Positions 1 through 64,000 of a stretch of 64,000 nucleotides of DNA are shown piece by piece. Positions within the stretch are counted from its first letter, which is position 1. Every line of letters begins with the position of its first letter. The stretch is from contig JAVHLM010000006.1 of the NCBI GenBank assembly GCA_031082125.1, positions 62,001 through 126,000 on the forward strand. The letters are read 5' to 3'. The translations under genes were made by a program, and so were the position numbers. This DNA is from Candidatus Eremiobacterota bacterium. GTDB taxonomy: Bacteria; Vulcanimicrobiota; CADAWZ01; Ess09-12. Below the pieces are notes generated by a model. The model ran no database searches. It was not told where the DNA came from and worked only from the letters and a program-made list of their open reading frames with translations.

Positions 1-1011
1 GGAGATCTCTGAAATGGGCACAAGCCCTTCCACGCCTTCAAGGACCTCGACGAAGACATAATTTTTCGCGATCTTGCTCACGGGGCCCTCTATCTTGTCC
101 CCTATTCTGAACTTTTCACCGAGGGCAAGCCAGGGATCGGCCTTGGCCTGGCGGAGGGACAGGGAGATGCGCTCCTTCTTGGGATCTATCTTCAGCACAA
201 GAACTTCCACCGTATCGCCAACCCTTACCACCTCTGAGGGGTGCTTCACACGGCGCCATGAAAGCTCGGACACATGGATGAGGCCGTCAACGCCGCCAAG
301 GTTCACAAAGGCGCCGAAGTCGGTGAGACGCGCCACCTTCCCGGTGCGTATCTCTCCCTCATAGAGGCTCTTGAGAGTAGCCTCACGGGAATTATCGCGC
401 TCCTCCTCGAGGACCTTTTTTCTCGAGAGGACCACTTTTCTGCGCGAACGGTCTATTTCAAGCACCTTGAGGCGCAGGGCCTCCCCTACGAAATCGGAGA
501 GGTCGCGGATGGGGCGCATGTCCACATGGGAGGCCGGCACGAAGCCGCGCAGGCCGATATCCACGATAAGGCCGCCCTTTACCTGCTCGATGCAGGTGGC
601 GGTGAGCACCTCACCCTTGTCAAGGGCATCGATTACTTTTTTCCATGCGATCTCCAGGTCGGCCCTCTTCTTGGAGAGGATGAGCTCGCCTTCCTGGTCC
701 CTCACCTTGATCACGACGACATCAACTTCGTCGCCGGGGGAGAGGCTTACGCTGTTTCCCGTGGGATCGCCCTGCACCAGCTCGTGAGAGGGGATCTTCC
801 CTTCGGTCTTGTAGCCCACATCCACATAAACCCCGTCGGGGTCAACCTTTACCACTTTCCCCTTCATGTAATAGCCTGGTGCGATGGTCTTGAATGACTG
901 CTCGTACGACTCAAAGTCGCTCATGGAGACTGGCTTCTCCTCGGTAAGAGTGGCAACGGAAGCATCCTGCTCCGGGGCTGCCGCTTCATTGGTCTTTTCA
1001 ACGTTATCCAT
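1..1011 (-). CDS. rpsA: 30S ribosomal protein S1 (partial, C-terminus outside window)
   Basis: The protein binds mRNA on the small ribosomal subunit through repeated S1 (OB-fold) domains. The visible 337 codons read from an ATG at 1011, preceded by GAAAGGAG. An acidic, non-conserved leader of about 45 residues is followed by S1 repeats starting near residues 47, 133, 218 and 305. The third is the most typical (GEIRTGKVARLTDFGAF, then GLIHVSELSW). The reading frame is still open at base 1, so at least one more repeat probably lies outside. It sits directly downstream of polA on the same strand with about 100 bp between. The family call is firm. Whether it is the ribosomal S1 or a shorter S1-repeat paralogue (as in Firmicutes) cannot be settled without the rest. 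Confidence 0.9.
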   Translation of the reverse strand, partial: MDNVEKTNEAAAPEQDASVATLTEEKPVSMSDFESYEQSFKTIAPGYYMKGKVVKVDPDGVYVDVGYKTEGKIPSHELVQGDPTGNSVSLSPGDEVDVVVIKVRDQEGELILSKKRADLEIAWKKVIDALDKGEVLTATCIEQVKGGLIVDIGLRGFVPASHVDMRPIRDLSDFVGEALRLKVLEIDRSRRKVVLSRKKVLEEERDNSREATLKSLYEGEIRTGKVARLTDFGAFVNLGGVDGLIHVSELSWRRVKHPSEVVRVGDTVEVLVLKIDPKKERISLSLRQAKADPWLALGEKFRIGDKIEGPVSKIAKNYVFVEVLEGVEGLVPISEIS

Positions 1012-1068
1012 AATTCCAGAGACTCCTTTCAAGCCCCCTGGGGGGCGCGCTGTAGTATGTGATACTCT

Positions 1069-1085
1069 GCCTGCCGGTGGCAGGC
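1069..1085 (-). other. Hairpin in the polA-rpsA spacer
   Basis: GCCTGCC-GGT-GGCAGGC forms a perfect 7-bp stem just past the polA stop codon. A second GC-rich inverted repeat (GCCCCC/GGGGGC) lies at 1033-1046, just upstream of the rpsA ribosome binding site. Neither has a T-run on either strand, so a classical intrinsic terminator is unlikely. They may instead stabilise the polA mRNA end or modulate rpsA translation, which is autogenously controlled in other bacteria. Confidence 0.3.
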
Positions 1086-1111
1086 GCCTGACAGATAATG
1101 GTCTTGAGAGG

Positions 1112-3799
1112 CTACGGGGTACTCTCCACCTCCTTTTTCGCCGGGCTTGCATGAGCCTCAAAAGGTTCAAGCTCCGACCAGTTTTTCCCTCTTTTCACGT
1201 GGACCTCCATGGGCACGGAAAGAGCTACAATCCCTTCCATGAGTGCCTTCACCGCCGAGGCAAGCTCAATATGGCGGATTTCCTCCACTTCGAAGAGAAG
1301 CTCGTCATGGATCTGCAGCACCATGGCGCCCGGGAGGTCTTGTAAGGCATCATCAACAGCTATCATGGCCCGCTTGATGATATCAGCCGCCGAGCCCTGG
1401 ACGGGCGTATTTATCGCGATACGCTCGGCGGCCTTCTTCACGTGCATGTTCCTGCTCCGGATATCGGGGATCCACCGCTTCCGGCCGAAAAGGGTGGCAA
1501 CATACCCCCGCTCCTCGGCCTCCCTTATGGTGCGCTCAATAAAGAGCCTTACCGCCGGGAAGCGCTCCATGTAGCGTGAAATATAGTCGCCTGCCTCTTT
1601 GCGGCTCACGGCTATCCTCTGGGCCAGGCCATGGCCCGACATGCCGTAGAGGATGCCGAAGTTTATCTCCTTTGCCTTCCGGCGCAGCGACGGGTCCACA
1701 TCGCCTGCGGCGGCGCCGAAAAGCTCCGAGGCAGTCATGGCATGGATATCGCCGCCTTCACGGAAGACCTTGATCATGCGCTCGTCGCCTGAGAGGTGGG
1801 CCATGACACGGAGCTCTATCTGGGAGTAATCGACGCTCACCAACAGGTGCCCCTCGAGCTCGGGCCTGAAGGCTTTCCTTATCAGGTGGCCCAGGGCTGT
1901 CCTCACGGGTATGTTCTGGAGATTGGGCTCAGAGCTGGAAAGCCTTCCCGTGGCCGTTCCCCGCGCGTTGAAGGTGGTATGAATCCTTCCCGTGAGGGGG
2001 CTCACCATTGCCGGGAGGGCATCCGCATAAGTGTTCTGAAGCTTCTTCACTTCCCTGAACTCAAGAATCTTGTCCACGATGGGATAAAGGGGCGCAAGCT
2101 CCGAGAGCACGTCCTGGGCCGTCGAATACCCCTGGGTGGTCCTGGTTTTTCCCGGGATGGAGAGCTTCCCGAAGAGGATCTCGCCGAGCTTCTTTGGTGA
2201 GCTGATATTGAATTTCTCGCCGGCCATCACGTGGATCTCCTCCTCGAGCGCCTCCGCGCGGCGCCCAAGCACTCCGGAGGCCTCCCTGAGAAGGGCGGCG
2301 TCGCAGTATATCCCTCGGTGCTCGAGGGCGGCAAGCACGGCGATAAGAGGAAGCTCCACCTCGTAAAGGACCTTCTCAAGGGACTCCTCTGCAATGCGCT
2401 CCTTCAAGATGGGCACGAGCTCCGCTATGGCAGAGGCCCCGGCAAGGGCGCAGCTTTTCACTGCGGCCGCAGGGACTTCGCCCTTCCCCCCGAGCGCCTC
2501 GAAAGGTGCCTCGAGGACCTTTCCGGCGAAACGGCGGTAGACCGAGGGAAGCTTCTGGGCCCCTTCACCGGGCTCAAGGAGAAACGAGGCCATGGCGGCA
2601 TCATAAATATTCCGCGGCAAGGGCAGCCCCTTTGTCAGAAGGAGCCTCAGAATCCCTTTCATGGCAAAGCCCCCGATCTCCCGGCAGGAGGCCAGGGCGC
2701 CCATGACCGCCGCGAGGAGCTCTTCTTCGGCCCCTGAAAGAGGCAGATAATAAAGGACATCGCGGGAAGGAGCGATGGCAAGGCCGGAAAGGGCGCTCCC
2801 CGGCCCTGCGCCGAAAAGCACCGGGCAGCCGCTCTCCTTCAGGTCCTCCAGGAGCTTCTCAAGCCTCTCCTCACCGTCAAGGACGCAGCACTCAAGAGAG
2901 GCCGCTCCATCGGCCTGCGGCAGGATCTCGGCGGGAAAGAGCTTTTTGAGGAGGCTCTTGAATTCAAAATGCTCCAGGAAGGCCTTGAGGGACTCCCCGG
3001 CAGGCGGCCCGAACCGGAAAAGCTCCCTGTCAAAGGTGATATCGAGATCGGTGCGGATCACGGCAAGCTTTCTGTCGCGGCGCGCCAGGTCCCTGTCCTT
3101 CTCAAGCAGGCCACGGAATCGCGGCGGCACTCTCTCCAGGGAGGAGAGAATCCCCTCAAGGGAGCCGAACTCGGCGAGAAGCTTCCTGGCCGTCACGTCG
3201 CCGATGCCTGCCACACCAGGCAGGTTGTCGGAAGAATCGCCGGCTATGGCTTTCAGATCGACTATCTGTGAAGGGGTGAGCCCGTATTTTGCCTTCACTT
3301 TCTCCTCGTCAAAGACCACGAACTCTGATATCCCCCTGTGGGGCGAGAGCACCTTCACGGCCGGCGACACGAGCTGAAGAAAGTCCCTGTCGGCGCTCAC
3401 TATCATCACCTCGAGCCCTTCCTTCTCGGCTTTTACCGCCAGCGTGCCGATACAGTCATCGGCCTCGTGGCCGTGCTCAAAGACTATGGGAATGCCGAAA
3501 AGGTCCACGAGCTTCTCGATGGCGTCAAGCTGCCCCGCGAGATCCTCGGGCATTTTCTGGCGGTGGGCCTTGTAGTCGCAGTATTCCCTGAGGCGCTCGG
3601 AAGGCGGGGCCTTGTCAAAGGATGCCGCCACAAAATCAGGCTTCACCTCGTCAAGCACCTTGAGGAGCATAGTGGCAAAACCGTAAAGGGCGTTCACCTT
3701 CTCCCTCTTTGATGTCTCAAGGGGCGGAAGGGCATAGAATGCCCTGTACGCGAGGCCATGGCCATCAACGAGGAGAAGCATGGGAGGCTTTTCTGTCAT
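1112..3799 (-). CDS. polA: DNA polymerase I with degenerate proofreading domain
   Basis: The enzyme fills gaps and removes RNA primers during replication and repair. Three domains follow in order: a 5' nuclease (about residues 1-285, with the acidic clusters EADD and SADRD and a helix-hairpin-helix DNLPGVAGIG), a 3'-5' exonuclease-like domain (about 300-480) and an A-family polymerase (about 490-895). The polymerase shows motif A DYSQIELRVMAHLSGD, motif B KAKEINFGILYG and motif C QIHDELLFEV, so it should be active. In the exonuclease-like domain the metal-binding acids are gone: the DTET position reads GAGP and the position of the second Asp is in GFAMKG. This is like Bacillus and Taq enzymes, so proofreading is probably absent. 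I chose the ATG at 3799 because GGAAGGTG precedes it at good spacing. A GTG three codons upstream overlaps that site. Confidence 0.96.
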   Translation of the reverse strand: MTEKPPMLLLVDGHGLAYRAFYALPPLETSKREKVNALYGFATMLLKVLDEVKPDFVAASFDKAPPSERLREYCDYKAHRQKMPEDLAGQLDAIEKLVDLFGIPIVFEHGHEADDCIGTLAVKAEKEGLEVMIVSADRDFLQLVSPAVKVLSPHRGISEFVVFDEEKVKAKYGLTPSQIVDLKAIAGDSSDNLPGVAGIGDVTARKLLAEFGSLEGILSSLERVPPRFRGLLEKDRDLARRDRKLAVIRTDLDITFDRELFRFGPPAGESLKAFLEHFEFKSLLKKLFPAEILPQADGAASLECCVLDGEERLEKLLEDLKESGCPVLFGAGPGSALSGLAIAPSRDVLYYLPLSGAEEELLAAVMGALASCREIGGFAMKGILRLLLTKGLPLPRNIYDAAMASFLLEPGEGAQKLPSVYRRFAGKVLEAPFEALGGKGEVPAAAVKSCALAGASAIAELVPILKERIAEESLEKVLYEVELPLIAVLAALEHRGIYCDAALLREASGVLGRRAEALEEEIHVMAGEKFNISSPKKLGEILFGKLSIPGKTRTTQGYSTAQDVLSELAPLYPIVDKILEFREVKKLQNTYADALPAMVSPLTGRIHTTFNARGTATGRLSSSEPNLQNIPVRTALGHLIRKAFRPELEGHLLVSVDYSQIELRVMAHLSGDERMIKVFREGGDIHAMTASELFGAAAGDVDPSLRRKAKEINFGILYGMSGHGLAQRIAVSRKEAGDYISRYMERFPAVRLFIERTIREAEERGYVATLFGRKRWIPDIRSRNMHVKKAAERIAINTPVQGSAADIIKRAMIAVDDALQDLPGAMVLQIHDELLFEVEEIRHIELASAVKALMEGIVALSVPMEVHVKRGKNWSELEPFEAHASPAKKEVESTP

Positions 3800-3939
3800 G
3801 GGGTTCACCTTCCCTTGCAGGATCCCTCGCCCGCATGGTGAGGGAAAATGGAACTATTCTCTTTCCGGGGCCATTCTCCTCCATCTGCCGGGAAATTCCA
3901 AGAGGGAAATTTATTCTCGCCGTGTAACTATTTAGCGCA

Positions 3940-5799
3940 ATGGAAAATCTTCTCAAGACCGGATCGCTCTTAAGAGAGCGCTACAAGATCAAGAAGGTCC
4001 TCTACGAGGGGAGATTTTATAATATCTACCTCGCAGAGGATCCCGAGACGAAAGGCACGATCCAGATCACCGAGTTCCACCTCGCAAAGCTCCCGCCCGC
4101 CAAGAGGAGCCTCACGGAAGAGCAGTTTCTCGAGGCCATCGATCTCCGCAAAGCCCTCTCGCACCCCATGCTCCCCACGGTCCTTGACGGCTTCTACCAT
4201 GAAGACCATGCCTACCTGGTCATGACCTACGGGGGGGGGCTGTCTCTTGAGCAGTACCTCACCATGGCCGTGAACCCTTTTACCGTTCCAGAGGCCATCG
4301 AGCGGGGCCTCAAGATAATCGACGCCCTCGCCTATCTTTATGACAGGCCCTCTCCTCTCCCCTTTTCCCACCTCGATGCGCCCCATATCCTCATTGATGA
4401 GCAGGCCAACATGAGCCTGATGGGCTTCGGCCTCCATATCTTTCTGGATCACTATTTTTCCTCGACCGATCCCTACGCCTTCTGCGCCCCTGAAATCTCC
4501 GAGGGGAAGGCCTTCTCCATACAGTCGGCGGTCTATGCCCTTGGAGCCCTCCTCTACTACATGACGACAAAGCAGAAGTTTGACATCAGGAGCAAAGCCA
4601 ATGCCCGGCCCCGCGAGGTCATCAAGGACATGCCGGCGGGCTTTGACGAGGTCCTGGAAAAAGCCCTCGCAAAGGAGCCCGCCTCGAGGTTTATTGACAT
4701 GGAGACCTTCTCGCGCAAGCTCCGGGAGGTCATTAACCCCCCGCCGCCCCCCCCGGAGCAGGTACCCGAAGTGACACCGAAAGAGGGGACGCTCCAGAAG
4801 GAAACGAGCCGCTTCGTCAAGTGGTTCGTGAGAGGCGCCATAATCGCGTGCGCGGTGCTGGCAGTGCTTGCAGCGCCTTTTCTCATCAAGAGCTTCATCA
4901 AAGGGCAGAAGCCGCCGGGCGCCGACATGGCCTATGTCCTCCCGGAAGAGAAGAACCAGATCCTCATATTTGACCTCAAAACAGGGAAAGAGCAGGCCTG
5001 GGTAACCTTTCTCGGCACGGCAAAGGCCATTGGCATTGCCGAGAACGGCGAGAGGCTCTTCATCGCAAGGAAGGAGAAGAGCATCCTTGTTGCCGATGCA
5101 AAGAGCGGGAGCTCCCTCGGCTCCTTTCCCCTCGAGGACGAGCCCTCGAACCTTATTGTGGCGCCTCAGGGGCCCTTCCTTTATATCACCGGCACGAACT
5201 CGCCTGACATCACCGCGTGGGACAGCGACACTCTCAAGACCGACTGCCTCATCACGAGCGGCGTCACCTGCCGGGCGCTTGCCGCCAGCCCCGACGGCTC
5301 AGCAATTTTTGCCGCAGGCATTGAAAGCAGGGAGATCGCCGTAATCGACAGCGTCAAAAAGAGCATCACGGCATCTTTTTCGCTGGAAGAGTCTGCCGAT
5401 GAAATAGTCGCCACCAGGGACGGCACCTTCCTTCTTGTCCTTTCCAGCGGGAAGACGGCCTTTTACCAGATCGGGGCAAAAAGCCTCGCAAAGGAGCTTA
5501 TGCTGGGGAAGGGGCAGAAGCATGGAGCGGCCGCCCGCGGCAAGGAGGGGCCTGATTATGCCTACGTGGCCTGTGAATCCGACGGGGCGATCTTCGTGCT
5601 GGACTGCGCCAGTTTCTCGGTGGTCAAGAAAACAGTGACGCGGGGGGTCCCGAGAGCCCTCGCCGTATATGAGGGGGGGAAGGTGCTCTACGTCGCCACT
5701 GTGGCCCCCGAAAGCCTCCTGCTCTTCGACAGCGCCACGCTGCGCCTCATCAAGGAATACCCTCTTCCCTTCAAGCCCTCGTCACTCCTCGTCCATTAG
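3940..5799 (+). CDS. Membrane pseudokinase with C-terminal beta-propeller
   Basis: Residues 10-265 follow the Ser/Thr protein kinase fold (ERYKIKKVLYEGRFYNIYLAED, then a hinge, an APE-like CAPEISEGKAFS and a C-lobe ending DMETFSRKLREVI). The catalytic residues are lost. The VAIK lysine position reads IQITEF, the HRD loop reads FSHLDAPHIL without the catalytic Asp/Asn pair, and DFG reads MGF. A proline-rich linker and one transmembrane helix (about 293-316) follow. An extracytoplasmic domain of about 300 residues made of YVTN/NHL-like blades (DMAYVLPEEKNQILIFDLKTG and repeats) ends the protein. The layout is that of a PknD-like receptor kinase, but with a dead kinase. I see no Shine-Dalgarno sequence near the ATG at 3940 (GCGCAATGG). 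It is divergent from polA. A role in sensing or scaffolding is inference. Confidence 0.85.
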   Translation: MENLLKTGSLLRERYKIKKVLYEGRFYNIYLAEDPETKGTIQITEFHLAKLPPAKRSLTEEQFLEAIDLRKALSHPMLPTVLDGFYHEDHAYLVMTYGGGLSLEQYLTMAVNPFTVPEAIERGLKIIDALAYLYDRPSPLPFSHLDAPHILIDEQANMSLMGFGLHIFLDHYFSSTDPYAFCAPEISEGKAFSIQSAVYALGALLYYMTTKQKFDIRSKANARPREVIKDMPAGFDEVLEKALAKEPASRFIDMETFSRKLREVINPPPPPPEQVPEVTPKEGTLQKETSRFVKWFVRGAIIACAVLAVLAAPFLIKSFIKGQKPPGADMAYVLPEEKNQILIFDLKTGKEQAWVTFLGTAKAIGIAENGERLFIARKEKSILVADAKSGSSLGSFPLEDEPSNLIVAPQGPFLYITGTNSPDITAWDSDTLKTDCLITSGVTCRALAASPDGSAIFAAGIESREIAVIDSVKKSITASFSLEESADEIVATRDGTFLLVLSSGKTAFYQIGAKSLAKELMLGKGQKHGAAARGKEGPDYAYVACESDGAIFVLDCASFSVVKKTVTRGVPRALAVYEGGKVLYVATVAPESLLLFDSATLRLIKEYPLPFKPSSLLVH

Positions 5800-5814
5800 G
5801 CATATGCCTCCGGC

Positions 5815-6891
5815 TTACCGTGAGCCTGCGAAAGTGACAAGCACCGAGGCAAAGGCGGCGATGCCCTGCCCTTCCCCCACGAAGCCCATCCCCTCGGCGG
5901 TCTTGGCTTTCACCGAGACGGCCTCAGGGGGCACGGAGAGTGCCCTCGCGATGTTCCCGGCCATGGAAGCCCTGTGAGGAGCAAGACGAGGCTTCTCGGT
6001 GATGACGATACTGTCAAGGTGGACTATGGAAAATCCTTCTTTCGAGGCCATCTCCCCCGTGCTCTCCAGAAGCCTGAGGCTCTCTGCATCGCGGTAGCGC
6101 TCATCGGTGTCCGGGAAGCGGCTTCCTATGTCGCCCGAGGCCATGGCCCCCAGAAGAGCGTCAATTATGGCGTGCACGAGCACATCAGCGTCTGAATGCC
6201 CCAAAAGCCCGAGGGAATAAGGGATAGTGACTCCTCCCAGCACAAGGGGCCTCCCGGGACTGAAGCGATGGCTGTCAAAACCTATGCCGGTGCGGTACCG
6301 GGTGCTCTGGAGCGCCTGCGACAGAGCATTCATGCGCTCCTCGAGGAAAAGCACGCGGTCCTCGATGGGCCTGAGAAAATCCCGGGACGCCGGGACTCTC
6401 TCCCTGCCGGTCCTCCGGCCTTCTCCGTCAAGAATGCCTGCATGAGCCTCCCTGCATGCCTCGGCAACAAAGCGCTGGACCTCATCGCGGCACCGCGCGA
6501 GATGCCCCCGCTTCTGGATGATGACGGAAGCCACCGTCTCGGTCCTGAAGGTGATTCCCATGAAAAGATGCTCCACCAGGATGGACTCGCCGCCCGAGGA
6601 GGCCATCTCCTCGAGGGCCTGCTCAAGGGCGCGCTTTGTGCTGGGATCAAAGATGAGGCCCCCGCCGAAATCAAGCTTATCGCCCCATCCGGCAAGCGAA
6701 AGTATCTCCTGCCTCACGGCATCTGCAGTGTAGCCGTACTTCTTCAATACCTTCGAGGGAAAGCAGTCATCTTCGGCAATAATCGCAAGGAGCAGGTGCT
6801 CAGTGCCCACGAGCTTGTGCCCCATGGCCCTGGCCTCCTCCTCGGCATCCTTTATCACCTTTCCGGCCCGCTCGCCGAAGGCCTCAAACAT
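5815..6891 (-). CDS. ispF: ClpC N-domain / IspF fusion (MECDP synthase)
   Basis: The C-terminal half (from about residue 198) is 2-C-methyl-D-erythritol 2,4-cyclodiphosphate synthase of the MEP isoprenoid pathway. The zinc ligands lie in GIGFDSHRF and VLVHAIIDALLGA, and GDIGSRFPDTD and GHSDAD are also present, so the enzyme should be active. The first 145 residues are two copies of the ClpC/ClpA N-terminal repeat: FEAFGERAGKVIKDAEEEAR with TEHLLLAI, then FDPSTKRALEQALEEM with VEHLFMGI. A short coiled linker joins the parts. No AAA ATPase module is present. I chose the ATG at 6891 because GAGGAGG lies 7 bases upstream and because it gives the usual ClpC beginning. An ATG at 6897 sits too close to that site. 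The gene overlaps the end of the upstream luxC-like gene, so it is translationally coupled. The fusion is in one open frame with no sign of an assembly join. Confidence 0.92.
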   Translation of the reverse strand: MFEAFGERAGKVIKDAEEEARAMGHKLVGTEHLLLAIIAEDDCFPSKVLKKYGYTADAVRQEILSLAGWGDKLDFGGGLIFDPSTKRALEQALEEMASSGGESILVEHLFMGITFRTETVASVIIQKRGHLARCRDEVQRFVAEACREAHAGILDGEGRRTGRERVPASRDFLRPIEDRVLFLEERMNALSQALQSTRYRTGIGFDSHRFSPGRPLVLGGVTIPYSLGLLGHSDADVLVHAIIDALLGAMASGDIGSRFPDTDERYRDAESLRLLESTGEMASKEGFSIVHLDSIVITEKPRLAPHRASMAGNIARALSVPPEAVSVKAKTAEGMGFVGEGQGIAAFASVLVTFAGSR

Positions 6892-9538
6892 TGTCATGCC
6901 TCCTCAGGTCAAGGACCTTCTTTATCTTTCCTGTCCTGGCCACGCGCGGCAAGCTCCCCTTCGGCACGATCTCGACGGAGAGGGAGCCGAGCCACTTTTC
7001 CCTGAGGGCCTCGGCAAGCTCGCCATGGCCTTCCAGGATGGCGCGCCGTATGGTGCCCGCCAGGTAGCGCTGGTCTTTTGCCTCATCAAGGCGGGATTCC
7101 ACCCTTATGACAAGGTGGTCTTTCCTCGCGGCGCTCTTCGCCACTATCTGGAAGAGGTGGCTCACCGCGGGGAAGGCCGCAAGGTGGTGCTCAATCTCAT
7201 CGGGATAGATGCTCACGGTGCCCACGCGCACCACATCATCACAGCGCCCCATGAGCTCAAAGAGCCCGTCACTCCTTCCGCAGGGGCACTGCCCCTCGAT
7301 GAGGCGGCCCGCATCGCCGGTCCTGTAGCGGATCACCGGCATGAGGCGCCTTTTAAGGTTGGTGATCACCAGCTCCCCCGTCACTCCAGGCGCCGCCGTC
7401 CCGCCTGTCTCGGGGTCTATGACCTCCAGGACCTGGTACTCCGTGAGGAGATGATGAACCGAGCCGGTGCAGTGGGGGCACTGGTAGCCCACGGGGCCGG
7501 CATCGACGGAGGCATATCCCGCCGACATGATATTCCCCGCGCTGAAGACCTTGCGCAGATACTCCTTTACTTCGTCAGAGAGATGCTCGCCGCCGTACAG
7601 AATGGTTTTCAGCTCGAGAGGCCGGGACCTCTTCTCCAGGGCCTCGGCGAGCTGGATAATCACCGAGGGGAGGCCGATAAGGGCCGTGGGCCTGAAGAGA
7701 TCAAGATATGATATGATGAGCTCCAGGTCGGCATTGCCTGCAATGGGGAGGGTCACCGATCCTATCTTCTCGAGAGCCCCGTTGGCCGCCAGGAAGGAAG
7801 TCCAGAGGTTTCCCGCCATGAAGAGATTCGCCACCACGTCCCGGGCGGTGATTCCGGCAATGCGGTACACCTCGGCCAGGACCCCGGCGACCTCATCAAA
7901 CTCGCCGTGGCCGTAAATGCAGAATTTCGGGGCCCCCGTGGAGCCTCCGCTCGCGAAAACCGAGGCCCCTTCGAGAGAGCCCGTGAGAAGGCCCGTGCCC
8001 TTGGGGGGAGAGTTCAGATAGATGTCGCTCCGCTCAAGGAAAGGAACGGCAGGCCATGCCAGGTCCTTCAGCTTCTCCCTGTAGTAAGGGGAATGGGCCT
8101 GCGCGTAATGGAGGAGCTCCCCGAGAGCCCGGTCATGGCTTCCTTCTTCTTCCGGCACCAGTGACGCAAGCTCCTCAGACTCGATGGCTGCCCAGCGCAC
8201 CAGGCGCGCAAGCTGCCAGGAGCCGTCATGGGGAGCGCCCTTCTCCCCGATGTGGGCCCTTCCAAGGCCCGTGACGCGCGTGGCGCCCAGGGCGCAGAGG
8301 TCATAAGCCACGCGCTGAAGCTCTTCCCCCGTGCCAAGGAAGCTCACGGTCTGAAGCCTCTTCCCCACAGGCAGAAGCGCGCGGCGGACCTCCTCCCAGC
8401 GGCTGTATGGCTTGACTATGAGGCACCGGTTCAGGGGGGAACACGTGAAGGCCGGGTCGTGCTCTACGATGACGGTATATTCCGTTCCCCCGGCAGGAAA
8501 GGCTGCCCTTCCCTCGCCCAGAAGCGACGCGAAGACTGCCCGCTCGCGGTATTTCAGCAGCTCTATCTCCTCGTCCATGGTGAGCTCTCCCTGGGGGAGC
8601 TCCCGCGAGATACGGGCCAGGGCCTCCTCAAGAGCCGAGAGAAACTTGAGGAACACGGCGCCCTGGGGCTTCGCTTCCACATAGAGGACCTGCGGCGATG
8701 AGCAGGCGCGCTGCTCCCACATCGCCACATCAAGCGCCAGGGCCCGGCAGATCTCCTTGAGCGGGCGGAGGGTGAGGCCCCTCCTGGTGACCAGGGCAAG
8801 GCTGTATTTGGGCCCGTAAGAGACAAGCTCACAGGAGAGAGGAAGATCACTCCGGTATGCCTCGACGGCCTTTTCACCGCCCCAGACCACGACGGCATCA
8901 CAGGCCTTCTTGAGGGCCTCTTCCACGGCACGCTCGCCTCCCCTGAAAGAGAGGAGGGAGAAGCTCCCCGAAACAAGCCCCTCGTCATCGACCTCCCTGA
9001 GGCTCTCTGCGAAAAGGAGGGGGAAGAGGGGATCGTCGCCGGAGAACTTCAGGATATTGACGTTTTTCGTCAGGAGCCCGTGCACAAGGCTGTCAATGCC
9101 GCCGATAAAGACATTCCCGGCGCTCACATGGAGGACAAGCCCCAGGGGCAGTGCCTTGACAAGGACGCTTGTGGGGCCATTCCTGACCCAACGGTCAAGG
9201 GCGCCCGGTGTGCCGAGCTCCGTGGCGACCTTCTTTTCAAGCTCACTGCGGCTGAGGAGCGCCGCAAGCGTCTCCAGTGCCCTTTCCACCATGGTGGGGT
9301 GGAACCCCGTCAGCAGAGGCATCATGGCAAGGGCCTTCTTCCTGGGGCCGTAGCTTTTATCGGCCCACCGCCTCCCTGCACGGTCAAGGACGGCGATGAT
9401 CCTGTCAAGGGGAGAGCTCCTGAGGCGCTCTTTTATCTCCAAAGCCCTTAAAACCAGGCTGGTGATGTCCTTTTCCTCCAGGGGAGCCTCGGAGCGGACC
9501 TCCTTGCCGAATAGATAATGCCTGAGCGAGGCCTTCAT
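6884..9538 (-). CDS. LuxC-type acyl-CoA reductase fused to PaaK-like CoA ligase
   Basis: Residues 1 to about 450 match the LuxC family, NADPH-dependent reductases that turn activated acyl groups into aldehydes (VLHVSAGNVFIGGIDSLV, FSGDDPLFPLLFAESL, MWEQRACSSPQ with the likely acyl-accepting Cys). Residues about 455-884 are a phenylacetate-CoA ligase-like adenylation module: the P-loop FASGGSTGAPKF, YGGEHLS, a Cys cluster CPHC and CPCG, and RYRTGDAGRL. The two halves could activate an acid and reduce it to an aldehyde in one polypeptide. The start ATG at 9538 shares the ATGA overlap with the upstream luxE stop, and the 3' end overlaps the ispF fusion. No luciferase genes are in the window, so bioluminescence is not implied. 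The acyl substrate is unknown. Confidence 0.88.
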   Translation of the reverse strand: MKASLRHYLFGKEVRSEAPLEEKDITSLVLRALEIKERLRSSPLDRIIAVLDRAGRRWADKSYGPRKKALAMMPLLTGFHPTMVERALETLAALLSRSELEKKVATELGTPGALDRWVRNGPTSVLVKALPLGLVLHVSAGNVFIGGIDSLVHGLLTKNVNILKFSGDDPLFPLLFAESLREVDDEGLVSGSFSLLSFRGGERAVEEALKKACDAVVVWGGEKAVEAYRSDLPLSCELVSYGPKYSLALVTRRGLTLRPLKEICRALALDVAMWEQRACSSPQVLYVEAKPQGAVFLKFLSALEEALARISRELPQGELTMDEEIELLKYRERAVFASLLGEGRAAFPAGGTEYTVIVEHDPAFTCSPLNRCLIVKPYSRWEEVRRALLPVGKRLQTVSFLGTGEELQRVAYDLCALGATRVTGLGRAHIGEKGAPHDGSWQLARLVRWAAIESEELASLVPEEEGSHDRALGELLHYAQAHSPYYREKLKDLAWPAVPFLERSDIYLNSPPKGTGLLTGSLEGASVFASGGSTGAPKFCIYGHGEFDEVAGVLAEVYRIAGITARDVVANLFMAGNLWTSFLAANGALEKIGSVTLPIAGNADLELIISYLDLFRPTALIGLPSVIIQLAEALEKRSRPLELKTILYGGEHLSDEVKEYLRKVFSAGNIMSAGYASVDAGPVGYQCPHCTGSVHHLLTEYQVLEVIDPETGGTAAPGVTGELVITNLKRRLMPVIRYRTGDAGRLIEGQCPCGRSDGLFELMGRCDDVVRVGTVSIYPDEIEHHLAAFPAVSHLFQIVAKSAARKDHLVIRVESRLDEAKDQRYLAGTIRRAILEGHGELAEALREKWLGSLSVEIVPKGSLPRVARTGKIKKVLDLRRHDNV

Positions 9539-10680
9539 GAGGGATCACCGCCCTCTTTCGACTTCTCAAGGACATCGAGGGCGGCGATGGCGCATCCCCT
9601 GTGCTTGCGCACCCCCCCCCTGCCAACAAGCTCTATGTAGGGGCCATTTCTCCCGCAGGGGCACTCCCTGTGAAGGACGGCCACGTCGGTGGTGAGCAGC
9701 GAGATGGCGGGGAAGCTGTGCAGATAAGGCGTCACAAGGTGCATGATGCCGGGCTCACCATACGGGAGGATACGGAGATCGCGCGGGTGCCTTATATATA
9801 CCCGTGAATAGAGGGGGACATGAAAATTCCCGCGCTCGCACTCGCAGTAAGGAACGCCATGCTCCACCATCCCGAGGAGATCGCGGATGTTCTCGGGCGG
9901 TATGCCGAGCCACCGGCTCACCTCTTCCCTGAACAGGCTCTTGGGCACCTCCTTGTCGCCGAGGGTCTTCCATCCCCCTCCGGTGATGAGAAAGGTCCTC
10001 TCCCCGAAGTGAAAAGGCTTTCCCCTGAGGCGCACCGCTTCTTCCAGGACATCGTAAAGGAAGCTCGGGAAGCCCAGGATCCTCATGGGATACGGGCTCT
10101 TCTGGAAGCGCTCAAGGGTTCTGCGGCAGAGGTCCCTGTCAAGGGAGAACTCCCCCTCCCTCCAGGTGATGGTATAGACGGCCCGGTTCACCGAGGTGAG
10201 TCCCGTGAGGAGCCTGTCGGAAAAGGCGGTTCCCAGGTTCTTCGCAACGTAAGGATCATAGGTGAAGCAGAGGTAATTCACCTTTTCCTTCCTGTCGGCC
10301 ATTTGAAAGGACTCGTAAATATTCCACACTATCTTCCTGATGCGGGAGAGAGACACCTTGTCAAGGTACGTGGCGCTCTTCTGGCCTGTCGTGCCGCTCG
10401 AGGTGAGCACAAGGGCAATCTTTTCATCGGGAACAGAGGTGAGCTTCCGCTCCTTGAAAATGGTGACGAAGAGATAAGGGATAGAGGGAATGTCCTCGAA
10501 GCGCCGAAGCGCTCTCGGCGTGAATCCCCGCAGGTCACAGAGCTTCCGGTAAGGCCCGCACCGTGCATAGTGGAAGGAAAAGGCCCTCTGCATTGCCTTG
10601 AGAAAAAGCATGTCCCGCTCCGGCGAGAAATGAAAGGCTTCCTTTGTCCCGATAAGATCGCGCACGGCATCACTGGGCAT
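9535..10680 (-). CDS. LuxE-type acyl-protein synthetase
   Basis: LuxE proteins adenylate a carboxylic acid and carry the acyl group on the enzyme for transfer to LuxC. Visible signatures are LVLTSSGTTGQKSATYLDK (adenylation P-loop), FLITGGGWK, LLGMVEHGVPYCECERG and the C-terminal LLTTDVAVLHRECPCGRNG. The ATG at 10680 is preceded by GGGAGGACC and overlaps the last codons of the upstream gene by 11 bases. The stop overlaps the luxC-like start as ATGA. Length (381 residues) is normal for the family. An open frame extends further upstream, but it lies inside the neighbouring gene and lacks family similarity. Confidence 0.9.
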   Translation of the reverse strand: MPSDAVRDLIGTKEAFHFSPERDMLFLKAMQRAFSFHYARCGPYRKLCDLRGFTPRALRRFEDIPSIPYLFVTIFKERKLTSVPDEKIALVLTSSGTTGQKSATYLDKVSLSRIRKIVWNIYESFQMADRKEKVNYLCFTYDPYVAKNLGTAFSDRLLTGLTSVNRAVYTITWREGEFSLDRDLCRRTLERFQKSPYPMRILGFPSFLYDVLEEAVRLRGKPFHFGERTFLITGGGWKTLGDKEVPKSLFREEVSRWLGIPPENIRDLLGMVEHGVPYCECERGNFHVPLYSRVYIRHPRDLRILPYGEPGIMHLVTPYLHSFPAISLLTTDVAVLHRECPCGRNGPYIELVGRGGVRKHRGCAIAALDVLEKSKEGGDPS

Positions 10681-11890
10681 TTTCAAGGTCCTCCCAGAGG
10701 CGCTCCGTATAGAGCTTGAAAAATGCCTGCAGGTACGAGCGGGTGAACTCGGTGAGCTTGAGGCTCTTGAAGTGCGGGGGCACGAAGGTGTTGCAGCACA
10801 CCACGTAATCAAGCCTGTTCCCGTCACTCTCGAGCTTTGCCGCGGGGAAATAGGCGCAGGGAATGAAGTGGGCCTCGTAGGCTATCTTCTGGTAGTGGGG
10901 GTCCCGGGCCGGGAGCAGAAGCTCCAGGTACGTCACTCCCATGGACTCGCAGTAGTTGCTCGTCTCGGAGAGAACCCAGAGGAGATCGTCCTGGTCGGTC
11001 TTCAGGCCCGTGATGCCGCCATAGCCGTCATTCTCCTGGTAGTGCAGGTAGACCACTGTCGAGCGGTCAGCGGTGGAGAGCCTGATCTGGGGATAGTGAA
11101 GGGGGAAGAAGCTGAACATGAGCTCCCCCTTGTCCCTTTCCCGGTAATATTCCCACTCAACGTCCTTGGATTTTTCAATCTCGAACTGGAGGTGCTCCCT
11201 TTCGGCGAGGCGCTCCACTTTCACCTGCTCCACGCGGGCCATCTCGAGGGCCAGCATATCCCTGATGATGCCGTAAATCCTGTCTGACTCGGGTGTGAGG
11301 ATCGGGTGGTTCTTGCGCTTCGCCAGGACGCCGGGCCGGTAATAGACCTTGAGGCCATGGGTCTCATAGAGCTTCAGCTTTCTGACGTTGGGAAAAATAC
11401 CGGTGTCGATGAAGCCCAGGTCCAGCAGATCGCGGTGAAAGCCCATGGAGACGAAGGTCCTCACGACGGCGTAGATGAGCTCGCAGCAGTTCTTCTCCTC
11501 GGTGAGATAATGGATCCCGCGCTTTATGGATTTCACCATCATCTTGTTTCCCCTGAAGGAGGGGACCACTACGCCGGCAAAGGTCTTCCCGATAAGGTTT
11601 GCGGGGTCCACGACAAAGATCACCGACCCCACGAGGCCGCCTTCATGCTCGTTGAGGAGCCAGAGGTAATTGGGATCGTTGAGGGCCCATTTCATCTTGG
11701 CGGCGTCATTCACCTCGGGAAGGGTGTAGGTGCCGCCATAGACCAGCTCGTAAAGGGACTTTATGCGCTCCATATCATCTTCCCTGGCGACGCGGAGCGT
11801 CACCTCAAGGTCATCTGAGACGTGGAGCTTTTCATTGATTTCATGACGACTGGTTTCTCCGAGCGAGTTCAAGAGAATCCCCCCTGCCAC
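10670..11890 (-). CDS. GNAT-like N-acyltransferase, first gene of the lux-like operon
   Basis: Residues about 28-180 look like a GNAT acetyltransferase fold (VTLRVAREDDMERIKSLYE; the CoA-binding loop region reads AGVVVPSFRGNKMM). The C-terminal half (about 215-406) has no recognisable motif and could be a decayed second GNAT copy. It overlaps luxE by 11 bases and probably heads the operon. The start is uncertain. The GTG at 11890 has AGGAG 3 bases away, and a TTG six codons later has GGGGGG at better spacing. A role in acylating or accepting the activated acyl group is inference from the neighbours. Confidence 0.65.
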   Translation of the reverse strand: MAGGILLNSLGETSRHEINEKLHVSDDLEVTLRVAREDDMERIKSLYELVYGGTYTLPEVNDAAKMKWALNDPNYLWLLNEHEGGLVGSVIFVVDPANLIGKTFAGVVVPSFRGNKMMVKSIKRGIHYLTEEKNCCELIYAVVRTFVSMGFHRDLLDLGFIDTGIFPNVRKLKLYETHGLKVYYRPGVLAKRKNHPILTPESDRIYGIIRDMLALEMARVEQVKVERLAEREHLQFEIEKSKDVEWEYYRERDKGELMFSFFPLHYPQIRLSTADRSTVVYLHYQENDGYGGITGLKTDQDDLLWVLSETSNYCESMGVTYLELLLPARDPHYQKIAYEAHFIPCAYFPAAKLESDGNRLDYVVCCNTFVPPHFKSLKLTEFTRSYLQAFFKLYTERLWEDLENAQ

Positions 11891-11900
11891 CTGCTCCTGG

Positions 11901-11925
11901 AATCACCGGAGGGTGATTTTTCACC
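11901..11925. promoter_or_regulatory. Operator-like overlapping inverted repeats
   Basis: Three half-sites alternate in the divergent spacer between the lux-like operon and queE: AATCACC, then GGTGA, then TCACC, giving the palindromes TCACC-GGAG-GGTGA and GGTGA-TTTT-TCACC, which share a half. The arrangement sits 11 bases upstream of the GTG start of the GNAT-like gene. It would suit a dimeric repressor. An intrinsic terminator reading is possible for the plus strand (stem plus TTTTT), but no plus-strand gene ends here. Confidence 0.4.
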
Positions 11926-11988
11926 TTATGATATGCCTATTTCCCCAAAAAGTCAACCCCACCCCCCGTGTCGAATATCTTCAGAATA

Positions 11989-12630
11989 ATGGACGCTGTT
12001 CTCCGGGTTACCGAGATTTTCAGGAGCATCCAGGGGGAGTCGTCTTATCAGGGCCTCCCCTGCACCTTTGTGCGCCTGGCGGGCTGCAATCTCCGCTGCA
12101 CATGGTGCGACACCTCCTATTCCCACGAGGGAGGAGAGGCCATGGCCGCGAGCGAGGTATACCGCCATGTGAAGAGCCTGGGAGTGAGCCACGTGGAAAT
12201 CACGGGCGGCGAACCCCTCCTTCAGCAGGCCGTCATACCCCTCATGGAGAGACTTCTCGATGACGGCTCCACTGTGCTGCTTGAGACCAACGGGAGCCTC
12301 GATATCTCCCCGGTGCCGCGAGGGGTGATAAGGATCATGGACATCAAGTGCCCCGGGAGCGCCATGGAATCCCGTATGCGCTTTGAGAACATCAGGCATC
12401 TGCGGCCGAAGGACGAGGTGAAGTTCATCCTCACGGGAAGGGCAGATTACGAGTGGGCTCTCAAGGCAATCAGGGAGCATGGCATCAGGGAAAGAGCAAA
12501 AATCCTCATGGGGTGCACTTCCCTTGAGCTTTATGCCTCCCTCTGCGACTGGATACTGGCCGACAGCCTCGATGCCAGGATCAACGTGCAGCTCCACAAG
12601 ATCATCTGGGGGCCCTCGTCACGGCGGTGA
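11989..12630 (+). CDS. queE: 7-carboxy-7-deazaguanine synthase (radical SAM)
   Basis: QueE converts carboxytetrahydropterin to 7-carboxy-7-deazaguanine in queuosine and 7-deazapurine synthesis. The start motif LRVTEIFRSIQGES, the cluster CNLRCTWC (CxxxCxxC binding 4Fe-4S), the SAM motif EITGGEPLLQ and IRIMDIKCPGSAME are all present. Length (213 residues) is normal. No other queuosine gene is in the window. I chose the ATG at 11989 from alignment with the family. A GTG seven codons earlier is in frame, and neither start has a clear Shine-Dalgarno sequence. The stop codon lies inside a perfect hairpin (12612-12637). Confidence 0.93.
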   Translation: MDAVLRVTEIFRSIQGESSYQGLPCTFVRLAGCNLRCTWCDTSYSHEGGEAMAASEVYRHVKSLGVSHVEITGGEPLLQQAVIPLMERLLDDGSTVLLETNGSLDISPVPRGVIRIMDIKCPGSAMESRMRFENIRHLRPKDEVKFILTGRADYEWALKAIREHGIRERAKILMGCTSLELYASLCDWILADSLDARINVQLHKIIWGPSSRR

Positions 12631-12637
12631 CGAGGGC
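12612..12637 (+). other. Perfect hairpin spanning the queE stop codon
   Basis: GCCCTCGTCAC-GGCG-GTGACGAGGGC is an 11-bp perfect stem with a 4-base loop, and the TGA stop lies in its right arm. No T-run follows, so termination without Rho is unlikely. It could protect the mRNA 3' end or limit coupling to the next gene 52 bases on. Confidence 0.4.
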
Positions 12638-12681
12638 AGGAGAAAGAGGGCGGGAAGCGAATTCTGGGAGAGGGAGATAGA

Positions 12682-13203
12682 ATGGCAAAAGAAAAGAGTG
12701 CAGGACTGGCGGGAACATTAGGGCTCCTCACGTGCTACGGTATCGCCATGGCGTACGTCGAGGCCATGGTGGTCGTCTACCTGCGCAGGCTTCTGCCCCT
12801 CTCGCAGTGGAACGTCGAGGTGACCGATCTCCACAGCCTCACCATGTTTCTCAGCAGGCACCATGTGCTGTGGACCGAGCAGACCCGCGAGGCCGCCACC
12901 ATCATCATGATTCTCGCCGTGGCCCTCCTCGCAGGCGGGACGCTGCGCATGAAAGCGGGGGCCTTTCTTTACACCTTCGCCATCTGGGACCTTTTTTATT
13001 ACATCTTTCTTTACGCCCTTATCAAGTGGCCTCCAACCCTGGCCACAGGCGACGTGCTCTTCCTGATTCCCCGGCCCTGGGTCTCACCCGTCTATGTGCC
13101 GGTGATCATCTCGCTCGCCATGCTCATGCTCTCCCTCTTTGTCATGGGGGGAAAACAGAATGGGGGAGGGAAGGCAAAGAAAGCCTCAAAGGGGAAGGCA
13201 TGA
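12682..13203 (+). CDS. Integral membrane protein, unknown function
   Basis: The product has 173 residues with four or five hydrophobic helices (about 8-30, 70-88, 92-112, 133-155) and a basic, glycine-rich tail. The ATG has GGGAGAGGGAG upstream. I do not recognise a family and see no catalytic motif. It follows queE by 52 bases on the same strand and may be co-transcribed. It converges with the helical-repeat gene, whose stop is 11 bases away. Confidence 0.7.
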   Translation: MAKEKSAGLAGTLGLLTCYGIAMAYVEAMVVVYLRRLLPLSQWNVEVTDLHSLTMFLSRHHVLWTEQTREAATIIMILAVALLAGGTLRMKAGAFLYTFAIWDLFYYIFLYALIKWPPTLATGDVLFLIPRPWVSPVYVPVIISLAMLMLSLFVMGGKQNGGGKAKKASKGKA

Positions 13204-13213
13204 CCTGCACTCC

Positions 13214-16042
13214 TCACACCAGGCGCGATATATCCCTGAGGGCCTCCCTCACTGGATTGCGGGAATCGCCCTGAAGGGCTTCCCAGGCATCCCTGCCCCG
13301 GGCGCTGATGAAATTCTCGCGGTAAAGCCCGAGGAATCTCTTTGCCTGAGACCGCATCGCCGAGTCAGGGGGGCTCCCTGCGGCAAAGCGCCTGTAGTTC
13401 TCCAGGCTCCCCTCCTTCTCTAAAAAATCCATGAAGGCCGCGGCGCTCATGCGCTCAAAGCACTTGAGGAGCAGGCTGCCATATTCCTTGCGCTCCGTGA
13501 GGCCCAGGGAGCCGCACTTCTCAAGCAGGGCTGCCGCCGCGAGGGGGGCGTCTATCTTTACCACCGCATCGGTGTAAAGGGCTCTCGTATCATCATCGTA
13601 ACACTCGTCAAGATGATCAAGAATAAGGTCGATAGATCTCTCTTTGTGGTGAGGGGCAAGCAGGGACCCCACGGTGGCGAGAATGCTCACTGCCTCGTTC
13701 CTGATGTCCATGTAATCCCTTCCTGCCGCGTCAAGAAGGAATGACGGCGCCCAGCGGTTCTGACGCATCACGAGGGAGGAGAGCACCGCCAGGGCTTCCC
13801 TGAAATGGAGAGGGTGGATCCTTGCCGCAAGGGGCTTGAGAATCTTCTCGTCCTGAAAGCTCATGTGGTTCAGCAGATTGACACACCGGGCCCTTTTTTC
13901 CTGATCCTTCTCCTTCACCACCATGGAGGTGAAATCCTCAAGAAGCTCGTCAAGCTTCCGGCCCTCCATACTCATCATGGCATGGGCCTGGGCCCTGAGG
14001 CTTATAAGGTCAGCAAGCGCCTTCGTAGCGGCACTTCCCGATCTTGCTGCTATGGCATCTTTCGCAAATGCCAGGGCATAGCGCTTTATGGCATCAGCCT
14101 TCAAGATGTCAAAATAATGCACATTCCTGAGGGCATCAAAGGCTTCCATCTTGATGAGGTCGGGGCAGTCCCGGTAGAAAAAGAGGAAAAAAAGGCCATC
14201 CTTGGCGCCTTCAAGGGCGGCGGCCTCATCGGCGCGCAGGGGCCTCCTTGCGACCTCCTTTTTCATGAACTCTATCATGGAGTGCCCCGCCGCGAGGGCA
14301 TGCTCATAGAGAAGCCCTCCTGTCTCGCTTTCCCGGGCCTCGAACACCTGGGAAAAAGTGCGGAGCACCACAGGGTTCCTCTCCCTCAGCATACGATCAC
14401 ACCGGGCCTTCAGCGGACCTGCCTTGTCCCTCATTGAAAGAAACTCCTTGAGAGCGGCGGGAACGGTCACTGTCGTTCCCGGCAGGGGAATAAGCTCTGT
14501 TTCTTCAGGCTCCGCCGGAGGCGGCTCTCCTTTCTGCTCCTGGAGAGCCTCTGAGCCCCCTCCCTCCCGGGGCTCACCACCCGGCTCTTCATCTTCCTCG
14601 TCATCTTCAATGCCCGAGAGGAGGGCCGACGGCTTTTTCTCGGGGCCTTTTTCACTTCCGAGAAAGCCAAGCAGGAGCAGGGCACGCTTGCGCACATGGG
14701 CCCCTACATCCACGTCGGCAAGGAGGGCCTTGAGAGCCTTCCTGAGACGATCCCGCATCAGGGGATGGGCGGCAAGGAGAGCCCCCCTGGCCTCGATAAC
14801 CCCGAAAAGGCCGTCGCTTCCCCCCGTCACCGCCTCTACAAGGGAGGAGAGCACGGCAGGAAGCGCTTCTTCCTGGGAGACCTTGGGCAGGCTGTTAAGC
14901 CAGCAAAGCATTAAGGCATCAAGAGCGCCTTGTGAGAGCTCGTCCTGCGATGACCTCCTGGTGCGCTCCAGGAACTCCAGAAGAGGCGATATCAGGCCAA
15001 GAGCGCTCAGGATAGAGAGGAGCCTTGCCAACACCTGCGGTGGTATCCCTTCCCGCTGAAAAATCCTCTCCAGGGACGCCATGGCCGCTTTCCTGTATTC
15101 CTCAGCCGGCCCCTTGGGCTTTCTCGTCCTGAACTGCGTGGCCTGAATGAAGGCATAGGCGCTGTCCACCGCCATGGCCGCATCGTCTCCCTGAAAAAGG
15201 GCGGCATAGGATTCATAATTCGCGCGGTCGGCATTCTCCAGCAGGTCGCCTGCTATCCTGCGGAGCTCCGAGCGGTCATCAAGACCCTGGGAGTAGCAGT
15301 AAGAGATTTCATAAAGCCGCCACGAGAAGCCGTTTTTTGCGCTCTCTACCGGCGAGGGGATATGGGCTCCCATCAGGGTGAGGACCTTCTGGGGGCGCAC
15401 CTTGTTCCATTTGGGATCACTGTTGTGGATGAATGAAAAAAGCTTGCGGCGCAGGAGCTCCCGGGGAGTATCGCTGTCAAAGGGCAGGGGCAGGCTCTGC
15501 ACCTCGACATCCTCGTAACATATGGCTTTCATGAGGCCATCGACATATTCCATTGCAGATTCGGGCGCCTTGCCCGCCTGCCAGTACTCCTTCCAGAAGG
15601 CAATCCACGAGAGCAGAAGCTTCTGGCCGTACTGGCTGTCGGTGATCGCTGAAATGACCAGGGCTTTGAGTGGCATAATCAGCTCAGGGCCGAGGGTGCC
15701 GAGAGTGTGAAAGAATACCCGGCGCTCATCATCGTGGGCGATGAGGCTTTTCAGGAAATTCATCGCCTCGCTTCTGGCCGCATCGTCCTCGCGGCGTCCC
15801 TCGCTCTGGGGTGCGAACTCCTTGACAATGGACGCCGCGAGGACGATCCTCTCCTTGAGGGTAAGCTCGGTACCGGGGTGAAAAAGGGCCACAAGAAAGG
15901 GGCATGGGTCTCCGGCGGGGCCTTCCCGGGCTTTCAGGGCAAGACCAGGCAATTCCCCCCTCCTGAGAGCGGCTACAAAGTCCTCCCTCGACATCCCACT
16001 GCACGTCATGGTTCTTAATTTCTTCCCGGCCACTCCTTTCAC
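13214..16042 (-). CDS. Large helical-repeat protein, unknown function
   Basis: A 942-residue, largely alpha-helical protein rich in Leu/Ala pairs that look like irregular HEAT/armadillo repeats (for example LLLGFLGSEKG, VVKIDAPLAAAALLEKCGSL, EAVSILATVGSLL). An acidic, proline-rich linker at about residues 465-520 (DDEEDEEPGGEP) splits it into two repeat blocks. There is no signal peptide and no catalytic motif I recognise. The start is uncertain: GTG at 16042, another GTG three codons on with AAAGGA nearby, or ATGs at 16009 and 15994. It is divergent from the 5'-nucleotidase gene. A scaffolding role is inference from the fold type. Confidence 0.7.
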   Translation of the reverse strand: MKGVAGKKLRTMTCSGMSREDFVAALRRGELPGLALKAREGPAGDPCPFLVALFHPGTELTLKERIVLAASIVKEFAPQSEGRREDDAARSEAMNFLKSLIAHDDERRVFFHTLGTLGPELIMPLKALVISAITDSQYGQKLLLSWIAFWKEYWQAGKAPESAMEYVDGLMKAICYEDVEVQSLPLPFDSDTPRELLRRKLFSFIHNSDPKWNKVRPQKVLTLMGAHIPSPVESAKNGFSWRLYEISYCYSQGLDDRSELRRIAGDLLENADRANYESYAALFQGDDAAMAVDSAYAFIQATQFRTRKPKGPAEEYRKAAMASLERIFQREGIPPQVLARLLSILSALGLISPLLEFLERTRRSSQDELSQGALDALMLCWLNSLPKVSQEEALPAVLSSLVEAVTGGSDGLFGVIEARGALLAAHPLMRDRLRKALKALLADVDVGAHVRKRALLLLGFLGSEKGPEKKPSALLSGIEDDEEDEEPGGEPREGGGSEALQEQKGEPPPAEPEETELIPLPGTTVTVPAALKEFLSMRDKAGPLKARCDRMLRERNPVVLRTFSQVFEARESETGGLLYEHALAAGHSMIEFMKKEVARRPLRADEAAALEGAKDGLFFLFFYRDCPDLIKMEAFDALRNVHYFDILKADAIKRYALAFAKDAIAARSGSAATKALADLISLRAQAHAMMSMEGRKLDELLEDFTSMVVKEKDQEKRARCVNLLNHMSFQDEKILKPLAARIHPLHFREALAVLSSLVMRQNRWAPSFLLDAAGRDYMDIRNEAVSILATVGSLLAPHHKERSIDLILDHLDECYDDDTRALYTDAVVKIDAPLAAAALLEKCGSLGLTERKEYGSLLLKCFERMSAAAFMDFLEKEGSLENYRRFAAGSPPDSAMRSQAKRFLGLYRENFISARGRDAWEALQGDSRNPVREALRDISRLV

Positions 16043-16083
16043 CTCTTGCCCGGCAGGATATCGTCACCCCGCCGTACCGCGAT

Positions 16084-16101
16084 GTTAACATTTTGTTAAC
16101 A
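16084..16101 (+). promoter_or_regulatory. Pho-box-like direct repeat
   Basis: TTAACA-TTTTG-TTAACA: two identical hexamers 11 bases apart (one helical turn), preceded by G so that each half also reads GTTAAC. The arrangement matches the known PhoP recognition pattern of Bacillus (TT[ATC]ACA repeats with about 5-base spacers). Its end lies 32 bases before the -10 element of the 5'-nucleotidase gene, where an activator would bind. The same pattern recurs at 37863-37879 and 61913-61930. Confidence 0.6.
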
Positions 16102-16109
16102 GGAATGCC

Positions 16110-16139
16110 TTGTAGGGAAGAGCCCCTCCGGGGTATAAT
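16110..16139 (+). promoter_or_regulatory. Promoter of the 5'-nucleotidase gene
   Basis: A perfect -10 TATAAT (16134-16139) has only a weak -35 (TTGTAG, 18-base spacer), as expected of an activator-dependent promoter. The predicted transcript starts near 16146, about 22 bases before the ATG, with AAGGAGGAG between. Confidence 0.65.
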
Positions 16140-16168
16140 TGCATGGGGGATACTTTCAAGGAGGAGCT

Positions 16169-17767
16169 ATGGAGATCCAGGGCCGCCATATTCAGGGGAG
16201 CACCGCTCCCCCCATGCGCAATGCCAAGGGCATGCCGAAAGCCGCCGAAAAGGAAGCTCTTCCTGCCGACGTCTTTTCGCCACAGGAGGCGCCGCCGCCC
16301 AGCCGCTCCGTTCCCCTCACGATCCTTCACACCAATGACATTCACGGCCATGCCGAGCCGTTCTGCGAGAGCCACAAGATGGTGGGAGGGCTTGCCCACC
16401 TTGCCGAGACCATCAAGGAGGAGAGAGCCAAGGACCCCGCCCATACCCTTCTCCTCGATGCCGGCGACTCCACGCAGGGCGATCCTCTCTCGGACTTTTT
16501 CAAAGGGCGCCCCGTCCTGGAATCCATGAACAAAATGGGCTATGATGTCTGTGTGCTGGGAAACCATGATTTTGACAACGGCCTCAAGACCCTTGCCGGC
16601 ACGCTCAAGAAAACCAAATCGCCTGTCCTGGCGGCAAACCTCGTGATAAAGAAAGAGAATGCCTTTATTGACGGCTGCACAGAGCCTTTTGTCATCAAGG
16701 ATATAGACGGCGTCAAGGTGGGCATTGTCGGCCTTGTCACGCCCGATGCCATCACAATGCTCAAGAGCAGGGAGGATGCCGCAAAGATTGACATAAGGCC
16801 GCCTGAAGAGACCCTCAGGGAAGTCCTTCCCGAGATGAAGAAACAGGGAGCCGACGTGGTGGTCCTTCTCTCTCACCTGGGCATTGATGCCGACAGGGAG
16901 GTGGCCCGGCAGTTTCCCGATATCAGCCTCATCGTGGGCGGCCACACCCATACAAAGCTTGACAGGCCCATCAAGGAAGGGAAGACCCTTATCGTGCAGT
17001 CAGGCTGCTATGGAAGGCACCTGGGTGAGATAGAGCTCCTCATCGACAGGGACTCGAAGAGAGTGAGCCTCAACGGCTCGCGCCTCATCCCTATCGAGGA
17101 GCACAGTGTCGAGCCCGACAAGAAAGTGGAAGCCATCATCAAGAAATATGAGGAGAAGATCGCCCCCATACTGGGCGAGGTCGTGACAGAGATTAAAAGA
17201 AACCTCACACAGAGGGACTTTCATGTGTACCGCGAAGAATCGACGCTGGGCAACTGTATCGCCGACCTTATCAGAGAGCGCGGAAAAACCGATATCGGCT
17301 TCATCACCGCGGCCTCGATGCGCTGCAATCTTTACCGGGGCCCCGTGAAGACCGGTGATATCTACACCATGTTCCCATGGCAGGACCAGTTCACGACGGT
17401 GAAGCTCAAGGGATGTCATATCCCCAGGCTCATCGAGCAGGGGCTCAGCAAGATCGCAAACGGCGTGGCCTTCTCAGGCATCAAGGCCGTGATTGACACA
17501 AGGCTCCCCGAAGGGCAGCAGGTGGTCTCCGTAACCGATGAGAACGGGAAGCCCCTCGATCCTGACAGGCTCTACACCATTGCCACGCGCGATTACATCG
17601 CCCAGGGGTTCTCCGGCATGGACGTCATGCACAAGAGCACTGACGTCAAAAATCATGGTGACCTGCGCAAGAATATCATTGATGCACTGAAAGAAACCGA
17701 TCACATTGATGCGAAGAAGGATGGGAGACTGATCAACCTGGCCACCCAGAAGGTCAGCTCACGGTAA
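16169..17767 (+). CDS. 5'-nucleotidase / cyclic phosphodiesterase family
   Basis: A two-domain nucleotide phosphatase releasing phosphate from nucleotides. The metallophosphoesterase domain (about residues 47-285) shows TNDIHGH, AGDSTQGDP, VLGNHDFDNGL and VGGHTHTKLD. The C-terminal substrate-binding domain (about 330-500) shows STLGNCIADLIRE and MFPWQDQF. Family members are normally exported, but this protein has no Sec signal peptide. Instead about 45 polar residues precede the catalytic domain. The ATG at 16169 has AAGGAGGAG at 4 bases. The Pho-box-like site upstream fits a phosphate-starvation role. The 3' end overlaps the converging response regulator gene by 14 bases. Confidence 0.92.
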   Translation: MEIQGRHIQGSTAPPMRNAKGMPKAAEKEALPADVFSPQEAPPPSRSVPLTILHTNDIHGHAEPFCESHKMVGGLAHLAETIKEERAKDPAHTLLLDAGDSTQGDPLSDFFKGRPVLESMNKMGYDVCVLGNHDFDNGLKTLAGTLKKTKSPVLAANLVIKKENAFIDGCTEPFVIKDIDGVKVGIVGLVTPDAITMLKSREDAAKIDIRPPEETLREVLPEMKKQGADVVVLLSHLGIDADREVARQFPDISLIVGGHTHTKLDRPIKEGKTLIVQSGCYGRHLGEIELLIDRDSKRVSLNGSRLIPIEEHSVEPDKKVEAIIKKYEEKIAPILGEVVTEIKRNLTQRDFHVYREESTLGNCIADLIRERGKTDIGFITAASMRCNLYRGPVKTGDIYTMFPWQDQFTTVKLKGCHIPRLIEQGLSKIANGVAFSGIKAVIDTRLPEGQQVVSVTDENGKPLDPDRLYTIATRDYIAQGFSGMDVMHKSTDVKNHGDLRKNIIDALKETDHIDAKKDGRLINLATQKVSSR

Positions 17768-18158
17768 TACCCTTCCTGATAAGCCAGGACTTCACGCGGC
17801 TCTTGAGGTTGCCGGGGCTGAAGGGCTTGGTAATGAAATCATCGGCGCCCTCTTTGAATCCTTGCGTGATGGTTTTTTCAAAGCTTGCGCTCGAGAGAAG
17901 AATAATCACCATCTCATCATAAAGCCCCTGCGATGACTTGCCGCGGAGCGTCTTGAGCACTTCAAAGCCGTCAACTCCGGGAAGCCTGATGTCCAGGATC
18001 ACCATGTCAGGCCGCTCTTTTTCCGCAATGGCAAGGGCATTGGGGCCGTCTTCCGCGAAGATGAGCTGGAAGTGCTCATCGGAGAGCGCGAGCTCTATTA
18101 TGCGCAGCACGTTCCTGTCATCATCGGCAATAAGTATCTTGGGTCTTGCCGGGGCCAT
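17754..18158 (-). CDS. Single-domain response regulator (CheY-like)
   Basis: The 134-residue product is a lone receiver domain. The acidic pocket is ADDD, the phospho-acceptor is Asp56 in MVILDIRLPG, the conserved Thr position reads LLSS, and the Lys is in FITKPF. No output domain follows, so it acts through a partner protein. The ATG at 18158 is preferred over one at 18161, since GGGGAGG would otherwise be too close. The start overlaps the stop of the metallo-beta-lactamase gene (ATGATG), so the two are coupled. No histidine kinase is nearby. Confidence 0.92.
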   Translation of the reverse strand: MAPARPKILIADDDRNVLRIIELALSDEHFQLIFAEDGPNALAIAEKERPDMVILDIRLPGVDGFEVLKTLRGKSSQGLYDEMVIILLSSASFEKTITQGFKEGADDFITKPFSPGNLKSRVKSWLIRKGITVS

Positions 18159-19045
18159 CATGCCTCCCCTATCTCGAGCTCCTGCTCTTCACGGGCAGCG
18201 AAGATCTCGATCTTTCTGCCCCAGCGGGCCGCCAGTTCCCTTCCGTACTCGACAAAACCGTCAATCTGCTCATCGGAATGCTCTGGATCGTGGTGAAACA
18301 GAGCAAGGCGCCTTACATTCCCCTGAAGTGCCACCATGACGGCATAGTCGATGCTGCTGTGGCCCCACCCCTTCTTGGTGGCATATTCTTCACCGGTATA
18401 CTGGGAGTCAATAATGAGCATTTCAGCGTTCCTTATGAAATCCACAAGGCGCTGGTCGCCCTTGTGGGCAAAGATCGGAAGGCTTCCCTCACCCCCGGCG
18501 TGCTCCTCGGTGAGCAGCGAATGGGGCTCCGTGTCGGTGCAGTAACAGATCGACACCTTTCCCTCGGTGATCCTGAACCCCATAGTGAGGGCAGTGTGGT
18601 TCATATACTGCACATCAATGGCCATGCCGCCTATTGAGAACGGGCCCTCCTTCAGCTCCTGGAACCTCACCTTCGATCCCATGTCAGAAAGCTTGACAGG
18701 AAAATAACGGTGCTCCATCTGGCCTTCCATGACCTTCTGGATGCAGGCTCCTGTGTCATGGGGGCCATAGAGGGTGAACTCGTTTCCAGGAATGAATCCT
18801 GGCTTGAAAAAAGGGAAGCCCTGTATGTGATCCCAATGGGTATGACTGAGGAGGATACTTGCCTTGACAGGTTTTTTCCCGGCAAGAAGGGCATTTCCAA
18901 GAGCACGGAGGCCCGAACCGCAGTCAATGATGACCAGGGCGCCGCCGCCGTGGACTTCCACACAGGGAGTGTTTCCTCCGTACTTGATTGTTGAGGAGCC
19001 GGGAGAAGGGATGGAGCCTCGCGTTCCCCAGAACTTTATTTTCAA
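18158..19045 (-). CDS. Metallo-beta-lactamase fold hydrolase
   Basis: The zinc-binding signature HTHWDH (His68, His70, Asp72, His73) identifies an MBL-fold hydrolase of 295 residues. Other ligands are likely in NHTALTMGF and in SSIDYAVMVAL with HHDPEHSD. The N-terminus KFWGTRGSIPSPG resembles the cAMP phosphodiesterase/RNase Z-like branch often found beside or fused to receiver domains. It starts with TTG at 19045 (AAAGGCGG upstream) and is coupled to the response regulator. The substrate is not deducible; a cyclic nucleotide or phosphodiester is inference. Confidence 0.85.
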   Translation of the reverse strand: MKIKFWGTRGSIPSPGSSTIKYGGNTPCVEVHGGGALVIIDCGSGLRALGNALLAGKKPVKASILLSHTHWDHIQGFPFFKPGFIPGNEFTLYGPHDTGACIQKVMEGQMEHRYFPVKLSDMGSKVRFQELKEGPFSIGGMAIDVQYMNHTALTMGFRITEGKVSICYCTDTEPHSLLTEEHAGGEGSLPIFAHKGDQRLVDFIRNAEMLIIDSQYTGEEYATKKGWGHSSIDYAVMVALQGNVRRLALFHHDPEHSDEQIDGFVEYGRELAARWGRKIEIFAAREEQELEIGEA

Positions 19046-19204
19046 TCGTTACCGCCTTTACCGGAGGCAGGAAAGCCATAACTCCCTTCATGCCCCTTCT
19101 TGAAACATCAGATAATATATTCTCCCTGAGGGTAAATTTCCTTCTTTCCCGCGAGAAGGAGAATGGGAACCAACCATGAATTTCTGATTGAGGAGGCCTG
19201 GAAT

Positions 19205-21388
19205 ATGTTGCCACGGTGGAAGCCCCTTCTCATTGCGCTGTTCTCGGCTTTTCTTCTTGTCGCCGGGGGCGCCGCCGCCGCCGATGAAGCACTCCTCACC
19301 CTCCACAAGTCGGCCCGCGAAGATTACCAGGCGGGGAGAACGGCGGAAGCCGTGAGGAAATTTGAAGAGATCCTCGCGCGTGATCCCTCTTTTATCCCTG
19401 CCTATAACGACCTGGGGTGCTGCTACATGGAAATGGGCGACGCGGCAAAAGCCTTGGAAAAATTCAAGAAAGCTCATGATATCAGCCCTGATGACCGGTC
19501 GCTCCTCTATAACCTGAGCCTTGCCTACGAGGCATCGGGCGATACGGCATCGGCACTTTCGAGCCTCGAGAAGCTCCTGTCCGTTGACCCCGGCTTTTCA
19601 AAGGCCAGAAAAAAGATAGTCGATGTCCTTATCAAGTCCGGGGATCTGGACAGGGCACAGAGTGAAGCCCAGAAGCTCATTGACTCGGCGCCTCAAAACC
19701 CCTCATACCGCAAGGTCCTTGTGCAGGTCCTCCTTCACAAGGGCAATGTGAGCCTCGCGAAGGAAGAGCTCCAGCAGGTCCTCGCGGCAGCCCCTTCAGA
19801 CACGGAAGCCAGGGAGCTGCTGGAAAAGCTCAACAAGTCGGGCGCCACGGTGGTGGCTTCCCCTGTACCGGGAAATGTCACGCCGTCACCATCGCCAGCA
19901 CCTGCCGGGGGAGGCACGCCGGCCCTTATCCCCGTCATCGCCGCCATAGGCGCCGCCCTCGTGGTGATATCTATTCTTTATTACGCCCTTGCGGGGAAAA
20001 AGGCTCCCGCCCTCCCGTATGACACCATCTCTCACCTGGAAGAGGAAGGGCCCTTCCACCCGCAGGAGAAGCCGGAGCCGGTCCCGATCAGGGGAAAGCC
20101 CGCGGCCGTCACGCAGGCCATACCTTTGGAAGAGCCGGCCTCTGCCTGCTGGCAGCTCCATCAGTGCGCAAAAGAGACCCGTGCAAAATGCGCGGCTTTC
20201 CTGGAAAACTCAAACTGCTGGTCCCTTGAGAGCACCGCCTGCTGCAGGAAAGACCGGGCCCTCTGTGTCACCTGCTCATACTACTCCCACCGCCTGCAGA
20301 AGACAAGAAAGGCACCCACTGCGGCACAGGAACGGGAGTTTGTCCTCAAAACGGGAGACTCGGTGCTCCTTGACAAGGTCTCGAACCCCCAGATGGCCTT
20401 TCTCCAGGAGCTCAGCGACAGCCTCACCTCAAACGAGCTCGATGAGCTCGCGAGCACTTTCATCCACAGGATGTCAGGGTCCATTTTCTTCGAGAGGGCG
20501 GCCATATTTGCCGCAGAGCGGGAAAAGGAGAACGAGCTTGCCCTCCTTGCCTCCTTTCAATGGGGCGATGAAGCATCACGGCAGACAGAGCTTGCCTGTT
20601 CCACCGCGCTCTTCTCGAGCTGGGTGAGCAGAAACAGCTTTCCCATGACCTTGAAAAAGGCCCGGGAGGAGCAGACATGGCGTCTCATTTTTACCAGCGA
20701 GAGCGAAAAAGCGCTCTCCGCCTTCGAGCTTCTCCATCCCCTCACGGAGAGCGGCACCGGGAAGCTCCTGGGCATGGTGCTCTTGGGGAAAAAGAAGAAC
20801 AACCAGCCTTACAGCGCCTCGGAGACAAATTTCATCACGCTGGCGGCAGGGATCTATTCCACGTCGCTTGAGAAGGCAAGGGCCTACAAGCTTGCCGTCT
20901 TTGACGGGCTCACGGGCCTTTACGTGGTCCGCTACTTCCAGGAGCGCCTCAAGGATGAGCTCAAATCCCGCAGGACATCGATAGAAGACTGCTCCCTCAT
21001 CATGAGCGACATCGATCACTTCAAAAAGTTTAATGACACTTACGGCCACCAGCAGGGAGACACAGTCCTCAGAGAAGTGGCGAGGCTCATCAAGGCGGGA
21101 GTGCGCAAAGGCGATATTGCCGCGAGGTACGGCGGCGAGGAGATGTCAGTAATCCTGCCCTCAACAGGCAAAAGCGTGGCATTTGAAGTAGCGGAGCGCA
21201 TCAGGAAAGCCATCGAGAGATCCCGGTTCCCGGGGCTTCCCGAGGGAGTGAGGGTTACGATAAGCATGGGAATCGCCACATTCCCCCGCGACGGCACCAC
21301 GCCAGAGGATCTCATCAAGAAAGCCGACATGGCCCTCTACGAGGCAAAGCACTCGGGAAGAAACAGGACCTGCTCCCACCAGGGATAA
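19205..21388 (+). CDS. TPR - transmembrane - GAF - GGDEF diguanylate cyclase
   Basis: A 727-residue membrane signalling protein that should make cyclic di-GMP. An N-terminal signal/anchor (about 5-25) leads to an extracytoplasmic TPR array (about 30-215; NDLGCCYMEMGDAAKALEKF is a clear repeat). A proline/serine linker and a TM helix (about 237-258) follow. Next come a cysteine-rich cytoplasmic stretch (about 312-360, ten Cys), a GAF-like region (about 385-550) and a GGDEF domain. The active site reads RYGGEEM in place of GGDEF/GGEEF. The inhibitory I-site RKGD lies five residues upstream, so product feedback is likely. The ATG at 19205 has GAGGAGG at 8 bases; an upstream in-frame ATG lacks this. 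Confidence 0.92.
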   Translation: MLPRWKPLLIALFSAFLLVAGGAAAADEALLTLHKSAREDYQAGRTAEAVRKFEEILARDPSFIPAYNDLGCCYMEMGDAAKALEKFKKAHDISPDDRSLLYNLSLAYEASGDTASALSSLEKLLSVDPGFSKARKKIVDVLIKSGDLDRAQSEAQKLIDSAPQNPSYRKVLVQVLLHKGNVSLAKEELQQVLAAAPSDTEARELLEKLNKSGATVVASPVPGNVTPSPSPAPAGGGTPALIPVIAAIGAALVVISILYYALAGKKAPALPYDTISHLEEEGPFHPQEKPEPVPIRGKPAAVTQAIPLEEPASACWQLHQCAKETRAKCAAFLENSNCWSLESTACCRKDRALCVTCSYYSHRLQKTRKAPTAAQEREFVLKTGDSVLLDKVSNPQMAFLQELSDSLTSNELDELASTFIHRMSGSIFFERAAIFAAEREKENELALLASFQWGDEASRQTELACSTALFSSWVSRNSFPMTLKKAREEQTWRLIFTSESEKALSAFELLHPLTESGTGKLLGMVLLGKKKNNQPYSASETNFITLAAGIYSTSLEKARAYKLAVFDGLTGLYVVRYFQERLKDELKSRRTSIEDCSLIMSDIDHFKKFNDTYGHQQGDTVLREVARLIKAGVRKGDIAARYGGEEMSVILPSTGKSVAFEVAERIRKAIERSRFPGLPEGVRVTISMGIATFPRDGTTPEDLIKKADMALYEAKHSGRNRTCSHQG

Positions 21389-21397
21389 CAGAATGCC

Positions 21398-21934
21398 CTA
21401 ATGGGTCACCTCCTCCCACTGGGTGATATGGAGCTTGGGAGCAGGGTGGACAGAGAAGCTCTGCAGGTACTCCGAGTCAGTGGTTATCATGGCGCCCTTC
21501 TGAAGGACATTCTCCTTTCCCGTCGTGCCCAGGTGGCCCTGCTCGGCATTGTCGCAGGAGGAGAAGACGCCCCCGATGACCCGCACGGGGCCCACGACCT
21601 CAACTTTCCCGTTTGAATAGAGAAGACCCTGGAAATAGGAGTAGTTGGGCAGAAAGCGGTTGAGGTTCGGGTTCTGCGAGCTGTTGAGGAACCAGTCCAT
21701 GTACTGGGCGCCGCTGGGCTCACTGCTCCACCCCGAGAGGCTGCTTATGGAGCTTGGAAAAGGGACGTTATTGGAGTCGTCGCCGCCCTCGGGAGGCTTG
21801 GTGGGTTCCGGATTTGTTTCAGGAGGCTTGTTGTCGTCATCATTGCAGCCTCCGCCTCCGCCGCCGCAGGAGCAAAAGATGGAAAAGGAAAGGATAGTGA
21901 AGAGCACCAGGAAAATCAACTTACCCTTGTTCAT
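21398..21934 (-). CDS. Putative lipoprotein at the end of the pilin operon
   Basis: A 178-residue protein with a basic N-terminus, hydrophobic core and cysteines (FSIFCSCGGGGGGC) that look like a lipobox followed by a glycine/asparagine-rich linker. A proline-rich spacer precedes a globular domain of about 110 residues without known motifs. It starts 12 bases after the PilX-like gene ends. It likely belongs to the same transcript and may serve the pilus or surface. The opposite-strand diguanylate cyclase gene ends 9 bases away. Confidence 0.72.
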   Translation of the reverse strand: MNKGKLIFLVLFTILSFSIFCSCGGGGGGCNDDDNKPPETNPEPTKPPEGGDDSNNVPFPSSISSLSGWSSEPSGAQYMDWFLNSSQNPNLNRFLPNYSYFQGLLYSNGKVEVVGPVRVIGGVFSSCDNAEQGHLGTTGKENVLQKGAMITTDSEYLQSFSVHPAPKLHITQWEEVTH

Positions 21935-21946
21935 AAGAGCTTCCTC

Positions 21947-23269
21947 CTATTTCGTAGTCTGCCAGGCCGCGAGATTCTGCACGATGCCGTCCTTGTTCTG
22001 TGCCACGGGGGCCAGCCAGTTTCTCACGTCTTCCGGAAGGCCGGGGCACGCGGGATCACCGTTCACTCCCTGGTACCACCTGTTGAAGTCGGCCGACCGG
22101 GGATTCTTGTTGTATTCAGTGTGATACCAGCCGAAAAAGTCGCTCTTGGCCGCATCGTCATCGGGAAGGCCGTGGCTTATCTGCGCGGGGGCGAACTCTG
22201 GCATCTGGGCAAAGAAATTGGATACGGCGTAGCTTCCCGATTCTTCCGGCAGGGCCCCGTCAATTTTCATGTTCCCATCGGCATCACGGTCCACGGCAGG
22301 GTTGGCGACGACGAGGTCCTTCTCGCTGTATATCACGACGCCCTGATTGGCGCCGCTCTTGTCGAGCTGCCCCCCCTTGAGGGAGGTCTTGCCCCCCACG
22401 ACGACGACGCCCGTGCCCTCGACGGCTCCCTTGACCTCCAGGTTCCCTTTCACCCAGAGGGTCTTGCCATCCTTCATCTTCAGGTTCCCTTCAAGAACAA
22501 GGGTGTCGTTCTCATCACACTCGATCATCATGTCGTTTTCCACGATGAAGCAGTCCTCTTCGGAGTCCTTCTTGAAATCCTCCTTGGCCTTTATGTCCTT
22601 GATGGAGTTTTTCTTCTCGTCGCTCGCATAGGTGTTCTTGGCCGAAGGGATGCTGACGGAGCCGTAATTTGAGTGCGAGTTCCAGCTTGTCTTGACACCC
22701 GACACCGTTCCCTTGCCGCTCACCTTGCCGTTGCAGTGCACGTTCCCGCCGCCGGCGCTCCCATAGACGCTCTGCCCTTCGCCGTTTGAATGGAGCCAGC
22801 CCGAGTCGGGGGCGGGGTTTTTCACGCTTTTGATGCCATTGATAAAGACCTCTCCGTCATAGAGGATGGGGCCGTCGGAGCCCATGCCCACATAGCCTCC
22901 CGGGGCCTGCGCCACTTCAACCTTCACGGTCCTCTTGAAGGGCCTCACGGTACCTTCCGAGAGAATCCGGGCTCTCCCCGTGCTGCCCAGGTTGTTTTCC
23001 AGGATGGTGGCCTTATAGGTCGCCTGGCTGTCGGCGAGAGTCCCTTCAATGACGGTATTTGCGGCGGCGGTGGCATTGCTCTCGAGATAGTCCATGGCCT
23101 TCATCACGCCCGCCTCGGCGGCAAGCAGGGCCTGCGTGCGGTACTGGTGATGGGCCATGTAAAGGGCATTGCGGGAGCTCAAGGTAAGGGTTGCCATGAG
23201 CAGGATAAGAAGCAGCATAGAAACCATGAGCACCACGATGAGGACGATTCCTCTCTGTTTCTGTTTCAT
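21947..23269 (-). CDS. PilX-like type IV pilus-associated protein
   Basis: The 440-residue product begins MKQKQRGIVLIVVLMVSMLL, a prepilin-like class III leader and hydrophobic helix typical of the PilX N-terminal family, and continues with an AAEAG segment. The large C-terminal part (about 130-440) is rich in Gly, Asp, Lys and Val with regularly spaced short strands (GTVSGVKTSWNSHSNYG, GTGVVVVGGKTSLKGG), suggesting a beta-solenoid. The ATG at 23269 has GGAGGG at 5 bases. Open frame upstream of this ATG lies inside the preceding pilW-like gene and is not coding. It is about twice as long as usual PilX proteins. Confidence 0.8.
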   Translation of the reverse strand: MKQKQRGIVLIVVLMVSMLLLILLMATLTLSSRNALYMAHHQYRTQALLAAEAGVMKAMDYLESNATAAANTVIEGTLADSQATYKATILENNLGSTGRARILSEGTVRPFKRTVKVEVAQAPGGYVGMGSDGPILYDGEVFINGIKSVKNPAPDSGWLHSNGEGQSVYGSAGGGNVHCNGKVSGKGTVSGVKTSWNSHSNYGSVSIPSAKNTYASDEKKNSIKDIKAKEDFKKDSEEDCFIVENDMMIECDENDTLVLEGNLKMKDGKTLWVKGNLEVKGAVEGTGVVVVGGKTSLKGGQLDKSGANQGVVIYSEKDLVVANPAVDRDADGNMKIDGALPEESGSYAVSNFFAQMPEFAPAQISHGLPDDDAAKSDFFGWYHTEYNKNPRSADFNRWYQGVNGDPACPGLPEDVRNWLAPVAQNKDGIVQNLAAWQTTK

Positions 23270-23279
23270 AGGCACCCTC

Positions 23280-23984
23280 CTAATTCTGTGGAAGAATTTC
23301 ATGGACCACCCGCGAGTACGACTCGGGGCGCGCCTTGGAAAGATCAAGCCCCGTGTGGGTCTTGTAAGCCACCACATCCACCATGACGCAGGGAAAGCGC
23401 GGCACATAGAAGTCCACGTTGTAGATATTCCTTGCCATGACTGATTCCTTGTACTGCCCGTCGGCGGCATATGTCGATAAAGACGCGGGAACAAGCTTTC
23501 TCACCACGCTCGTGGGCGTGATGGGGAGCTCCTTCATCCTGATAGTGCTGCTCTGCTGGTGAAAATAGACCACAAGATATTTTCTCCATACCACGTCCGG
23601 TATCTCGCACTCTCCGTCAACGACATTCGCTCCATAGAGATCGACGGTCACCGCCGAAGGAAGAGGGGTCTTCGGCGAGAGAAAGGAGATGGCATTCCCC
23701 GTGTTGGTAATTGAGTAGGGCGTCGAGAGGCGGAGCTCCTCCCTTATCTTCTCGCTCGCGATGACGACGGCCTGCTGCGTGTCGGTGTCGGCCGATGTCC
23801 TGTTGAGGCCGCGGAGGGCCGGGATAAGGGCCTGGTACATGACAGAGAGCACGACGCCCAGAATCCCCATGACGATGAGGACCTCAACAAAAGACATACC
23901 CCTCTGGGAGGCATGTCTTTTGACAGGCTCCCCGCGGCGCGAAGAGAAAGCCCGGGACTTACTGCTCCAGAAGAAGGGTATCAA
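23280..23984 (-). CDS. PilW-like minor prepilin
   Basis: The class III leader reads SQRG/MSFVEVLIVMGILGV, with the processing site after Gly and the expected Glu at +5. A pilin-like globular domain follows. There is no ATG upstream of the processing site in frame, so translation probably starts at the TTG at 23984, preceded by AGAGGCC and overlapping the pilV-like gene by 26 bases. That makes a leader of about 29 residues, long for a prepilin. Minor pilins of this type prime pilus or pseudopilus assembly. Confidence 0.82.
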   Translation of the reverse strand: MIPFFWSSKSRAFSSRRGEPVKRHASQRGMSFVEVLIVMGILGVVLSVMYQALIPALRGLNRTSADTDTQQAVVIASEKIREELRLSTPYSITNTGNAISFLSPKTPLPSAVTVDLYGANVVDGECEIPDVVWRKYLVVYFHQQSSTIRMKELPITPTSVVRKLVPASLSTYAADGQYKESVMARNIYNVDFYVPRFPCVMVDVVAYKTHTGLDLSKARPESYSRVVHEILPQN

Positions 23985-24369
23985 GCAAGGCCTCTTTCCT
24001 TCCCGTTTTGTCGCTCCAGGAAACTTTCACCACCACCTTGTAGAGTCTCCCCGAGACAAGGCCGATAATGACCTCTCTGGTATATTCCAGGATGTCGCCC
24101 GTCTCCACGTCCTGCACAAACTCCGAGGGCAGCGCGAGCGATGCGCTGTGGGCGTCCTGTGAGAGCTTCTTGGGATTGCCTTTGTACTCCTCGATGATCT
24201 TCTTGGCGATGCTGGTGGCAATTGCCCTGTTCTTGCTCACCTTGGAATAAGTATAGCCAAGGCACATCATGACGGAGAGCACCACAATGGTGGCAATCCA
24301 GAGGCCGAATATCACCTCGATGAGAGTAAAAGCTGCACACGCTCTTCTCTTAGCCAAATAATCACCCAT
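23959..24369 (-). CDS. PilV-like minor prepilin
   Basis: The leader GDYLAKRRACA/AFTLIEVIFG is a type IV prepilin signal with Ala in place of the usual Gly before the cleavage site. The remaining 120 residues resemble PilV/type II secretion minor pseudopilins. It is the first gene of a four-gene minus-strand set (pilV, pilW, pilX, lipoprotein). I chose the ATG at 24369. A longer open frame exists, but a perfect promoter lies directly upstream of this ATG, so no upstream start can be used from it. No Shine-Dalgarno sequence is present. Confidence 0.82.
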   Translation of the reverse strand: MGDYLAKRRACAAFTLIEVIFGLWIATIVVLSVMMCLGYTYSKVSKNRAIATSIAKKIIEEYKGNPKKLSQDAHSASLALPSEFVQDVETGDILEYTREVIIGLVSGRLYKVVVKVSWSDKTGRKEALLDTLLLEQ

Positions 24370-24373
24370 CTTT

Positions 24374-24402
24374 ATTATAATAGAAAAAGGGAGGCTTTTC
24401 AA
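24374..24402 (-). promoter_or_regulatory. Sigma70-type promoter, apparently leaderless, for the pilin operon
   Basis: On the minus strand TTGAAA (24402-24397) and TATAAT (24379-24374) are separated by exactly 17 bases. The -10 element ends 4 bases before the ATG of the pilV-like gene, so transcription should begin at or next to the start codon. This would give a leaderless mRNA, consistent with the lack of a ribosome binding site. Confidence 0.75.
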
Positions 24403-24463
24403 TGATTCGTATAATATCGTAACATACCTGAATTCTTTTCGATACTCCCCGGGAGGAATTGCC

Positions 24464-24547
24464 ATGTCCCTGGTGAAACCCCATGGAGAGAATTTCCCGG
24501 GAGCCTCCCATGAGTCCTTTTGCTCCTCCCGGCATCTTTACCGGTAA
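24464..24547 (+). CDS. Possible 27-residue leader ORF
   Basis: GGGAGGAATTGCC precedes an ATG that opens 27 codons (MSLVKPHGENFPGASHESFC and on) and stops 32 bases before the next start. No family is recognisable. The ribosome binding site is good, but so short a frame can arise by chance. It may be a leader peptide for the downstream TGA-containing gene. Confidence 0.25.
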   Translation: MSLVKPHGENFPGASHESFCSSRHLYR

Positions 24548-24579
24548 GGACACACGACACGGAAAGGAGCCGATTGACA

Positions 24580-24765
24580 ATGGGAGCCATGGCACTTTTG
24601 AAGCTTGCGGGGGCACCGATTCTCGGGGGCCTTGTGGGATTCACCCTTCATCTGCTTGCGAAGAAACTTGGCATAGGCGGGTGAATATTCATCTGTAACC
24701 CCTGGGTGAGCATCATCTTTGGTGCCATGATGGGGGTTATGATGACTGCCGGCGGCAGACCGTAA
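24580..24765 (+). CDS. Candidate selenoprotein, DUF6132-like small membrane protein (in-frame TGA)
   Basis: ATG at 24580 (AAGGAG upstream) opens 34 codons up to TGA at 24682-24684, and the same frame continues 26 codons to TAA. The parts read KLAGAPILGGLVGFTLHLL, KKLGIGG, [TGA], IFICNPWVSIIFGAMMG. From memory, DUF6132 proteins carry GxCPxxSNPxxSxxYGAxxG after one N-terminal helix. The TGA falls exactly on their first conserved Cys, and NPW...GAMMG lines up after it. A Cys-to-Sec replacement is therefore plausible. Downstream, CATCAT/ATGATG forms a 6-bp stem with a 10-base loop starting 33 bases after TGA, extended by AACCCC/GGGGTT. The usual rule of a G among the first two loop bases is not met. 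The alternatives are a pseudogene with one nonsense mutation or a base error. No selenocysteine machinery genes are in the window. Confidence 0.55.
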
Positions 24766-24780
24766 AAACAGGTGAAAAAG

Positions 24781-24801
24781 CAGGTGGCCAGGGGCCACTT
24801 G
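24781..24801 (+). other. Hairpin after the candidate selenoprotein gene
   Basis: CAGGTGGCC-AGG-GGCCACTTG forms a 9-bp stem (one G-T pair) 15 bases after the TAA stop, with no T-run behind it. It could be a weak or Rho-assisted terminator, or an mRNA-stabilising end. Confidence 0.35.
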
Positions 24802-24844
24802 CCATTATATCAGGAACGCGGTGAGGAGACGGAGGGCTGTGCAT

Positions 24845-25351
24845 ATGAGATTTCTGACTGCTGCGGGAATACTGGTGATAATGCTGGCTCTGGCTCTCCC
24901 TGCCTGCGCCGACAGCCTTGCCGTGCCAGGAGTGCGGCTTAACGGGGCCTATATGGACATGCTCTACGAGGTGGTCATGAAAGGCTGGGGGCCCCCCGAT
25001 GCAAAGGACGAGCTCGCCGACGGGCTCACCGTCTACAGGCACAAGCGCTATCTCACCCTTTTCGGCGTGATGGAGGGAAAGGTAGCCCTCGCGGAGACCT
25101 TCTCAGGCTCCTTCTCCACCGATAAGGGGATAAAAACAGGAAGCCACCGCACCGACGTGGAAAAGGCCTACGGCTCCCCCATAGACCAGGAGAACTATAC
25201 CTTCACCTATTTTGACGGTTCAGGCCTCCCTCTTTACTCGCTCATCTACAAAGGCGACGGCATCGGTTTTTCCTTTGATCCTCAGACACACCGGGTCCGC
25301 TCTCTCTTCGTCTTTCCCGCGGGAGTATATCCCAAGCTCATCCACCAGTGA
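24845..25351 (+). CDS. Exported protein, unknown function
   Basis: The 168-residue product starts MRFLTAAGILVIMLALALPA with a Sec signal peptide probably cut after ALPACA (about residue 20). The mature part has SmpA/BamE-like features (GVRLNGAYMDMLYEVVMKGW, GSHRTDVEKAYGSP, a pattern where a short offset sets a start point for a small alpha/beta domain), but no firm family. The ATG at 24845 has GGAGGG at 9 bases; an in-frame start eight codons earlier is less likely. Its last 14 bases overlap the converging amgK-like gene. Confidence 0.7.
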   Translation: MRFLTAAGILVIMLALALPACADSLAVPGVRLNGAYMDMLYEVVMKGWGPPDAKDELADGLTVYRHKRYLTLFGVMEGKVALAETFSGSFSTDKGIKTGSHRTDVEKAYGSPIDQENYTFTYFDGSGLPLYSLIYKGDGIGFSFDPQTHRVRSLFVFPAGVYPKLIHQ

Positions 25352-26348
25352 CAGAGGAAAGCCTCTCCATCGATCGCCTCACCACAGCAATGAGCTCCGG
25401 GTGCCGGCCCGACCGGGTGACAACCCTCTCAAGAAGCCTGAGAGCCGCCGGCACATGGGAAAGGAATTGCCTTTTCCCCTTGTTGATCCCGAGATTTCCA
25501 TAGGCCCCCAGGGCCTGCATGAGCCTCTGGTGGGCCGTGAGGAGATAGTTATCCCGAAAGCGGCCGTACGATCCCGGAGAAAAGCCCTCAAGAGAGACCA
25601 TGCGGAAATATTCCTCAAGAAGCCTGTCATGGAGATGCTCAGGAAGCTCCACGTAAGGGTCCAGCAGAAGGGAGGCCACATCATAGAAGGGGCTCCCCGT
25701 GCGGCTCCCCTGAAAGTCTATGAAAAAAGGGGAGCCCTGGCGGACAAGGATGTTCTGTGACTGGAAGTCGCGGTGCATGGGCACACGGGGGAGAAGGGCC
25801 ACCTCGCACGCCATTCGGTGAAAGGTCTCCTCAAGGGCGCTGCCGGTGCTCTCAGGGTCCTTCATAAGGGTTCCCAGGAAGTGCTCCCTGAAATACCCCG
25901 TTTCCCACCGGAGGGTGTCATAATCAAAAGGACGCCTCCCCAGATGCTCACAGCGCCCGGAATCAAGACTCTGCAGCTTTACGAGCTCACTCAGAACCGA
26001 CCGGTAAAGGGAAAAGAGCTCTTCCTCCCCCGGGTCGCCGTGGACCTTTTCATGGACTGAGAGGGAGCCACAGTCCTCCATGAGGACAAAGCCCCTCTCG
26101 AGGGACCAGCAAAAAAAGCGCGGCACGGGGATTCCCTCGCCGAAGAAAAACGATCCCAGGGCGAGGTAGTAGTCAAGCTCCTCGCGGTTTGTGGTGACGC
26201 AGAGCACCGCCGTTTCACCGCCCCTTGAGAGGCGGAAGAAATCCCTGTCGGAGCCGCCCTTGGTGAGAGCCGTCACCCCGGGGGCTCCTGAACCGGGAAG
26301 AAAGCGCCCCGTCATCTCATGAATCAGGTCATCATCTGGTTTTCTCAT
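25338..26348 (-). CDS. amgK: AmgK-like cell-wall amino sugar kinase
   Basis: An aminoglycoside-phosphotransferase-fold kinase. The catalytic loop is MHRDFQSQNILV and the metal-binding motif is FIDFQGSRTGSPFYDVASLL. The tail MQALGAYGNLGINKGKRQFL is typical of AmgK, which phosphorylates MurNAc/GlcNAc at C1. The next gene upstream is a MurU-like nucleotidyltransferase and the one before it NamZ-like, which supports the assignment: NamZ frees MurNAc, AmgK makes MurNAc-1-P, and MurU makes UDP-MurNAc. The ATG at 26348 has GGAGG upstream; a GTG one codon earlier is possible. There is a gap of 30 bases from murU. Confidence 0.82.
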   Translation of the reverse strand: MRKPDDDLIHEMTGRFLPGSGAPGVTALTKGGSDRDFFRLSRGGETAVLCVTTNREELDYYLALGSFFFGEGIPVPRFFCWSLERGFVLMEDCGSLSVHEKVHGDPGEEELFSLYRSVLSELVKLQSLDSGRCEHLGRRPFDYDTLRWETGYFREHFLGTLMKDPESTGSALEETFHRMACEVALLPRVPMHRDFQSQNILVRQGSPFFIDFQGSRTGSPFYDVASLLLDPYVELPEHLHDRLLEEYFRMVSLEGFSPGSYGRFRDNYLLTAHQRLMQALGAYGNLGINKGKRQFLSHVPAALRLLERVVTRSGRHPELIAVVRRSMERLSSVTGG

Positions 26349-26378
26349 CACACCTCCGGGCAGGCACAGAGGCCGCCC

Positions 26379-27332
26379 TCACTGCTCCCTTGCAACGTAG
26401 CTCCCGGCGAAGACGGCGTCATGGGCTTCCGTGCCTTCCGGCACCGCAGTGCCGGGAAAGACGACTACATCCCGAAGAAGAGCGCCACTGCCTATTGAGG
26501 CACCCTCGCCCAGGGAGAGAAACCCCTCAATGCGGGCCCCGGGAGCCACATGAGCTCCCTTTCCTACAAGCATGCCCTTGTGAGGCTCTCCCATTGACGG
26601 GGGATTGAATATGCCCCTCGAGAGAATATCCCTGTGAAGGGCGAGGTAGGAGGGAATACTTCCTATATCCCGCCAGTAACAGGGGGCCGCAGGAGCATAC
26701 CCCGCCACACGAGCCCCCTCACTCTGCATTTTTTCCAGCAGAAAATCTATGATTGAATAGAAAGCTCCCCGGGGCAGGGCCTTCAGAATGCTCCCCGAAT
26801 AGACGGCAATGCCGCTGAAGGTGAGAAGGCGCCCCGCGTGGTCATGAGGCCGAAGACAGCCGCGGATATCAATTATATCGCCGGAAGGCACCACGCGGAC
26901 CACATTGGTCGCCTCGTTCTCCACGAGAAGAAGGGTGGCGAGGGCCCTCCGCTCACGGTGGAATGCCACAAGGCCTTGAATGTCCGCATCACCCATGACA
27001 TCGCCGTTATGGACAAGGAACCATTCCTCTCCTTCAAGAAAAGGCGCAAAGCCGGCAATACCTCCCCCTGTCCCCAGGATGACCTCCTCATGGGAAAACC
27101 AGAACGAGAGGGCTCCTTTGCGGCTTTCCAGATGGCGCCTGATCTCCTCCGCCATGTGATGAAGATTCACGCCGAGGGCGGTAAAGCCGCACCCCGCGAG
27201 CCTCTCCACGATGATGTCGATAAGGGGGACATTGGCGACCGGCATGAGAGGCTTGGGAAGTATCGCGGTGAGAGGGCGGAGGCGCGTCCCGAGCCCTGCC
27301 GAGAGGATGAGAGCCTTGGAGCCTTCACTCAT
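26379..27332 (-). CDS. murU: MurU-like sugar-1-phosphate nucleotidyltransferase
   Basis: The Rossmann-type nucleotidyltransferase shows ALILSAGLGTRLRPLT and LPKPLMPVANVPLID, then VHNGDVMGDADI for metal and base binding. In this context it would transfer UMP to MurNAc-1-phosphate. About 70 extra C-terminal residues (GKGAHVAPGARIEGFLSLGE and on) form a short left-handed beta-helix, which Pseudomonas MurU lacks, so a GDP-mannose or glucose-1-P type cannot be excluded on sequence alone. The ATG at 27332 has AGGAG at 10 bases and overlaps the namZ stop by 8 bases. Frame upstream of it lies inside namZ. Confidence 0.82.
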   Translation of the reverse strand: MSEGSKALILSAGLGTRLRPLTAILPKPLMPVANVPLIDIIVERLAGCGFTALGVNLHHMAEEIRRHLESRKGALSFWFSHEEVILGTGGGIAGFAPFLEGEEWFLVHNGDVMGDADIQGLVAFHRERRALATLLLVENEATNVVRVVPSGDIIDIRGCLRPHDHAGRLLTFSGIAVYSGSILKALPRGAFYSIIDFLLEKMQSEGARVAGYAPAAPCYWRDIGSIPSYLALHRDILSRGIFNPPSMGEPHKGMLVGKGAHVAPGARIEGFLSLGEGASIGSGALLRDVVVFPGTAVPEGTEAHDAVFAGSYVAREQ

Positions 27333-28503
27333 AAAGAAGAAACTCCTGGCGCCTCTTCCTGAAGTCCTCCTGCGACTGCTGCCACTCCTCAAGGAGGGCC
27401 GCAAGGGGCCTGTCCTCACAGATGGCCTGCCGAAGCCTGGGGCTCCCCGCAAGGATGTCAAAGGGGAGCTTCTCATATTCATATTCATAAGGCGGCTCTT
27501 TCCACCGGAACTTCTCCCCCCATCGCCTCACCACGGCCTTCAGCACGGCGACTGCCGTGAGGATCGGCATGAACTTCTCCCTGTCAGTCACATGGACCTG
27601 GGCCCCGCCGCAGAGCTCCCCCCTGTGCTTCTGGAAGGTGGGCTCAAACCAGGCGGGCCTGAAGTGGACGCCGGGAAGCTGCTCGGCCTCGAGGTCGGCG
27701 CAAAGGAGCTCCGGTTCAATAAAGGGAGCGCCGAAGAACTCAAAGGGCCTCGTGGTGCCCCTCCCCTCCGAGATGGCCGTCCCCTCGAGAAGGCAGAAGC
27801 CGGGATAGACCACGGCAGTATCGAGAGTGGGCATGTTGGGCGAGGGCATGACCCAGGGCAGGTGCGTGTCGTCATGCCACATGGAGCGCCTCCAGCCCTC
27901 CATGGTGATGACGATGAGCTTCCCCGCCATGGCTTCCTCCCTGTACATCATCGCCATGAGCTCACCTATGGTCATACCATGGCGTATGATTATGGGATAG
28001 AGCCCCACGAAGGATCGGTAGCCCTCTTCAATGAGCGGGCCCTCGAGAGCCTTCCCGTTGATGGGGTTGGGCCTGTCAAGGACCACGACCCTGATGCCCT
28101 TCTTTATGCACTTTCTGAGCATGAAGAGGGCCGTCCAGATAAAGGTATAGTAGCGAGCCCCCACATCGGGGAGGTCAATCACCAGGGTGTCCAATCCCTC
28201 GAGCATCTCGTCGGTAGGCTCACGCACGGCGCCGTAGAGGCTGAAGACAGGAACGCGGGCCCTCTGATCATTGAACCCTTCCCATTCTATCATGTTGTCC
28301 TGGGTGGTACCGTAGATGCCATGCTGGGGGCCGAAAAGGGCCTTGAGTGAGAAAGCCCGCTGAGCGAGGAAATGCCTGGCCGTGTGAACCAGGTTCCTGT
28401 CCACCGAGGCCTGATTCACCAGGAGCCCCACCGACGCGCCGGCAAGGGGCTCAAAATCCTTCTTCAGAAGGACGTCAATGCCTGGGAAAACGGGCACTGC
28501 CAT
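27325..28503 (-). CDS. namZ: NamZ-like exo-beta-N-acetylmuramidase (DUF1343, GH171)
   Basis: DUF1343 proteins release MurNAc from the non-reducing end of peptidoglycan fragments. Family signatures are GASVGLLVNQASVD, LFGPQHGIYG, DLPDVGARYYTF, LDRPNPINGK, PSPNMPTLDTA and EGTAISEGRGTTRPFE. There is no signal peptide (it begins MAVPVFPGIDVLLK), so it should act in the cytoplasm on imported muropeptide fragments, unlike the secreted Bacillus enzyme. The ATG directly follows the ricT stop (TGAATG, GAGGTGAG upstream). Together with the two downstream genes it forms a complete MurNAc salvage route. Confidence 0.88.
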   Translation of the reverse strand: MAVPVFPGIDVLLKKDFEPLAGASVGLLVNQASVDRNLVHTARHFLAQRAFSLKALFGPQHGIYGTTQDNMIEWEGFNDQRARVPVFSLYGAVREPTDEMLEGLDTLVIDLPDVGARYYTFIWTALFMLRKCIKKGIRVVVLDRPNPINGKALEGPLIEEGYRSFVGLYPIIIRHGMTIGELMAMMYREEAMAGKLIVITMEGWRRSMWHDDTHLPWVMPSPNMPTLDTAVVYPGFCLLEGTAISEGRGTTRPFEFFGAPFIEPELLCADLEAEQLPGVHFRPAWFEPTFQKHRGELCGGAQVHVTDREKFMPILTAVAVLKAVVRRWGEKFRWKEPPYEYEYEKLPFDILAGSPRLRQAICEDRPLAALLEEWQQSQEDFRKRRQEFLLYE

Positions 28504-29523
28504 TCACTCACCTCTTTCGCTCCCCTGGGGGGGGCTGTTTTCGGGCTCCCCGGGAGGCTTCTCCTGGGGCTTCTCCTGGGGCCCCTCGGGAGGCTTCTCC
28601 TGGGGCTCCTTGGGAGGTTTCTCCTGGGGCTTCTCATCAGGCTTTTGAGAGGGCGGCGCCGGAGGCTTTTCACCGTTACGCTTTCCCTGCCTGCCGCGGT
28701 TTTCCCCTCTCTCGGCCCTCGCAGGCCGGTAAGGAGGGAGCTCCGCCTGGGGTACTTCGGTGCGCACATTGTTTGCAAACTCCATGATGACGGAGCGCTT
28801 GGGGACCGAGAGGTCCACCACCATGCCGGGGCCTTCAGGAAATTCTATGGTAGTGCCTATCTCAGGGAGCTCCTTGAGGGTCTCGTGATAAAAGCAGTGC
28901 TCATGCTTGAGGCAGCACATGAGCCTCCCGCAGGTCCCCGAGATCCTCTCGGGATTGAGGGAGAGGTTCTGCTCCTTGGCCATCTTGATGGAGACGGGGT
29001 CAAACTCGGTCATGAAAGTGGCGCAGCATATGGGCCTGCCGCATGGCCCCAGGCCGCCGATGAGCTTGGCCTCGTCGCGGACGCCGATCTGGTGGAGCTC
29101 GATCCGTTTCTTGAACACTGCGGCAAGATCGCGCACAAGGTTTCGGAAATCAATTCTTCCCTCGGCGGAAAAATAAAAGATCACCTTGCTCCCCTCGTGG
29201 GTATATTCCACATCGATGAGCTTCATGGCAAGCTTGTGGGCCTTCACTTTCTCGGCGCAGATTTTGAGGGCTTCTGCTGCCTTGAACCTGTTTTCATAAT
29301 AGAGGTCAAAATCCTCTTCGGTGGCTTTTCTGATAATGCTCTTGAGGGCAGTTCCGGAGGAATCTCCCTCCACTTCGCGGCTCGCCACCGATACCCTTCC
29401 CATCTCCCGGCCCCGCACCGTCTCCACAATGACGTAGTCGCCTATGGAAAGCTCAATGCTGCCCTTTTCAAAGTGGTAAATCTTGCCGGCCCTCTTGAAT
29501 GAGACACCAACTACATCGGGCAT
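28504..29523 (-). CDS. ricT: PSP1-domain protein RicT/YaaT with proline-rich tail
   Basis: Residues 1 to about 245 are the PSP1/RicT domain. In Bacillus it belongs to the RicA-RicF-RicT complex that promotes mRNA maturation by RNase Y. The Cys cluster is present: GGLGPCGRPICCATF, ISGTCGRLMCCLKHEH. After about residue 245 the protein ends in a basic then Pro/Glu/Lys-rich tail with repeated PQEKPP units, encoded by short GC-rich direct repeats (28525-28640). Placement after tmk and holB is conserved in Firmicutes. No ricA or ricF is in the window. Confidence 0.93.
   Translation of the reverse strand: MPDVVGVSFKRAGKIYHFEKGSIELSIGDYVIVETVRGREMGRVSVASREVEGDSSGTALKSIIRKATEEDFDLYYENRFKAAEALKICAEKVKAHKLAMKLIDVEYTHEGSKVIFYFSAEGRIDFRNLVRDLAAVFKKRIELHQIGVRDEAKLIGGLGPCGRPICCATFMTEFDPVSIKMAKEQNLSLNPERISGTCGRLMCCLKHEHCFYHETLKELPEIGTTIEFPEGPGMVVDLSVPKRSVIMEFANNVRTEVPQAELPPYRPARAERGENRGRQGKRNGEKPPAPPSQKPDEKPQEKPPKEPQEKPPEGPQEKPQEKPPGEPENSPPQGSERGE
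28525..28640 (-). repeat. Short tandem repeats encoding the RicT tail
   Basis: Units of 12-15 bases related to GGCTTCTCCTGGGG (plus strand) recur about eight times and encode Pro-Gln-Glu-Lys-Pro steps. Such a tract is prone to slippage, and its length may vary between strains. It lies wholly within the coding frame. Confidence 0.7.
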
Positions 29524-29591
29524 TACGTGCCCTCCTTCTCAGCTTATTCTGATTTCTCCGCCTCTTGTTCCGTCTCCTGTATCCCCTTGCC

Positions 29592-30611
29592 TTATTTCCA
29601 GGATTCCGCTCCCTGGGCGGCCCTGTTGAAGGAGAGGAACATCCGCTCCAGCACGTAAAGGGGGTTCACCTGCATCCTGAGCTGCTCGTAGGCCTCCTTC
29701 ACCAAGGCGATGCCTTCGGTGATCTGCCAGATGGTGAGCTGCGAGGCCTGGTCCTCTAGCCTTTTTTCCATGTCGATGTTGATAAGGCCGGCCTCCCCGG
29801 CTTTTTCCTTCACCACGAGGAGATCCCTCAGCCACCCGAGGGTGAACTCCAGCACGAGCTCGTACTCCTCCTGGCCCTTTGAGAGGCCGTCAACGGATAT
29901 AGCCACATCCCGCGCCGAAAGCGAGGTGGCCGCTGCGCAGAGCTCCAGCACTTTTTTTCTTGTCTCCCAGAGGCCCTCGCGGCCTGCAAGCTCCCGGGCC
30001 CTTCCGGCGCTTCCCTGGGAGATATGGGCGATCACCAGGGCCTTCTCGGGGGGGAGCCCCTCCCGGGATATCAGGTGCTCGGCCAGGTGCTCCCTGTCGA
30101 GGGGTGCGAACTTCACCACCTGGCAGCGTGACACAATAGTGGGAAGGAGGGCATGGAGCGTCACCGACGTGAGGAGCATCACGGTGTGGGAGGGAGGCTC
30201 CTCGAGTACCTTGAGGAAGCAGTTTGCCGCTCCATCCAGGAGCCTGTGGGCGTTCTGCACTATGAAGACCTTGCGGGCGCTCTCTATGGGCTGAAAGTTG
30301 GCATCCCTCTGAAGACCCCTTATCTCCTCTATCCTTATATTGAGCGTCTTCTCGTCAGGCTTCACCACCCTCACATCGGGATGATTGGAGGTGCGGATTT
30401 TTCTGCAGGAGGCGCAGGTGCCGCAGGGGGCGGCTGGCGATGCTGCGGGAGAGGCGCAGGTGAGAAGGGCGGCGAACCACAGTGCCATCTCGCTCTTTCC
30501 CGTTCCCGGGGGGCCCACAAAGAGAAAAGCATGGGAGACCTTGCCGCTCTGAAAGGCTTTAAGGAGGTACTCTCTTGCTTTTTCCTGGCCTGGCACTTCG
30601 AGTTCGTACAT
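29592..30611 (-). CDS. holB: DNA polymerase III delta-prime subunit
   Basis: A clamp-loader subunit. The Walker A motif is GPPGTGKS, the zinc-binding module is CASPAASPAAPCGTCASC (four Cys), the sensor region is AHRLLDGAANCFLKVLEEPP, and SRC is in TIVSRCQVV. Length (339 residues) is normal. The ATG at 30611 has GGAAGGT 4 bases upstream. Extra frame upstream overlaps the neighbouring 100-residue gene. Order tmk-orf-holB-ricT is conserved in Firmicutes. Confidence 0.93.
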   Translation of the reverse strand: MYELEVPGQEKAREYLLKAFQSGKVSHAFLFVGPPGTGKSEMALWFAALLTCASPAASPAAPCGTCASCRKIRTSNHPDVRVVKPDEKTLNIRIEEIRGLQRDANFQPIESARKVFIVQNAHRLLDGAANCFLKVLEEPPSHTVMLLTSVTLHALLPTIVSRCQVVKFAPLDREHLAEHLISREGLPPEKALVIAHISQGSAGRARELAGREGLWETRKKVLELCAAATSLSARDVAISVDGLSKGQEEYELVLEFTLGWLRDLLVVKEKAGEAGLINIDMEKRLEDQASQLTIWQITEGIALVKEAYEQLRMQVNPLYVLERMFLSFNRAAQGAESWK

Positions 30612-30622
30612 TATACCTTCCG

Positions 30623-30925
30623 CTAGTTGAACCGGACCCTGCAGGCATGGAGAAGCTGCGAGGCGAGGGCCCTGTGGCGCCGAAGCTCCGAGCACCAGTA
30701 CGTGAGGACCAAGCGGCGTTTCCCTTCAAAGACTCTTACAAATTTGATGGACTCCGGCTGCTCATTGGGCGGCGGGGAGAGAAGGCTCTTGAGGAGAAGC
30801 TGCTCAATGCCGAGCAGTATCTCCTCCTTCCCGGTAAAGGCCTTGTTAAACCTGAGAGAGGAGCTTATATAATTATAGTTGTTGGGCTTGCAGTCCCTTT
30901 TCTCCAGATCCTTCTTATTCTCCAC
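30623..30925 (-). CDS. Small protein between tmk and holB, unknown
   Basis: A 100-residue, basic, mostly helical product (NKKDLEKRDCKPNNYNYISS at the start, LVLTYWCSELRRHRALASQL near the end). GTG at 30925 follows the tmk stop by 8 bases with GAGGTGAA in front, and the stop lies 11 bases before holB, so it is a genuine operon member. In Bacillus this slot holds yaaQ (darA) and yaaR. I see no convincing match to either (no cyclic di-AMP site). It may be a divergent replication or DUF327-like factor. Confidence 0.65.
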   Translation of the reverse strand: MENKKDLEKRDCKPNNYNYISSSLRFNKAFTGKEEILLGIEQLLLKSLLSPPPNEQPESIKFVRVFEGKRRLVLTYWCSELRRHRALASQLLHACRVRFN

Positions 30926-30933
30926 TTTTCACC

Positions 30934-31641
30934 TCAGGATTTCTCAACAGAGGGCACATCCCACTGATCGGCAGTCTGTCCGTCGGGGCGGTAAAGGATT
31001 CCGGCCTTGCGCATTTCCCTCTGCGTGATGTCCAGAATCTTTTTTGCAAGCTGATGGGGGTCAAGCGTCGCGTCCAGGATCTTGAAACGGTGGGGCTCAT
31101 CGCCTGCAATCGAGCGGTAGCCGTCGCGGACCTTGTGGAAAAACTCCAGCTGCTCGCGCTCAAGCCTGTCGGGAACCACTTCCGTCTCCTGGACGCGGAG
31201 GCTCACCCTTTTCAGGGCCACCTGGGGCTCCAGGTCAAGGAAAAAGGTGATGCTGGGCTGTATCCCCCATGTGGCGGCGCTGTTAATCTCCCTCACGACA
31301 TTGACGGGGACGCCTCTCCCGAAGGCCTGATAGGCTACGGTGGAATCGGCAAAGCGGTCGCAGATCACCACATATCCTTCCTCTATGTAAGGCCTCAGCA
31401 CCTTCTCCACGTGCTGAGCCCGCGAGGCGGCAAAAAGAAAAATCTCGGTGAGGGGGCACATGTCCTTGTGCTCGGGGTTCATCAGGATCTCCCGCACCAG
31501 GTTCCCAATCTTCGTGCCTCCGGGCTCCCTTGTAAAGTAGACAGGGTAGCCGCGCTCCTTGAGAGTGGCATAGAGCCTTCCCGCCTGCGTGCTCTTTCCC
31601 GTTCCCTCTATCCCTTCAAAGGTGACAAAAAAACCTTTCAT
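30934..31641 (-). CDS. tmk: Thymidylate kinase
   Basis: The enzyme phosphorylates dTMP to dTDP. The P-loop is FEGIEGTGKST, the DR(Y/H/F) motif reads CDRFADSTVAYQ, and the REPGGT motif binds the nucleotide. Length is 235 residues. The C-terminal extension of about 25 residues is mildly longer than usual. GGGAGGAGGAG lies before the ATG. It sits 20 bases after the Ycf45-type ATPase gene and 8 bases before the small ORF. Confidence 0.96.
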   Translation of the reverse strand: MKGFFVTFEGIEGTGKSTQAGRLYATLKERGYPVYFTREPGGTKIGNLVREILMNPEHKDMCPLTEIFLFAASRAQHVEKVLRPYIEEGYVVICDRFADSTVAYQAFGRGVPVNVVREINSAATWGIQPSITFFLDLEPQVALKRVSLRVQETEVVPDRLEREQLEFFHKVRDGYRSIAGDEPHRFKILDATLDPHQLAKKILDITQREMRKAGILYRPDGQTADQWDVPSVEKS

Positions 31642-31661
31642 CGCTCACTCCTCCTCCCGTA

Positions 31662-33215
31662 TTATACCCCATTTTGAAAAGGAGGTAAACCTCGGGAGCT
31701 GATCTTCACCCTGCGGTGAGGCTCCTTCCCTACGCTTACCGACCTGAGACGATGCATGGAGATGATGCCATGCTGCAGCCTCCTGATGCTCGACGACGCG
31801 GCAGAGAGCTCATAATCCTTTTTCTCCCTCAGCACGAACTCTATTCCCTTCTTTGTCTCCCTCAGGGCTTCCTCCCCGTCTTTCGATGACCAGTACATAT
31901 GATGATCCTTCAGGAAATTCTCTATCTGCATGATGGTGTTGCTCTTTATGGAGACCACGGGGATTCCCTGGAATATGGCGGCCCTGAACTTCTTTGAATC
32001 CCTCTTCTCCTGGTTCTTGAGGGTAAGGATGATATCGGCGTTGTCCCAGGTCCTCACTATCACCGCCGAGGATTTCAGGTTCTCTATGGCCTTTTCGAGG
32101 CGGCTCCGGCTTATGCCGTAAGGGAATATGCGCAGGTGCTCCTTGGCGCAGGCAATCGAGGGGTGGATCACGAAGCTGCGGCTGTTCACCGAAGGCTCCT
32201 CTTCCCTCATATTCGGCACCACACGGTACGATCCATCGTCGTTCCTTGTGCGCACTTCGGGCGACGGCACTCCCCCCCTGAGCAGCTGATCGACGGCCTC
32301 GTCGAGGCGGTGATGGATCACAAAGGTCTCCCTGTCCCTGATCTCCAGGACCATGTCAAAAGTCGGCGGTGCCTTGCGCTCCAGCACCGTCTTCTGAGTG
32401 CCGCGCTTTCGTGCCTCTTCGTCGGAGAGGGTCACGGCCTGGATCCCCCCTACGAGGTCCGACAGGGTGGGGTTGAGAAGCAGGTTCTCGAGGGTGTTGC
32501 CATGAGCGGTGGCAATGAGCTGCACGCCGCGCTCGGCGATTGTCCTTGCGGCGTAGGCCTCCTCCAGCACGCCGATTTCATCGACCACGATCACCTCGGG
32601 CATGTGATTCTCCACTGCCTCAATCATCACCGCATGCTGGTACTCGGGGACCTGGACCTGCATCCTCCGGGCGCTGCCTATCCCCGTGTGGGGGATATCG
32701 CCGTCGCCGGCTATCTCGTTCGAGGTATCCACGACGATGACGCGCTTGCGGTGCACATCGGAGAGGACCCTGGCCATCTCCCGGAGCATCGTGGTCTTTC
32801 CCACGCCGGGGCGGCCCATGAGGAGTATGTTCCTGTCCTCCTCCAGAAGGTCGCTCACCACGTCAATGGTGCCATAGACTGCCCTCCCCACGCGGCACGT
32901 GAGGCCGATGATGTCAGAGGTCCTGTTCCTTATGGCGGAGATGCGGTGAAGGGTCCTCTCGATACCGGCCCTGTTGTCCTTCCCGAACTTACCCACCCGG
33001 GCCACGATATAATCTATCTCCTCCCGGGAGACATAACGGTCGGAGAGGTAATGAAACTCATGGGGGCACCGGGCCTCGGGAAGGCGCCCGAAGTCAAGAA
33101 CCGCCTCGATGAGGGTGCTCAAACCTTCAAGCTTCTCAAGGGAGAGCCTGATGTGGGGCGGCAGTATCTCCAGGAGCTGCTCGATATCATCGGTGATCTT
33201 CAAAGGCGATGTCAT
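31662..33215 (-). CDS. Ycf45/SpoIIIAA-like AAA ATPase with R3H domain
   Basis: The N-terminal part (about 1-320) is a RecA/AAA ATPase of the Ycf45 type: Walker A LMGRPGVGKTTMLREMA, Walker B VIVVDEIG, then IATAHGNTLENLL. The C-terminal region (about 350-517) fits an R3H nucleic-acid-binding part, with RSRLEKAIENLKSSAVIV and a basic end. Such proteins are common in Cyanobacteria, plastids and many Firmicutes, but their function is not established. The ATG at 33215 starts 3 bases after the decarboxylase stop. Confidence 0.88.
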   Translation of the reverse strand: MTSPLKITDDIEQLLEILPPHIRLSLEKLEGLSTLIEAVLDFGRLPEARCPHEFHYLSDRYVSREEIDYIVARVGKFGKDNRAGIERTLHRISAIRNRTSDIIGLTCRVGRAVYGTIDVVSDLLEEDRNILLMGRPGVGKTTMLREMARVLSDVHRKRVIVVDTSNEIAGDGDIPHTGIGSARRMQVQVPEYQHAVMIEAVENHMPEVIVVDEIGVLEEAYAARTIAERGVQLIATAHGNTLENLLLNPTLSDLVGGIQAVTLSDEEARKRGTQKTVLERKAPPTFDMVLEIRDRETFVIHHRLDEAVDQLLRGGVPSPEVRTRNDDGSYRVVPNMREEEPSVNSRSFVIHPSIACAKEHLRIFPYGISRSRLEKAIENLKSSAVIVRTWDNADIILTLKNQEKRDSKKFRAAIFQGIPVVSIKSNTIMQIENFLKDHHMYWSSKDGEEALRETKKGIEFVLREKKDYELSAASSSIRRLQHGIISMHRLRSVSVGKEPHRRVKISSRGLPPFQNGV

Positions 33216-33218
33216 TTC

Positions 33219-34775
33219 CTACCTCTTGCCGTTTTCCACGACCCTTATGGTGCCCATGGTGTAATCGACAGGGCCCTGGATATGGGCGCCTCCCTCGACC
33301 TCGATGGTGATGTAATCAATGATCTGGCGCGTGATGAGGTCGCCGGGCCTGAGAATGGGGATGCCCGGGGGATAAGGAGTGACGAGCTCTCCGCAGATGA
33401 AGCCCTCGGAGTCGTTGAAGGGGATTGTCACCTGTTTCGCCACGAAGGCATCGCGGGGAATCATCAGCGACGGGGGCCAGTCGGGGAGCTCGAAACGCTT
33501 GCCCTGCTTGCTTCTGTACTGCTCAATCTTGTCCATGCTCGTGGGATACTTCCTTGTCCTTGACACTTCCCTCAGGGCTCGTATGAGGGCCTCGATCATC
33601 CCTTCATTGTGGCCTATGGTCACAAGGGCGATATTGTTGAAGATATCGGAGAGCTCAATCTGGATATTGAAGTCGTAGCGGAGAATCTTCTCCATGTCAT
33701 AGCCCGTGTAGCCGAGCTCCCTGGCGGTAAAGACTATCCTCGTGGGATCAAAGTCAAAGACTCCCGGCCTGCCGATAATCTCCCTGCCGTAGCAGTGCAT
33801 GCCGGGAATGGTATTAATCTCCTCTCTCAGGTGGGCTGCCAGGGCAATGGTTCTCGTGAGGAGCTTTTTTCCCTCTGTGGCCATCTGCTTGCGGGCCACG
33901 TCCAGAGAGGCCACCAGGAGGCAGCTCGGGCTCGTGGAGAGAAAAAGGCGGAGCACCGAGTGGACCCGTCCCACGTCAACGCGCCCGCTGCGGACGTGGA
34001 GCATCGATGCCTGCGACATCCCGGCAATAATCTTATGGGTGCTGTTGACGCAGATATCGGCTCCGGCCTGCAGGGCAGAGAGGGGAAGCTCAGGGTGGAA
34101 GCGCAGGTGCGCCCCCCAGGCCTCATCAACCATTGCCACTTTGTGGTGCTTGTGGATGAGATCCACAAGGCCCTTGATATCTGCAGTGGCGCCGTAGTAG
34201 GTAGGGCTCACTATAAGGACCGCTACGGCGTCGGGGTTGTCAATAAGGGACATCTCCAGCGTCTTCGTGGTCACGTTGTGATCGACCTGCATCTCGAAAT
34301 CAAACTCGGGCTCCACATAAACCGGTATGGCGCCGCTCAGGATGAGGGCCCCCGTGGTGGAGCGATGCGCGTTGCGCGGCACGATGATCTTGTCGCCGGG
34401 GTTGCAGACCGAGAGGATCATCGCGTGGTTTCCCGACGAGGAGCCGTTGATGAGGAAATAGGTGTAATCGGCTCCGTAGGCCTTTGCCGCGAGCTCCTGG
34501 GCTTTCTTGCACACGTTGAGGGGCTGGTGGATGTCATCGAGTCCCAGGACCTGGGTGATATCGGCAGCCAAACCGTACTCCTTGACAAAATCACGGAACT
34601 CCTTGGGTGTGCCCCTCCCCTGCTGGTGGCCCGGCACATGAAAAGGGATGGTCCCTTCCGTCACGTAGTGCAGGAGGCCGTCAAAGTAAGGAGTGCCTGT
34701 CTGTTCGCGGAATCCCTCCTGCTCTACCAGCTCTTCGTGGAGGTTCATCTCGACTGTTGCTGCATCTGGGCTCAT
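33219..34775 (-). CDS. Orn/Lys/Arg decarboxylase family (PLP)
   Basis: A fold-type I PLP decarboxylase making a polyamine precursor. Signatures are HVPGHQQGRG, LINGSSSGNHAM, MVDEAWGAHLRFHP and the Schiff-base lysine in NSTHKIIAGMSQ, with a C-terminal domain ending TPYPPGIPILRPGD. Length (518 residues) fits the Bacillus SpeA/YaaO group. Substrate (Arg, Lys or Orn) cannot be read off. The ATG at 34775 has AAAGGA at 9 bases; a GTG 12 codons earlier is possible. In Bacillus yaaO also lies next to tmk. The window's agmatine deiminase-like gene could be linked metabolically, but it is 26 kb away. Confidence 0.93.
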   Translation of the reverse strand: MSPDAATVEMNLHEELVEQEGFREQTGTPYFDGLLHYVTEGTIPFHVPGHQQGRGTPKEFRDFVKEYGLAADITQVLGLDDIHQPLNVCKKAQELAAKAYGADYTYFLINGSSSGNHAMILSVCNPGDKIIVPRNAHRSTTGALILSGAIPVYVEPEFDFEMQVDHNVTTKTLEMSLIDNPDAVAVLIVSPTYYGATADIKGLVDLIHKHHKVAMVDEAWGAHLRFHPELPLSALQAGADICVNSTHKIIAGMSQASMLHVRSGRVDVGRVHSVLRLFLSTSPSCLLVASLDVARKQMATEGKKLLTRTIALAAHLREEINTIPGMHCYGREIIGRPGVFDFDPTRIVFTARELGYTGYDMEKILRYDFNIQIELSDIFNNIALVTIGHNEGMIEALIRALREVSRTRKYPTSMDKIEQYRSKQGKRFELPDWPPSLMIPRDAFVAKQVTIPFNDSEGFICGELVTPYPPGIPILRPGDLITRQIIDYITIEVEGGAHIQGPVDYTMGTIRVVENGKR

Positions 34776-34826
34776 TTCATCGTTCCTTTCCTGGGTATAT
34801 GGGGTATCCACTTTCCGGTATCCTTG

Positions 34827-35321
34827 CTATTCAAGATAGGGCAGCCACTCGGGAGGAGGCTCCAGGAGCGAGAAAAGCAGAAGGCTCTGAGGGGAAGGCT
34901 TCCGCGGCATCCTCATGAGGGTCATATTCGCATCGGCGAGGGCCCTGTTGTTTTTCCTGTTGTTGCACTCCTTGCAGGCACAGACCAGGTTCCCCCACGT
35001 GGACTCGCCGCCCCTGGAACGGGGTATCACATGGTCTATCGTCATGTGCCTTGTCTCCTGGCGGCCGCAGTACTGGCATGTAAAGCCGTCACGGACCAGG
35101 ATATACTTCCTCGTGAGGGGCACCTGGCGGTGAGGCACATGGATGAAGTTCATAAGCCTTATCACCGACGGTACGGCAAAGACAAGACGGGGGGTCCTTA
35201 TAAGAAGCCCGTTATGGATCACCACTTCGGCCTTCCTCAGGAATATCATCTTGATGGCTCTCCTTACCGACGTGGTGTTGAGCGGCTGATTGGTGGCGTT
35301 CAGGACCAGAACCCTGTTCAT
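34827..35321 (-). CDS. HNH endonuclease
   Basis: A 164-residue HNH nuclease with zinc cysteines CQYCGRQ and CKECNNRK and the HNH core TIDHVIPRSRGGEST. The N-terminal arm MNRVLVLNATNQPLNTTSVR is the typical start of the stand-alone family common in Cyanobacteria and Chloroflexi, with an unclear, probably housekeeping role. It is 51 bases upstream of the decarboxylase start and is likely the first gene of the long operon, under the promoter at 35376. Confidence 0.9.
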   Translation of the reverse strand: MNRVLVLNATNQPLNTTSVRRAIKMIFLRKAEVVIHNGLLIRTPRLVFAVPSVIRLMNFIHVPHRQVPLTRKYILVRDGFTCQYCGRQETRHMTIDHVIPRSRGGESTWGNLVCACKECNNRKNNRALADANMTLMRMPRKPSPQSLLLFSLLEPPPEWLPYLE

Positions 35322-35375
35322 AGCGTGCCTTGCGCCCTTGCACCCCCTTGCGATTTATCATTTATTTTGAAATAT

Positions 35376-35384
35376 ATTATACCA
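35376..35384 (-). promoter_or_regulatory. Extended -10 promoter of the HNH-to-amgK operon
   Basis: TGGTATAAT on the minus strand is a perfect extended -10 element, inside an A/T-rich island otherwise absent from this GC-rich stretch. No good -35 is present. Predicted transcription starts near 35369, about 48 bases before the HNH ATG. Confidence 0.6.
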
Positions 35385-35451
35385 TAAATACATGGGAGAA
35401 GATCGTTCTGCCGTAATTTTTTCGTCGCTCCTTATCAAACCCGGCAGGGCT

Positions 35452-36237
35452 TCATGCCAGCTCCGCGGTGACCGCCTCACCGCGACCGGCACAGAGCGCC
35501 TCGGAGGCACTGGCGCCATAGACAAACAGCTCAAGAGCTCCGCTCGAGTTGAAGAGGGCGCTCCAGGGTTTCCCCCCGCCTTCCTCATATGAGCAGGCCA
35601 CTCCCTCATGGCGCTGATGGCGGAACAGCACTGTTCTCAAGGGGCGTCCCTTGAGATGCTCCACCCTGATATTGGAGATAAGGTTGCCGAACCTGTCAAT
35701 GGCCACTATCTCACCCTCAAGCCTCTCCTCCCCGCAAGTGACTTCAGGGAAGGGAAGAGTCACCATCTCCCGTATTTCCTCGCCAAACTCCCCTGGAGAG
35801 ACACCATTCAGGAGATAGGCAGCCACAGGGGCGAAAATATCACGGCCGTGGAATGTGGAGCTCACGGCGGGAAGAAAATACTTCCCGCAGGTCACGGAAT
35901 AGAGCTTCACCGTGCCAATGCGCCGCGCTGCCAGGGTGAGGAGGCCGTTGTCAGGCGCCACGAAGAAGTATCCTCCCCCTTCCATCAGGAGCGCCTGCCT
36001 CGAGGTCCCCACGCCGGGATCAATTACAGCGGCAAAGACGGAGCCCCCGGGAAAATAAGGGAAGGCGCTCTCCAGCATCAGGGCCCCGGCCGCCACATCG
36101 CGGGGCGGCACACCGTGGGAGATGTCCACCACGGTGGCACCGGGAGAAAGTGAATAGATAACGGCCTTCATGATCCCCGCGAAGGCGTCTTGAGTGCCGA
36201 AATCGGTGAGGAGGCCCAGAAGCGCCACTTCATTCAC
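35452..36237 (-). CDS. SAM hydroxide adenosyltransferase (DUF62 family)
   Basis: DUF62 enzymes hydrolyse S-adenosylmethionine to adenosine and methionine and are related to fluorinase and chlorinase. Seen here: GLLTDFGTQDAFAGIMKAVI, VIDPGVGTSRQALLM, FVAPDNGLLT and STFHGRDIFAPVAAYL. The Asp-Arg-His set of the hydrolase type appears in the FHGRD segment, and there is no halide-specific loop I can name. GTG at 36237 overlaps the yjbQ stop by 8 bases. A GTG three codons on (36228) has GGGGGTGA at better spacing and may be the true start. Confidence 0.9.
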   Translation of the reverse strand: MNEVALLGLLTDFGTQDAFAGIMKAVIYSLSPGATVVDISHGVPPRDVAAGALMLESAFPYFPGGSVFAAVIDPGVGTSRQALLMEGGGYFFVAPDNGLLTLAARRIGTVKLYSVTCGKYFLPAVSSTFHGRDIFAPVAAYLLNGVSPGEFGEEIREMVTLPFPEVTCGEERLEGEIVAIDRFGNLISNIRVEHLKGRPLRTVLFRHQRHEGVACSYEEGGGKPWSALFNSSGALELFVYGASASEALCAGRGEAVTAELA

Positions 36238-36661
36238 CCCCGCGAAGGCCCATCACCTGGCACACATACCGGCGAGACCGCGGACGGTTGTCAAAATCCA
36301 CAAGGATTATCTGCTGCCAGGTTCCCAGGATCAGTGCGCCCTTCTCAACAGGAACGGAAAGCGAGGGCCCCAGCATGCTTGCCCTCACATGGGAATGGCC
36401 ATTTCCGTCACCCCATCGCACATTGTGGGCATAACGGCGCCCTTCGGGAACAAGCTCCTCCCAGGTGCGGGCAAAGTCAGCCACGAGGCCGTCCTCATAC
36501 TCGATTGTCGTCACCGCCGCCGTGGCACCCGGCACAAAGACCGTGGCAAGACCCTCCAGAATCGAGGAGCGCGTCACTTCCGCCGCGACCTGGGAGGTAA
36601 TGTCAATCACCTGCCCGCCGCCCGAGGTGGCCACCTCAAGAGAGGCCCTGTGAACGTGCAT
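36230..36661 (-). CDS. YjbQ family protein (UPF0047)
   Basis: The 143-residue product matches YjbQ: DITSQVAAEV, GLATVFVPGATAAVTTIEYE, GDGNGHSHVRASMLGPSLSV and GTWQQIILVDFDNRPR with the conserved His and Asp. Family members can act as a weak thiamine-phosphate synthase in E. coli; the true role is unclear. I chose the ATG at 36661 for family length; an ATG at 36679 overlaps the zinc-ribbon stop. It is coupled on both sides. Confidence 0.87.
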   Translation of the reverse strand: MHVHRASLEVATSGGGQVIDITSQVAAEVTRSSILEGLATVFVPGATAAVTTIEYEDGLVADFARTWEELVPEGRRYAHNVRWGDGNGHSHVRASMLGPSLSVPVEKGALILGTWQQIILVDFDNRPRSRRYVCQVMGLRGGE

Positions 36662-36669
36662 TACTGCGC

Positions 36670-36825
36670 CTAGTTCCATTTCACCGACCAGGAAAAACGC
36701 GACACGTCTATCCATATGCGCTCGCCGCACTTCATGCAGTAGAACTCGATAAATTTCCGCGGCACATCAAACATGTCGTCGCGGCGCAGATATGTGCGGC
36801 ACCGCCGGCATTGAAGGGTGACCAT
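36670..36825 (-). CDS. Small zinc-ribbon protein
   Basis: Only 51 residues: MVTLQCRRCRTYLRRDDMFD at the start and FIEFYCMKCGERIWIDVSRF later, giving two CxxC pairs that would bind one zinc ion. AAGGAGGT lies 4 bases before the ATG, an ideal ribosome binding site, and the gene sits exactly between argF (10 bases) and yjbQ. No known family name comes to mind. A nucleic-acid or protein-binding adaptor is inference. Confidence 0.78.
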   Translation of the reverse strand: MVTLQCRRCRTYLRRDDMFDVPRKFIEFYCMKCGERIWIDVSRFSWSVKWN

Positions 36826-36835
36826 GAGAACCTCC

Positions 36836-37765
36836 TTACATAAGGGATGCCAGGATGGCTTTCTGGATGTGGAGCCTGTTTTCCGCCTGGTCAAAGACGG
36901 CCGACTGGGGGCCGTCGAGGACCTCGTTGGTAATCTCCTCGCCCCTGTGGGCCGGGAGGCAGTGAAGGACCACGGCGTTCTTTCTGCTCTGGGAGAGAAG
37001 CTTGCCGTCGATTCTATAGGGGAGGAAGTGGTTCTTCTTGCCGCCCTGGTCATCCTGCCCCATGCTTACCCATACGTCCGTATAGAGCACCTCTGCATCG
37101 CGGGCGGCATCATTCGGATCGGATCCCACGGTGACGCTGCCTCCGTTCATGAGGGCGAGTGCCTTGGCCTTTTCCACAAAGGCTTCATTGGGGAAATACC
37201 CTTCAGGGTGGGCCGTGTGAATGTGCATCCCCACGAGGGCCGCCCCCAGGAGGAGGCTGTGCGCCACATTGTTGCCGTCGCCGAAATAAGCGAGCTTGAG
37301 CCCCTTGAGCCTTCCGAATTTCTCCTGGACGGTGAAAAGATCCCCCAGGATCTGGCAGGGATGCTCGTCGTCAGAAAGGCCGTTAATCACCGGAACGGTG
37401 CTGTGCGCCGCAAGCTCGGCCACTGTCTGGTGGGCGAACACGCGGGCCATGATGCCGTTCACATAACGGGAGAGCACTTTTGCCGTGTCGCCTATGGTCT
37501 CGCCGCGCTTCAGCTGCATGTCCGATGAGGAGAGATAGAGCGCATGACCGCCGAGCTGGCTCACTCCCACTTCAAAGGAGACCCTCGTCCTTGTTGAGGG
37601 CTTCTCAAAAATCATGGCAAGGGTCTTTCCCTCGAGGCACTTGTGGGCGATGCCCGTTCTCTGCTCAATCTTGAGCTTGTCGGCAGTCCTGAGCAGGGCA
37701 TGTATCTCTTCACTCGCAAGGTCGCTTACCGATATGAGGCTTCTTCCTTTCATCGCTTGCGGCAT
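36836..37765 (-). CDS. argF: Ornithine carbamoyltransferase
   Basis: The enzyme makes citrulline from ornithine and carbamoyl phosphate. Binding motifs FEKPSTRTRVSFEVG, HPCQILGD and HCLPAHRGEEI are intact, and SMGQ binds ornithine in place of the aspartate loop. Length (309 residues) is normal. GGAGG sits 7 bases before the ATG at 37765. It heads an operon with the zinc ribbon, yjbQ and the SAM hydrolase and is divergent from the subtilisin-like gene. Other arg genes are not in the window. Confidence 0.95.
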   Translation of the reverse strand: MPQAMKGRSLISVSDLASEEIHALLRTADKLKIEQRTGIAHKCLEGKTLAMIFEKPSTRTRVSFEVGVSQLGGHALYLSSSDMQLKRGETIGDTAKVLSRYVNGIMARVFAHQTVAELAAHSTVPVINGLSDDEHPCQILGDLFTVQEKFGRLKGLKLAYFGDGNNVAHSLLLGAALVGMHIHTAHPEGYFPNEAFVEKAKALALMNGGSVTVGSDPNDAARDAEVLYTDVWVSMGQDDQGGKKNHFLPYRIDGKLLSQSRKNAVVLHCLPAHRGEEITNEVLDGPQSAVFDQAENRLHIQKAILASLM

Positions 37766-37862
37766 GGCATTTCCTCCTTATGCATGGTGATTCCCTCATG
37801 GTTCTCTGTGGCAGGAAAAAAGTAATTCGAGGGAGGGGCCTTGTTTCCTTCCCGGTGAAATA

Positions 37863-37879
37863 TTTACATTTTTTTAACA
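37863..37879 (+). promoter_or_regulatory. Pho-box-like direct repeat before the protease gene
   Basis: TTTACA-TTTTT-TTAACA, again two hexamers 11 bases apart. The distance to the -10 element (37912) is 32-33 bases, the same as at the 5'-nucleotidase promoter to within one base. Confidence 0.55.
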
Positions 37880-37911
37880 CCTGAGCCATTCATTCGCCCG
37901 CGTCCATATGC

Positions 37912-37917
37912 TATAGT
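37912..37917 (+). promoter_or_regulatory. -10 element of the subtilisin-like gene
   Basis: TATAGT with no recognisable -35 at 16-18 bases upstream, which fits activator dependence. The expected transcript would have a leader of about 50 bases before the ATG at 37973. Confidence 0.5.
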
Positions 37918-37972
37918 AGAAGGTGGACATAAATCTTAATTTGACATACTGAAAGAAAGGTTGGGATACACA

Positions 37973-39418
37973 ATGACAGCACCAGTAGGAAAATCAGGTC
38001 CTGAATACTTCAGCTATCAGCAGATGGTTGATCTCAACAAGGTCATGGAATCGCCAGGCTACAAGGGGCCGAAGGCCGAAGAGGCGGCACCCCGCGCCTC
38101 CCAGCCCTCAGACACCCTCGACGTCATCATCATATCGAAGCCCACGAAGTCGGGCTCAAAGGGGAGCGCGAGGACCCTTGGGAAAAACCTCGTGGAGAAA
38201 GGCGTCACCGTCGAGGATCAGCTCAAGACCATAGGCGGCGTCTCGGCGAAAGTGAAGCCCGAGCAGATGGAGCAGCTCAAGCAGGAAGGCTATATTGTCT
38301 ATGACAACTCGCCGCGGACCTTGGTGCCGGGCATCCCCAAGGTGAGGCTCGAGGGCAACAACTGGGACATGCCCAAGATTGACCCCGTCACGATGACAGG
38401 CGCTGACAAGCTCCAGGAAAAGGGCTTTGACGGCACGGGCAAGACAGTGGCTGTCGTTGACTCAGGATTCGAGAATCCGAAGTTCGAGCTCAAGGCCTGG
38501 AAGGATATGGCAGGGGAAAGCAGCGTTCCCGATGATGCCGTGGGCCATGGCACCCACGTGGCAGGGTGCGTGAACCAGATGGCCCCGGAAGCAGAGATTG
38601 TGGCAGTTCGCGTCATGGGCCCCGACGGCACGGGGAAGCCCTCCGATATCGTGAAAGGCATCGAATGGGTCATCAACAACAAGGAAAAACTCAACATCGA
38701 CGTGATGAACCTCTCGCTCGGCGCAGGGCCCGACGGCTATCCCTACTATTACGACCCCATCAACATGGCCGTGGAAGAGGCCATTGACAAGGGAATCACC
38801 GTCGTGAGCGCTGCAGGAAACAGCGGCCCCGAGCCCCAGACCATAGGCGGCCCCGCCGACGACCCGAAGGGGATCACCGTGGGCGCCGGGCTGAACGCGA
38901 AAAAGGTGAGCGACTTCTCAAGCCGCGGCCCCACCGACGATGGCTTTGAAAAGCCCGATATCGTCGCCCCCGGGGAATATATCGTGTCCTGGATGGTGCC
39001 CGATTCCCAGATGGGAAAAACGGCCCAGATCGTCCAGACCCTGAGGAACATGAGCATCGACCAGCTCACCGAACTGCTGATGAAGAAACCGGAGCTCATC
39101 GAGGCCTTCGGCCTCCCCGAGAACATCCTGGAGTACCCGGATAAGGAACGGGAAAAGATGATCAAGACCTCCCTTCCCCCCATGTTCGTCACTGACAAGG
39201 AACATATGGCGGCGCCTGGAACTTCCTTTGCCGCCCCCCTCGTCTCGGGAATCGCCGCCGATCTCAAGGAGGCGAATCCCAGGCTCAGCCCTGAGGATAT
39301 CAAGAGCGTGCTGATGGAGACTGCCGACAGCATGGGAAGCCAGTACGGCGTCTATGACCAGGGGAAGGGCTTCGTGGACGCGAAGGAAGCCATGGACAAG
39401 GCGACGGGCAAAGGCTAA
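37973..39418 (+). CDS. Subtilisin-like serine protease
   Basis: An S8 peptidase of 481 residues with the triad Asp163 (VAVVDSGFE), His192 (GHGTHVAG) and Ser418 (GTSFAAPLVSG). Asn of the oxyanion hole is in AAGNSGPEP. An I9-like propeptide (about 40-125, DTLDVIIISKPTKSG to DNSPRTLVP) precedes it. There is no Sec signal peptide: the first 40 residues are polar. Between Asn and Ser an insert of about 110 residues (helical, LRNMSIDQLTELLMKKPELI) breaks the usual spacing. ATG 37973 has GGGA at 6 bases; a TTG four codons upstream is less likely. A strong terminator follows. Confidence 0.93.
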   Translation: MTAPVGKSGPEYFSYQQMVDLNKVMESPGYKGPKAEEAAPRASQPSDTLDVIIISKPTKSGSKGSARTLGKNLVEKGVTVEDQLKTIGGVSAKVKPEQMEQLKQEGYIVYDNSPRTLVPGIPKVRLEGNNWDMPKIDPVTMTGADKLQEKGFDGTGKTVAVVDSGFENPKFELKAWKDMAGESSVPDDAVGHGTHVAGCVNQMAPEAEIVAVRVMGPDGTGKPSDIVKGIEWVINNKEKLNIDVMNLSLGAGPDGYPYYYDPINMAVEEAIDKGITVVSAAGNSGPEPQTIGGPADDPKGITVGAGLNAKKVSDFSSRGPTDDGFEKPDIVAPGEYIVSWMVPDSQMGKTAQIVQTLRNMSIDQLTELLMKKPELIEAFGLPENILEYPDKEREKMIKTSLPPMFVTDKEHMAAPGTSFAAPLVSGIAADLKEANPRLSPEDIKSVLMETADSMGSQYGVYDQGKGFVDAKEAMDKATGKG

Positions 39419-39433
39419 GACTCGCGAAACAGA

Positions 39434-39462
39434 AGAGGCCCCTCAGGGGGCCTCTTTTTTTT
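39434..39462 (+). terminator. Intrinsic terminator of the protease gene
   Basis: AGAGGCCCC-TCAG-GGGGCCTCT is a perfect 9-bp stem followed by a run of eight T, 15 bases after the stop codon. On the other strand the stem adjoins the pseudokinase stop but lacks a T-run. Confidence 0.9.
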
Positions 39463-40357
39463 ACCTTTTCTTCATGAAGCCGAAGAGCTTGTCAATGATG
39501 CCTGCCTTGCGGGGCGCCTCGGTATTCCTTGATGACGGCTCGCTCCTCGAGGAGGTGTCGAGCTTCAGGATATCCTCCTTGACCTCCGAGATCATCTGGT
39601 ACCGCTCATCGGGATTGATGGCCAGGCATTTCATCACAATGGACTCAGCCCCGGAGGGTATGGTGCTGTTGAAAGCAGCGGGGGAGGGGAAGTTGAAATT
39701 CATCGAGCCCACGTCCTGGTTGGTGAGCAGGTTGTAGAAGGTGGCGCCGAAGCTGTAAATATCAGACCGCACGTCGGACTTCTGTTTGCCGTACTGTTCA
39801 GGTGAAGTGTAGCCGGGGTTCCATACAAAGACCGTGTCAATGGTCTTTATCTCGTCAAACTGCCGGGCCATCCCGAAATTGGTGAGCTTGATATCGTTTT
39901 TGAAGGTGAGCACGATGCTTGAAGGCTGAATGCCCCGGACAATGATCGGCTTTTCCTTGGTATGGAGGTAGGTGACGATATCGCAGAGCTGAAGGGCCCA
40001 GGGAGCCACGTCCTTGAACTCGAAGGGGGTGCCCCGGCTCTTGAGGAGCACTTCAAGGGGATCGCCCTCAATAAACTCGGTGATGAAGTAATGACAGTCC
40101 ACACCGGTGAAAAAGTCCACAAACCTGGGGATGCCCGGGTGCGAGAGCGACGAGAGTATCTGCGCCTCTTTCTGGGCAAGCTCAACGCGGGAGCTTTTCC
40201 CGCTCTTGGTCTTGGCTTTTATCTCCCTCACACTGAGGGCGGCACCATGGGAAAGCTTGTCATGGGCAAGGTAGAGCACATGGTCGGGAGTCTCCTCAAT
40301 GATCCGGGCGATCTCATAACGCCCCTTGAGAACTTTCCCTTCCTTCAGTTCCCCCAA
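39461..40357 (-). CDS. Soluble pseudokinase
   Basis: The Ser/Thr kinase fold is clear (KGRYEIARIIEETPDHVLYLAHD at the start, PGYTSPEQYG and DVRSDIYSFGATFYNLLT in the C-lobe), but the key residues are replaced. VAIK reads SVREI (Lys to Arg), HRDxKPxN reads VRGIQPSS (Asp to Gly, Lys to Gln, Asn to Ser), and DFG reads NFG. No transmembrane helix is present. The TTG at 40357 follows AAGGAGGGAG at 6 bases and gives the usual beginning; an ATG at 40420 is in frame but lacks a good site. It is the second pseudokinase in the window (see 3940-5799). Regulatory or binding function is inference. Confidence 0.83.
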   Translation of the reverse strand: MGELKEGKVLKGRYEIARIIEETPDHVLYLAHDKLSHGAALSVREIKAKTKSGKSSRVELAQKEAQILSSLSHPGIPRFVDFFTGVDCHYFITEFIEGDPLEVLLKSRGTPFEFKDVAPWALQLCDIVTYLHTKEKPIIVRGIQPSSIVLTFKNDIKLTNFGMARQFDEIKTIDTVFVWNPGYTSPEQYGKQKSDVRSDIYSFGATFYNLLTNQDVGSMNFNFPSPAAFNSTIPSGAESIVMKCLAINPDERYQMISEVKEDILKLDTSSRSEPSSRNTEAPRKAGIIDKLFGFMKKR

Positions 40358-40544
40358 AGCAATCTCCCTCCTTGTGGCATGATTAAGGGATTTTCCAATC
40401 AAGCAGAGTATCCCCTTCATGGAAGGGGATCCCTTTCTTTTTCTTATGTATTAGGTATTGAAGGGCATTTCTCCTTCTCTCCCGCTCTTACGGGGAATAT
40501 TACCCTTGATGAGGAGAAGATCACCGAATCGCGGCTGCCTGTTC

Positions 40545-43500
40545 CTAATAGCGGGGAGCATAGTAGCCCTCCTTGGTGTGGACCGTGAAGCCTTTTCCCG
40601 GCGTGGTGATTTTCACGGGCCGCCATGTGCCGTCCTTTTTCCTGTTGAGGGGGAAATAGGAAATGGCATACTGGCAGCGGAGCTCATGGGCAATCTGGCG
40701 GTATGCCTCGCCAAGCTCGCGGGCGGAATGCTGGAAGAAGGGCCTTCCCCCGGTGGCAGCCGCCAGGCGCGACAGCACCTGGGTGTCTATTCCGCTTCCT
40801 ATGCCGATGGGATAGATAATGGTGCCCTTTTCCTTTGCACAGGCAAGGCTTTCGCTGAAGGTATGCATACTGCCCGGCGCCGTGCCGGGGCCGTTTTCAT
40901 CAACGCCGTCGGTGAGAAGAATTATGGCTTTCCTGTCATCCTTCTGGGCGGCAAGCAGCATCGATGCCTTGTATATGCTGTCATAAAGGGCAGTGCCTCC
41001 CTCGGCGGAAAGCTTCGATACGGCCTTTTCAAGCTCGCCATGCTCCCTGGTGAAGGGCGCCGTCACCGTGACCCTGTCACTGAAAAAGATCAGGGCCGCC
41101 CTGTCTTTCGGGGAAAGAAGGGTGATGAAAAGCCGGGCGGCTTTCTTCACCTCGTCTGTTGAGCCCTTCATGCTCCCGCTCCCGTCAAGAAGGATCACCA
41201 CCGAGAGGGCCGTCTCCTCGGTGGTCCTGGTGACCACAAGATCGCGCTCGGCCTTGCCCGCCTCGAACAGGGAAAAATCCGAAGAGGCGAGGTTCGTGAT
41301 CGGCTTTCCTTTCTCATCAACGACGGTGGCATAAAAAGTCACCGGGAACCGGTGGGATATCTCGATATTCCTCACTGCCTCGGCGGTGTCGCCTGCCTCG
41401 GTGACGGCCAGGGCCCTGAGTAAGTATGGGCCGTCGGGAAGCTTCCGGGAATCGCTTTTTACCTCATAAGGCGGGGCCTTCGATGAGCCCAGGGGCATGC
41501 CTTTGCAGGAATACTCCACATGCTCTACCGGGGAGGCCGTCAGATTTTTCACAAGGCTCCGGAGCGCCAGTTCCTCATCAAGGAGAGCCCCTTCCCCGGG
41601 AGAGGTGATCTCGGCCACAAGGGCCTTTTCTACGGGGTTATCCTGCTCGGCAAAGGCCACCTCGCCCTCAGCAGTCGTGGCAACGGCACGGAGCACGTGC
41701 CTGCCGGGAGGCACGGCGCGGAGATCCTTTTCCATGGCGAAAGGAGGCGTCACGGTATGACCGAGGGAGGAGCCATCGAGAAAATACTCCACCTCCTTGA
41801 GAGGCGATCCCGTTTCATTGGCAACCGTTGAGGTGATGACCACTCTCCCCGCGAGGGTCTCAGAGGCCTTGGGGGTCTCTATCGCAATGGCGAGCTTCCC
41901 CACTAGGGAAACCTCAGCCTCATCACTGGAGCTGTGACCCCCTGCCGTAAGCCCGGTGACCTTGAGGGTATGGGGGCCCGGCGCAAGGGCGCCGGGGCTC
42001 CATGGCGCCGTGTAAGGTGATGCCGCGGCTTTGCCCAGAGATTTCCCATCCAGGAAAAACTGCACCTCCTTGACCGGGGACCCCGTCTCATTAAAAACCG
42101 CCGCCTCCACATGAGAGGGGGGGGCCCCGGGCTTGAAGCGCTCCCCTTCCGCCGGCACTTTGAGGTTCACAATGAATTTCTCAAAAGAGCCGGCAAGCCC
42201 GATGACGGCCCACATGGTGGGAGCATAATCAGAGGGCCTCTTGGACTGCGAATTCATTGACGCCCAGGAGCCGAAAACCTGCTGGGTGCCCAGCAGGTAC
42301 TCCACACCCCTGGAAAACCGCTCATCGGCGATGCTTGCCCCTGCCGATTTGAGGGCATAGAGGGCCTGCCCCGTGGCATAGCCGTTGCTCCCCAGGCCGG
42401 GGACCTCGCTCCAGCCGCCGTCGGGCTTCTGGAGTGAATAAAGATGAAGGACTGAATTTTTCAGCGCCCTCCTGGACTCCTCCCTGTCAAGAGCGGCAAG
42501 ACCTATGACCTGGAACACGGCATCCTGGGTGGTCTCAATCTTTGCGGCTCGAAGCCACTGGACGCCCCTCTCGAGGCCGTCACGGTAGCGCCTGTCGCCT
42601 GTGGACTCATAGGCGCCCGAGAGCGCCAGCAGGGCATTGGTCGTGGCCATCACGGAGCCCTGCTGGATGGGCGCCTCAGGGCGGTCACATGGAAAGGATC
42701 CCGAGGCGTCCTGGCGGCCGAGGAGCCAGCCCGACACCCTGACCAGCGGCTCTTCATAGGGCATGCCAAGGCACGTCCTGTGGCAGGCAAGGGCCATCGC
42801 GAGAAACTGAGCCGCCGTGACGTTGTCAGAATGGGGGAAGCTCAGGCCCCCGTCGGGTTTTATCCCCGAGAGAAGAAACCCCTCCAGAGCGGCCATGGAA
42901 GCAGACGAGACAGTGTATTCATTCTTTTTTGCGATCGCAAAGCCCATGAGGGCCTGGGTCTGCACATGGCAGCCATAGCACTGCTCCTTGTTCTGCCAGC
43001 GGGCCGCCTGAGGCTCAAGCCAGAGGATCCCATCCTGGGCAGCCTCGCGGGGTGATCGGCTTTTCTGTGCCGCACCGGCAGCACAGGAAAAGGCCTTCTC
43101 CGGCACAGGAACCAGGGAGGCCTCACCAGGTCTCCTCCAGGCCATGGTGATCCCCGCGGGATACTCCCTGTTGCAATAGGCGATGGTGACAGGATGAGCG
43201 CCCTTGGCGAGGGAGAGCCATTTTTTGTTCCAGAAGGCGAGGGACCGGGAATCCCAGTTCTCCATCACGGCTACGCCGTCCAGGGTCAGGCGGAAGCCGT
43301 CGTCAGCCTTGAAGGCAACCTCGTAAAGGCCGTCGGCGGGGACAGTGAGGTAACCGCGCCACACCACGGCAAAGCGCGACGTGGTGAGGCCCTGGCAGGG
43401 AGCGGAAGCCCATGTGAAATCCACTGTGCTGTCGATGCGCTCCGCCGCAAGGTCCTTGTAGCAATACCCGTTGTAATATGAAGCCGCAAGGCCCCCGCCG

Positions 43501-45167
43501 GGAGATGGCTCCACAGCCTTCACTGCCACGGGAGGACTGAAAGCTTTGACGCGCGCGATGGCTGCCGGCTTTCCCCCGTGGGTCGCAAGGACTCTCAATT
43601 TCACATAACGGGCCACGCGGGGGGAAAAGGAGCACTTCATCTCATCGGCATCGGCAGGCTTTGTATAGCGACCTGCCTTCCTGAAGGGCCCACGGGGGCT
43701 CTCAGCGGTAGACAGCTCAAAATCCTTGACTCCCGGAGCCTCCCGGGGAAAAGTGACAAGCACCGTGCCCACGGGGGCGCTCGCACCGCGGGCAAAGCCG
43801 AGGATCACCTCGCAGGGCAGGGGGGTTTTTTCGTTGATGGTAAGGTTTCCTCCCTGCTCGCCCTTGATGAGGTTCCCGTAGCCTTCAAAGCCCTCAGAGG
43901 CAGGAGGAACTGCCTGGGCTCCCTCTTCTTCGGCCATCAGGTTTCTCCCGGCGGGATCGGAAGCTAAAGGTACGGCCCGCCCAGCCGCCTCGATCTCGTA
44001 AAGGGTCGTGGCTCCTCCATCGCCGTGGTTTGAGGAGATGACCACCTTGAGGAGGGTCACCTTCACGGGCTTCAGGGGAAAGACCTGGGGTTGGCCGGAC
44101 TTGTCTGCCTTGAACTTTCCCAGTTTTGTCCACTCCTTTGAGGGGCTCACCTGCCCGAAGACCTCAAAATCCTTCACCGCCGCAGACGAGCTCCCCCCGT
44201 TATAGAGGGTCAGCTCGTCTATGGGGGCCCCTTCGCCGGGCGGGAGGGCCATCACGATCTCGTGGGGAAAGGGAGCACCCGGTGTGGAGGACCAGCCGCC
44301 TTCCTCGTCATGGCTCGCAATTCTCCCGTCATTCAGATTTGCTGCAGCCCAGGCAGATCGGTCCCTCTGAGAAGAAAAGCTCACCACCTCTCCACCCTGC
44401 CACGAGGAAAGAAGGTTCACCCTTCCCTTCACGGCGCGCCCCTCGACAGCCTTGATCTCCGGATGGGAGGAGACGGCAAAGGCCGCTATCCCTATGAGGG
44501 CCGCCGCAAGGAGGGACAGGGCCAGGAAAAATAAAGCCGGGGCCGGGGTGGTGCGCCGCGCCAGGCGGATGCCTATGGCCACGAAGAGGGCTACCACCAC
44601 CAGGGGGACATAGACAAGGAACGCAAAGCAGAGGGGCTTCAGATAGAAGGGGAGCACCCTGGAAAATCCCGCACCGGCGAGCACTGTCTCTATCCCGTAA
44701 TTTCTCACGACAGCCTCGACTATGCCGGCAAGCCCGTAAAGTGCTGCCAGGGTCACGAGAATCTTGAGGGCACCGTGGAGAGGGCGCGAGAGCACCAGTA
44801 TGACCGATCCCGTGATGATGATCCCGTAGAGGATCTGGATCACAAAGGAGACAGGCCGACCCTGCACCATGAAGCCCTCGTGGGACTCGGTGCCGTAAAG
44901 GAGTGTTGAGATGAGCATCAGAGCGAGAAAAAAAGCCGCGGTAAGGAAAAGGCGGGCTTCGGCCCGCATGGCCTTGACGGTAAAGAGCGACGCGGCAAAG
45001 AGAAGGAGATAGGCGACGGAGAGGAGGCCAAGGGGCCAGCGGAAGGAATGGTGCCCCAGGAAGCTCCGGTACACACTCTCGCCGATGAGGTAGAAAAGGG
45101 CGGCGATGAGGGCCCACCAGAGGAGCGTGAGAAGCACTTCACCGGCATCAGTTTTTCTTGAGGGCAT
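40545..45167 (-). CDS. Giant membrane protein: discoidin-like, PA14, cyclase repeats, Ig-like, VWA
   Basis: A 1540-residue multidomain protein. Residues about 10-245 hold seven hydrophobic helices. Two discoidin-like beta domains follow (about 270-400 and 430-560). A PA14 domain spans about 575-690 (FKADDGFRLTLDGVAVMENW). A squalene-cyclase/prenyltransferase-like helical repeat region (about 720-1010) opens with CYGCH, a CxxCH haem-type motif, and contains LQKPDGGWSEVPG. Three Ig-like repeats (NETGSPVKEVQFFLDG and two relatives) and a C-terminal VWA domain (about 1330-1520, MIDAS DGSGS, LLTDGVDE) end it. The VWA part is closest to the VWFA-related family seen in Acidobacteria. GGGAGGTG precedes the ATG. 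It is likely co-transcribed with the TPR transporter-like gene. Function unknown. Confidence 0.86.
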   Translation of the reverse strand: MPSRKTDAGEVLLTLLWWALIAALFYLIGESVYRSFLGHHSFRWPLGLLSVAYLLLFAASLFTVKAMRAEARLFLTAAFFLALMLISTLLYGTESHEGFMVQGRPVSFVIQILYGIIITGSVILVLSRPLHGALKILVTLAALYGLAGIVEAVVRNYGIETVLAGAGFSRVLPFYLKPLCFAFLVYVPLVVVALFVAIGIRLARRTTPAPALFFLALSLLAAALIGIAAFAVSSHPEIKAVEGRAVKGRVNLLSSWQGGEVVSFSSQRDRSAWAAANLNDGRIASHDEEGGWSSTPGAPFPHEIVMALPPGEGAPIDELTLYNGGSSSAAVKDFEVFGQVSPSKEWTKLGKFKADKSGQPQVFPLKPVKVTLLKVVISSNHGDGGATTLYEIEAAGRAVPLASDPAGRNLMAEEEGAQAVPPASEGFEGYGNLIKGEQGGNLTINEKTPLPCEVILGFARGASAPVGTVLVTFPREAPGVKDFELSTAESPRGPFRKAGRYTKPADADEMKCSFSPRVARYVKLRVLATHGGKPAAIARVKAFSPPVAVKAVEPSPGGGLAASYYNGYCYKDLAAERIDSTVDFTWASAPCQGLTTSRFAVVWRGYLTVPADGLYEVAFKADDGFRLTLDGVAVMENWDSRSLAFWNKKWLSLAKGAHPVTIAYCNREYPAGITMAWRRPGEASLVPVPEKAFSCAAGAAQKSRSPREAAQDGILWLEPQAARWQNKEQCYGCHVQTQALMGFAIAKKNEYTVSSASMAALEGFLLSGIKPDGGLSFPHSDNVTAAQFLAMALACHRTCLGMPYEEPLVRVSGWLLGRQDASGSFPCDRPEAPIQQGSVMATTNALLALSGAYESTGDRRYRDGLERGVQWLRAAKIETTQDAVFQVIGLAALDREESRRALKNSVLHLYSLQKPDGGWSEVPGLGSNGYATGQALYALKSAGASIADERFSRGVEYLLGTQQVFGSWASMNSQSKRPSDYAPTMWAVIGLAGSFEKFIVNLKVPAEGERFKPGAPPSHVEAAVFNETGSPVKEVQFFLDGKSLGKAAASPYTAPWSPGALAPGPHTLKVTGLTAGGHSSSDEAEVSLVGKLAIAIETPKASETLAGRVVITSTVANETGSPLKEVEYFLDGSSLGHTVTPPFAMEKDLRAVPPGRHVLRAVATTAEGEVAFAEQDNPVEKALVAEITSPGEGALLDEELALRSLVKNLTASPVEHVEYSCKGMPLGSSKAPPYEVKSDSRKLPDGPYLLRALAVTEAGDTAEAVRNIEISHRFPVTFYATVVDEKGKPITNLASSDFSLFEAGKAERDLVVTRTTEETALSVVILLDGSGSMKGSTDEVKKAARLFITLLSPKDRAALIFFSDRVTVTAPFTREHGELEKAVSKLSAEGGTALYDSIYKASMLLAAQKDDRKAIILLTDGVDENGPGTAPGSMHTFSESLACAKEKGTIIYPIGIGSGIDTQVLSRLAAATGGRPFFQHSARELGEAYRQIAHELRCQYAISYFPLNRKKDGTWRPVKITTPGKGFTVHTKEGYYAPRY

Positions 45168-45194
45168 GGCACCTCCCTTTCCTTACTCTGCTCC

Positions 45195-46829
45195 TTAAGG
45201 AGACTCCTTTTCTTCGAGAGAAGTCTTTTTCTCCTCGATAAGGGCTTTTATCTTGCTCCAGTAAGAGGAGCTGGTCTTGAGCTTCTCCGCCCACAGCACG
45301 ATTCTCTCGGGCGAGGTGCTTATCATGTCAAAGCCTGTGGTGAGGAGTCCCGCGGCGCCGTCGGGGACAAGCCCGAAACGGTGGGGGTACGTGAGAAGAA
45401 AAATGGTAAGGGCACAAGGAAGGCCCAGGGGCGGGTATCCCAGCGGCGTGAAGCCCCTGTCCAATATGAGCCATAGAAAGGCGCAGCAGAGATCGGCGAC
45501 AAGCACCATGGCAAGGGCGCCCCGCGAGAGGACAAACTGGATTCCCCCGAAAGCCACCGACGAGGCAAGGAGATTATAGAGAAAGAACACGCTCCCGAAC
45601 TCGGGACAAGAGCTCCTGAGGGACAGGGCTGCCAGGAAGAACAGAATTCCCACAAGGGCAAAGAGCATTGACCACAGGGAATGGACCAGGATACCCAGAA
45701 GGATGAGCATGAAGGGGAGCAGGTAGGGGCGGGCAAAGCGCTTCAGGAGAAGCGCGCCCTCTTCCACCGAAAAGGCAAAGGTCGTGGTGCGCTCAGTATA
45801 TTCGGGAAGGGACTGGAGGTACTCCACGGCGTCGCTCGCATCACGGTAGTCAGGCTTGAAAAAGAGCGCTTTCTTGAGCATTGAGTGGGCTTTGCCGTAA
45901 GATCGCTCCTTGATGTACGTCCATGCAAGGCCTATGTAGGAATCGGCAAGTGAGCCGCCGAGCGTGAGGGCCTTGGTGAAGAATGAGCGGGCGCTCCTGA
46001 TATCGCCCCTCGTGTAATAAATCCATCCGATGCCGAGGTAGGCATCGCCGGCGCCGGCATCCTGGGCCAGAGCCTTTTTAAAGTTCCTGAGGGCGCCGTC
46101 AAGATCACCCATCTTGAAGAGGCACCACCCCATGCCGGTAAAGCCGTCGGAAAGCTTCGGCCGCAGGCGCAGGGCCTCGGAAAACTCTCTCAGGGCAGGC
46201 GTATGCTGGTCAAGGCGGTAATAGCTCCACCCGAGGCTGTCACGGACAAAGGCCTGGCGGGGATTCCTCTGCAGCGACCCGTTGAAGAGGACGACGCTGT
46301 CGTTGTAGAGGCCCTTGGAGTAGGTGACCCATCCTGCAAGCGTCTGGGGGGAGGAGATCCCGCTGGAGTAAACCAGGCCGATTATCACAAGGGAAACTAT
46401 CACCGAGGGGAAGCACAGAAGCTGCACCGGCGAGTAGTTGCCGAGGTACCGGTAAGCACGGTGGATGAGAAGAGCCACCATGAGGCCCCCTGCCACGACT
46501 ATGCCGCAGGCGATCAAGAATGGCATATCGGGGAAGATCAGCATGGTAAGCCCCACGAGAAGGCCGTTCGATCCCGCCAGGCCGTTCTTCACGATCCAGT
46601 ATTTCTCATAGATGAGGTGGCATACCAGGGTGGCCACGAAAAGGCCTATGGCTCCCAGGAGGGCCTCCCTGGGATAAAGGAGGGCAAGGGCGGCAAGAAA
46701 GAGGAAGCCCGAGAGGGGATTGTTGCAGAGAAAAAGCTGCCCTGCGCCCCGAAGCAGGGAGTCAAGGAAATCAAGGCCCCTCGTGCGGGTGATCTCCCGG
46801 TATCTTTTTTCCAGGGCCCTCCTGTTCAT
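45195..46829 (-). CDS. Urea-transporter-like membrane protein with TPR insertion
   Basis: The first 165 residues have the urea transporter (UT/yut) signature: LLRGAGQLFLCNNPLSGFLF, LAGSNGLLVGLTM and five hydrophobic helices. Residues about 166-340 are four or five TPRs (for example DGFTGMGWCLFKMGDLDGAL). Residues about 370-500 are hydrophobic again, with PLGYPPLGLPCALTIFLLTY like the closing part of UT proteins, then a basic coiled tail. I read it as a UT fold whose two halves are separated by a TPR domain. Whether it still transports urea or acts as a receptor is open. The start overlaps the PaaK-like stop as ATGA. Confidence 0.72.
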   Translation of the reverse strand: MNRRALEKRYREITRTRGLDFLDSLLRGAGQLFLCNNPLSGFLFLAALALLYPREALLGAIGLFVATLVCHLIYEKYWIVKNGLAGSNGLLVGLTMLIFPDMPFLIACGIVVAGGLMVALLIHRAYRYLGNYSPVQLLCFPSVIVSLVIIGLVYSSGISSPQTLAGWVTYSKGLYNDSVVLFNGSLQRNPRQAFVRDSLGWSYYRLDQHTPALREFSEALRLRPKLSDGFTGMGWCLFKMGDLDGALRNFKKALAQDAGAGDAYLGIGWIYYTRGDIRSARSFFTKALTLGGSLADSYIGLAWTYIKERSYGKAHSMLKKALFFKPDYRDASDAVEYLQSLPEYTERTTTFAFSVEEGALLLKRFARPYLLPFMLILLGILVHSLWSMLFALVGILFFLAALSLRSSCPEFGSVFFLYNLLASSVAFGGIQFVLSRGALAMVLVADLCCAFLWLILDRGFTPLGYPPLGLPCALTIFLLTYPHRFGLVPDGAAGLLTTGFDMISTSPERIVLWAEKLKTSSSYWSKIKALIEEKKTSLEEKESP

Positions 46830-48181
46830 GGGCGCCCCCCCGTGCCGGGCTCATGGTCCCGCCTCTTTTTGCCGCCGATGATTTCCTCGGGAGGGATATT
46901 GCATATCACGACAGGAACCTTGTGAGATCCCGGCTTGCGGGCACGGATCTCCTTCACCCAGTGGACGTGGAACTCCAGGTCCTTCGCGATGGTTCTCTTA
47001 AGCTCAGCCTGGATAAGCTCCTCGAGGGTCTTCAGGTCCTTCTTGTCCTTGTAGACAGGCACGACGTGGATTTCAAGACGGGCACGCTGGTTCTGGATGA
47101 CCTGGAACTTGTGGATCCCCCTTATCTCCTTCAGAATGAGCGTGACGGTAAAGGGGCTTATCCCGGTGCCGTCGGGAAGGATGATGGAGTCTATGATCCT
47201 CCCTTCCAGCTTGGTGATGAGGGGATAGGGCAGGCCGCAGGGGCAGGGCTCACTGCTTATCTTTATTAGGTCGCCCATGCCGGCGTACCTGATGATGGGC
47301 GTGGCAAAATTGGTGAAGTCGGTGATCACGGCGCCCGTCGATCCCTTCACCGTCTCATCTTCCAGCAGCTCCAAATGGACGCTGTCAGCGGCAATATGCA
47401 TATGCTCATTTCCCTCAAGGGGGCACTGGTAGGCTATGAGCCCCCCTTCATGGGAGCCGTAGGTCTGCACTATCCGCGCCTTCGGGAAGGCCCGCTTCGC
47501 CATGGCAATCGTATGGGCATCAAGAAGCTCGGCCGTGGAGTGGATAAGCTTCACGTACTCGGCCGATCTGTTCCGCCTGAGAAGCTCAATGCTCAGGTTC
47601 CTCACGATGGAAGGATAGGTGGAGAGGTATTCGGGGACATATTTTTCAAGATACTGGTAATGCACATGGGTGGGGAGCATGACATCGACAATCCTGTCCT
47701 CGTCAACAGGAAAAAGGTAAAGGAGCATCTTCTCAAGGCTTGTCGAGGAGACCGTCATGATATAAAGGACGCTGTCATAAGGCTTTCCCTGGCACCACTT
47801 GTAGAAAACCACCATGTTGAGGTCCACTATGCGCTGGATGCTCTCATGATCGCGGTATATGGTGAGAGGCTCACCGGTGGAGCCCGCCGTGCGCAGCAGC
47901 CTGAAGTCCGAGGGCTTGCTCCCGTAGGGGATGATCTCCGACGCGGGGAGGGACTTCATCTCGCCTTTCATTATGACAGGAAGCTTCTCAAGGTCATCAA
48001 GGCCCCGGATGTCCCTGGGCGACACGCCGTGCTCATCATATTTCTTGCGGTAAAAGGGGACCTCCTTGTAGGCAAAGGAGACCGCGGCCCGCAGCTGCTC
48101 ATCCTGGAGGCTCTGCAGGTCTTTCGCCGAGAGGCCCATATTCTGAATGATGGTGTCAAGATAAAGCTCTGAGAGTTCCAT
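46826..48181 (-). CDS. PaaK-like adenylate-forming CoA ligase
   Basis: 451 residues with RTAGSTGEPLTIYRD (P-loop), YGSHEGGLIAYQCP and IRYAGMGDLIKI, plus CPCG, as in phenylacetate-CoA ligases. The early part (AAVSFAYKEVPFYRKKYDEH) is the usual family start. It is distinct from the module fused to LuxC at 6884. The acyl substrate is unknown. GAGGGGAG precedes the ATG at 48181. It is coupled to the TPR transporter-like gene. Confidence 0.85.
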   Translation of the reverse strand: MELSELYLDTIIQNMGLSAKDLQSLQDEQLRAAVSFAYKEVPFYRKKYDEHGVSPRDIRGLDDLEKLPVIMKGEMKSLPASEIIPYGSKPSDFRLLRTAGSTGEPLTIYRDHESIQRIVDLNMVVFYKWCQGKPYDSVLYIMTVSSTSLEKMLLYLFPVDEDRIVDVMLPTHVHYQYLEKYVPEYLSTYPSIVRNLSIELLRRNRSAEYVKLIHSTAELLDAHTIAMAKRAFPKARIVQTYGSHEGGLIAYQCPLEGNEHMHIAADSVHLELLEDETVKGSTGAVITDFTNFATPIIRYAGMGDLIKISSEPCPCGLPYPLITKLEGRIIDSIILPDGTGISPFTVTLILKEIRGIHKFQVIQNQRARLEIHVVPVYKDKKDLKTLEELIQAELKRTIAKDLEFHVHWVKEIRARKPGSHKVPVVICNIPPEEIIGGKKRRDHEPGTGGRP

Positions 48182-48224
48182 GGGCTCCCCTCTTCGATGC
48201 TCTCGATGATGTGCCAGAAAGAGA

Positions 48225-48247
48225 AATTCCCCTTTTTCGGGGGAATT
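48225..48247 (-). terminator. Possible terminator between the cyclodeaminase-like and CoA ligase genes
   Basis: On the minus strand AATTCCCC-CGAAAAA-GGGGAATT forms an 8-bp stem about 45 bases after the stop at 48291, followed by TTCTCTTTCT. The U-rich tail is imperfect, so termination may be partial. Confidence 0.45.
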
Positions 48248-48290
48248 CCTCTTGCAGTGCTCGCCTTCGCCGCAGGCTCCGGCAGGGTTC

Positions 48291-49313
48291 TCAGTTCTTC
48301 ACCAGCGTCCCGTTCTTCTTCTGCGCCACAAAGGAGTAGAGATAGTCAATGGTGAGAAGGTCAAGATATGCAAATCCCGTAGTGACAAAGATATTATGGG
48401 TTTCTTCAGGCTTGAAGGCGCCGCCTATCACTTCCCTGAGCTCCACGACGGTGTCGTCGGTGATGAGCCCCTTCTGCTTCCAGCGCTTCAGATCGGCGCA
48501 GCGCAGGGAGTGAACTACATCGACGAATATCCTCCCCACATGGCGCGGCACATCCTCCTCCATCTCCGAGAGGTTGTCGGCGTCGGCACCTGAGCTTGAG
48601 ATGAAGCGCAGGCCGTATTTCTCAAGATCGCTTCCCGAGACAAGGGGTGAAGGCGAGTACGTCGAGAGGACCAGGGCGTCGGAGCCCTTTTTTACCTCTT
48701 CCAGGGTCCGGGGAAACTCGCAGGGAATGTTCCGCACCTTGGCGAGCTCCTTGAAGTTTTCAAGATTCACCGCATTGGTGTCAAAGCAGAGGAATTTCTC
48801 CACCGTGCCCTGCTGGTGGATAAACTCCGCCGAGTAATACCCGCAGCGGCCGCAGCCTATGATGCCGACGCGGCGGGCGCCCTTCCCGAGGTGCTTGAAG
48901 CCCAGGGCCGCGCAGGCCCCGGTGCGCACCGACGAGAGGACACAGGCATCGAAGACGCCGATGATGAAATTATCCCTGGGGTGGAACAGAAATGCCTTCC
49001 CCACGGAAATCTTGTCCTTGATGAGCTCTTCCTCCTCATTGGTGCCGATGAGCTTCACGATGTTCACCGAGCCGCCCTCCCGGTGCATCTGGCAGGGCAT
49101 GACCCTGAAGTCGCCGCGCATGCCCGGGCTGTAATAGATTTGCTTGGGCGTGAGCATGAGCTTGTCGGGGTGGGCTGCCCAGAACCTGAAGCCCTCCTCG
49201 AAGTGATCGAAGTATTCCCTGCGGTGCTCGGTGAGTATCCGGTGCACCTCCAGATCGTCGAGGTAAATATGAGGTTCTTCCTGAAGCCTGAGAAGTTTCC
49301 TGAGATCGAGCAT
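48291..49313 (-). CDS. Ornithine cyclodeaminase / mu-crystallin family
   Basis: An NAD(P)-binding protein of 340 residues: GIIGCGRCGYYSAEF (dinucleotide-binding), MRGDFRVMPCQ and VKLIGTN in the substrate half, and SSSGADADN with DVVHSLRCAD further on. The family includes ornithine cyclodeaminase, alanine dehydrogenase and ketimine reductases; the substrate cannot be chosen from sequence. The ATG at 49313 has AGGAGGAG 4 bases upstream, and frame ahead of it lies in the neighbour. It starts 20 bases after the exported gene at 49334. Confidence 0.85.
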   Translation of the reverse strand: MLDLRKLLRLQEEPHIYLDDLEVHRILTEHRREYFDHFEEGFRFWAAHPDKLMLTPKQIYYSPGMRGDFRVMPCQMHREGGSVNIVKLIGTNEEEELIKDKISVGKAFLFHPRDNFIIGVFDACVLSSVRTGACAALGFKHLGKGARRVGIIGCGRCGYYSAEFIHQQGTVEKFLCFDTNAVNLENFKELAKVRNIPCEFPRTLEEVKKGSDALVLSTYSPSPLVSGSDLEKYGLRFISSSGADADNLSEMEEDVPRHVGRIFVDVVHSLRCADLKRWKQKGLITDDTVVELREVIGGAFKPEETHNIFVTTGFAYLDLLTIDYLYSFVAQKKNGTLVKN

Positions 49314-49333
49314 AGCTCTCCTCCTTACAATTT

Positions 49334-50119
49334 CTATGGTGTAGATATGTCCAGCTTGCCGCTCTTTGAGAAAAGAAGCCACCAGAGGTGGTATCCGAGG
49401 TTCTGGCACCAGATGCAGGCCTTGTTGGTGCAGGCGCTGCGCTGGATTTTCTTTTTCCAGAGGGCTATCTCGTATTTCCCCTCCCTGAACTTTCTGGGGA
49501 CCGTGTAGACCTCCTTGAAAGCGCCGCTCACCTGGCGGCAGTCATGGCTTCCCTCGGCAAAGATGTCCTTGTAATCCTTCGGGTAGAACGAAGAGCCGAG
49601 GTAGGCGCCTCCGTTGTTCGCCTCGCCGGAGACGGTGACGACGAGCATATCGGACTGCTCGGCAACGGCAATCTTCAGCTTCAGGGCGCCCGCCGCAAGG
49701 AGTGTCCCCGAGGCATAATCCTGCATCTTCTCGGGGTGATAGCCGAACTTGCCGCAGGCGAAGCAGTCTGCCACGTTGCACTTGCTCTTCGGCACCTTCT
49801 CCCCCCAGAGAGCCGCTTCAAAGACACCGCCATAATATTTTTCAGGCACTTCCCAGTACTTGGTAAAACTGCCCGTCACGGGCACAAGCTCATGGAAGCC
49901 CTCTTTCAGGCGGTTCGTGTACTGGGGCGGATAGAGGGATGTGCCCAGAAAGAGGGTTCTGCCCTCTGTGGTGCCCGTCACCTGGAAATAAAGGAGCTTT
50001 CCCGACGTATCCTTCGGCGAGGCGACTATCTTGATGCCGTCGATGCTTTGTCCATATGCCATGCACGGCAGGCAGAGCAGGGCTGCCGCTGCAAGGCATA
50101 TGAGAATGGTCTTTTTCAT
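49334..50119 (-). CDS. Exported protein with internal tandem duplication and Cys motif
   Basis: A signal peptide (MKKTILICLAAAALLCLPCM, cleavage after AYG about residue 23) precedes two homologous domains of about 105 residues. Each has a beta-rich part (FLGTSLYPPQYTNRL in the first, YLGSSFYPKDYKDIF in the second), a GSFTKYWEVPEKY/GAFKEVYTVPRKF line, and ends in the same Cys motif (KCNVADCFACGKFGYH and ACTNKACIWCQNLGYH), that is C-x4-C-x2-C-x4-GYH. I do not recognise the family. The Cys could bind metal or form disulfides. The promoter and a structured leader are upstream. Confidence 0.8.
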   Translation of the reverse strand: MKKTILICLAAAALLCLPCMAYGQSIDGIKIVASPKDTSGKLLYFQVTGTTEGRTLFLGTSLYPPQYTNRLKEGFHELVPVTGSFTKYWEVPEKYYGGVFEAALWGEKVPKSKCNVADCFACGKFGYHPEKMQDYASGTLLAAGALKLKIAVAEQSDMLVVTVSGEANNGGAYLGSSFYPKDYKDIFAEGSHDCRQVSGAFKEVYTVPRKFREGKYEIALWKKKIQRSACTNKACIWCQNLGYHLWWLLFSKSGKLDISTP

Positions 50120-50175
50120 TTCTCATCTCCTCCGCTTACCTATTCCCACCCTGAATGACCTTTCGGGAGCCTTAA

Positions 50176-50224
50176 GACAATGCGCACCCGCCACGGGTCC
50201 CCTTACCATCCGAGGCCCATTGTC
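50176..50224 (-). promoter_or_regulatory. Structured 5' leader of the exported-protein gene
   Basis: An outer 7-bp stem (GACAATG with CATTGTC) closes a segment containing the perfect hairpin ACCCG-CCA-CGGGT. It lies in the predicted 120-base leader between promoter and ATG at 50119. It matches no riboswitch consensus I can recall. It may be a cis-regulatory RNA or simply leader structure. Confidence 0.35.
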
Positions 50225-50246
50225 GTTTCATGAGGCTCACCTCTTA

Positions 50247-50275
50247 TTTATACTATATTACGCAGAAAAAATCAA
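50247..50275 (-). promoter_or_regulatory. Promoter of the exported-protein operon
   Basis: On the minus strand TTGATT (50275-50270) and TATAAA (50252-50247) are 17 bases apart, within an A/T-rich island. The predicted start near 50240 leaves a leader of about 120 bases. Confidence 0.65.
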
Positions 50276-50450
50276 TTTATTTCACACAATTTTATAGAAT
50301 TTTCAAAGATTTCCCATGAAGGGAATAAGAAGGCATCCCCACGAATATCACGTACAGAGGGATCAGGAGCCTCTCAGGAGAAGTTGGCCCTGGGAATCCT
50401 GGAGGTTTTTCCCTCATCCTTAGGAAGAGATGCTCCCCGCGGAGTCGATG

Positions 50451-51224
50451 ATGAAATATCTTAAAACCGCCTTCATTTCGCTGTTTCTTGCCTTTGTGCT
50501 CTACCTTGCCTACCAGAGTTCGGCACCGGCCGGAAAGCACGGCGGCGTGGAAATTCCTTCACTTCCGCCCGATGAGGCCCTCATGGCGGAAGCTCCCGCC
50601 TTTGACGGCTGTGTCATGCCTGTGGAAGGAGTCTCTTACCAGAAAGGCCCTTCTCCTTCCCGCATACCCCTTGATACGGTATGGTGCGGATCGTATTACT
50701 ATTTCCCGAAAAACTACAAGGCGGCTGGCGCCAGGGAGACTGAAATCTACGCGACCCGGGCCACGGGGTCGGGGTCGCACCCGGGGGTGGATATCGCCGT
50801 GCCCGTGGGCACCCCGGTGAAGGCCGTCGCGGCAGGAACGGTGATCCTTGCCGGGTGGCGCGAGGGGTGGGGAAACCTGCTGGTCATCGCCCACCAGGTG
50901 CCCGGCGCCGGGAAACTGTATTCAGTGTACGGCCATCTCTCCGGCTTCATCAAGACAGGCGGCATGGTCAAGAGAGGGGAGTTCGCGGGTTACTCAGGGG
51001 CAAGCGGCAGTCCCTATCCCCACCTCCACTTCCAGATTGACAGGAACCCCTTCCCCTATTACCCCTCATCGGGCGGCGCCTATCCCTATACGAGCCCCCT
51101 GCACCCGGTGAACCGCCTGGAAGAGCAGGAGCAGGTGAAAAAGAACACCTGTGATCCTCTCCTTTTCGTCAAGGAGCACCCTGCGGCCGCTCCCGGTAAA
51201 GACGCTTCAAAAGGGGCACCCTGA
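50451..51224 (+). CDS. M23 family metallopeptidase (LytM type)
   Basis: A membrane-anchored or secreted peptidoglycan endopeptidase. The hydrophobic N-terminus (KTAFISLFLAFVLYLAYQ) is a signal/anchor. The LytM domain (about 105-215) has the zinc motif HPGVDIAVPVGTPVKAVAAG and YPHLHFQID (H-x-H), with HL in VYGHLSG. A short C-terminal tail follows. The ATG at 50451 has GGAG at 6 bases; ATGs at 50430 and 50448 are in frame. The 3' end overlaps the converging gene by 56 bases. Confidence 0.88.
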   Translation: MKYLKTAFISLFLAFVLYLAYQSSAPAGKHGGVEIPSLPPDEALMAEAPAFDGCVMPVEGVSYQKGPSPSRIPLDTVWCGSYYYFPKNYKAAGARETEIYATRATGSGSHPGVDIAVPVGTPVKAVAAGTVILAGWREGWGNLLVIAHQVPGAGKLYSVYGHLSGFIKTGGMVKRGEFAGYSGASGSPYPHLHFQIDRNPFPYYPSSGGAYPYTSPLHPVNRLEEQEQVKKNTCDPLLFVKEHPAAAPGKDASKGAP

Positions 51225-52296
51225 GGGTGAGCCATCCCCGGCATACAAAGGCGCAGAGCACGAGAAGGAAGGGGAGAAGGGCTGCCACAAGGGGCGCCGA
51301 CAGAGTGCCCTGGTACCAGCCCCTGGTGAGGCCGAGAGGCTCGGTGAATCGGAAAACCAGGTAATGGAAGAAAAAGAGAAAAAAGGCGGCCTTGCCGAAG
51401 TCCTCAAGAGTTCTCATGACAGGCCCCCGGGCCTGCTTGACCTCCCTGATATGATAGAGGGCTGCAAGTGAGAGGGCCGCCATTCCCAGCCAGAAGGCCA
51501 GCAGTGGCAGCTCCATATGAAAGAAGGCTTTCTCATCGTAAGCCATGGCCAGCAGATTGACAAGCCGGCCCTCCAGGACCAGCACCCCCAGTGAGCCGAT
51601 GATCAGCGCCGACCCTGCCATGAAAGCCATCCCCATGAACCCCGAAAGGTTCTCGCCCTTATGAGCCCTGGAAAAGGCCCAGGCCCCGCAGTATCCCATG
51701 AAAGGGAAAAAGGCCCAGGGGAAAAGGGGGAAATAGGCCTCCATGGGAAGGCCCCTCAGGAGGGTGAGAAAATACGACGGGGGGAGCTTCATCTCCCAGA
51801 ACACGGGGCCGAAGGAGCCGAAGAAGAGGGCAAGAACAAGGCAGAGCCCCACACTGTACCTCCCAAGGGGAGCCACGAAAGAGAACAGTACGAGGCAGAG
51901 CCCTATGAGGTGAAGAATCTGCACGATCATGAAGGTCTCTGAGAGAGGATGGCCCTTGGTGTCGGGAAGGCAGAACATCAGATAGTTGAAGATATACCCC
52001 GAGAAAAAGATGGCCCAGCCCCTGAAAAAGTTCCGCATAAAGATCTCGGTGCCCGGCTTATCCGCGCTGATCCTGATCTTCCGCGCAGAAAGGAAGACGT
52101 TGAAGCCCACGAGAAATAGAAAAAGGGGGGCCGCAAGGGAGCCGACGAAGTTGGCGCCCTTCCACAGGAAGCTCCCGAAGCTTTCGCTCTGTGTGTCCAT
52201 CCAGAAATCAAAGGCATGGACCACCACCATGGCGAGGAGGGCCAGGCCGCGGGCGGCATCAATAAAAGCGTAGCGGGGGATTTTTCTTTCTTCCAT
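51169..52296 (-). CDS. Multi-pass membrane protein, DUF1624/HGSNAT-like acyltransferase
   Basis: About ten hydrophobic helices. The beginning RYAFIDAARGLALLAMVVVH, with Asp, Arg and His in the first helix, and FRNFFRGWAIFFSG resemble the DUF1624/HGSNAT group of acyltransferases (which move an acetyl group across the membrane onto a sugar). The ATG at 52296 lacks a Shine-Dalgarno sequence. It is divergent from a methyltransferase gene, with only 54 bases between. The last 56 bases lie opposite the M23 gene end. Confidence 0.72.
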   Translation of the reverse strand: MEERKIPRYAFIDAARGLALLAMVVVHAFDFWMDTQSESFGSFLWKGANFVGSLAAPLFLFLVGFNVFLSARKIRISADKPGTEIFMRNFFRGWAIFFSGYIFNYLMFCLPDTKGHPLSETFMIVQILHLIGLCLVLFSFVAPLGRYSVGLCLVLALFFGSFGPVFWEMKLPPSYFLTLLRGLPMEAYFPLFPWAFFPFMGYCGAWAFSRAHKGENLSGFMGMAFMAGSALIIGSLGVLVLEGRLVNLLAMAYDEKAFFHMELPLLAFWLGMAALSLAALYHIREVKQARGPVMRTLEDFGKAAFFLFFFHYLVFRFTEPLGLTRGWYQGTLSAPLVAALLPFLLVLCAFVCRGWLTLRVPLLKRLYRERPQGAP

Positions 52297-52350
52297 GGCA
52301 GTGTATGAAATTCTGTAAGACGGGGAAAAAACCTTTAAGAGGAGGATCTG

Positions 52351-53286
52351 TTGCCGCAAAACAGTGCCTGCCCTCTCTGCGGGGGAAGCGCCTTCTCCTT
52401 CTGCACCATTGCGGGCTCTGGTTACCTGCGCTGCGGGGCCTGCACGCTTGTCTTTCTCGATCCCCTCCCCGATCCCGGGGAACTGAAGAGCCTTTACCGG
52501 GGCGCCTATGCAAAGCTTCTTGGTATTCCCGCCAGGCGGGAGGAGGAGCTTTTCCTGAAAATGGGCCCGAAGCCTGAAGAAGGCGCCTCCCTTCTTGACA
52601 TAGGCTCATCGGGAGGCCATTTCCTTTTGGAGGCCCAAAGGAGGGGATTTGCCGCCGAGGGTGTCGAGCTCCGCGAGGAGGGAAGGGGGGCCTCACCGCC
52701 TCTTCCCGTGTTTTACGGGCCTTTCGAGGAATACCCGCCGGGGCGGACCTTTTCCTTCATCACCATGCTTCACACCCTTGAGCATTTTCCTGATCCCGTG
52801 GCCATGGTGAGCAAGGCGAAAAGCCTTCTCTCCCCCGGAGGCTCCCTCTTGATCACCGTGCCCAATTTCGGGAGCGCCGCCGCAGGAGTCCTGGGGAAAT
52901 ACTGGGAATGGTTCCAGCCCCCTTTTCACCTCTTCCATTTCAACGCCCGCACCATGGCGCTTCTCTTGGAAAAGTGCGGCCTCGAGATCTGCGAGATCTC
53001 TTCCCGGCGGAGCTTTTCACTTTCCCTCGCGACACAGCTTTCCTTCTACCTGCCCATAGTGCTTCTCAAGATGAGCGGCATCTATTACCGCGCGAGAACC
53101 AGGGTGACTGGCGGGAGCGGCAGGGGAAAAGCTCCCCTTGTGGCCCTTCTCCAGGCTTATCTCAAAGGGGCCGATGTGCTCATGGCGCCCATGGACCTGC
53201 TCTTGACACCCCTTTCAAGGCACCTTGAAAAGAGCCTGAAAGGTGAAGAGCTTGTGATAGTGGCCCGGCACTGCTCTGGGAAATGA
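52351..53286 (+). CDS. SAM-dependent methyltransferase with N-terminal zinc ribbon
   Basis: N-terminal CPLCGG and CGAC (four Cys) precede a class I methyltransferase core: LLDIGSSGGHFLLEAQRRGF, MLHTLEHFPDPVAM and LLSPGGSLLITVPNFGS. This is the arrangement of methyltransferases acting on sugars or lipid-linked precursors (type 11, HypC-like zinc ribbon). TTG at 52351 has AGGAGG at 5 bases; no ATG is nearby. The C-terminal 100 residues are hydrophobic or helical. The substrate is unknown. Confidence 0.85.
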   Translation: MPQNSACPLCGGSAFSFCTIAGSGYLRCGACTLVFLDPLPDPGELKSLYRGAYAKLLGIPARREEELFLKMGPKPEEGASLLDIGSSGGHFLLEAQRRGFAAEGVELREEGRGASPPLPVFYGPFEEYPPGRTFSFITMLHTLEHFPDPVAMVSKAKSLLSPGGSLLITVPNFGSAAAGVLGKYWEWFQPPFHLFHFNARTMALLLEKCGLEICEISSRRSFSLSLATQLSFYLPIVLLKMSGIYYRARTRVTGGSGRGKAPLVALLQAYLKGADVLMAPMDLLLTPLSRHLEKSLKGEELVIVARHCSGK

Positions 53287-53313
53287 AAAGAGGAGGCTTG
53301 AGGCCTCCTCTTT
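53287..53313. terminator. Bidirectional terminator between converging genes
   Basis: AAAGAGGAGGC-TTGAG-GCCTCCTCTTT is an 11-bp stem 1 base after the methyltransferase stop and 20 bases from the repeat-protein stop. The minus-strand T-run is TTTT, the plus-strand run only TTT. Confidence 0.65.
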
Positions 53314-53332
53314 AACGTGCTGGTGACGGCGT

Positions 53333-55213
53333 CTACTGACCTGCGATGCGGAAGGGGATCTCTTCCGCCATCTTGAGGTACTCCTGGCCTTTCTCCTGGA
53401 CCACGGCGCCTGCCTTGTCGGTCTGCACGCCCTTGTCAACCTCCTCGGTGCCTTCGCGCTTCTGCCTGGTACCGTCAGCAATCTTGGCTTCGCCTTCCTT
53501 GACCTTCTCCATACCCTCGTGCTCCTGGGCATCGCCGGTTTTCACCTTGCCGAGGCCGCCGGTCTGGAGGGCAATTCCCTCATCCTCAAGCTTGTCGCCC
53601 GAGGTCATCTGCTCCAGGGCCTTCTTCTTCGCCACGAGGGCAGCATCAGTCTCACCGCTCCCGGTCTTGACCTTCTCAAGCCCCTCCTTCTGCTTCCCGA
53701 GGGCATGGGCCTGCTGGCCGTGGGCTGCCGTTATCTTGGCGGCACCGGCCTGCTTCTGCTCAAGCCCCTTCGTGACGAGGGCATCGCCTGCCTCGACATC
53801 AGAGAGAGCCTTCTTCTGCTCAGCCTGGGCGCCCTTTTCCTTCTCAACGCCTGTTTTCATCTGCGTCTCGCCCGTGGTCTTGTCGGTCATGCCCTTGGCC
53901 ATGAGCTCGTTGCCCTGCTTCTCTTCTGCTATGGCCTTCTTCCTTGTCTCGTTGGCCATCTTCTTCTTCTCCTGGGCGGTATCCTTGAGCTCGTTGGATT
54001 TGCCCATCTCATCTTTCGCTTCAAGGGCAAGCTTTTCAGCCAGGACGCGCAGCTCCTTCGCCTCCTGGGTGAGGGTTCCCGCCTGGGCCTGGAGCGCCTC
54101 GGCCTCTGTCTGCAGGGCCACGGCCTTCATATGGTAGGTTTTTGCCTCTTCGCCCCTCAGGGTCCCCACGTTCTGGAAGAGAATCCCCTCGGCAGTGGAC
54201 GTGGCGCCTTCACCGGCAAAGAGAGGGAGCCCGGAGAGGTCCTGGCCTGCCTTCTTGTCAACCTCGGCCTTTTTCAGGAAGAGATCGGCCAAAAGATTTG
54301 TCTTCTTGCACTTTTCCTCTTCAACGATGGACTGTGCTATCTTTACGGCGCTGTCACCCTCTTTTTTCTGCGCCTCTTTTTCCTTCAGCTCGGCATTATA
54401 GACCATATTGTCGCTTTCCTTCTGCTTGGTGACTGCCGATTTTTTGAGGGTAAAACTCTCGGTGGCCGCAAGATTGCTCTCCTTGTCGAGGGCTTCAGCC
54501 TCGGCATAATCCTGCTTTGCAGCGGCCACGAGGGCGTCGCCCTTGGTGACGGTGTCAGAGCCGACCTTGAAGGTGCCCACGCCGGTATTGACATCCTGCT
54601 GCCCTGCCTTCTCGTTCCCGATGCCCAAGGCTACGCCCTTGAGACCTTCCTGCTCCTTGAGCACTCCCTGCTCGCCGACGACGATGCCTTCCGTAATGGC
54701 CGCTATGCCTTCCTTTTCGGTGGCGATGGCCTTCCCCTCGCATTCAAGAGCCCTTGCTATCTGCTCTGTGCCGCACCCTTTCTTGGCCTGCGCCTTGGCA
54801 TCGGCCTTGAGGCCCTCCCCAAAGGCGGCAATGCCATCCTTTTCCAGCTTATGGCCTTCCTGCTGCTTCACCGATCCGGCCGTGATGTCCTGTACGCCTT
54901 CCTGTTCGAGCTTCTGGCCTCCGGCCACCTGCTGTGTGCCTTCATCGACCTTGGCGGTGCCCTGCTTTTCCTTCTCAAGGCCCTCCATCACGTTCTTGAC
55001 TCCCTTGCCGATAAGGGCGAAGCCTTCCTCCTGGAGCTTCTGGCCCCGCGAGATCTCCTTGTCGCCGAGCTCCTTGAGCTGCTTCCCCGCCTCGAAGACA
55101 TCAGTGGTCTCTATAAGCTCCTTTTCCTGAGGCGCCTGGGAGGGCGCCTGGGAAGGCCTGCTCTGCGAGGGAGCCGGTGTCCCCGTCACGTTCATATTTT
55201 GATTGATATTCAT
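53333..55213 (-). CDS. Glycine-periodic helical repeat protein
   Basis: 626 residues with no hydrophobic core. A short polar N-terminus (MNINQNMNVTGTPAPSQSRP) is followed by repeats of about seven residues in which Gly or a small residue and charged Lys/Glu recur: GLEKEKQGTAKVDEGTQQVA, GVEKEKGAQAEQKKALSDVE, GMEKVKEGEAKIADGTRQKR. The middle (about 270-420) is more like a continuous coiled coil rich in Ala/Glu/Lys. No signal peptide and no enzyme motif are present. The ATG has GGGGGA at 7 bases. It may be a fibrous surface or intracellular structural protein. Similar N-termini are seen in the other proteins without signal peptides here. Confidence 0.8.
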   Translation of the reverse strand: MNINQNMNVTGTPAPSQSRPSQAPSQAPQEKELIETTDVFEAGKQLKELGDKEISRGQKLQEEGFALIGKGVKNVMEGLEKEKQGTAKVDEGTQQVAGGQKLEQEGVQDITAGSVKQQEGHKLEKDGIAAFGEGLKADAKAQAKKGCGTEQIARALECEGKAIATEKEGIAAITEGIVVGEQGVLKEQEGLKGVALGIGNEKAGQQDVNTGVGTFKVGSDTVTKGDALVAAAKQDYAEAEALDKESNLAATESFTLKKSAVTKQKESDNMVYNAELKEKEAQKKEGDSAVKIAQSIVEEEKCKKTNLLADLFLKKAEVDKKAGQDLSGLPLFAGEGATSTAEGILFQNVGTLRGEEAKTYHMKAVALQTEAEALQAQAGTLTQEAKELRVLAEKLALEAKDEMGKSNELKDTAQEKKKMANETRKKAIAEEKQGNELMAKGMTDKTTGETQMKTGVEKEKGAQAEQKKALSDVEAGDALVTKGLEQKQAGAAKITAAHGQQAHALGKQKEGLEKVKTGSGETDAALVAKKKALEQMTSGDKLEDEGIALQTGGLGKVKTGDAQEHEGMEKVKEGEAKIADGTRQKREGTEEVDKGVQTDKAGAVVQEKGQEYLKMAEEIPFRIAGQ

Positions 55214-55258
55214 CGCATCATCCCCCTGTTCATAAAATATGAATAAACATGTAGTTTA

Positions 55259-55287
55259 ATCTTATCAGATAGAGGGCCAAAATGCAA
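55259..55287 (-). promoter_or_regulatory. Probable promoter of the repeat-protein gene
   Basis: On the minus strand TTGCAT (55287-55282) and TAAGAT (55264-55259) are 17 bases apart. Both match 4 of 6 consensus bases. The start would be near 55252, about 40 bases before the ATG. Confidence 0.45.
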
Positions 55288-55441
55288 TAAGAGAATGTTG
55301 CCAAGATGTTACCAAATCGGCACATTCAAGGGAGCGGGAGGACATTTTCCCCATTGGAAGGGTTTCCCCTCCCGGGCAAAGAACTATCAGGGATTATCGG
55401 CAAAACCTGCACACCGGTGCGTTCCAAGGGAGGTGGCCTCC

Positions 55442-56050
55442 ATGATAGTGGAACTCGATCCATTGAACCCGCTTCAGAAGACAATAAAGAAAGTGGTGGA
55501 GCTGCTCAAGAACGGCGGAATCATCGCCTATCCCACCGATACCATCTACGGCATGGGCTGCGATCTCTTCAACAAGGCCTCGATAGAGAAAGTCTACCAG
55601 ATAAAGAAGATGCCCCGGTACAAGCCTTTGAGCATCATCTGCAACGATCTGAAGGATATCTCAATCTATGCGCAGGTCTCCAACTCGGCCTACAAGATCA
55701 TGAAAAAGCTCATCCCCGGACCTTACACCTTCGTGCTTCCCGCCACGAGGGTCGTTCCGAAGATCATGCTCACCAAGAGAAGGACGATAGGCATCAGGGT
55801 GCCCGACAACCTTATCTGTCTCTCCATCGTGAGGGAGCTCGGCAGCCCCATCATCAGCACGAGCGCCTCGGTGACGGCCCAGGAGATCATGAGCGATCCC
55901 GGTGAAATAGAGGAAAAATTCGGCCACATGCTCGACATGGTCATAGACGGCGGCGTGCTGGTCTCGGAGCCCTCTTCCATGCTGGACCTCACCGAGGAGG
56001 TGCCGAAAGTGGTCCGTGAAGGCAAAGGCGACGTCTCCATGTTCATGTGA
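55442..56050 (+). CDS. YciO/YrdC-Sua5 domain protein (threonylcarbamoyl-AMP synthase family)
   Basis: A 202-residue YrdC-fold protein: GGIIAYPTDTIYGMGCDL, KKMPRYKPLSIICND, IPGPYTFVLPATR and RTIGIRVPDN, closer to YciO than to TsaC/Sua5. YciO can make threonylcarbamoyl-AMP weakly, but its own role is unsettled. It could still serve t6A synthesis if no Sua5 exists in the genome. GGGAGGTGG lies before the ATG at 55442. An open frame of 49 codons upstream has no family similarity and no better site. Confidence 0.88.
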   Translation: MIVELDPLNPLQKTIKKVVELLKNGGIIAYPTDTIYGMGCDLFNKASIEKVYQIKKMPRYKPLSIICNDLKDISIYAQVSNSAYKIMKKLIPGPYTFVLPATRVVPKIMLTKRRTIGIRVPDNLICLSIVRELGSPIISTSASVTAQEIMSDPGEIEEKFGHMLDMVIDGGVLVSEPSSMLDLTEEVPKVVREGKGDVSMFM

Positions 56051-56062
56051 GAGATGGCGGCG

Positions 56063-58081
56063 CTATGCCCTTCTTATGGCAGAAGGGTTCACTGCCTGGG
56101 CTCCTCCCGTTCCCGAGCCCTCCCATGGCCTGTTGGCCGCCATGGCCATGATCTGTGTCCCCATGCCCCCCGTGGCAGAATCGGCGCCGTAAAACCTCGA
56201 TGTGGCCATTTTCCAGTCGCTTGAGGCTTCAAAGTTGTCCCTGAGGCGCCTCGCGGCAAACTCGATATTGTAGGCGGGGTTCTTGTTCCCGCGGGCCACG
56301 TCATAGTCGGGGTTGATGTCGGGATTCACCTGGACGGCGCCGCGGATGTCACTGTCGGAAGCCTGGGTGTTCACGTTGAACTTGCTGTCGTTCCAGGCGA
56401 CGGCCTTCATTATCTCCTGGGGGATGCCATGCTTTGCCGCTACTTCTTCAAGCATCTGCTCCACCTGGGCCTGCGTGGCATTGGTGCCGTACTGGGAGAC
56501 TTTCACGGTGGGATCGGGCTTCCGGCCGCTCATGTCAATGGGCCCGCCCGGCGAGGGCAATGACGCCACTACTTCCTTGGCCCGCTGCTCCTGGACCTCC
56601 TGGGCGCTCCCCCCCCCCATGGGCGCACCGGCGGGCGTACCGGCGGCATCTCCGCCTTCGCCCATCTTGAGCCCGGAGCCGCCGCCAAGCATGCCGAGCC
56701 CCATGAGGAGCCCGCCGTAATCGGTGGTGTTGGCCGAGGTATTGCCGGGGTTGTTCGAGGAGCTCCCTGATCCGCCCTGGCTTCCCGGGATCTGGCCCTT
56801 CATGGCCGTGTGCTCGTCAAGCAGCTGCTTCGCCTTGGCGAGCTTCACCTTCACCTGGGAGAGCTCGGCCCTCTTGTCGGCGAGGTCCTGCTTCTTCTCG
56901 GCGAGCTTGTCCTTCTTCTCGGCGAGGCGCTCCTCGATCTGCTGGAGCTTCTGATCAAGCTGCGCCACCTCCTGCTGGAGGGTGTTGATCTTGCTCTCGA
57001 TGGGCTGGAGCTGGGTGTCAACCTGAGACTGCTGGGCCTGGTTCTGCTGGAGCTGGGCCTCCACCTGCTGGAGCTGGCATTCGGCCTGCTGCTTCTGCAC
57101 CATGAGCTGGTTTTTCTGCACCTCCAGCGCCGCCGCCTGGGTATCGAGGGATACCGCTTCCGCCTCTGCCGCTACCGCCGCGGCAGCCGTGTAAGGGTTT
57201 GCCGCAAGTGCCGCCGCCTGGGCATGGAGCGATGCCGCCGAGGCCCTCATGGTCCCTATCTGGGCCGTCATCTGGGTAATCTGGGTCCCAAGGCTCGATA
57301 TCTGCCCCTGGAGCGAAGATTTCTGTGACTGGAGCTGGCTCTCCTCGTTCTTGAGCTGGTTTTTCTGGTTCTGGAGCTTCTGCTGCTCCTGCTTTGCCTG
57401 GTTGAGCTCCTGGTCCTTCTGCTTCTTCTGGTTCTCAACCTCGCTCTTCTCGTTCTCGAGGGATTCTATCTCCTGCTCGAGCTGCGATATCTCCTGCTCG
57501 AGCTGAGAGATGATGTTCTCCAGCTCGCCCTTCCTGGATTCAAGCTGCTGGACGGCGCTCTGGAGCTGGGAGATCCTGTCGTCGAGTGAGCCCGAGAGGT
57601 TCAGGTCCGCGCCGTTACCGCCGAGGCTGTCCAGGAGCTGCTGGCTCTCCTTCTGCGAGGCATCCTTCTGGAGCTGGTCATAATCGGTGCCCTTGTTCCC
57701 CAGCCCCGGTATCATGGGAAGGCCGCCGCCGCCGCCGGGCATCTTCATCCCCTGCTCCGTTCCCGGAGGCATGAGCTGAGGGTCAGGGTTCACCCTTTGC
57801 ATGTAATCATGGAACTCCGAGCAGAACTGCTGGTGGGCCCCTGGATCGTCAAGAAGCTTCATTATCTGGGGAAGCTGCTGATCCTGGGGAAGGGCCGCTA
57901 TCTCTGATGAAGGCTGCTCGCCGGGAAGCCAGGCTAACTGCTGGGCCTCCTCCATGGCAGGCGTCATCTGGACTGCTTCCGATCCCGGGGCGGGCGCCTG
58001 CGCCACTTCTCCTCCCCCGGAGTAAGGGCTTACAGGCTGCATGGTGCCATACCCGTCAACGGACCTGATTTCCTCTGACAT
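56063..58081 (-). CDS. Coiled-coil protein with degenerate transglycosylase (SLT) domain
   Basis: 672 residues. A Pro/Gly/Gln-rich head (about 1-135) is followed by a very long Gln-rich coiled coil (about 140-440, e.g. LEQEISQLEQEIESLENEKS). A Ser/Gly/Asn linker leads to an SLT-like domain (about 540-645). In the SLT core the catalytic Glu position reads Asp (AVAWNDSKFN), with RGAVQVNPDIN at the GLMQxxP motif. Substrate processing may therefore be weak or lost, leaving peptidoglycan binding. AAGGAG lies 8 bases before the ATG at 58081. No signal peptide is visible. Confidence 0.82.
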   Translation of the reverse strand: MSEEIRSVDGYGTMQPVSPYSGGGEVAQAPAPGSEAVQMTPAMEEAQQLAWLPGEQPSSEIAALPQDQQLPQIMKLLDDPGAHQQFCSEFHDYMQRVNPDPQLMPPGTEQGMKMPGGGGGLPMIPGLGNKGTDYDQLQKDASQKESQQLLDSLGGNGADLNLSGSLDDRISQLQSAVQQLESRKGELENIISQLEQEISQLEQEIESLENEKSEVENQKKQKDQELNQAKQEQQKLQNQKNQLKNEESQLQSQKSSLQGQISSLGTQITQMTAQIGTMRASAASLHAQAAALAANPYTAAAAVAAEAEAVSLDTQAAALEVQKNQLMVQKQQAECQLQQVEAQLQQNQAQQSQVDTQLQPIESKINTLQQEVAQLDQKLQQIEERLAEKKDKLAEKKQDLADKRAELSQVKVKLAKAKQLLDEHTAMKGQIPGSQGGSGSSSNNPGNTSANTTDYGGLLMGLGMLGGGSGLKMGEGGDAAGTPAGAPMGGGSAQEVQEQRAKEVVASLPSPGGPIDMSGRKPDPTVKVSQYGTNATQAQVEQMLEEVAAKHGIPQEIMKAVAWNDSKFNVNTQASDSDIRGAVQVNPDINPDYDVARGNKNPAYNIEFAARRLRDNFEASSDWKMATSRFYGADSATGGMGTQIMAMAANRPWEGSGTGGAQAVNPSAIRRA

Positions 58082-58101
58082 GTGACCAACTCCTTTTATG
58101 T

Positions 58102-58180
58102 GTACGTCCTGAAGGACAGAGTACCCCATATACTTATCACGACAAGGGGCCTCATGGTAAAGGGCTCTCTCTCTATTATA
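58102..58180 (-). promoter_or_regulatory. Promoter and leader hairpin of the coiled-coil gene
   Basis: A perfect TATAAT lies on the minus strand at 58180-58175; the -35 is not clear. A hairpin built on GTCC-TGAA-GGAC, flanked by GTAC repeats (58102-58124), lies between it and the ribosome binding site. Confidence 0.5.
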
Positions 58181-58200
58181 CACTAAAATATACCCGAAAA

Positions 58201-59481
58201 TCAGTGGACGTGGTCAAAAAGATCTTTCATTCTCCGGAAATGATACATGAAACGGTCGTGGCTCATCCTGTCGTTGAGGAGCATGTACCGCTCGCCGGTA
58301 AAAGTCCTCACGTCAATATCAAGAGAAGGCCAGTCCATCGCGAGGGGATCGATGAGGCCCCGATCCTTGGCGTCATGCCAGACGGGCGTGGCAGGGAAAG
58401 GCACAAGGGGGCTGAAGGAAAAGCTTTTCATGGTGCCCCTTGCAAGATTTCGCTCGATAAAACGGTAGGTCGCCTCAAGGTCCTCTTCCTCCTCGCCGGG
58501 GGCGCCGATGATGAAGGAGCCCACGGGCGAGAGGCCGGCGGCGCTCGCGACATCAAGGGCTTTCTGGTTCTGTGCCGCTGTCGTGGTGCCGCACTTCAGC
58601 TTCGCGAGAACCCTGTCCGATGCCGATTCAATGCCAATATGCACAAAGCCGGCGCCCATGGCCCTGAGAGCCCCGCAAAGGGACTCCGTTGCCCTGTCGG
58701 CCCGGAGGGTCACCGTCGAGGAGAAAGACGGGCCTGCCACCTCCTTGAGGGCGGCAGCGACGGCTTCCACCCGCTCCTGGCTCACGGCAAAGAGGTCATC
58801 CATAAAGATAAGGAATGGGGAATTGAAGCGCTTCACAAGCTCGCCTGCTTCCCTGGCCACGTATGCGGGGCTGTGAAGCCTGTATCCCCTCCAGATTGCC
58901 GACGATGCGCAGAAAGCGCACCGTGCCGGGCACCCCCGCGATGAAAAGAGCCACTGCACCTGTGAAACGACGCCGGTCCATGCCCGCTCGGGGAAGGGCA
59001 GGCTGTCAAGATCGGCGATGGGAGCGCGGTGCGGTGTCTTGCGCAGCGAAGAGCCGTCGTGAAAGACAATTCCTTCTCTCTCGATCAATGATGAAGGGGA
59101 AAGCTTCCCCTCTTTCAAAAAAAGATCGACAAGGGCGGCGAAGGTGGCTTCACCTTCGCCAATGACGCCGGCATCAAAGAGCGGCGCAAGGCTCTCAGGA
59201 AGGGTGCTTATATGGGCTCCTCCAAGGATCACGGGGATGCCGAGCTCCTCCTTCACTTCACGGGCCATGGCCACGGCAAAAGGTATGGCCGGCGAGGTGG
59301 ACGAGATGCCCACCATGGAGGGTTTTGCCGACAGGAGCTCTTCACGGTCCCTGCAGATGCGCACCGAAACACCGCGGAAAGCCTTTTTCACATGGGATGC
59401 AAGTGAGGCAAGCCCGAGAGGGTAGAAGACACGGTCTTTCCTTGAAGGATCGTAGGCCTCAAAAAGGGCAATTTTCAGCAT
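58201..59481 (-). CDS. B12-binding-domain radical SAM protein
   Basis: A B12-binding Rossmann domain (about 1-140; VGISSTSPAIPFAVAMAREV, ILGGAHISTLPE) precedes a radical SAM core with GCPARCAFCASS (CxxxCxxC, 4Fe-4S). Such proteins transfer methyl groups or rearrange carbon in lipids, antibiotics or tetrapyrroles. The C-terminal SPASM-type Cys set is absent. The ATG at 59481 follows the upstream methyltransferase stop by 1 base, so the two are likely co-translated and may act on one substrate. Confidence 0.87.
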   Translation of the reverse strand: MLKIALFEAYDPSRKDRVFYPLGLASLASHVKKAFRGVSVRICRDREELLSAKPSMVGISSTSPAIPFAVAMAREVKEELGIPVILGGAHISTLPESLAPLFDAGVIGEGEATFAALVDLFLKEGKLSPSSLIEREGIVFHDGSSLRKTPHRAPIADLDSLPFPERAWTGVVSQVQWLFSSRGCPARCAFCASSAIWRGYRLHSPAYVAREAGELVKRFNSPFLIFMDDLFAVSQERVEAVAAALKEVAGPSFSSTVTLRADRATESLCGALRAMGAGFVHIGIESASDRVLAKLKCGTTTAAQNQKALDVASAAGLSPVGSFIIGAPGEEEEDLEATYRFIERNLARGTMKSFSFSPLVPFPATPVWHDAKDRGLIDPLAMDWPSLDIDVRTFTGERYMLLNDRMSHDRFMYHFRRMKDLFDHVH

Positions 59482-59482
59482 A

Positions 59483-60175
59483 TCACCTCCGGGCTGCCAC
59501 GGAGTAAATAAAGTCCTTGAAGGCCGCGTTGATTATGAGCTGGAGCCTGAAGACCGTCTTGCGGTATGCCTCTTCCAGCGCAGTGGGGGCCCCGGGGCCG
59601 GGAGGAAGGGGCTCAAGCTCGAGAAACTCCGGAGGCAGATACTGGCGATAGAGAAACTCAAGAGAATGAAACCCCGCAGCTTCAAGTATGAATTTCAAGG
59701 TGAGGGGATGGACAGGCGCCACATGGGTGGGATCCATGAAATAGGGACCGAGGCTGAAGAGGCAGCCCGGGTTGAGGGTCTCGGCGACAAAGAAGGAGCC
59801 TTCCGCAAGGACGCGGTGGCTCTCGGCGACGAGAGCCATGAGGTCCCTGGGATGGAGATGCTCTGCCACATGGGAGAGGAAAATACCTTCCAGGCTCCCC
59901 GAAGGGAGGCCTTTTAAGTGGGAAAGCCCTTCCTCACCAAGCACAGTGAGGCCCTTTTCCCCGGCATGAAGGCGCATCTCGTCATTTATCTCTACCCCGT
60001 AGGCGCTGGCGGCACCGCGCCCTACAAGAAGCTCAAGAAACTCGCCGCGGCCGCACCCGATGTCCACTATCCTTGACTTTCCCTCGAAAAAGCGAAGATA
60101 CCCCTCCTGCTCGCGCTTCACCTGAGAGCTCGAGCCCCTGTGGCGGTTTTCAAACTCGAGGTAAGAGAACTCCAT
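59483..60175 (-). CDS. SAM-dependent methyltransferase
   Basis: A 230-residue class I methyltransferase. The binding motif is VDIGCGRGEFLELLVGRG, acidic VEIN follows it, and LSHVAEHLHPRDLMALV is motif II/III. The start EFENRHRGSSSQVKREQEGY matches glycan-associated methyltransferases of the WbdD-like or type 11 group. GGGGGTG sits 6 bases before the ATG at 60175. It forms a two-gene unit with the radical SAM gene, after the terminator at 60197. Confidence 0.85.
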   Translation of the reverse strand: MEFSYLEFENRHRGSSSQVKREQEGYLRFFEGKSRIVDIGCGRGEFLELLVGRGAASAYGVEINDEMRLHAGEKGLTVLGEEGLSHLKGLPSGSLEGIFLSHVAEHLHPRDLMALVAESHRVLAEGSFFVAETLNPGCLFSLGPYFMDPTHVAPVHPLTLKFILEAAGFHSLEFLYRQYLPPEFLELEPLPPGPGAPTALEEAYRKTVFRLQLIINAAFKDFIYSVAARR

Positions 60176-60196
60176 GGCATGCACCCCCTTCCATAG

Positions 60197-60223
60197 GAAA
60201 AGGGACCCCGAAAGGAGTCCCTT
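60197..60223 (-). terminator. Intrinsic terminator of the deiminase-like gene
   Basis: On the minus strand AAGGGACTCC-TTTC-GGGGTCCCTT, a 10-bp stem with one G-T pair, is followed by TTTTCC. It lies 25 bases after the stop at 60248. Confidence 0.65.
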
Positions 60224-60247
60224 GTCATTCGCTCTCATCAGCCCCGA

Positions 60248-61837
60248 TTACTTGTGGGAACGGTCAAGCCACTGGCTGATGCACCGCAGCGCACCCTTCC
60301 TCGTGGCAAGGTTCGGCATGGGGATGGGGAATACCTCGAATCCCTCTTTCTTGTAAGTGCCCAGCGCCTGATTGTCAAGCTCGGGGATATTGAAGATCGG
60401 CAGGAACACCCGCTTCACCCTGGTGCCGTCATCCTTGGTGAACTGCTCCTGGAGGCAGTTCGTATAGGTGACGTTGGGTGCGCTCCAGCTGGGCTCGGCG
60501 TAAGGCATGCGGACAGTCCTGAAGCCCTGCTTCTCGAGGTTTTTCGCATACTTATCAAAATCACGCTGCTGGTTGGGATATTCCCTGTTGTTCCCCTTTT
60601 CCGGATCCTGGAAATCGGCCTCGGTGAGGGTCTTCCCCACAATGTCCGACAATTTGCCGAGGACCTCGATGCGCCGCGAAGGCGTCATCTTGTCAAGAGC
60701 CCTCTTCACCAGGCTCGGGTCACCGACAGCCACCGTCTTTTCGTCAAAGGGGGTAATGGCCATGTCAAGGTGGTCATTGGCAGGACCCTCCACCTCGGGT
60801 GTCGAGGGGTCATCCTCGCCCATGACCACTATCTTCTGGCCGAACTCTTTCTGGAAGAGCTCTTTTGCCGCCTTTATCCACATGTCCCCCTCGGCCATCT
60901 GATTGGCCCGGAGCTCCGGCTTCTTGTAATCGGGGTTCACCTCGAGCTTGAAGGGATGCTCATGCATTCCCGGCTCCACTTCCCTCGGCACCATCTTCCA
61001 GGGGAAGAGGCTCTTGTCGTCGGCGGTGAGCACCTCCTTGCCGGTCTTCTTTTCGTAATGGTTCCTTATCAGCGATGCGAAGGATTCATCCTTTCTGCCG
61101 AGCTCCTTGAGCTTTTCGGCAGTTTCGGCAATGGAGAAGTTCCCGACAAAGGTCTCGTTCTTGGTGGACACCACCTCGCCGCCGTCGGTGACGATCCGCT
61201 TCTCCTGATCAAGGACGATGCTGGGATACTTATCAGCGATGTAGGGCGGCACAAGGGTATCCTCGTTATGCCAGCTATGGAAGGTGGTCTGGTTGAGGAG
61301 GGCCGTCTTGGAGTCATCGGCGGGGAAATACATGCCAATCATCTGGTCGCGGGCCCACACCGTGAGAGAAAGGTTTGGTGGCTGGATGAACTGGATACGC
61401 TCGGGATTGGGTATATTGTTGTCCTTGATGACTTTTTCAATATCCTTCCTGTCCCTGTCGCTCTCGACGACCATGGTGAACTTCGTGTCGGGCTCCATAT
61501 TCTTGAAGACCGTTTTATAGGCAGTGAGCACATCGTTACGCATAGAGCCGCCCACGTAGCTTGAGAGCTGGAGCGCGAGGTGCTTTACCCTGCCAAAGTT
61601 GTCGGGGAGAATCCTTGTGTTCCCCAGGAGCTTCGACTCTCCGACGGGAGCTTCGCTGCAGAGCTTCTGAAGAATTGACTGGGTGAGCTCCTTGGTGTCA
61701 TCGGCCCTGGTAAAGCCATCTGCCCGGGAGACTCCTGCACTTTCCTCCTTCGCTTTCTTTGCTTCACCTTTTTCAAGATAGGCGGGGAGAGGGGAGTGGG
61801 GCGTGAGACGTCCTATTGAATCTGCCATGGGTGCCAA
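60248..61837 (-). CDS. Agmatine/peptidylarginine deiminase-like (GME superfamily) protein
   Basis: A 529-residue protein of the guanidino-modifying enzyme fold. Visible are TVWARDQMIGMYF (W-A-R-D), VTDGGEVVSTKN, HLDMAITPFD (His, Asp) and the catalytic Cys in KGALRCISQWLD. It resembles agmatine deiminase but is about 150 residues longer, with a polar 40-residue head and a helical insert near 230-290. The exact substrate is unknown. The start is TTG at 61837 (AAGGA at 5 bases) or ATG at 61828. The Pho-box-like site lies upstream of a perfect -10. No signal peptide is present. Confidence 0.83.
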   Translation of the reverse strand: MAPMADSIGRLTPHSPLPAYLEKGEAKKAKEESAGVSRADGFTRADDTKELTQSILQKLCSEAPVGESKLLGNTRILPDNFGRVKHLALQLSSYVGGSMRNDVLTAYKTVFKNMEPDTKFTMVVESDRDRKDIEKVIKDNNIPNPERIQFIQPPNLSLTVWARDQMIGMYFPADDSKTALLNQTTFHSWHNEDTLVPPYIADKYPSIVLDQEKRIVTDGGEVVSTKNETFVGNFSIAETAEKLKELGRKDESFASLIRNHYEKKTGKEVLTADDKSLFPWKMVPREVEPGMHEHPFKLEVNPDYKKPELRANQMAEGDMWIKAAKELFQKEFGQKIVVMGEDDPSTPEVEGPANDHLDMAITPFDEKTVAVGDPSLVKRALDKMTPSRRIEVLGKLSDIVGKTLTEADFQDPEKGNNREYPNQQRDFDKYAKNLEKQGFRTVRMPYAEPSWSAPNVTYTNCLQEQFTKDDGTRVKRVFLPIFNIPELDNQALGTYKKEGFEVFPIPMPNLATRKGALRCISQWLDRSHK

Positions 61838-61871
61838 CCGTTCCTTTCATGGAAAATCTCTGTACGACCAT

Positions 61872-61930
61872 ATTATACCGCAAAAAGGGCTCTCTCGCGC
61901 ATCTTGGAAAAAATTAACCTTTTGTTAACA
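61872..61930 (-). promoter_or_regulatory. Pho-box-like repeat and -10 element before the deiminase gene
   Basis: Plus strand TTAACC-TTTTG-TTAACA (61914-61930) reads as a pair of near-palindromic GTTAAC sites 11 bases apart on either strand. On the minus strand a perfect TATAAT (61877-61872) lies 35 bases downstream, against 32-33 at the other two sites. No -10 lies at the matching distance on the plus strand toward the aminotransferase gene, so the deiminase gene is the likely target. Confidence 0.5.
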
Positions 61931-62054
61931 TGTCCGGGACCGACGAAAAAAGGGCAGGCAGGGCTCCGGCTCTCCGGGGCCGGGAGTCGGAAATGAGGCA
62001 GGATAAAGGCCCCCCGTCACGAAGTCTCTGGGAGCTTCCAAGGAGGACACCCCC

Positions 62055-63251
62055 ATGAAAAAAGTCACCGCAACGCCAGCACCATGGCTTTCCAGCATTC
62101 CCCGCTACCCTTTCATCGCGCTCCGGGAAAAGAAGGAGGCCCTCAGGAAAAAGGGCGTCGAGGTCATTGATTTTTCCATCGGCGATCCCACGGCACCGAC
62201 ACCGGACTTCATCATTGAAGCCGCCTCATCGGCGATGAAGGAGCTTCGAAGCGCAGGCTACCCCGAGAACAGGGGAAGCCTGGACTTCAGGAAGGCCGTG
62301 GTTTCGTGGATGCGCAGACGCTTTGCCGTCACTCTTGACCCTGACAGGGAGCTTTTCCCCTCGCTGGGCGCCAAGGAGGCCGTCTTTGCCTTCCCGGGCT
62401 GCGTGACAGGGGGAGGCGTTCTGGTGCCCACGCCGGGCTATCCACCTTACTACAGCGGCGCCCTTGCCGCCGGCAAGAGGGTTCATCTCGTTCCCCTTCT
62501 CGAGGAAAAGGGGTTTCTCCCTGATCTCTCCTCAATTTCCACCGATGCCGCCAAGGACGCCAAGATCATATGGGTCAACTATCCCAACAATCCCACCACA
62601 GTGCTTGCCACAAGGAAATTTTACAATGAGCTGCTGGAGTTTGCGAGGGATTTCAACATAATCATCGCTTCCGACGAGTGCTACACCGAAATGTATCATG
62701 ACGAGGCTCCTGAAAGCCTCCTTCAATACGGGAAAGAGGGCATAATCGTCTTCCAGAGCCTCTCGAAGAGAAGCAATATGACAGGATGGCGCGTAGGCTT
62801 CATGGCCGGCGATGCCGAGCTGATAAGGCTTTTCCTCCTTGCCAAGGAGAACATGGACTCGGGGTGTGCCACCTTTGTCCAGAAAGCGGCGGCGGCAGCC
62901 CTGGCCGATGATGACCACGTCGCCGCCATGAGAGAGGAATACCGCGAAAAGAGGAACATCCTCAAGGCCGCCCTCAAAGAGATGGGTCTCCGCGAGGGCT
63001 ACTCAGGCGGCACCTTCTACCTCTGGCAGCCTATCCCCGAAGGCATACGCTCGGCGGAGTTCGCGGCGCGCCTGCTGGAGGAGGATGTCGCGGTCGTGGT
63101 GACGCCGGGACCGGCGCTCGCCGTACCGCTTCCCGACGGTACCAATCCCGGTGAAGGCTTTGTGCGCTTCGCCCTTGTGCCTCCCATTGAAAGCACGAAA
63201 ACGGCGGCGGCAAGGCTGGTAAAAGCCTGCAAAACTCTCGTAAGGAAGTAA
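62055..63251 (+). CDS. Class I/II aminotransferase (LL-DAP / succinyl-DAP type)
   Basis: A fold-type I PLP enzyme with the Schiff-base lysine in SLSKRSNMTGWRVGF, the pocket NYPNNPT (N-P-T) and DECYTEMYH. Start and core (FIALREKKEALRKKGVEVID, FSIGDPTAPTPD) fit N-succinyldiaminopimelate or LL-diaminopimelate aminotransferases of lysine and peptidoglycan synthesis. An aspartate aminotransferase is the alternative. AAGGAGG precedes the ATG. The next gene, a transporter, follows after 10 bases. Confidence 0.87.
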   Translation: MKKVTATPAPWLSSIPRYPFIALREKKEALRKKGVEVIDFSIGDPTAPTPDFIIEAASSAMKELRSAGYPENRGSLDFRKAVVSWMRRRFAVTLDPDRELFPSLGAKEAVFAFPGCVTGGGVLVPTPGYPPYYSGALAAGKRVHLVPLLEEKGFLPDLSSISTDAAKDAKIIWVNYPNNPTTVLATRKFYNELLEFARDFNIIIASDECYTEMYHDEAPESLLQYGKEGIIVFQSLSKRSNMTGWRVGFMAGDAELIRLFLLAKENMDSGCATFVQKAAAAALADDDHVAAMREEYREKRNILKAALKEMGLREGYSGGTFYLWQPIPEGIRSAEFAARLLEEDVAVVVTPGPALAVPLPDGTNPGEGFVRFALVPPIESTKTAAARLVKACKTLVRK

Positions 63252-63261
63252 AGGAGCGCCC

Positions 63262-64000
63262 ATGGAAAAGCAAAAGCCCGATCTGACCGTCTGGCAGATC
63301 ATCAACATGAGCATCGGATTCTTTGGAATCCAGCATGGCTTCGAGATCCAGTTCGCCAGGATGAGCTCAATTTACGAGAAGCTCGGCGCCCAACCGGAGC
63401 AGATCCCCTTTCTGTGGCTTGCGGCACCCGCCACGGGCCTCATCATCCAGCCCATCATAGGCTATATGAGCGACAAGACGTGGATAGAGAGCCTCAAGAT
63501 GAGAAGGAGGCCCTATTTCTTCACCGGGGCGCTTCTCGCCACCATTGCCCTGCTGCTCATGCCCAACTCATCGGCCCTCTGGATGGCCGCCGGGTGCCTC
63601 TGGATCCTGGACGCCTCCCTCAATATCAGCATGGAGCCCTTCAGGGCATTCGTGGCAGACAAGCTCAACACGAAGCAGCGCCCCACGGGATACGCCATGC
63701 AGAGCCTCATGATCGGGCTCGGAACGATTGTGGGCAACTATATTGCCTCCCTGGATCTGCTGAAGATGTACCCATCCCTTTCCTCAATAGGCCCCACGTC
63801 TATGCATCTCTCATTCTATCTCTGTGCCGCCATCTACCTTGTGTGCATCCTCTGGACCGTTTCCACCACGCCGGAATATCCTCCTGATAACATTGAGGAG
63901 ATAAAGCAGAAAGTCCCTCCGGGCGAGGCTCTTGCCCAGTGGTTCAGGGAGACCAGGGAGTGCTACCTGGCCATGCCGCCGGTGATGAAGAGGCTCGCAC
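63262..64000 (+). CDS. MFS sugar transporter, SLC45-like (partial, 3' end outside window)
   Basis: The visible 246 residues begin MEKQKPDLTVWQIINMSIGF and continue with FGIQHGFEIQFARMSSIYEKL, WLAAPATGLIIQPIIGYMSD and the loop RRRPYFFTGALLATI. These are the RxGRR-like intracellular loop and helices 1-6 of the glycoside-pentoside-hexuronide/SLC45 type of sugar transporter. AAGGAGCG lies before the ATG at 63262, 10 bases after the aminotransferase gene, so it is probably co-transcribed. The substrate is unknown. Confidence 0.85.
   Translation, partial: MEKQKPDLTVWQIINMSIGFFGIQHGFEIQFARMSSIYEKLGAQPEQIPFLWLAAPATGLIIQPIIGYMSDKTWIESLKMRRRPYFFTGALLATIALLLMPNSSALWMAAGCLWILDASLNISMEPFRAFVADKLNTKQRPTGYAMQSLMIGLGTIVGNYIASLDLLKMYPSLSSIGPTSMHLSFYLCAAIYLVCILWTVSTTPEYPPDNIEEIKQKVPPGEALAQWFRETRECYLAMPPVMKRLA

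Follow-up and report, generated by a model that had tools for sequence, protein, structure and literature searches.

An in-frame TGA in a 61-codon gene

Does the TGA that interrupts a short reading frame in this genome end a peptide, or is it read as selenocysteine (Sec)? The window, by which we mean the whole stretch of 64,000 nucleotides analyzed here, is positions 62001-126000 of contig C6 in a genome of 7.43 Mb (G000). On its plus strand, one frame at 24580-24765 holds 61 codons and a TAA, with a single in-frame TGA, and the product is MGAMALLKLAGAPILGGLVGFTLHLLAKKLGIGG-U-IFICNPWVSIIFGAMMGVMMTAGGRP-stop. An earlier note, made from the sequence alone, had given this frame, its coordinates and the lone TGA at codon 35, and re-reading the DNA bore out all three. 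We propose, with a probability of roughly 80%, that 24580-24765 is a DUF6132 selenoprotein gene in which Sec35 and Cys39 form a membrane pair that probably serves as a redox or sulfane-sulfur relay. The parts of the gene are as follows:

24563-24569, plus strand: Shine-Dalgarno-like AAAGGAG, 10 nt 5′ of the ATG, from reading of the sequence
24580-24765, plus strand: putative DUF6132-like selenoprotein gene, with helix 3-30, turn U35-x3-C39-NPW and helix 41-58
24682-24684, plus strand: in-frame TGA, codon 35, aligned with the invariant DUF6132 Cys; basis, homologues and Sec machinery
24694-24696, plus strand: TGT encoding Cys39, the sole partner Cys, at +4 from Sec; basis, the partner-Cys tally

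A cluster of leftward pilin-type genes lies to the left of the gene. This cluster (21947-24465, minus strand) consists of three genes with prepilin-type N-termini (FTLIEV, FVEVLI and a PilX-like GIVLIVVLMVS) and probably encodes components of a type IV pilus or pseudopilus. Directly 3′ of the DUF6132-like stop lies a strong 10-bp hairpin (24780-24802) with a T-rich tail on the minus strand, on which it looks like a terminator. The downstream gene, 24821-25351, had no Pfam match. Neither it nor the opposite-strand prepilin-like genes revealed a redox link or a functional hint.

The TGA column is otherwise occupied by Cys

With the 61-residue protein as query, tblastn against 58 relatives recovered homologues, in most of which a TGA is the single stop; the window protein matched L018 at 1.2e-9 and L019 at 4e-8. 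A wider set of 388 genomes contributed five TGA forms outside the phylum (L081, L085, L087, L089 and L095) and 11 Cys forms, among which we counted L080, whose TGA is its terminal stop. In all, 18 homologues carry an in-frame TGA, 13 in the phylum (the window's included) and five in other phyla. All 18 place it in one aligned column, ungapped around it, and the same column is TGT or TGC in 12 other homologues. The earlier note would have rejected its reading had homologues stopped at this place or had unrelated codons there; they have Cys or TGA at this position, and none stops there. Across the 27 aligned sequences, this key column is Cys or Sec in every one. Within the phylum, the motif around the TGA is G/T-U-x3-C-N/S/D-P (U-x3-K in one sequence), with no gap from the TGA on, and the sole Cys form is L019 (GSCPITCNP) of genome G008.

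Sec and Cys have exchanged more than once. L095 reads GCNGGG-U-AITSSPW: the canonical GCxxGxCPITSNP, except that U stands in place of the second Cys. It falls within the canonical Cys clade, with branch support 99/98. The tree needs three Sec/Cys changes, at least two of which are forced by supported branches.

Searches of other collections added little. With the window protein alone, a genome contig collection yielded no relative; with a sub-alignment it yielded only L074, a record matching G008. We found no relatives among viral contigs and plasmids, nor in the PDB and NCBIfam.

Selection on the protein continues past the TGA. Among TGA forms, differences 3′ of the TGA were 0.42, 0.31 and 0.67 at the three codon positions, while beyond the end of the gene they were flat at 0.74-0.75, and close pairs had dN < dS. 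This coding-type constraint makes a pseudogene or a true stop very unlikely. We also considered a sequencing error, which is excluded by the recurrence of the TGA in 18 separately assembled genomes.

If the TGA were a nonsense mutation or a genuine stop, the locus would encode a 34-residue peptide or be a dead gene, a caveat that the earlier note had raised. TGA is indeed a normal stop in this genome, closing 11 of the 28 long open reading frames in the 64-kb window, and the canonical rule for a selenocysteine insertion sequence (SECIS) is not followed (see below). However, the TGA occupies the same codon in 18 genomes from several phyla and is replaced by TGY in 12, the constraint just described persists beyond it, Sec machinery is present in 18 of 18 genomes, and the two halves are separated by neither a start codon nor a gap. 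These observations contradict the caveat, and we give an interrupted or terminated gene only a few chances in a hundred. Readthrough or reassignment of TGA, with Trp, Gly or another standard residue inserted, is slightly less probable still: the open frame itself is all that speaks for it, while the use of TGA as a stop elsewhere in the window and a column that otherwise holds only Cys speak against it.

The genome carries a complete Sec system

The earlier note had named lack of selB or selC as grounds for rejecting its reading; a search of the genome for selA, selB, selC and selD found all four. The tRNA-Sec has a UCA anticodon and scores 70 bits, and ARAGORN agrees with the assignment. It is adjoined by selB (382 bits), a second full-length selB lies on contig C8 (320 bits), selA scores 557 bits, and selD scores 385 bits and has its own in-frame TGA. 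This selD (C8:155936-156859, L077) is itself a selenoprotein gene, encoding HAAG-U-ASKIG, and has a compact, SECIS-like G-loop hairpin, AGGUCC-GGC-GGACCU, whose loop starts 17 nt after the UGA. That selD is a selenoprotein gene too is a sign that the genome decodes UGA as Sec.

The two SelB proteins (L009, C6:170366-172246; L010, C8:16892-18754) are 34% identical, but only one tRNA-Sec was found. Both exceed the TIGR00475 cut-off and contain the SelB winged-helix domain; the gene for the second adjoins an arginase/agmatinase-like gene. Several tRNA-Sec matches of 45-53 bits are look-alikes; one of them, L002 in this same genome, is a tRNA-Ser.

All 18 genomes with a TGA form have tRNA-Sec. In the 13 of the phylum, every match exceeds the gathering score (62-76 bits). 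As tRNA-Sec occurs in 102 of 149 genomes of the phylum, co-occurrence within the phylum is by itself modest evidence. The five genomes outside it all have tRNA-Sec as well (53-76 bits); the lowest-scoring match, in G229, shows a UCA anticodon, set in the loop CUUCAAA. In G008, the phylum's only Cys-form genome (86% complete), no true tRNA-Sec was found, its 51-bit match (L115) being a look-alike that ARAGORN assigns as tRNA-Ser. G026 has two matches over the Rfam cut-off, at 73 and 53 bits, the weaker of which may be a look-alike. Together, these results support a reading in which UGA35 would be decoded as Sec by the genome's own SelA/SelB/SelC/SelD system, and from the sequences we infer that Sec is inserted in the cell.

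Homology places the window protein in DUF6132

The Pfam model DUF6132 (PF19628) matched 25 of the 27 aligned members, the best at 3.1e-13 (E up to 1). Its gathering score of 23.2 bits is passed by L019 (24.2) and by a TGA form, L025 (27.5). The window's copy alone had no Pfam match and thus falls below the model; we place it in the family because it is homologous to accepted members such as L019, by the tblastn matches and the alignment. The AlphaFold2 (AF2) model of the window protein has helices at 3-30 and 41-58 and places Sec35 and Cys39 in the turn that joins them, at medium confidence (pLDDT 71.6, pTM 0.42). The predicted membrane topology is thus a two-helix hairpin. Both hallmarks of the family, a small two-helix membrane protein and an invariant Cys column in the turn (Cys or Sec in 27 of 27), are found when these modeled helices are taken with the alignment.

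Like the Cys forms of DUF6132, the window protein is about 60 residues long, has two hydrophobic helices, and follows the invariant position with x3-[SCA]-NP and then GA-x2-G. It differs in that the invariant Cys is replaced by Sec, in the phylum-type partner Cys at +4 instead of -5, and in lying under the detection level of the Pfam model. The first Cys of GCxxGxC, at -5, is absent from both the window's copy and the phylum type, which have the partner at +4 instead. Since L081, L088 and L089 from outside the phylum show this arrangement too, we treat it as subtype variation within DUF6132. The earlier note had placed the TGA at the first conserved Cys of the family; the Cys is conserved, but it is the invariant second Cys of GCxxGxC.

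The key residue and a single partner Cys are coupled

Apart from the key residue, every one of the 27 aligned members contains a single Cys. Canonical members have it at -5, the phylum type and some others at +4, and L024 at -2; three further TGA forms outside this tally (L026, L033 and L089) have it at +4. The TGA form with the partner at -2 (L024/L060, genome G007) reads C-G-U and has Lys at +4. Paralogues L022 and L041, from genomes G032 and G038 that each also have a TGA form, have lost both residues, with Ala or Glu at the key site and Ser at +4. This coupling of key residue and partner Cys is our main ground for regarding them as a redox (or ligand) pair. A partner that shifts position would fit a disulfide or selenenyl-sulfide better than a rigid metal site.

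The mRNA is structured beyond coding need

Two nested structures follow the TGA:

24695-24740, plus strand: extended hairpin after the TGA, candidate non-canonical SECIS, minimum free energy (MFE) -24.3 kcal/mol
24710-24725, plus strand: upper hairpin whose UCUU loop lies some 31 nt past the TGA, without G at loop positions 1-2

The earlier note had described a stem-loop beginning 27 bases after the TGA. A stem-loop is present; the upper hairpin starts 25 nt after the TGA and is nested in the larger 24695-24740 hairpin. None of 200 dinucleotide shuffles folded as well as the window's RNA. For the 60 nt from the TGA (-24.3 kcal/mol), comparison with synonymous-codon recodings gave z = -4.0 (p = 0.002); for 63 nt, z was -4.75 and none of 1000 recodings reached as low. 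Across the family at 60 nt, p fell below 0.05 in 7 of 18 TGA forms (mean z -1.58, against -0.44 for the upstream control); one of the 12 Cys forms reached that level (mean z -0.68).

Several of the folds have a common basal stem, in which UGYAACCC pairs with GGGUURC-like segments, and an apical loop 31-32 nt after the UGA. By eye, L101 and L109 keep this stem through paired changes (AAUCC/GGAUU versus AACCC/GGGUU). In L024/L060 an mRNA stem also appears to be kept by paired changes, AAAAAUCCC with GGGAUUUUU. RNAalifold returned no consensus structure for 13 TGA forms, and by our own reading of the folds the position of the basal stem seems to shift by 1-2 nt from one sequence to another.

The bacterial SECIS (bSECIS) consensus calls for a G at loop position 1 or 2, at a distance of 16-37 nt from the UGA, and a subset of bacterial selenoprotein genes fail the consensus model (PMC13188914). 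Because some known genes fail it, the G-in-loop rule is not strictly defining. The window's copy fails the rule, as the earlier note had cautioned, and the family does no better than its recodings: 6 of 18 TGA forms conform where synonymous recoding predicts 4.0, which is no excess. The Rfam model SECIS_1 (RF00031) had no match in the window's genome but was silent in every control genome too, which makes that result uninformative, and an Rfam scan around the DUF6132-like gene returned nothing credible. Thus, the folding results support RNA structure beyond coding need in the window's copy and in some family members, and this structure is a candidate SECIS. A more specific proposal, in which a membrane selenol/thiol relay protein for sulfane sulfur is made in this lineage by decoding UGA through an atypical long-hairpin SECIS that lacks the loop G, perhaps with the second SelB, seems to us improbable in that full form.

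A probable membrane redox or sulfane-sulfur relay

The genes near relatives of the window's gene, recorded as raw occurrences, include thioredoxin (two in L113; also L116, L119 and L120), a thioredoxin-like protein (L126), OsmC (L109 and L113), pyridine nucleotide-disulfide oxidoreductase (Pyr_redox; L117, L119 and, with a rhodanese, L104), an MBL-fold protein with a rhodanese (L125), a further rhodanese (L122) and a di-haem cytochrome c peroxidase (L102). The paired Cys and these neighbors suggest a membrane role in thiol/selenol redox or sulfane-sulfur relay. After UGA35 has been read as Sec, the product would be a two-helix membrane hairpin with Sec35 in the turn, next to the conserved Asn-Pro; the sole Cys, Cys39, would follow four residues later. 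The pair would probably alternate between a selenol/thiol and a selenenyl-sulfide state. Anchored in the membrane, it would probably relay electrons or sulfane sulfur, with thioredoxin-type or CoA-disulfide/rhodanese proteins on one side and a membrane partner or substrate on the other. Sec in place of Cys would make the exchange faster or less prone to over-oxidation.

Alternatively, the pair could be a binding site for metals or metalloids (species of Hg, Cu, As or Se) in MerT-like membrane transport. Soft metals would suit a Sec/Cys pair in a membrane turn, and an ArsR-type regulator, identified by eye, lies upstream of one Cys form (L116). The mercuric transport family MerT (PF02411), too, consists of small selenoproteins of the membrane with a Cys/Sec pair, in a C/SxxU motif (PMC13188914). 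It is nonetheless a different family with a different motif and different gene neighbors: the PF02411 model matched none of 14 members at E up to 10 and none of 27 at E up to 1, and the genes near our relatives are mostly those of thiol/persulfide redox, not metal resistance. We regard metal binding as unlikely, at perhaps one chance in seven, and favor the redox or sulfane-sulfur relay.

Two other kinds of selenoprotein invite comparison. Selenoproteins of the UxxC/CxxU thiol-oxidoreductase kind (Trx, Grx and DsbG-like) also have Sec with a nearby resolving Cys; DUF6132 differs in having no thioredoxin fold, being a predicted membrane hairpin with U-x3-C or C-x4-U spacing. The YeeE/YedE thiosulfate transporter selenoprotein (PF04143) is also a membrane protein with Sec and a link to sulfur metabolism. 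It is a larger, multi-helix transporter, and the DUF6132 members scanned had no Pfam match to PF04143.

Implications

The earlier note had thought DUF6132 new as a selenoprotein family, and a 2026 compilation of prokaryotic selenoproteins, with 119 families and subfamilies in its table, does not include it (PMC13188914). The one paper in which we found DUF6132 mentioned deals with another subject; as our search did not extend to subscription papers, preprints or GenBank annotations, priority is not proven. At 61 residues the product would be a very small selenoprotein, and genes of this kind get called as a 34-residue reading frame or overlooked. Sec would pinpoint which residue is active in a domain of unknown function, the three alternative partner-Cys positions offer a ready test of its chemistry, and the neighboring genes for thioredoxin, OsmC, CoA-disulfide reductase and persulfide-type proteins suggest targets for assay. 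On the sequence evidence, DUF6132 is probably a new family of bacterial selenoproteins, present in at least 18 genomes from unrelated groups, and a probable membrane redox device.
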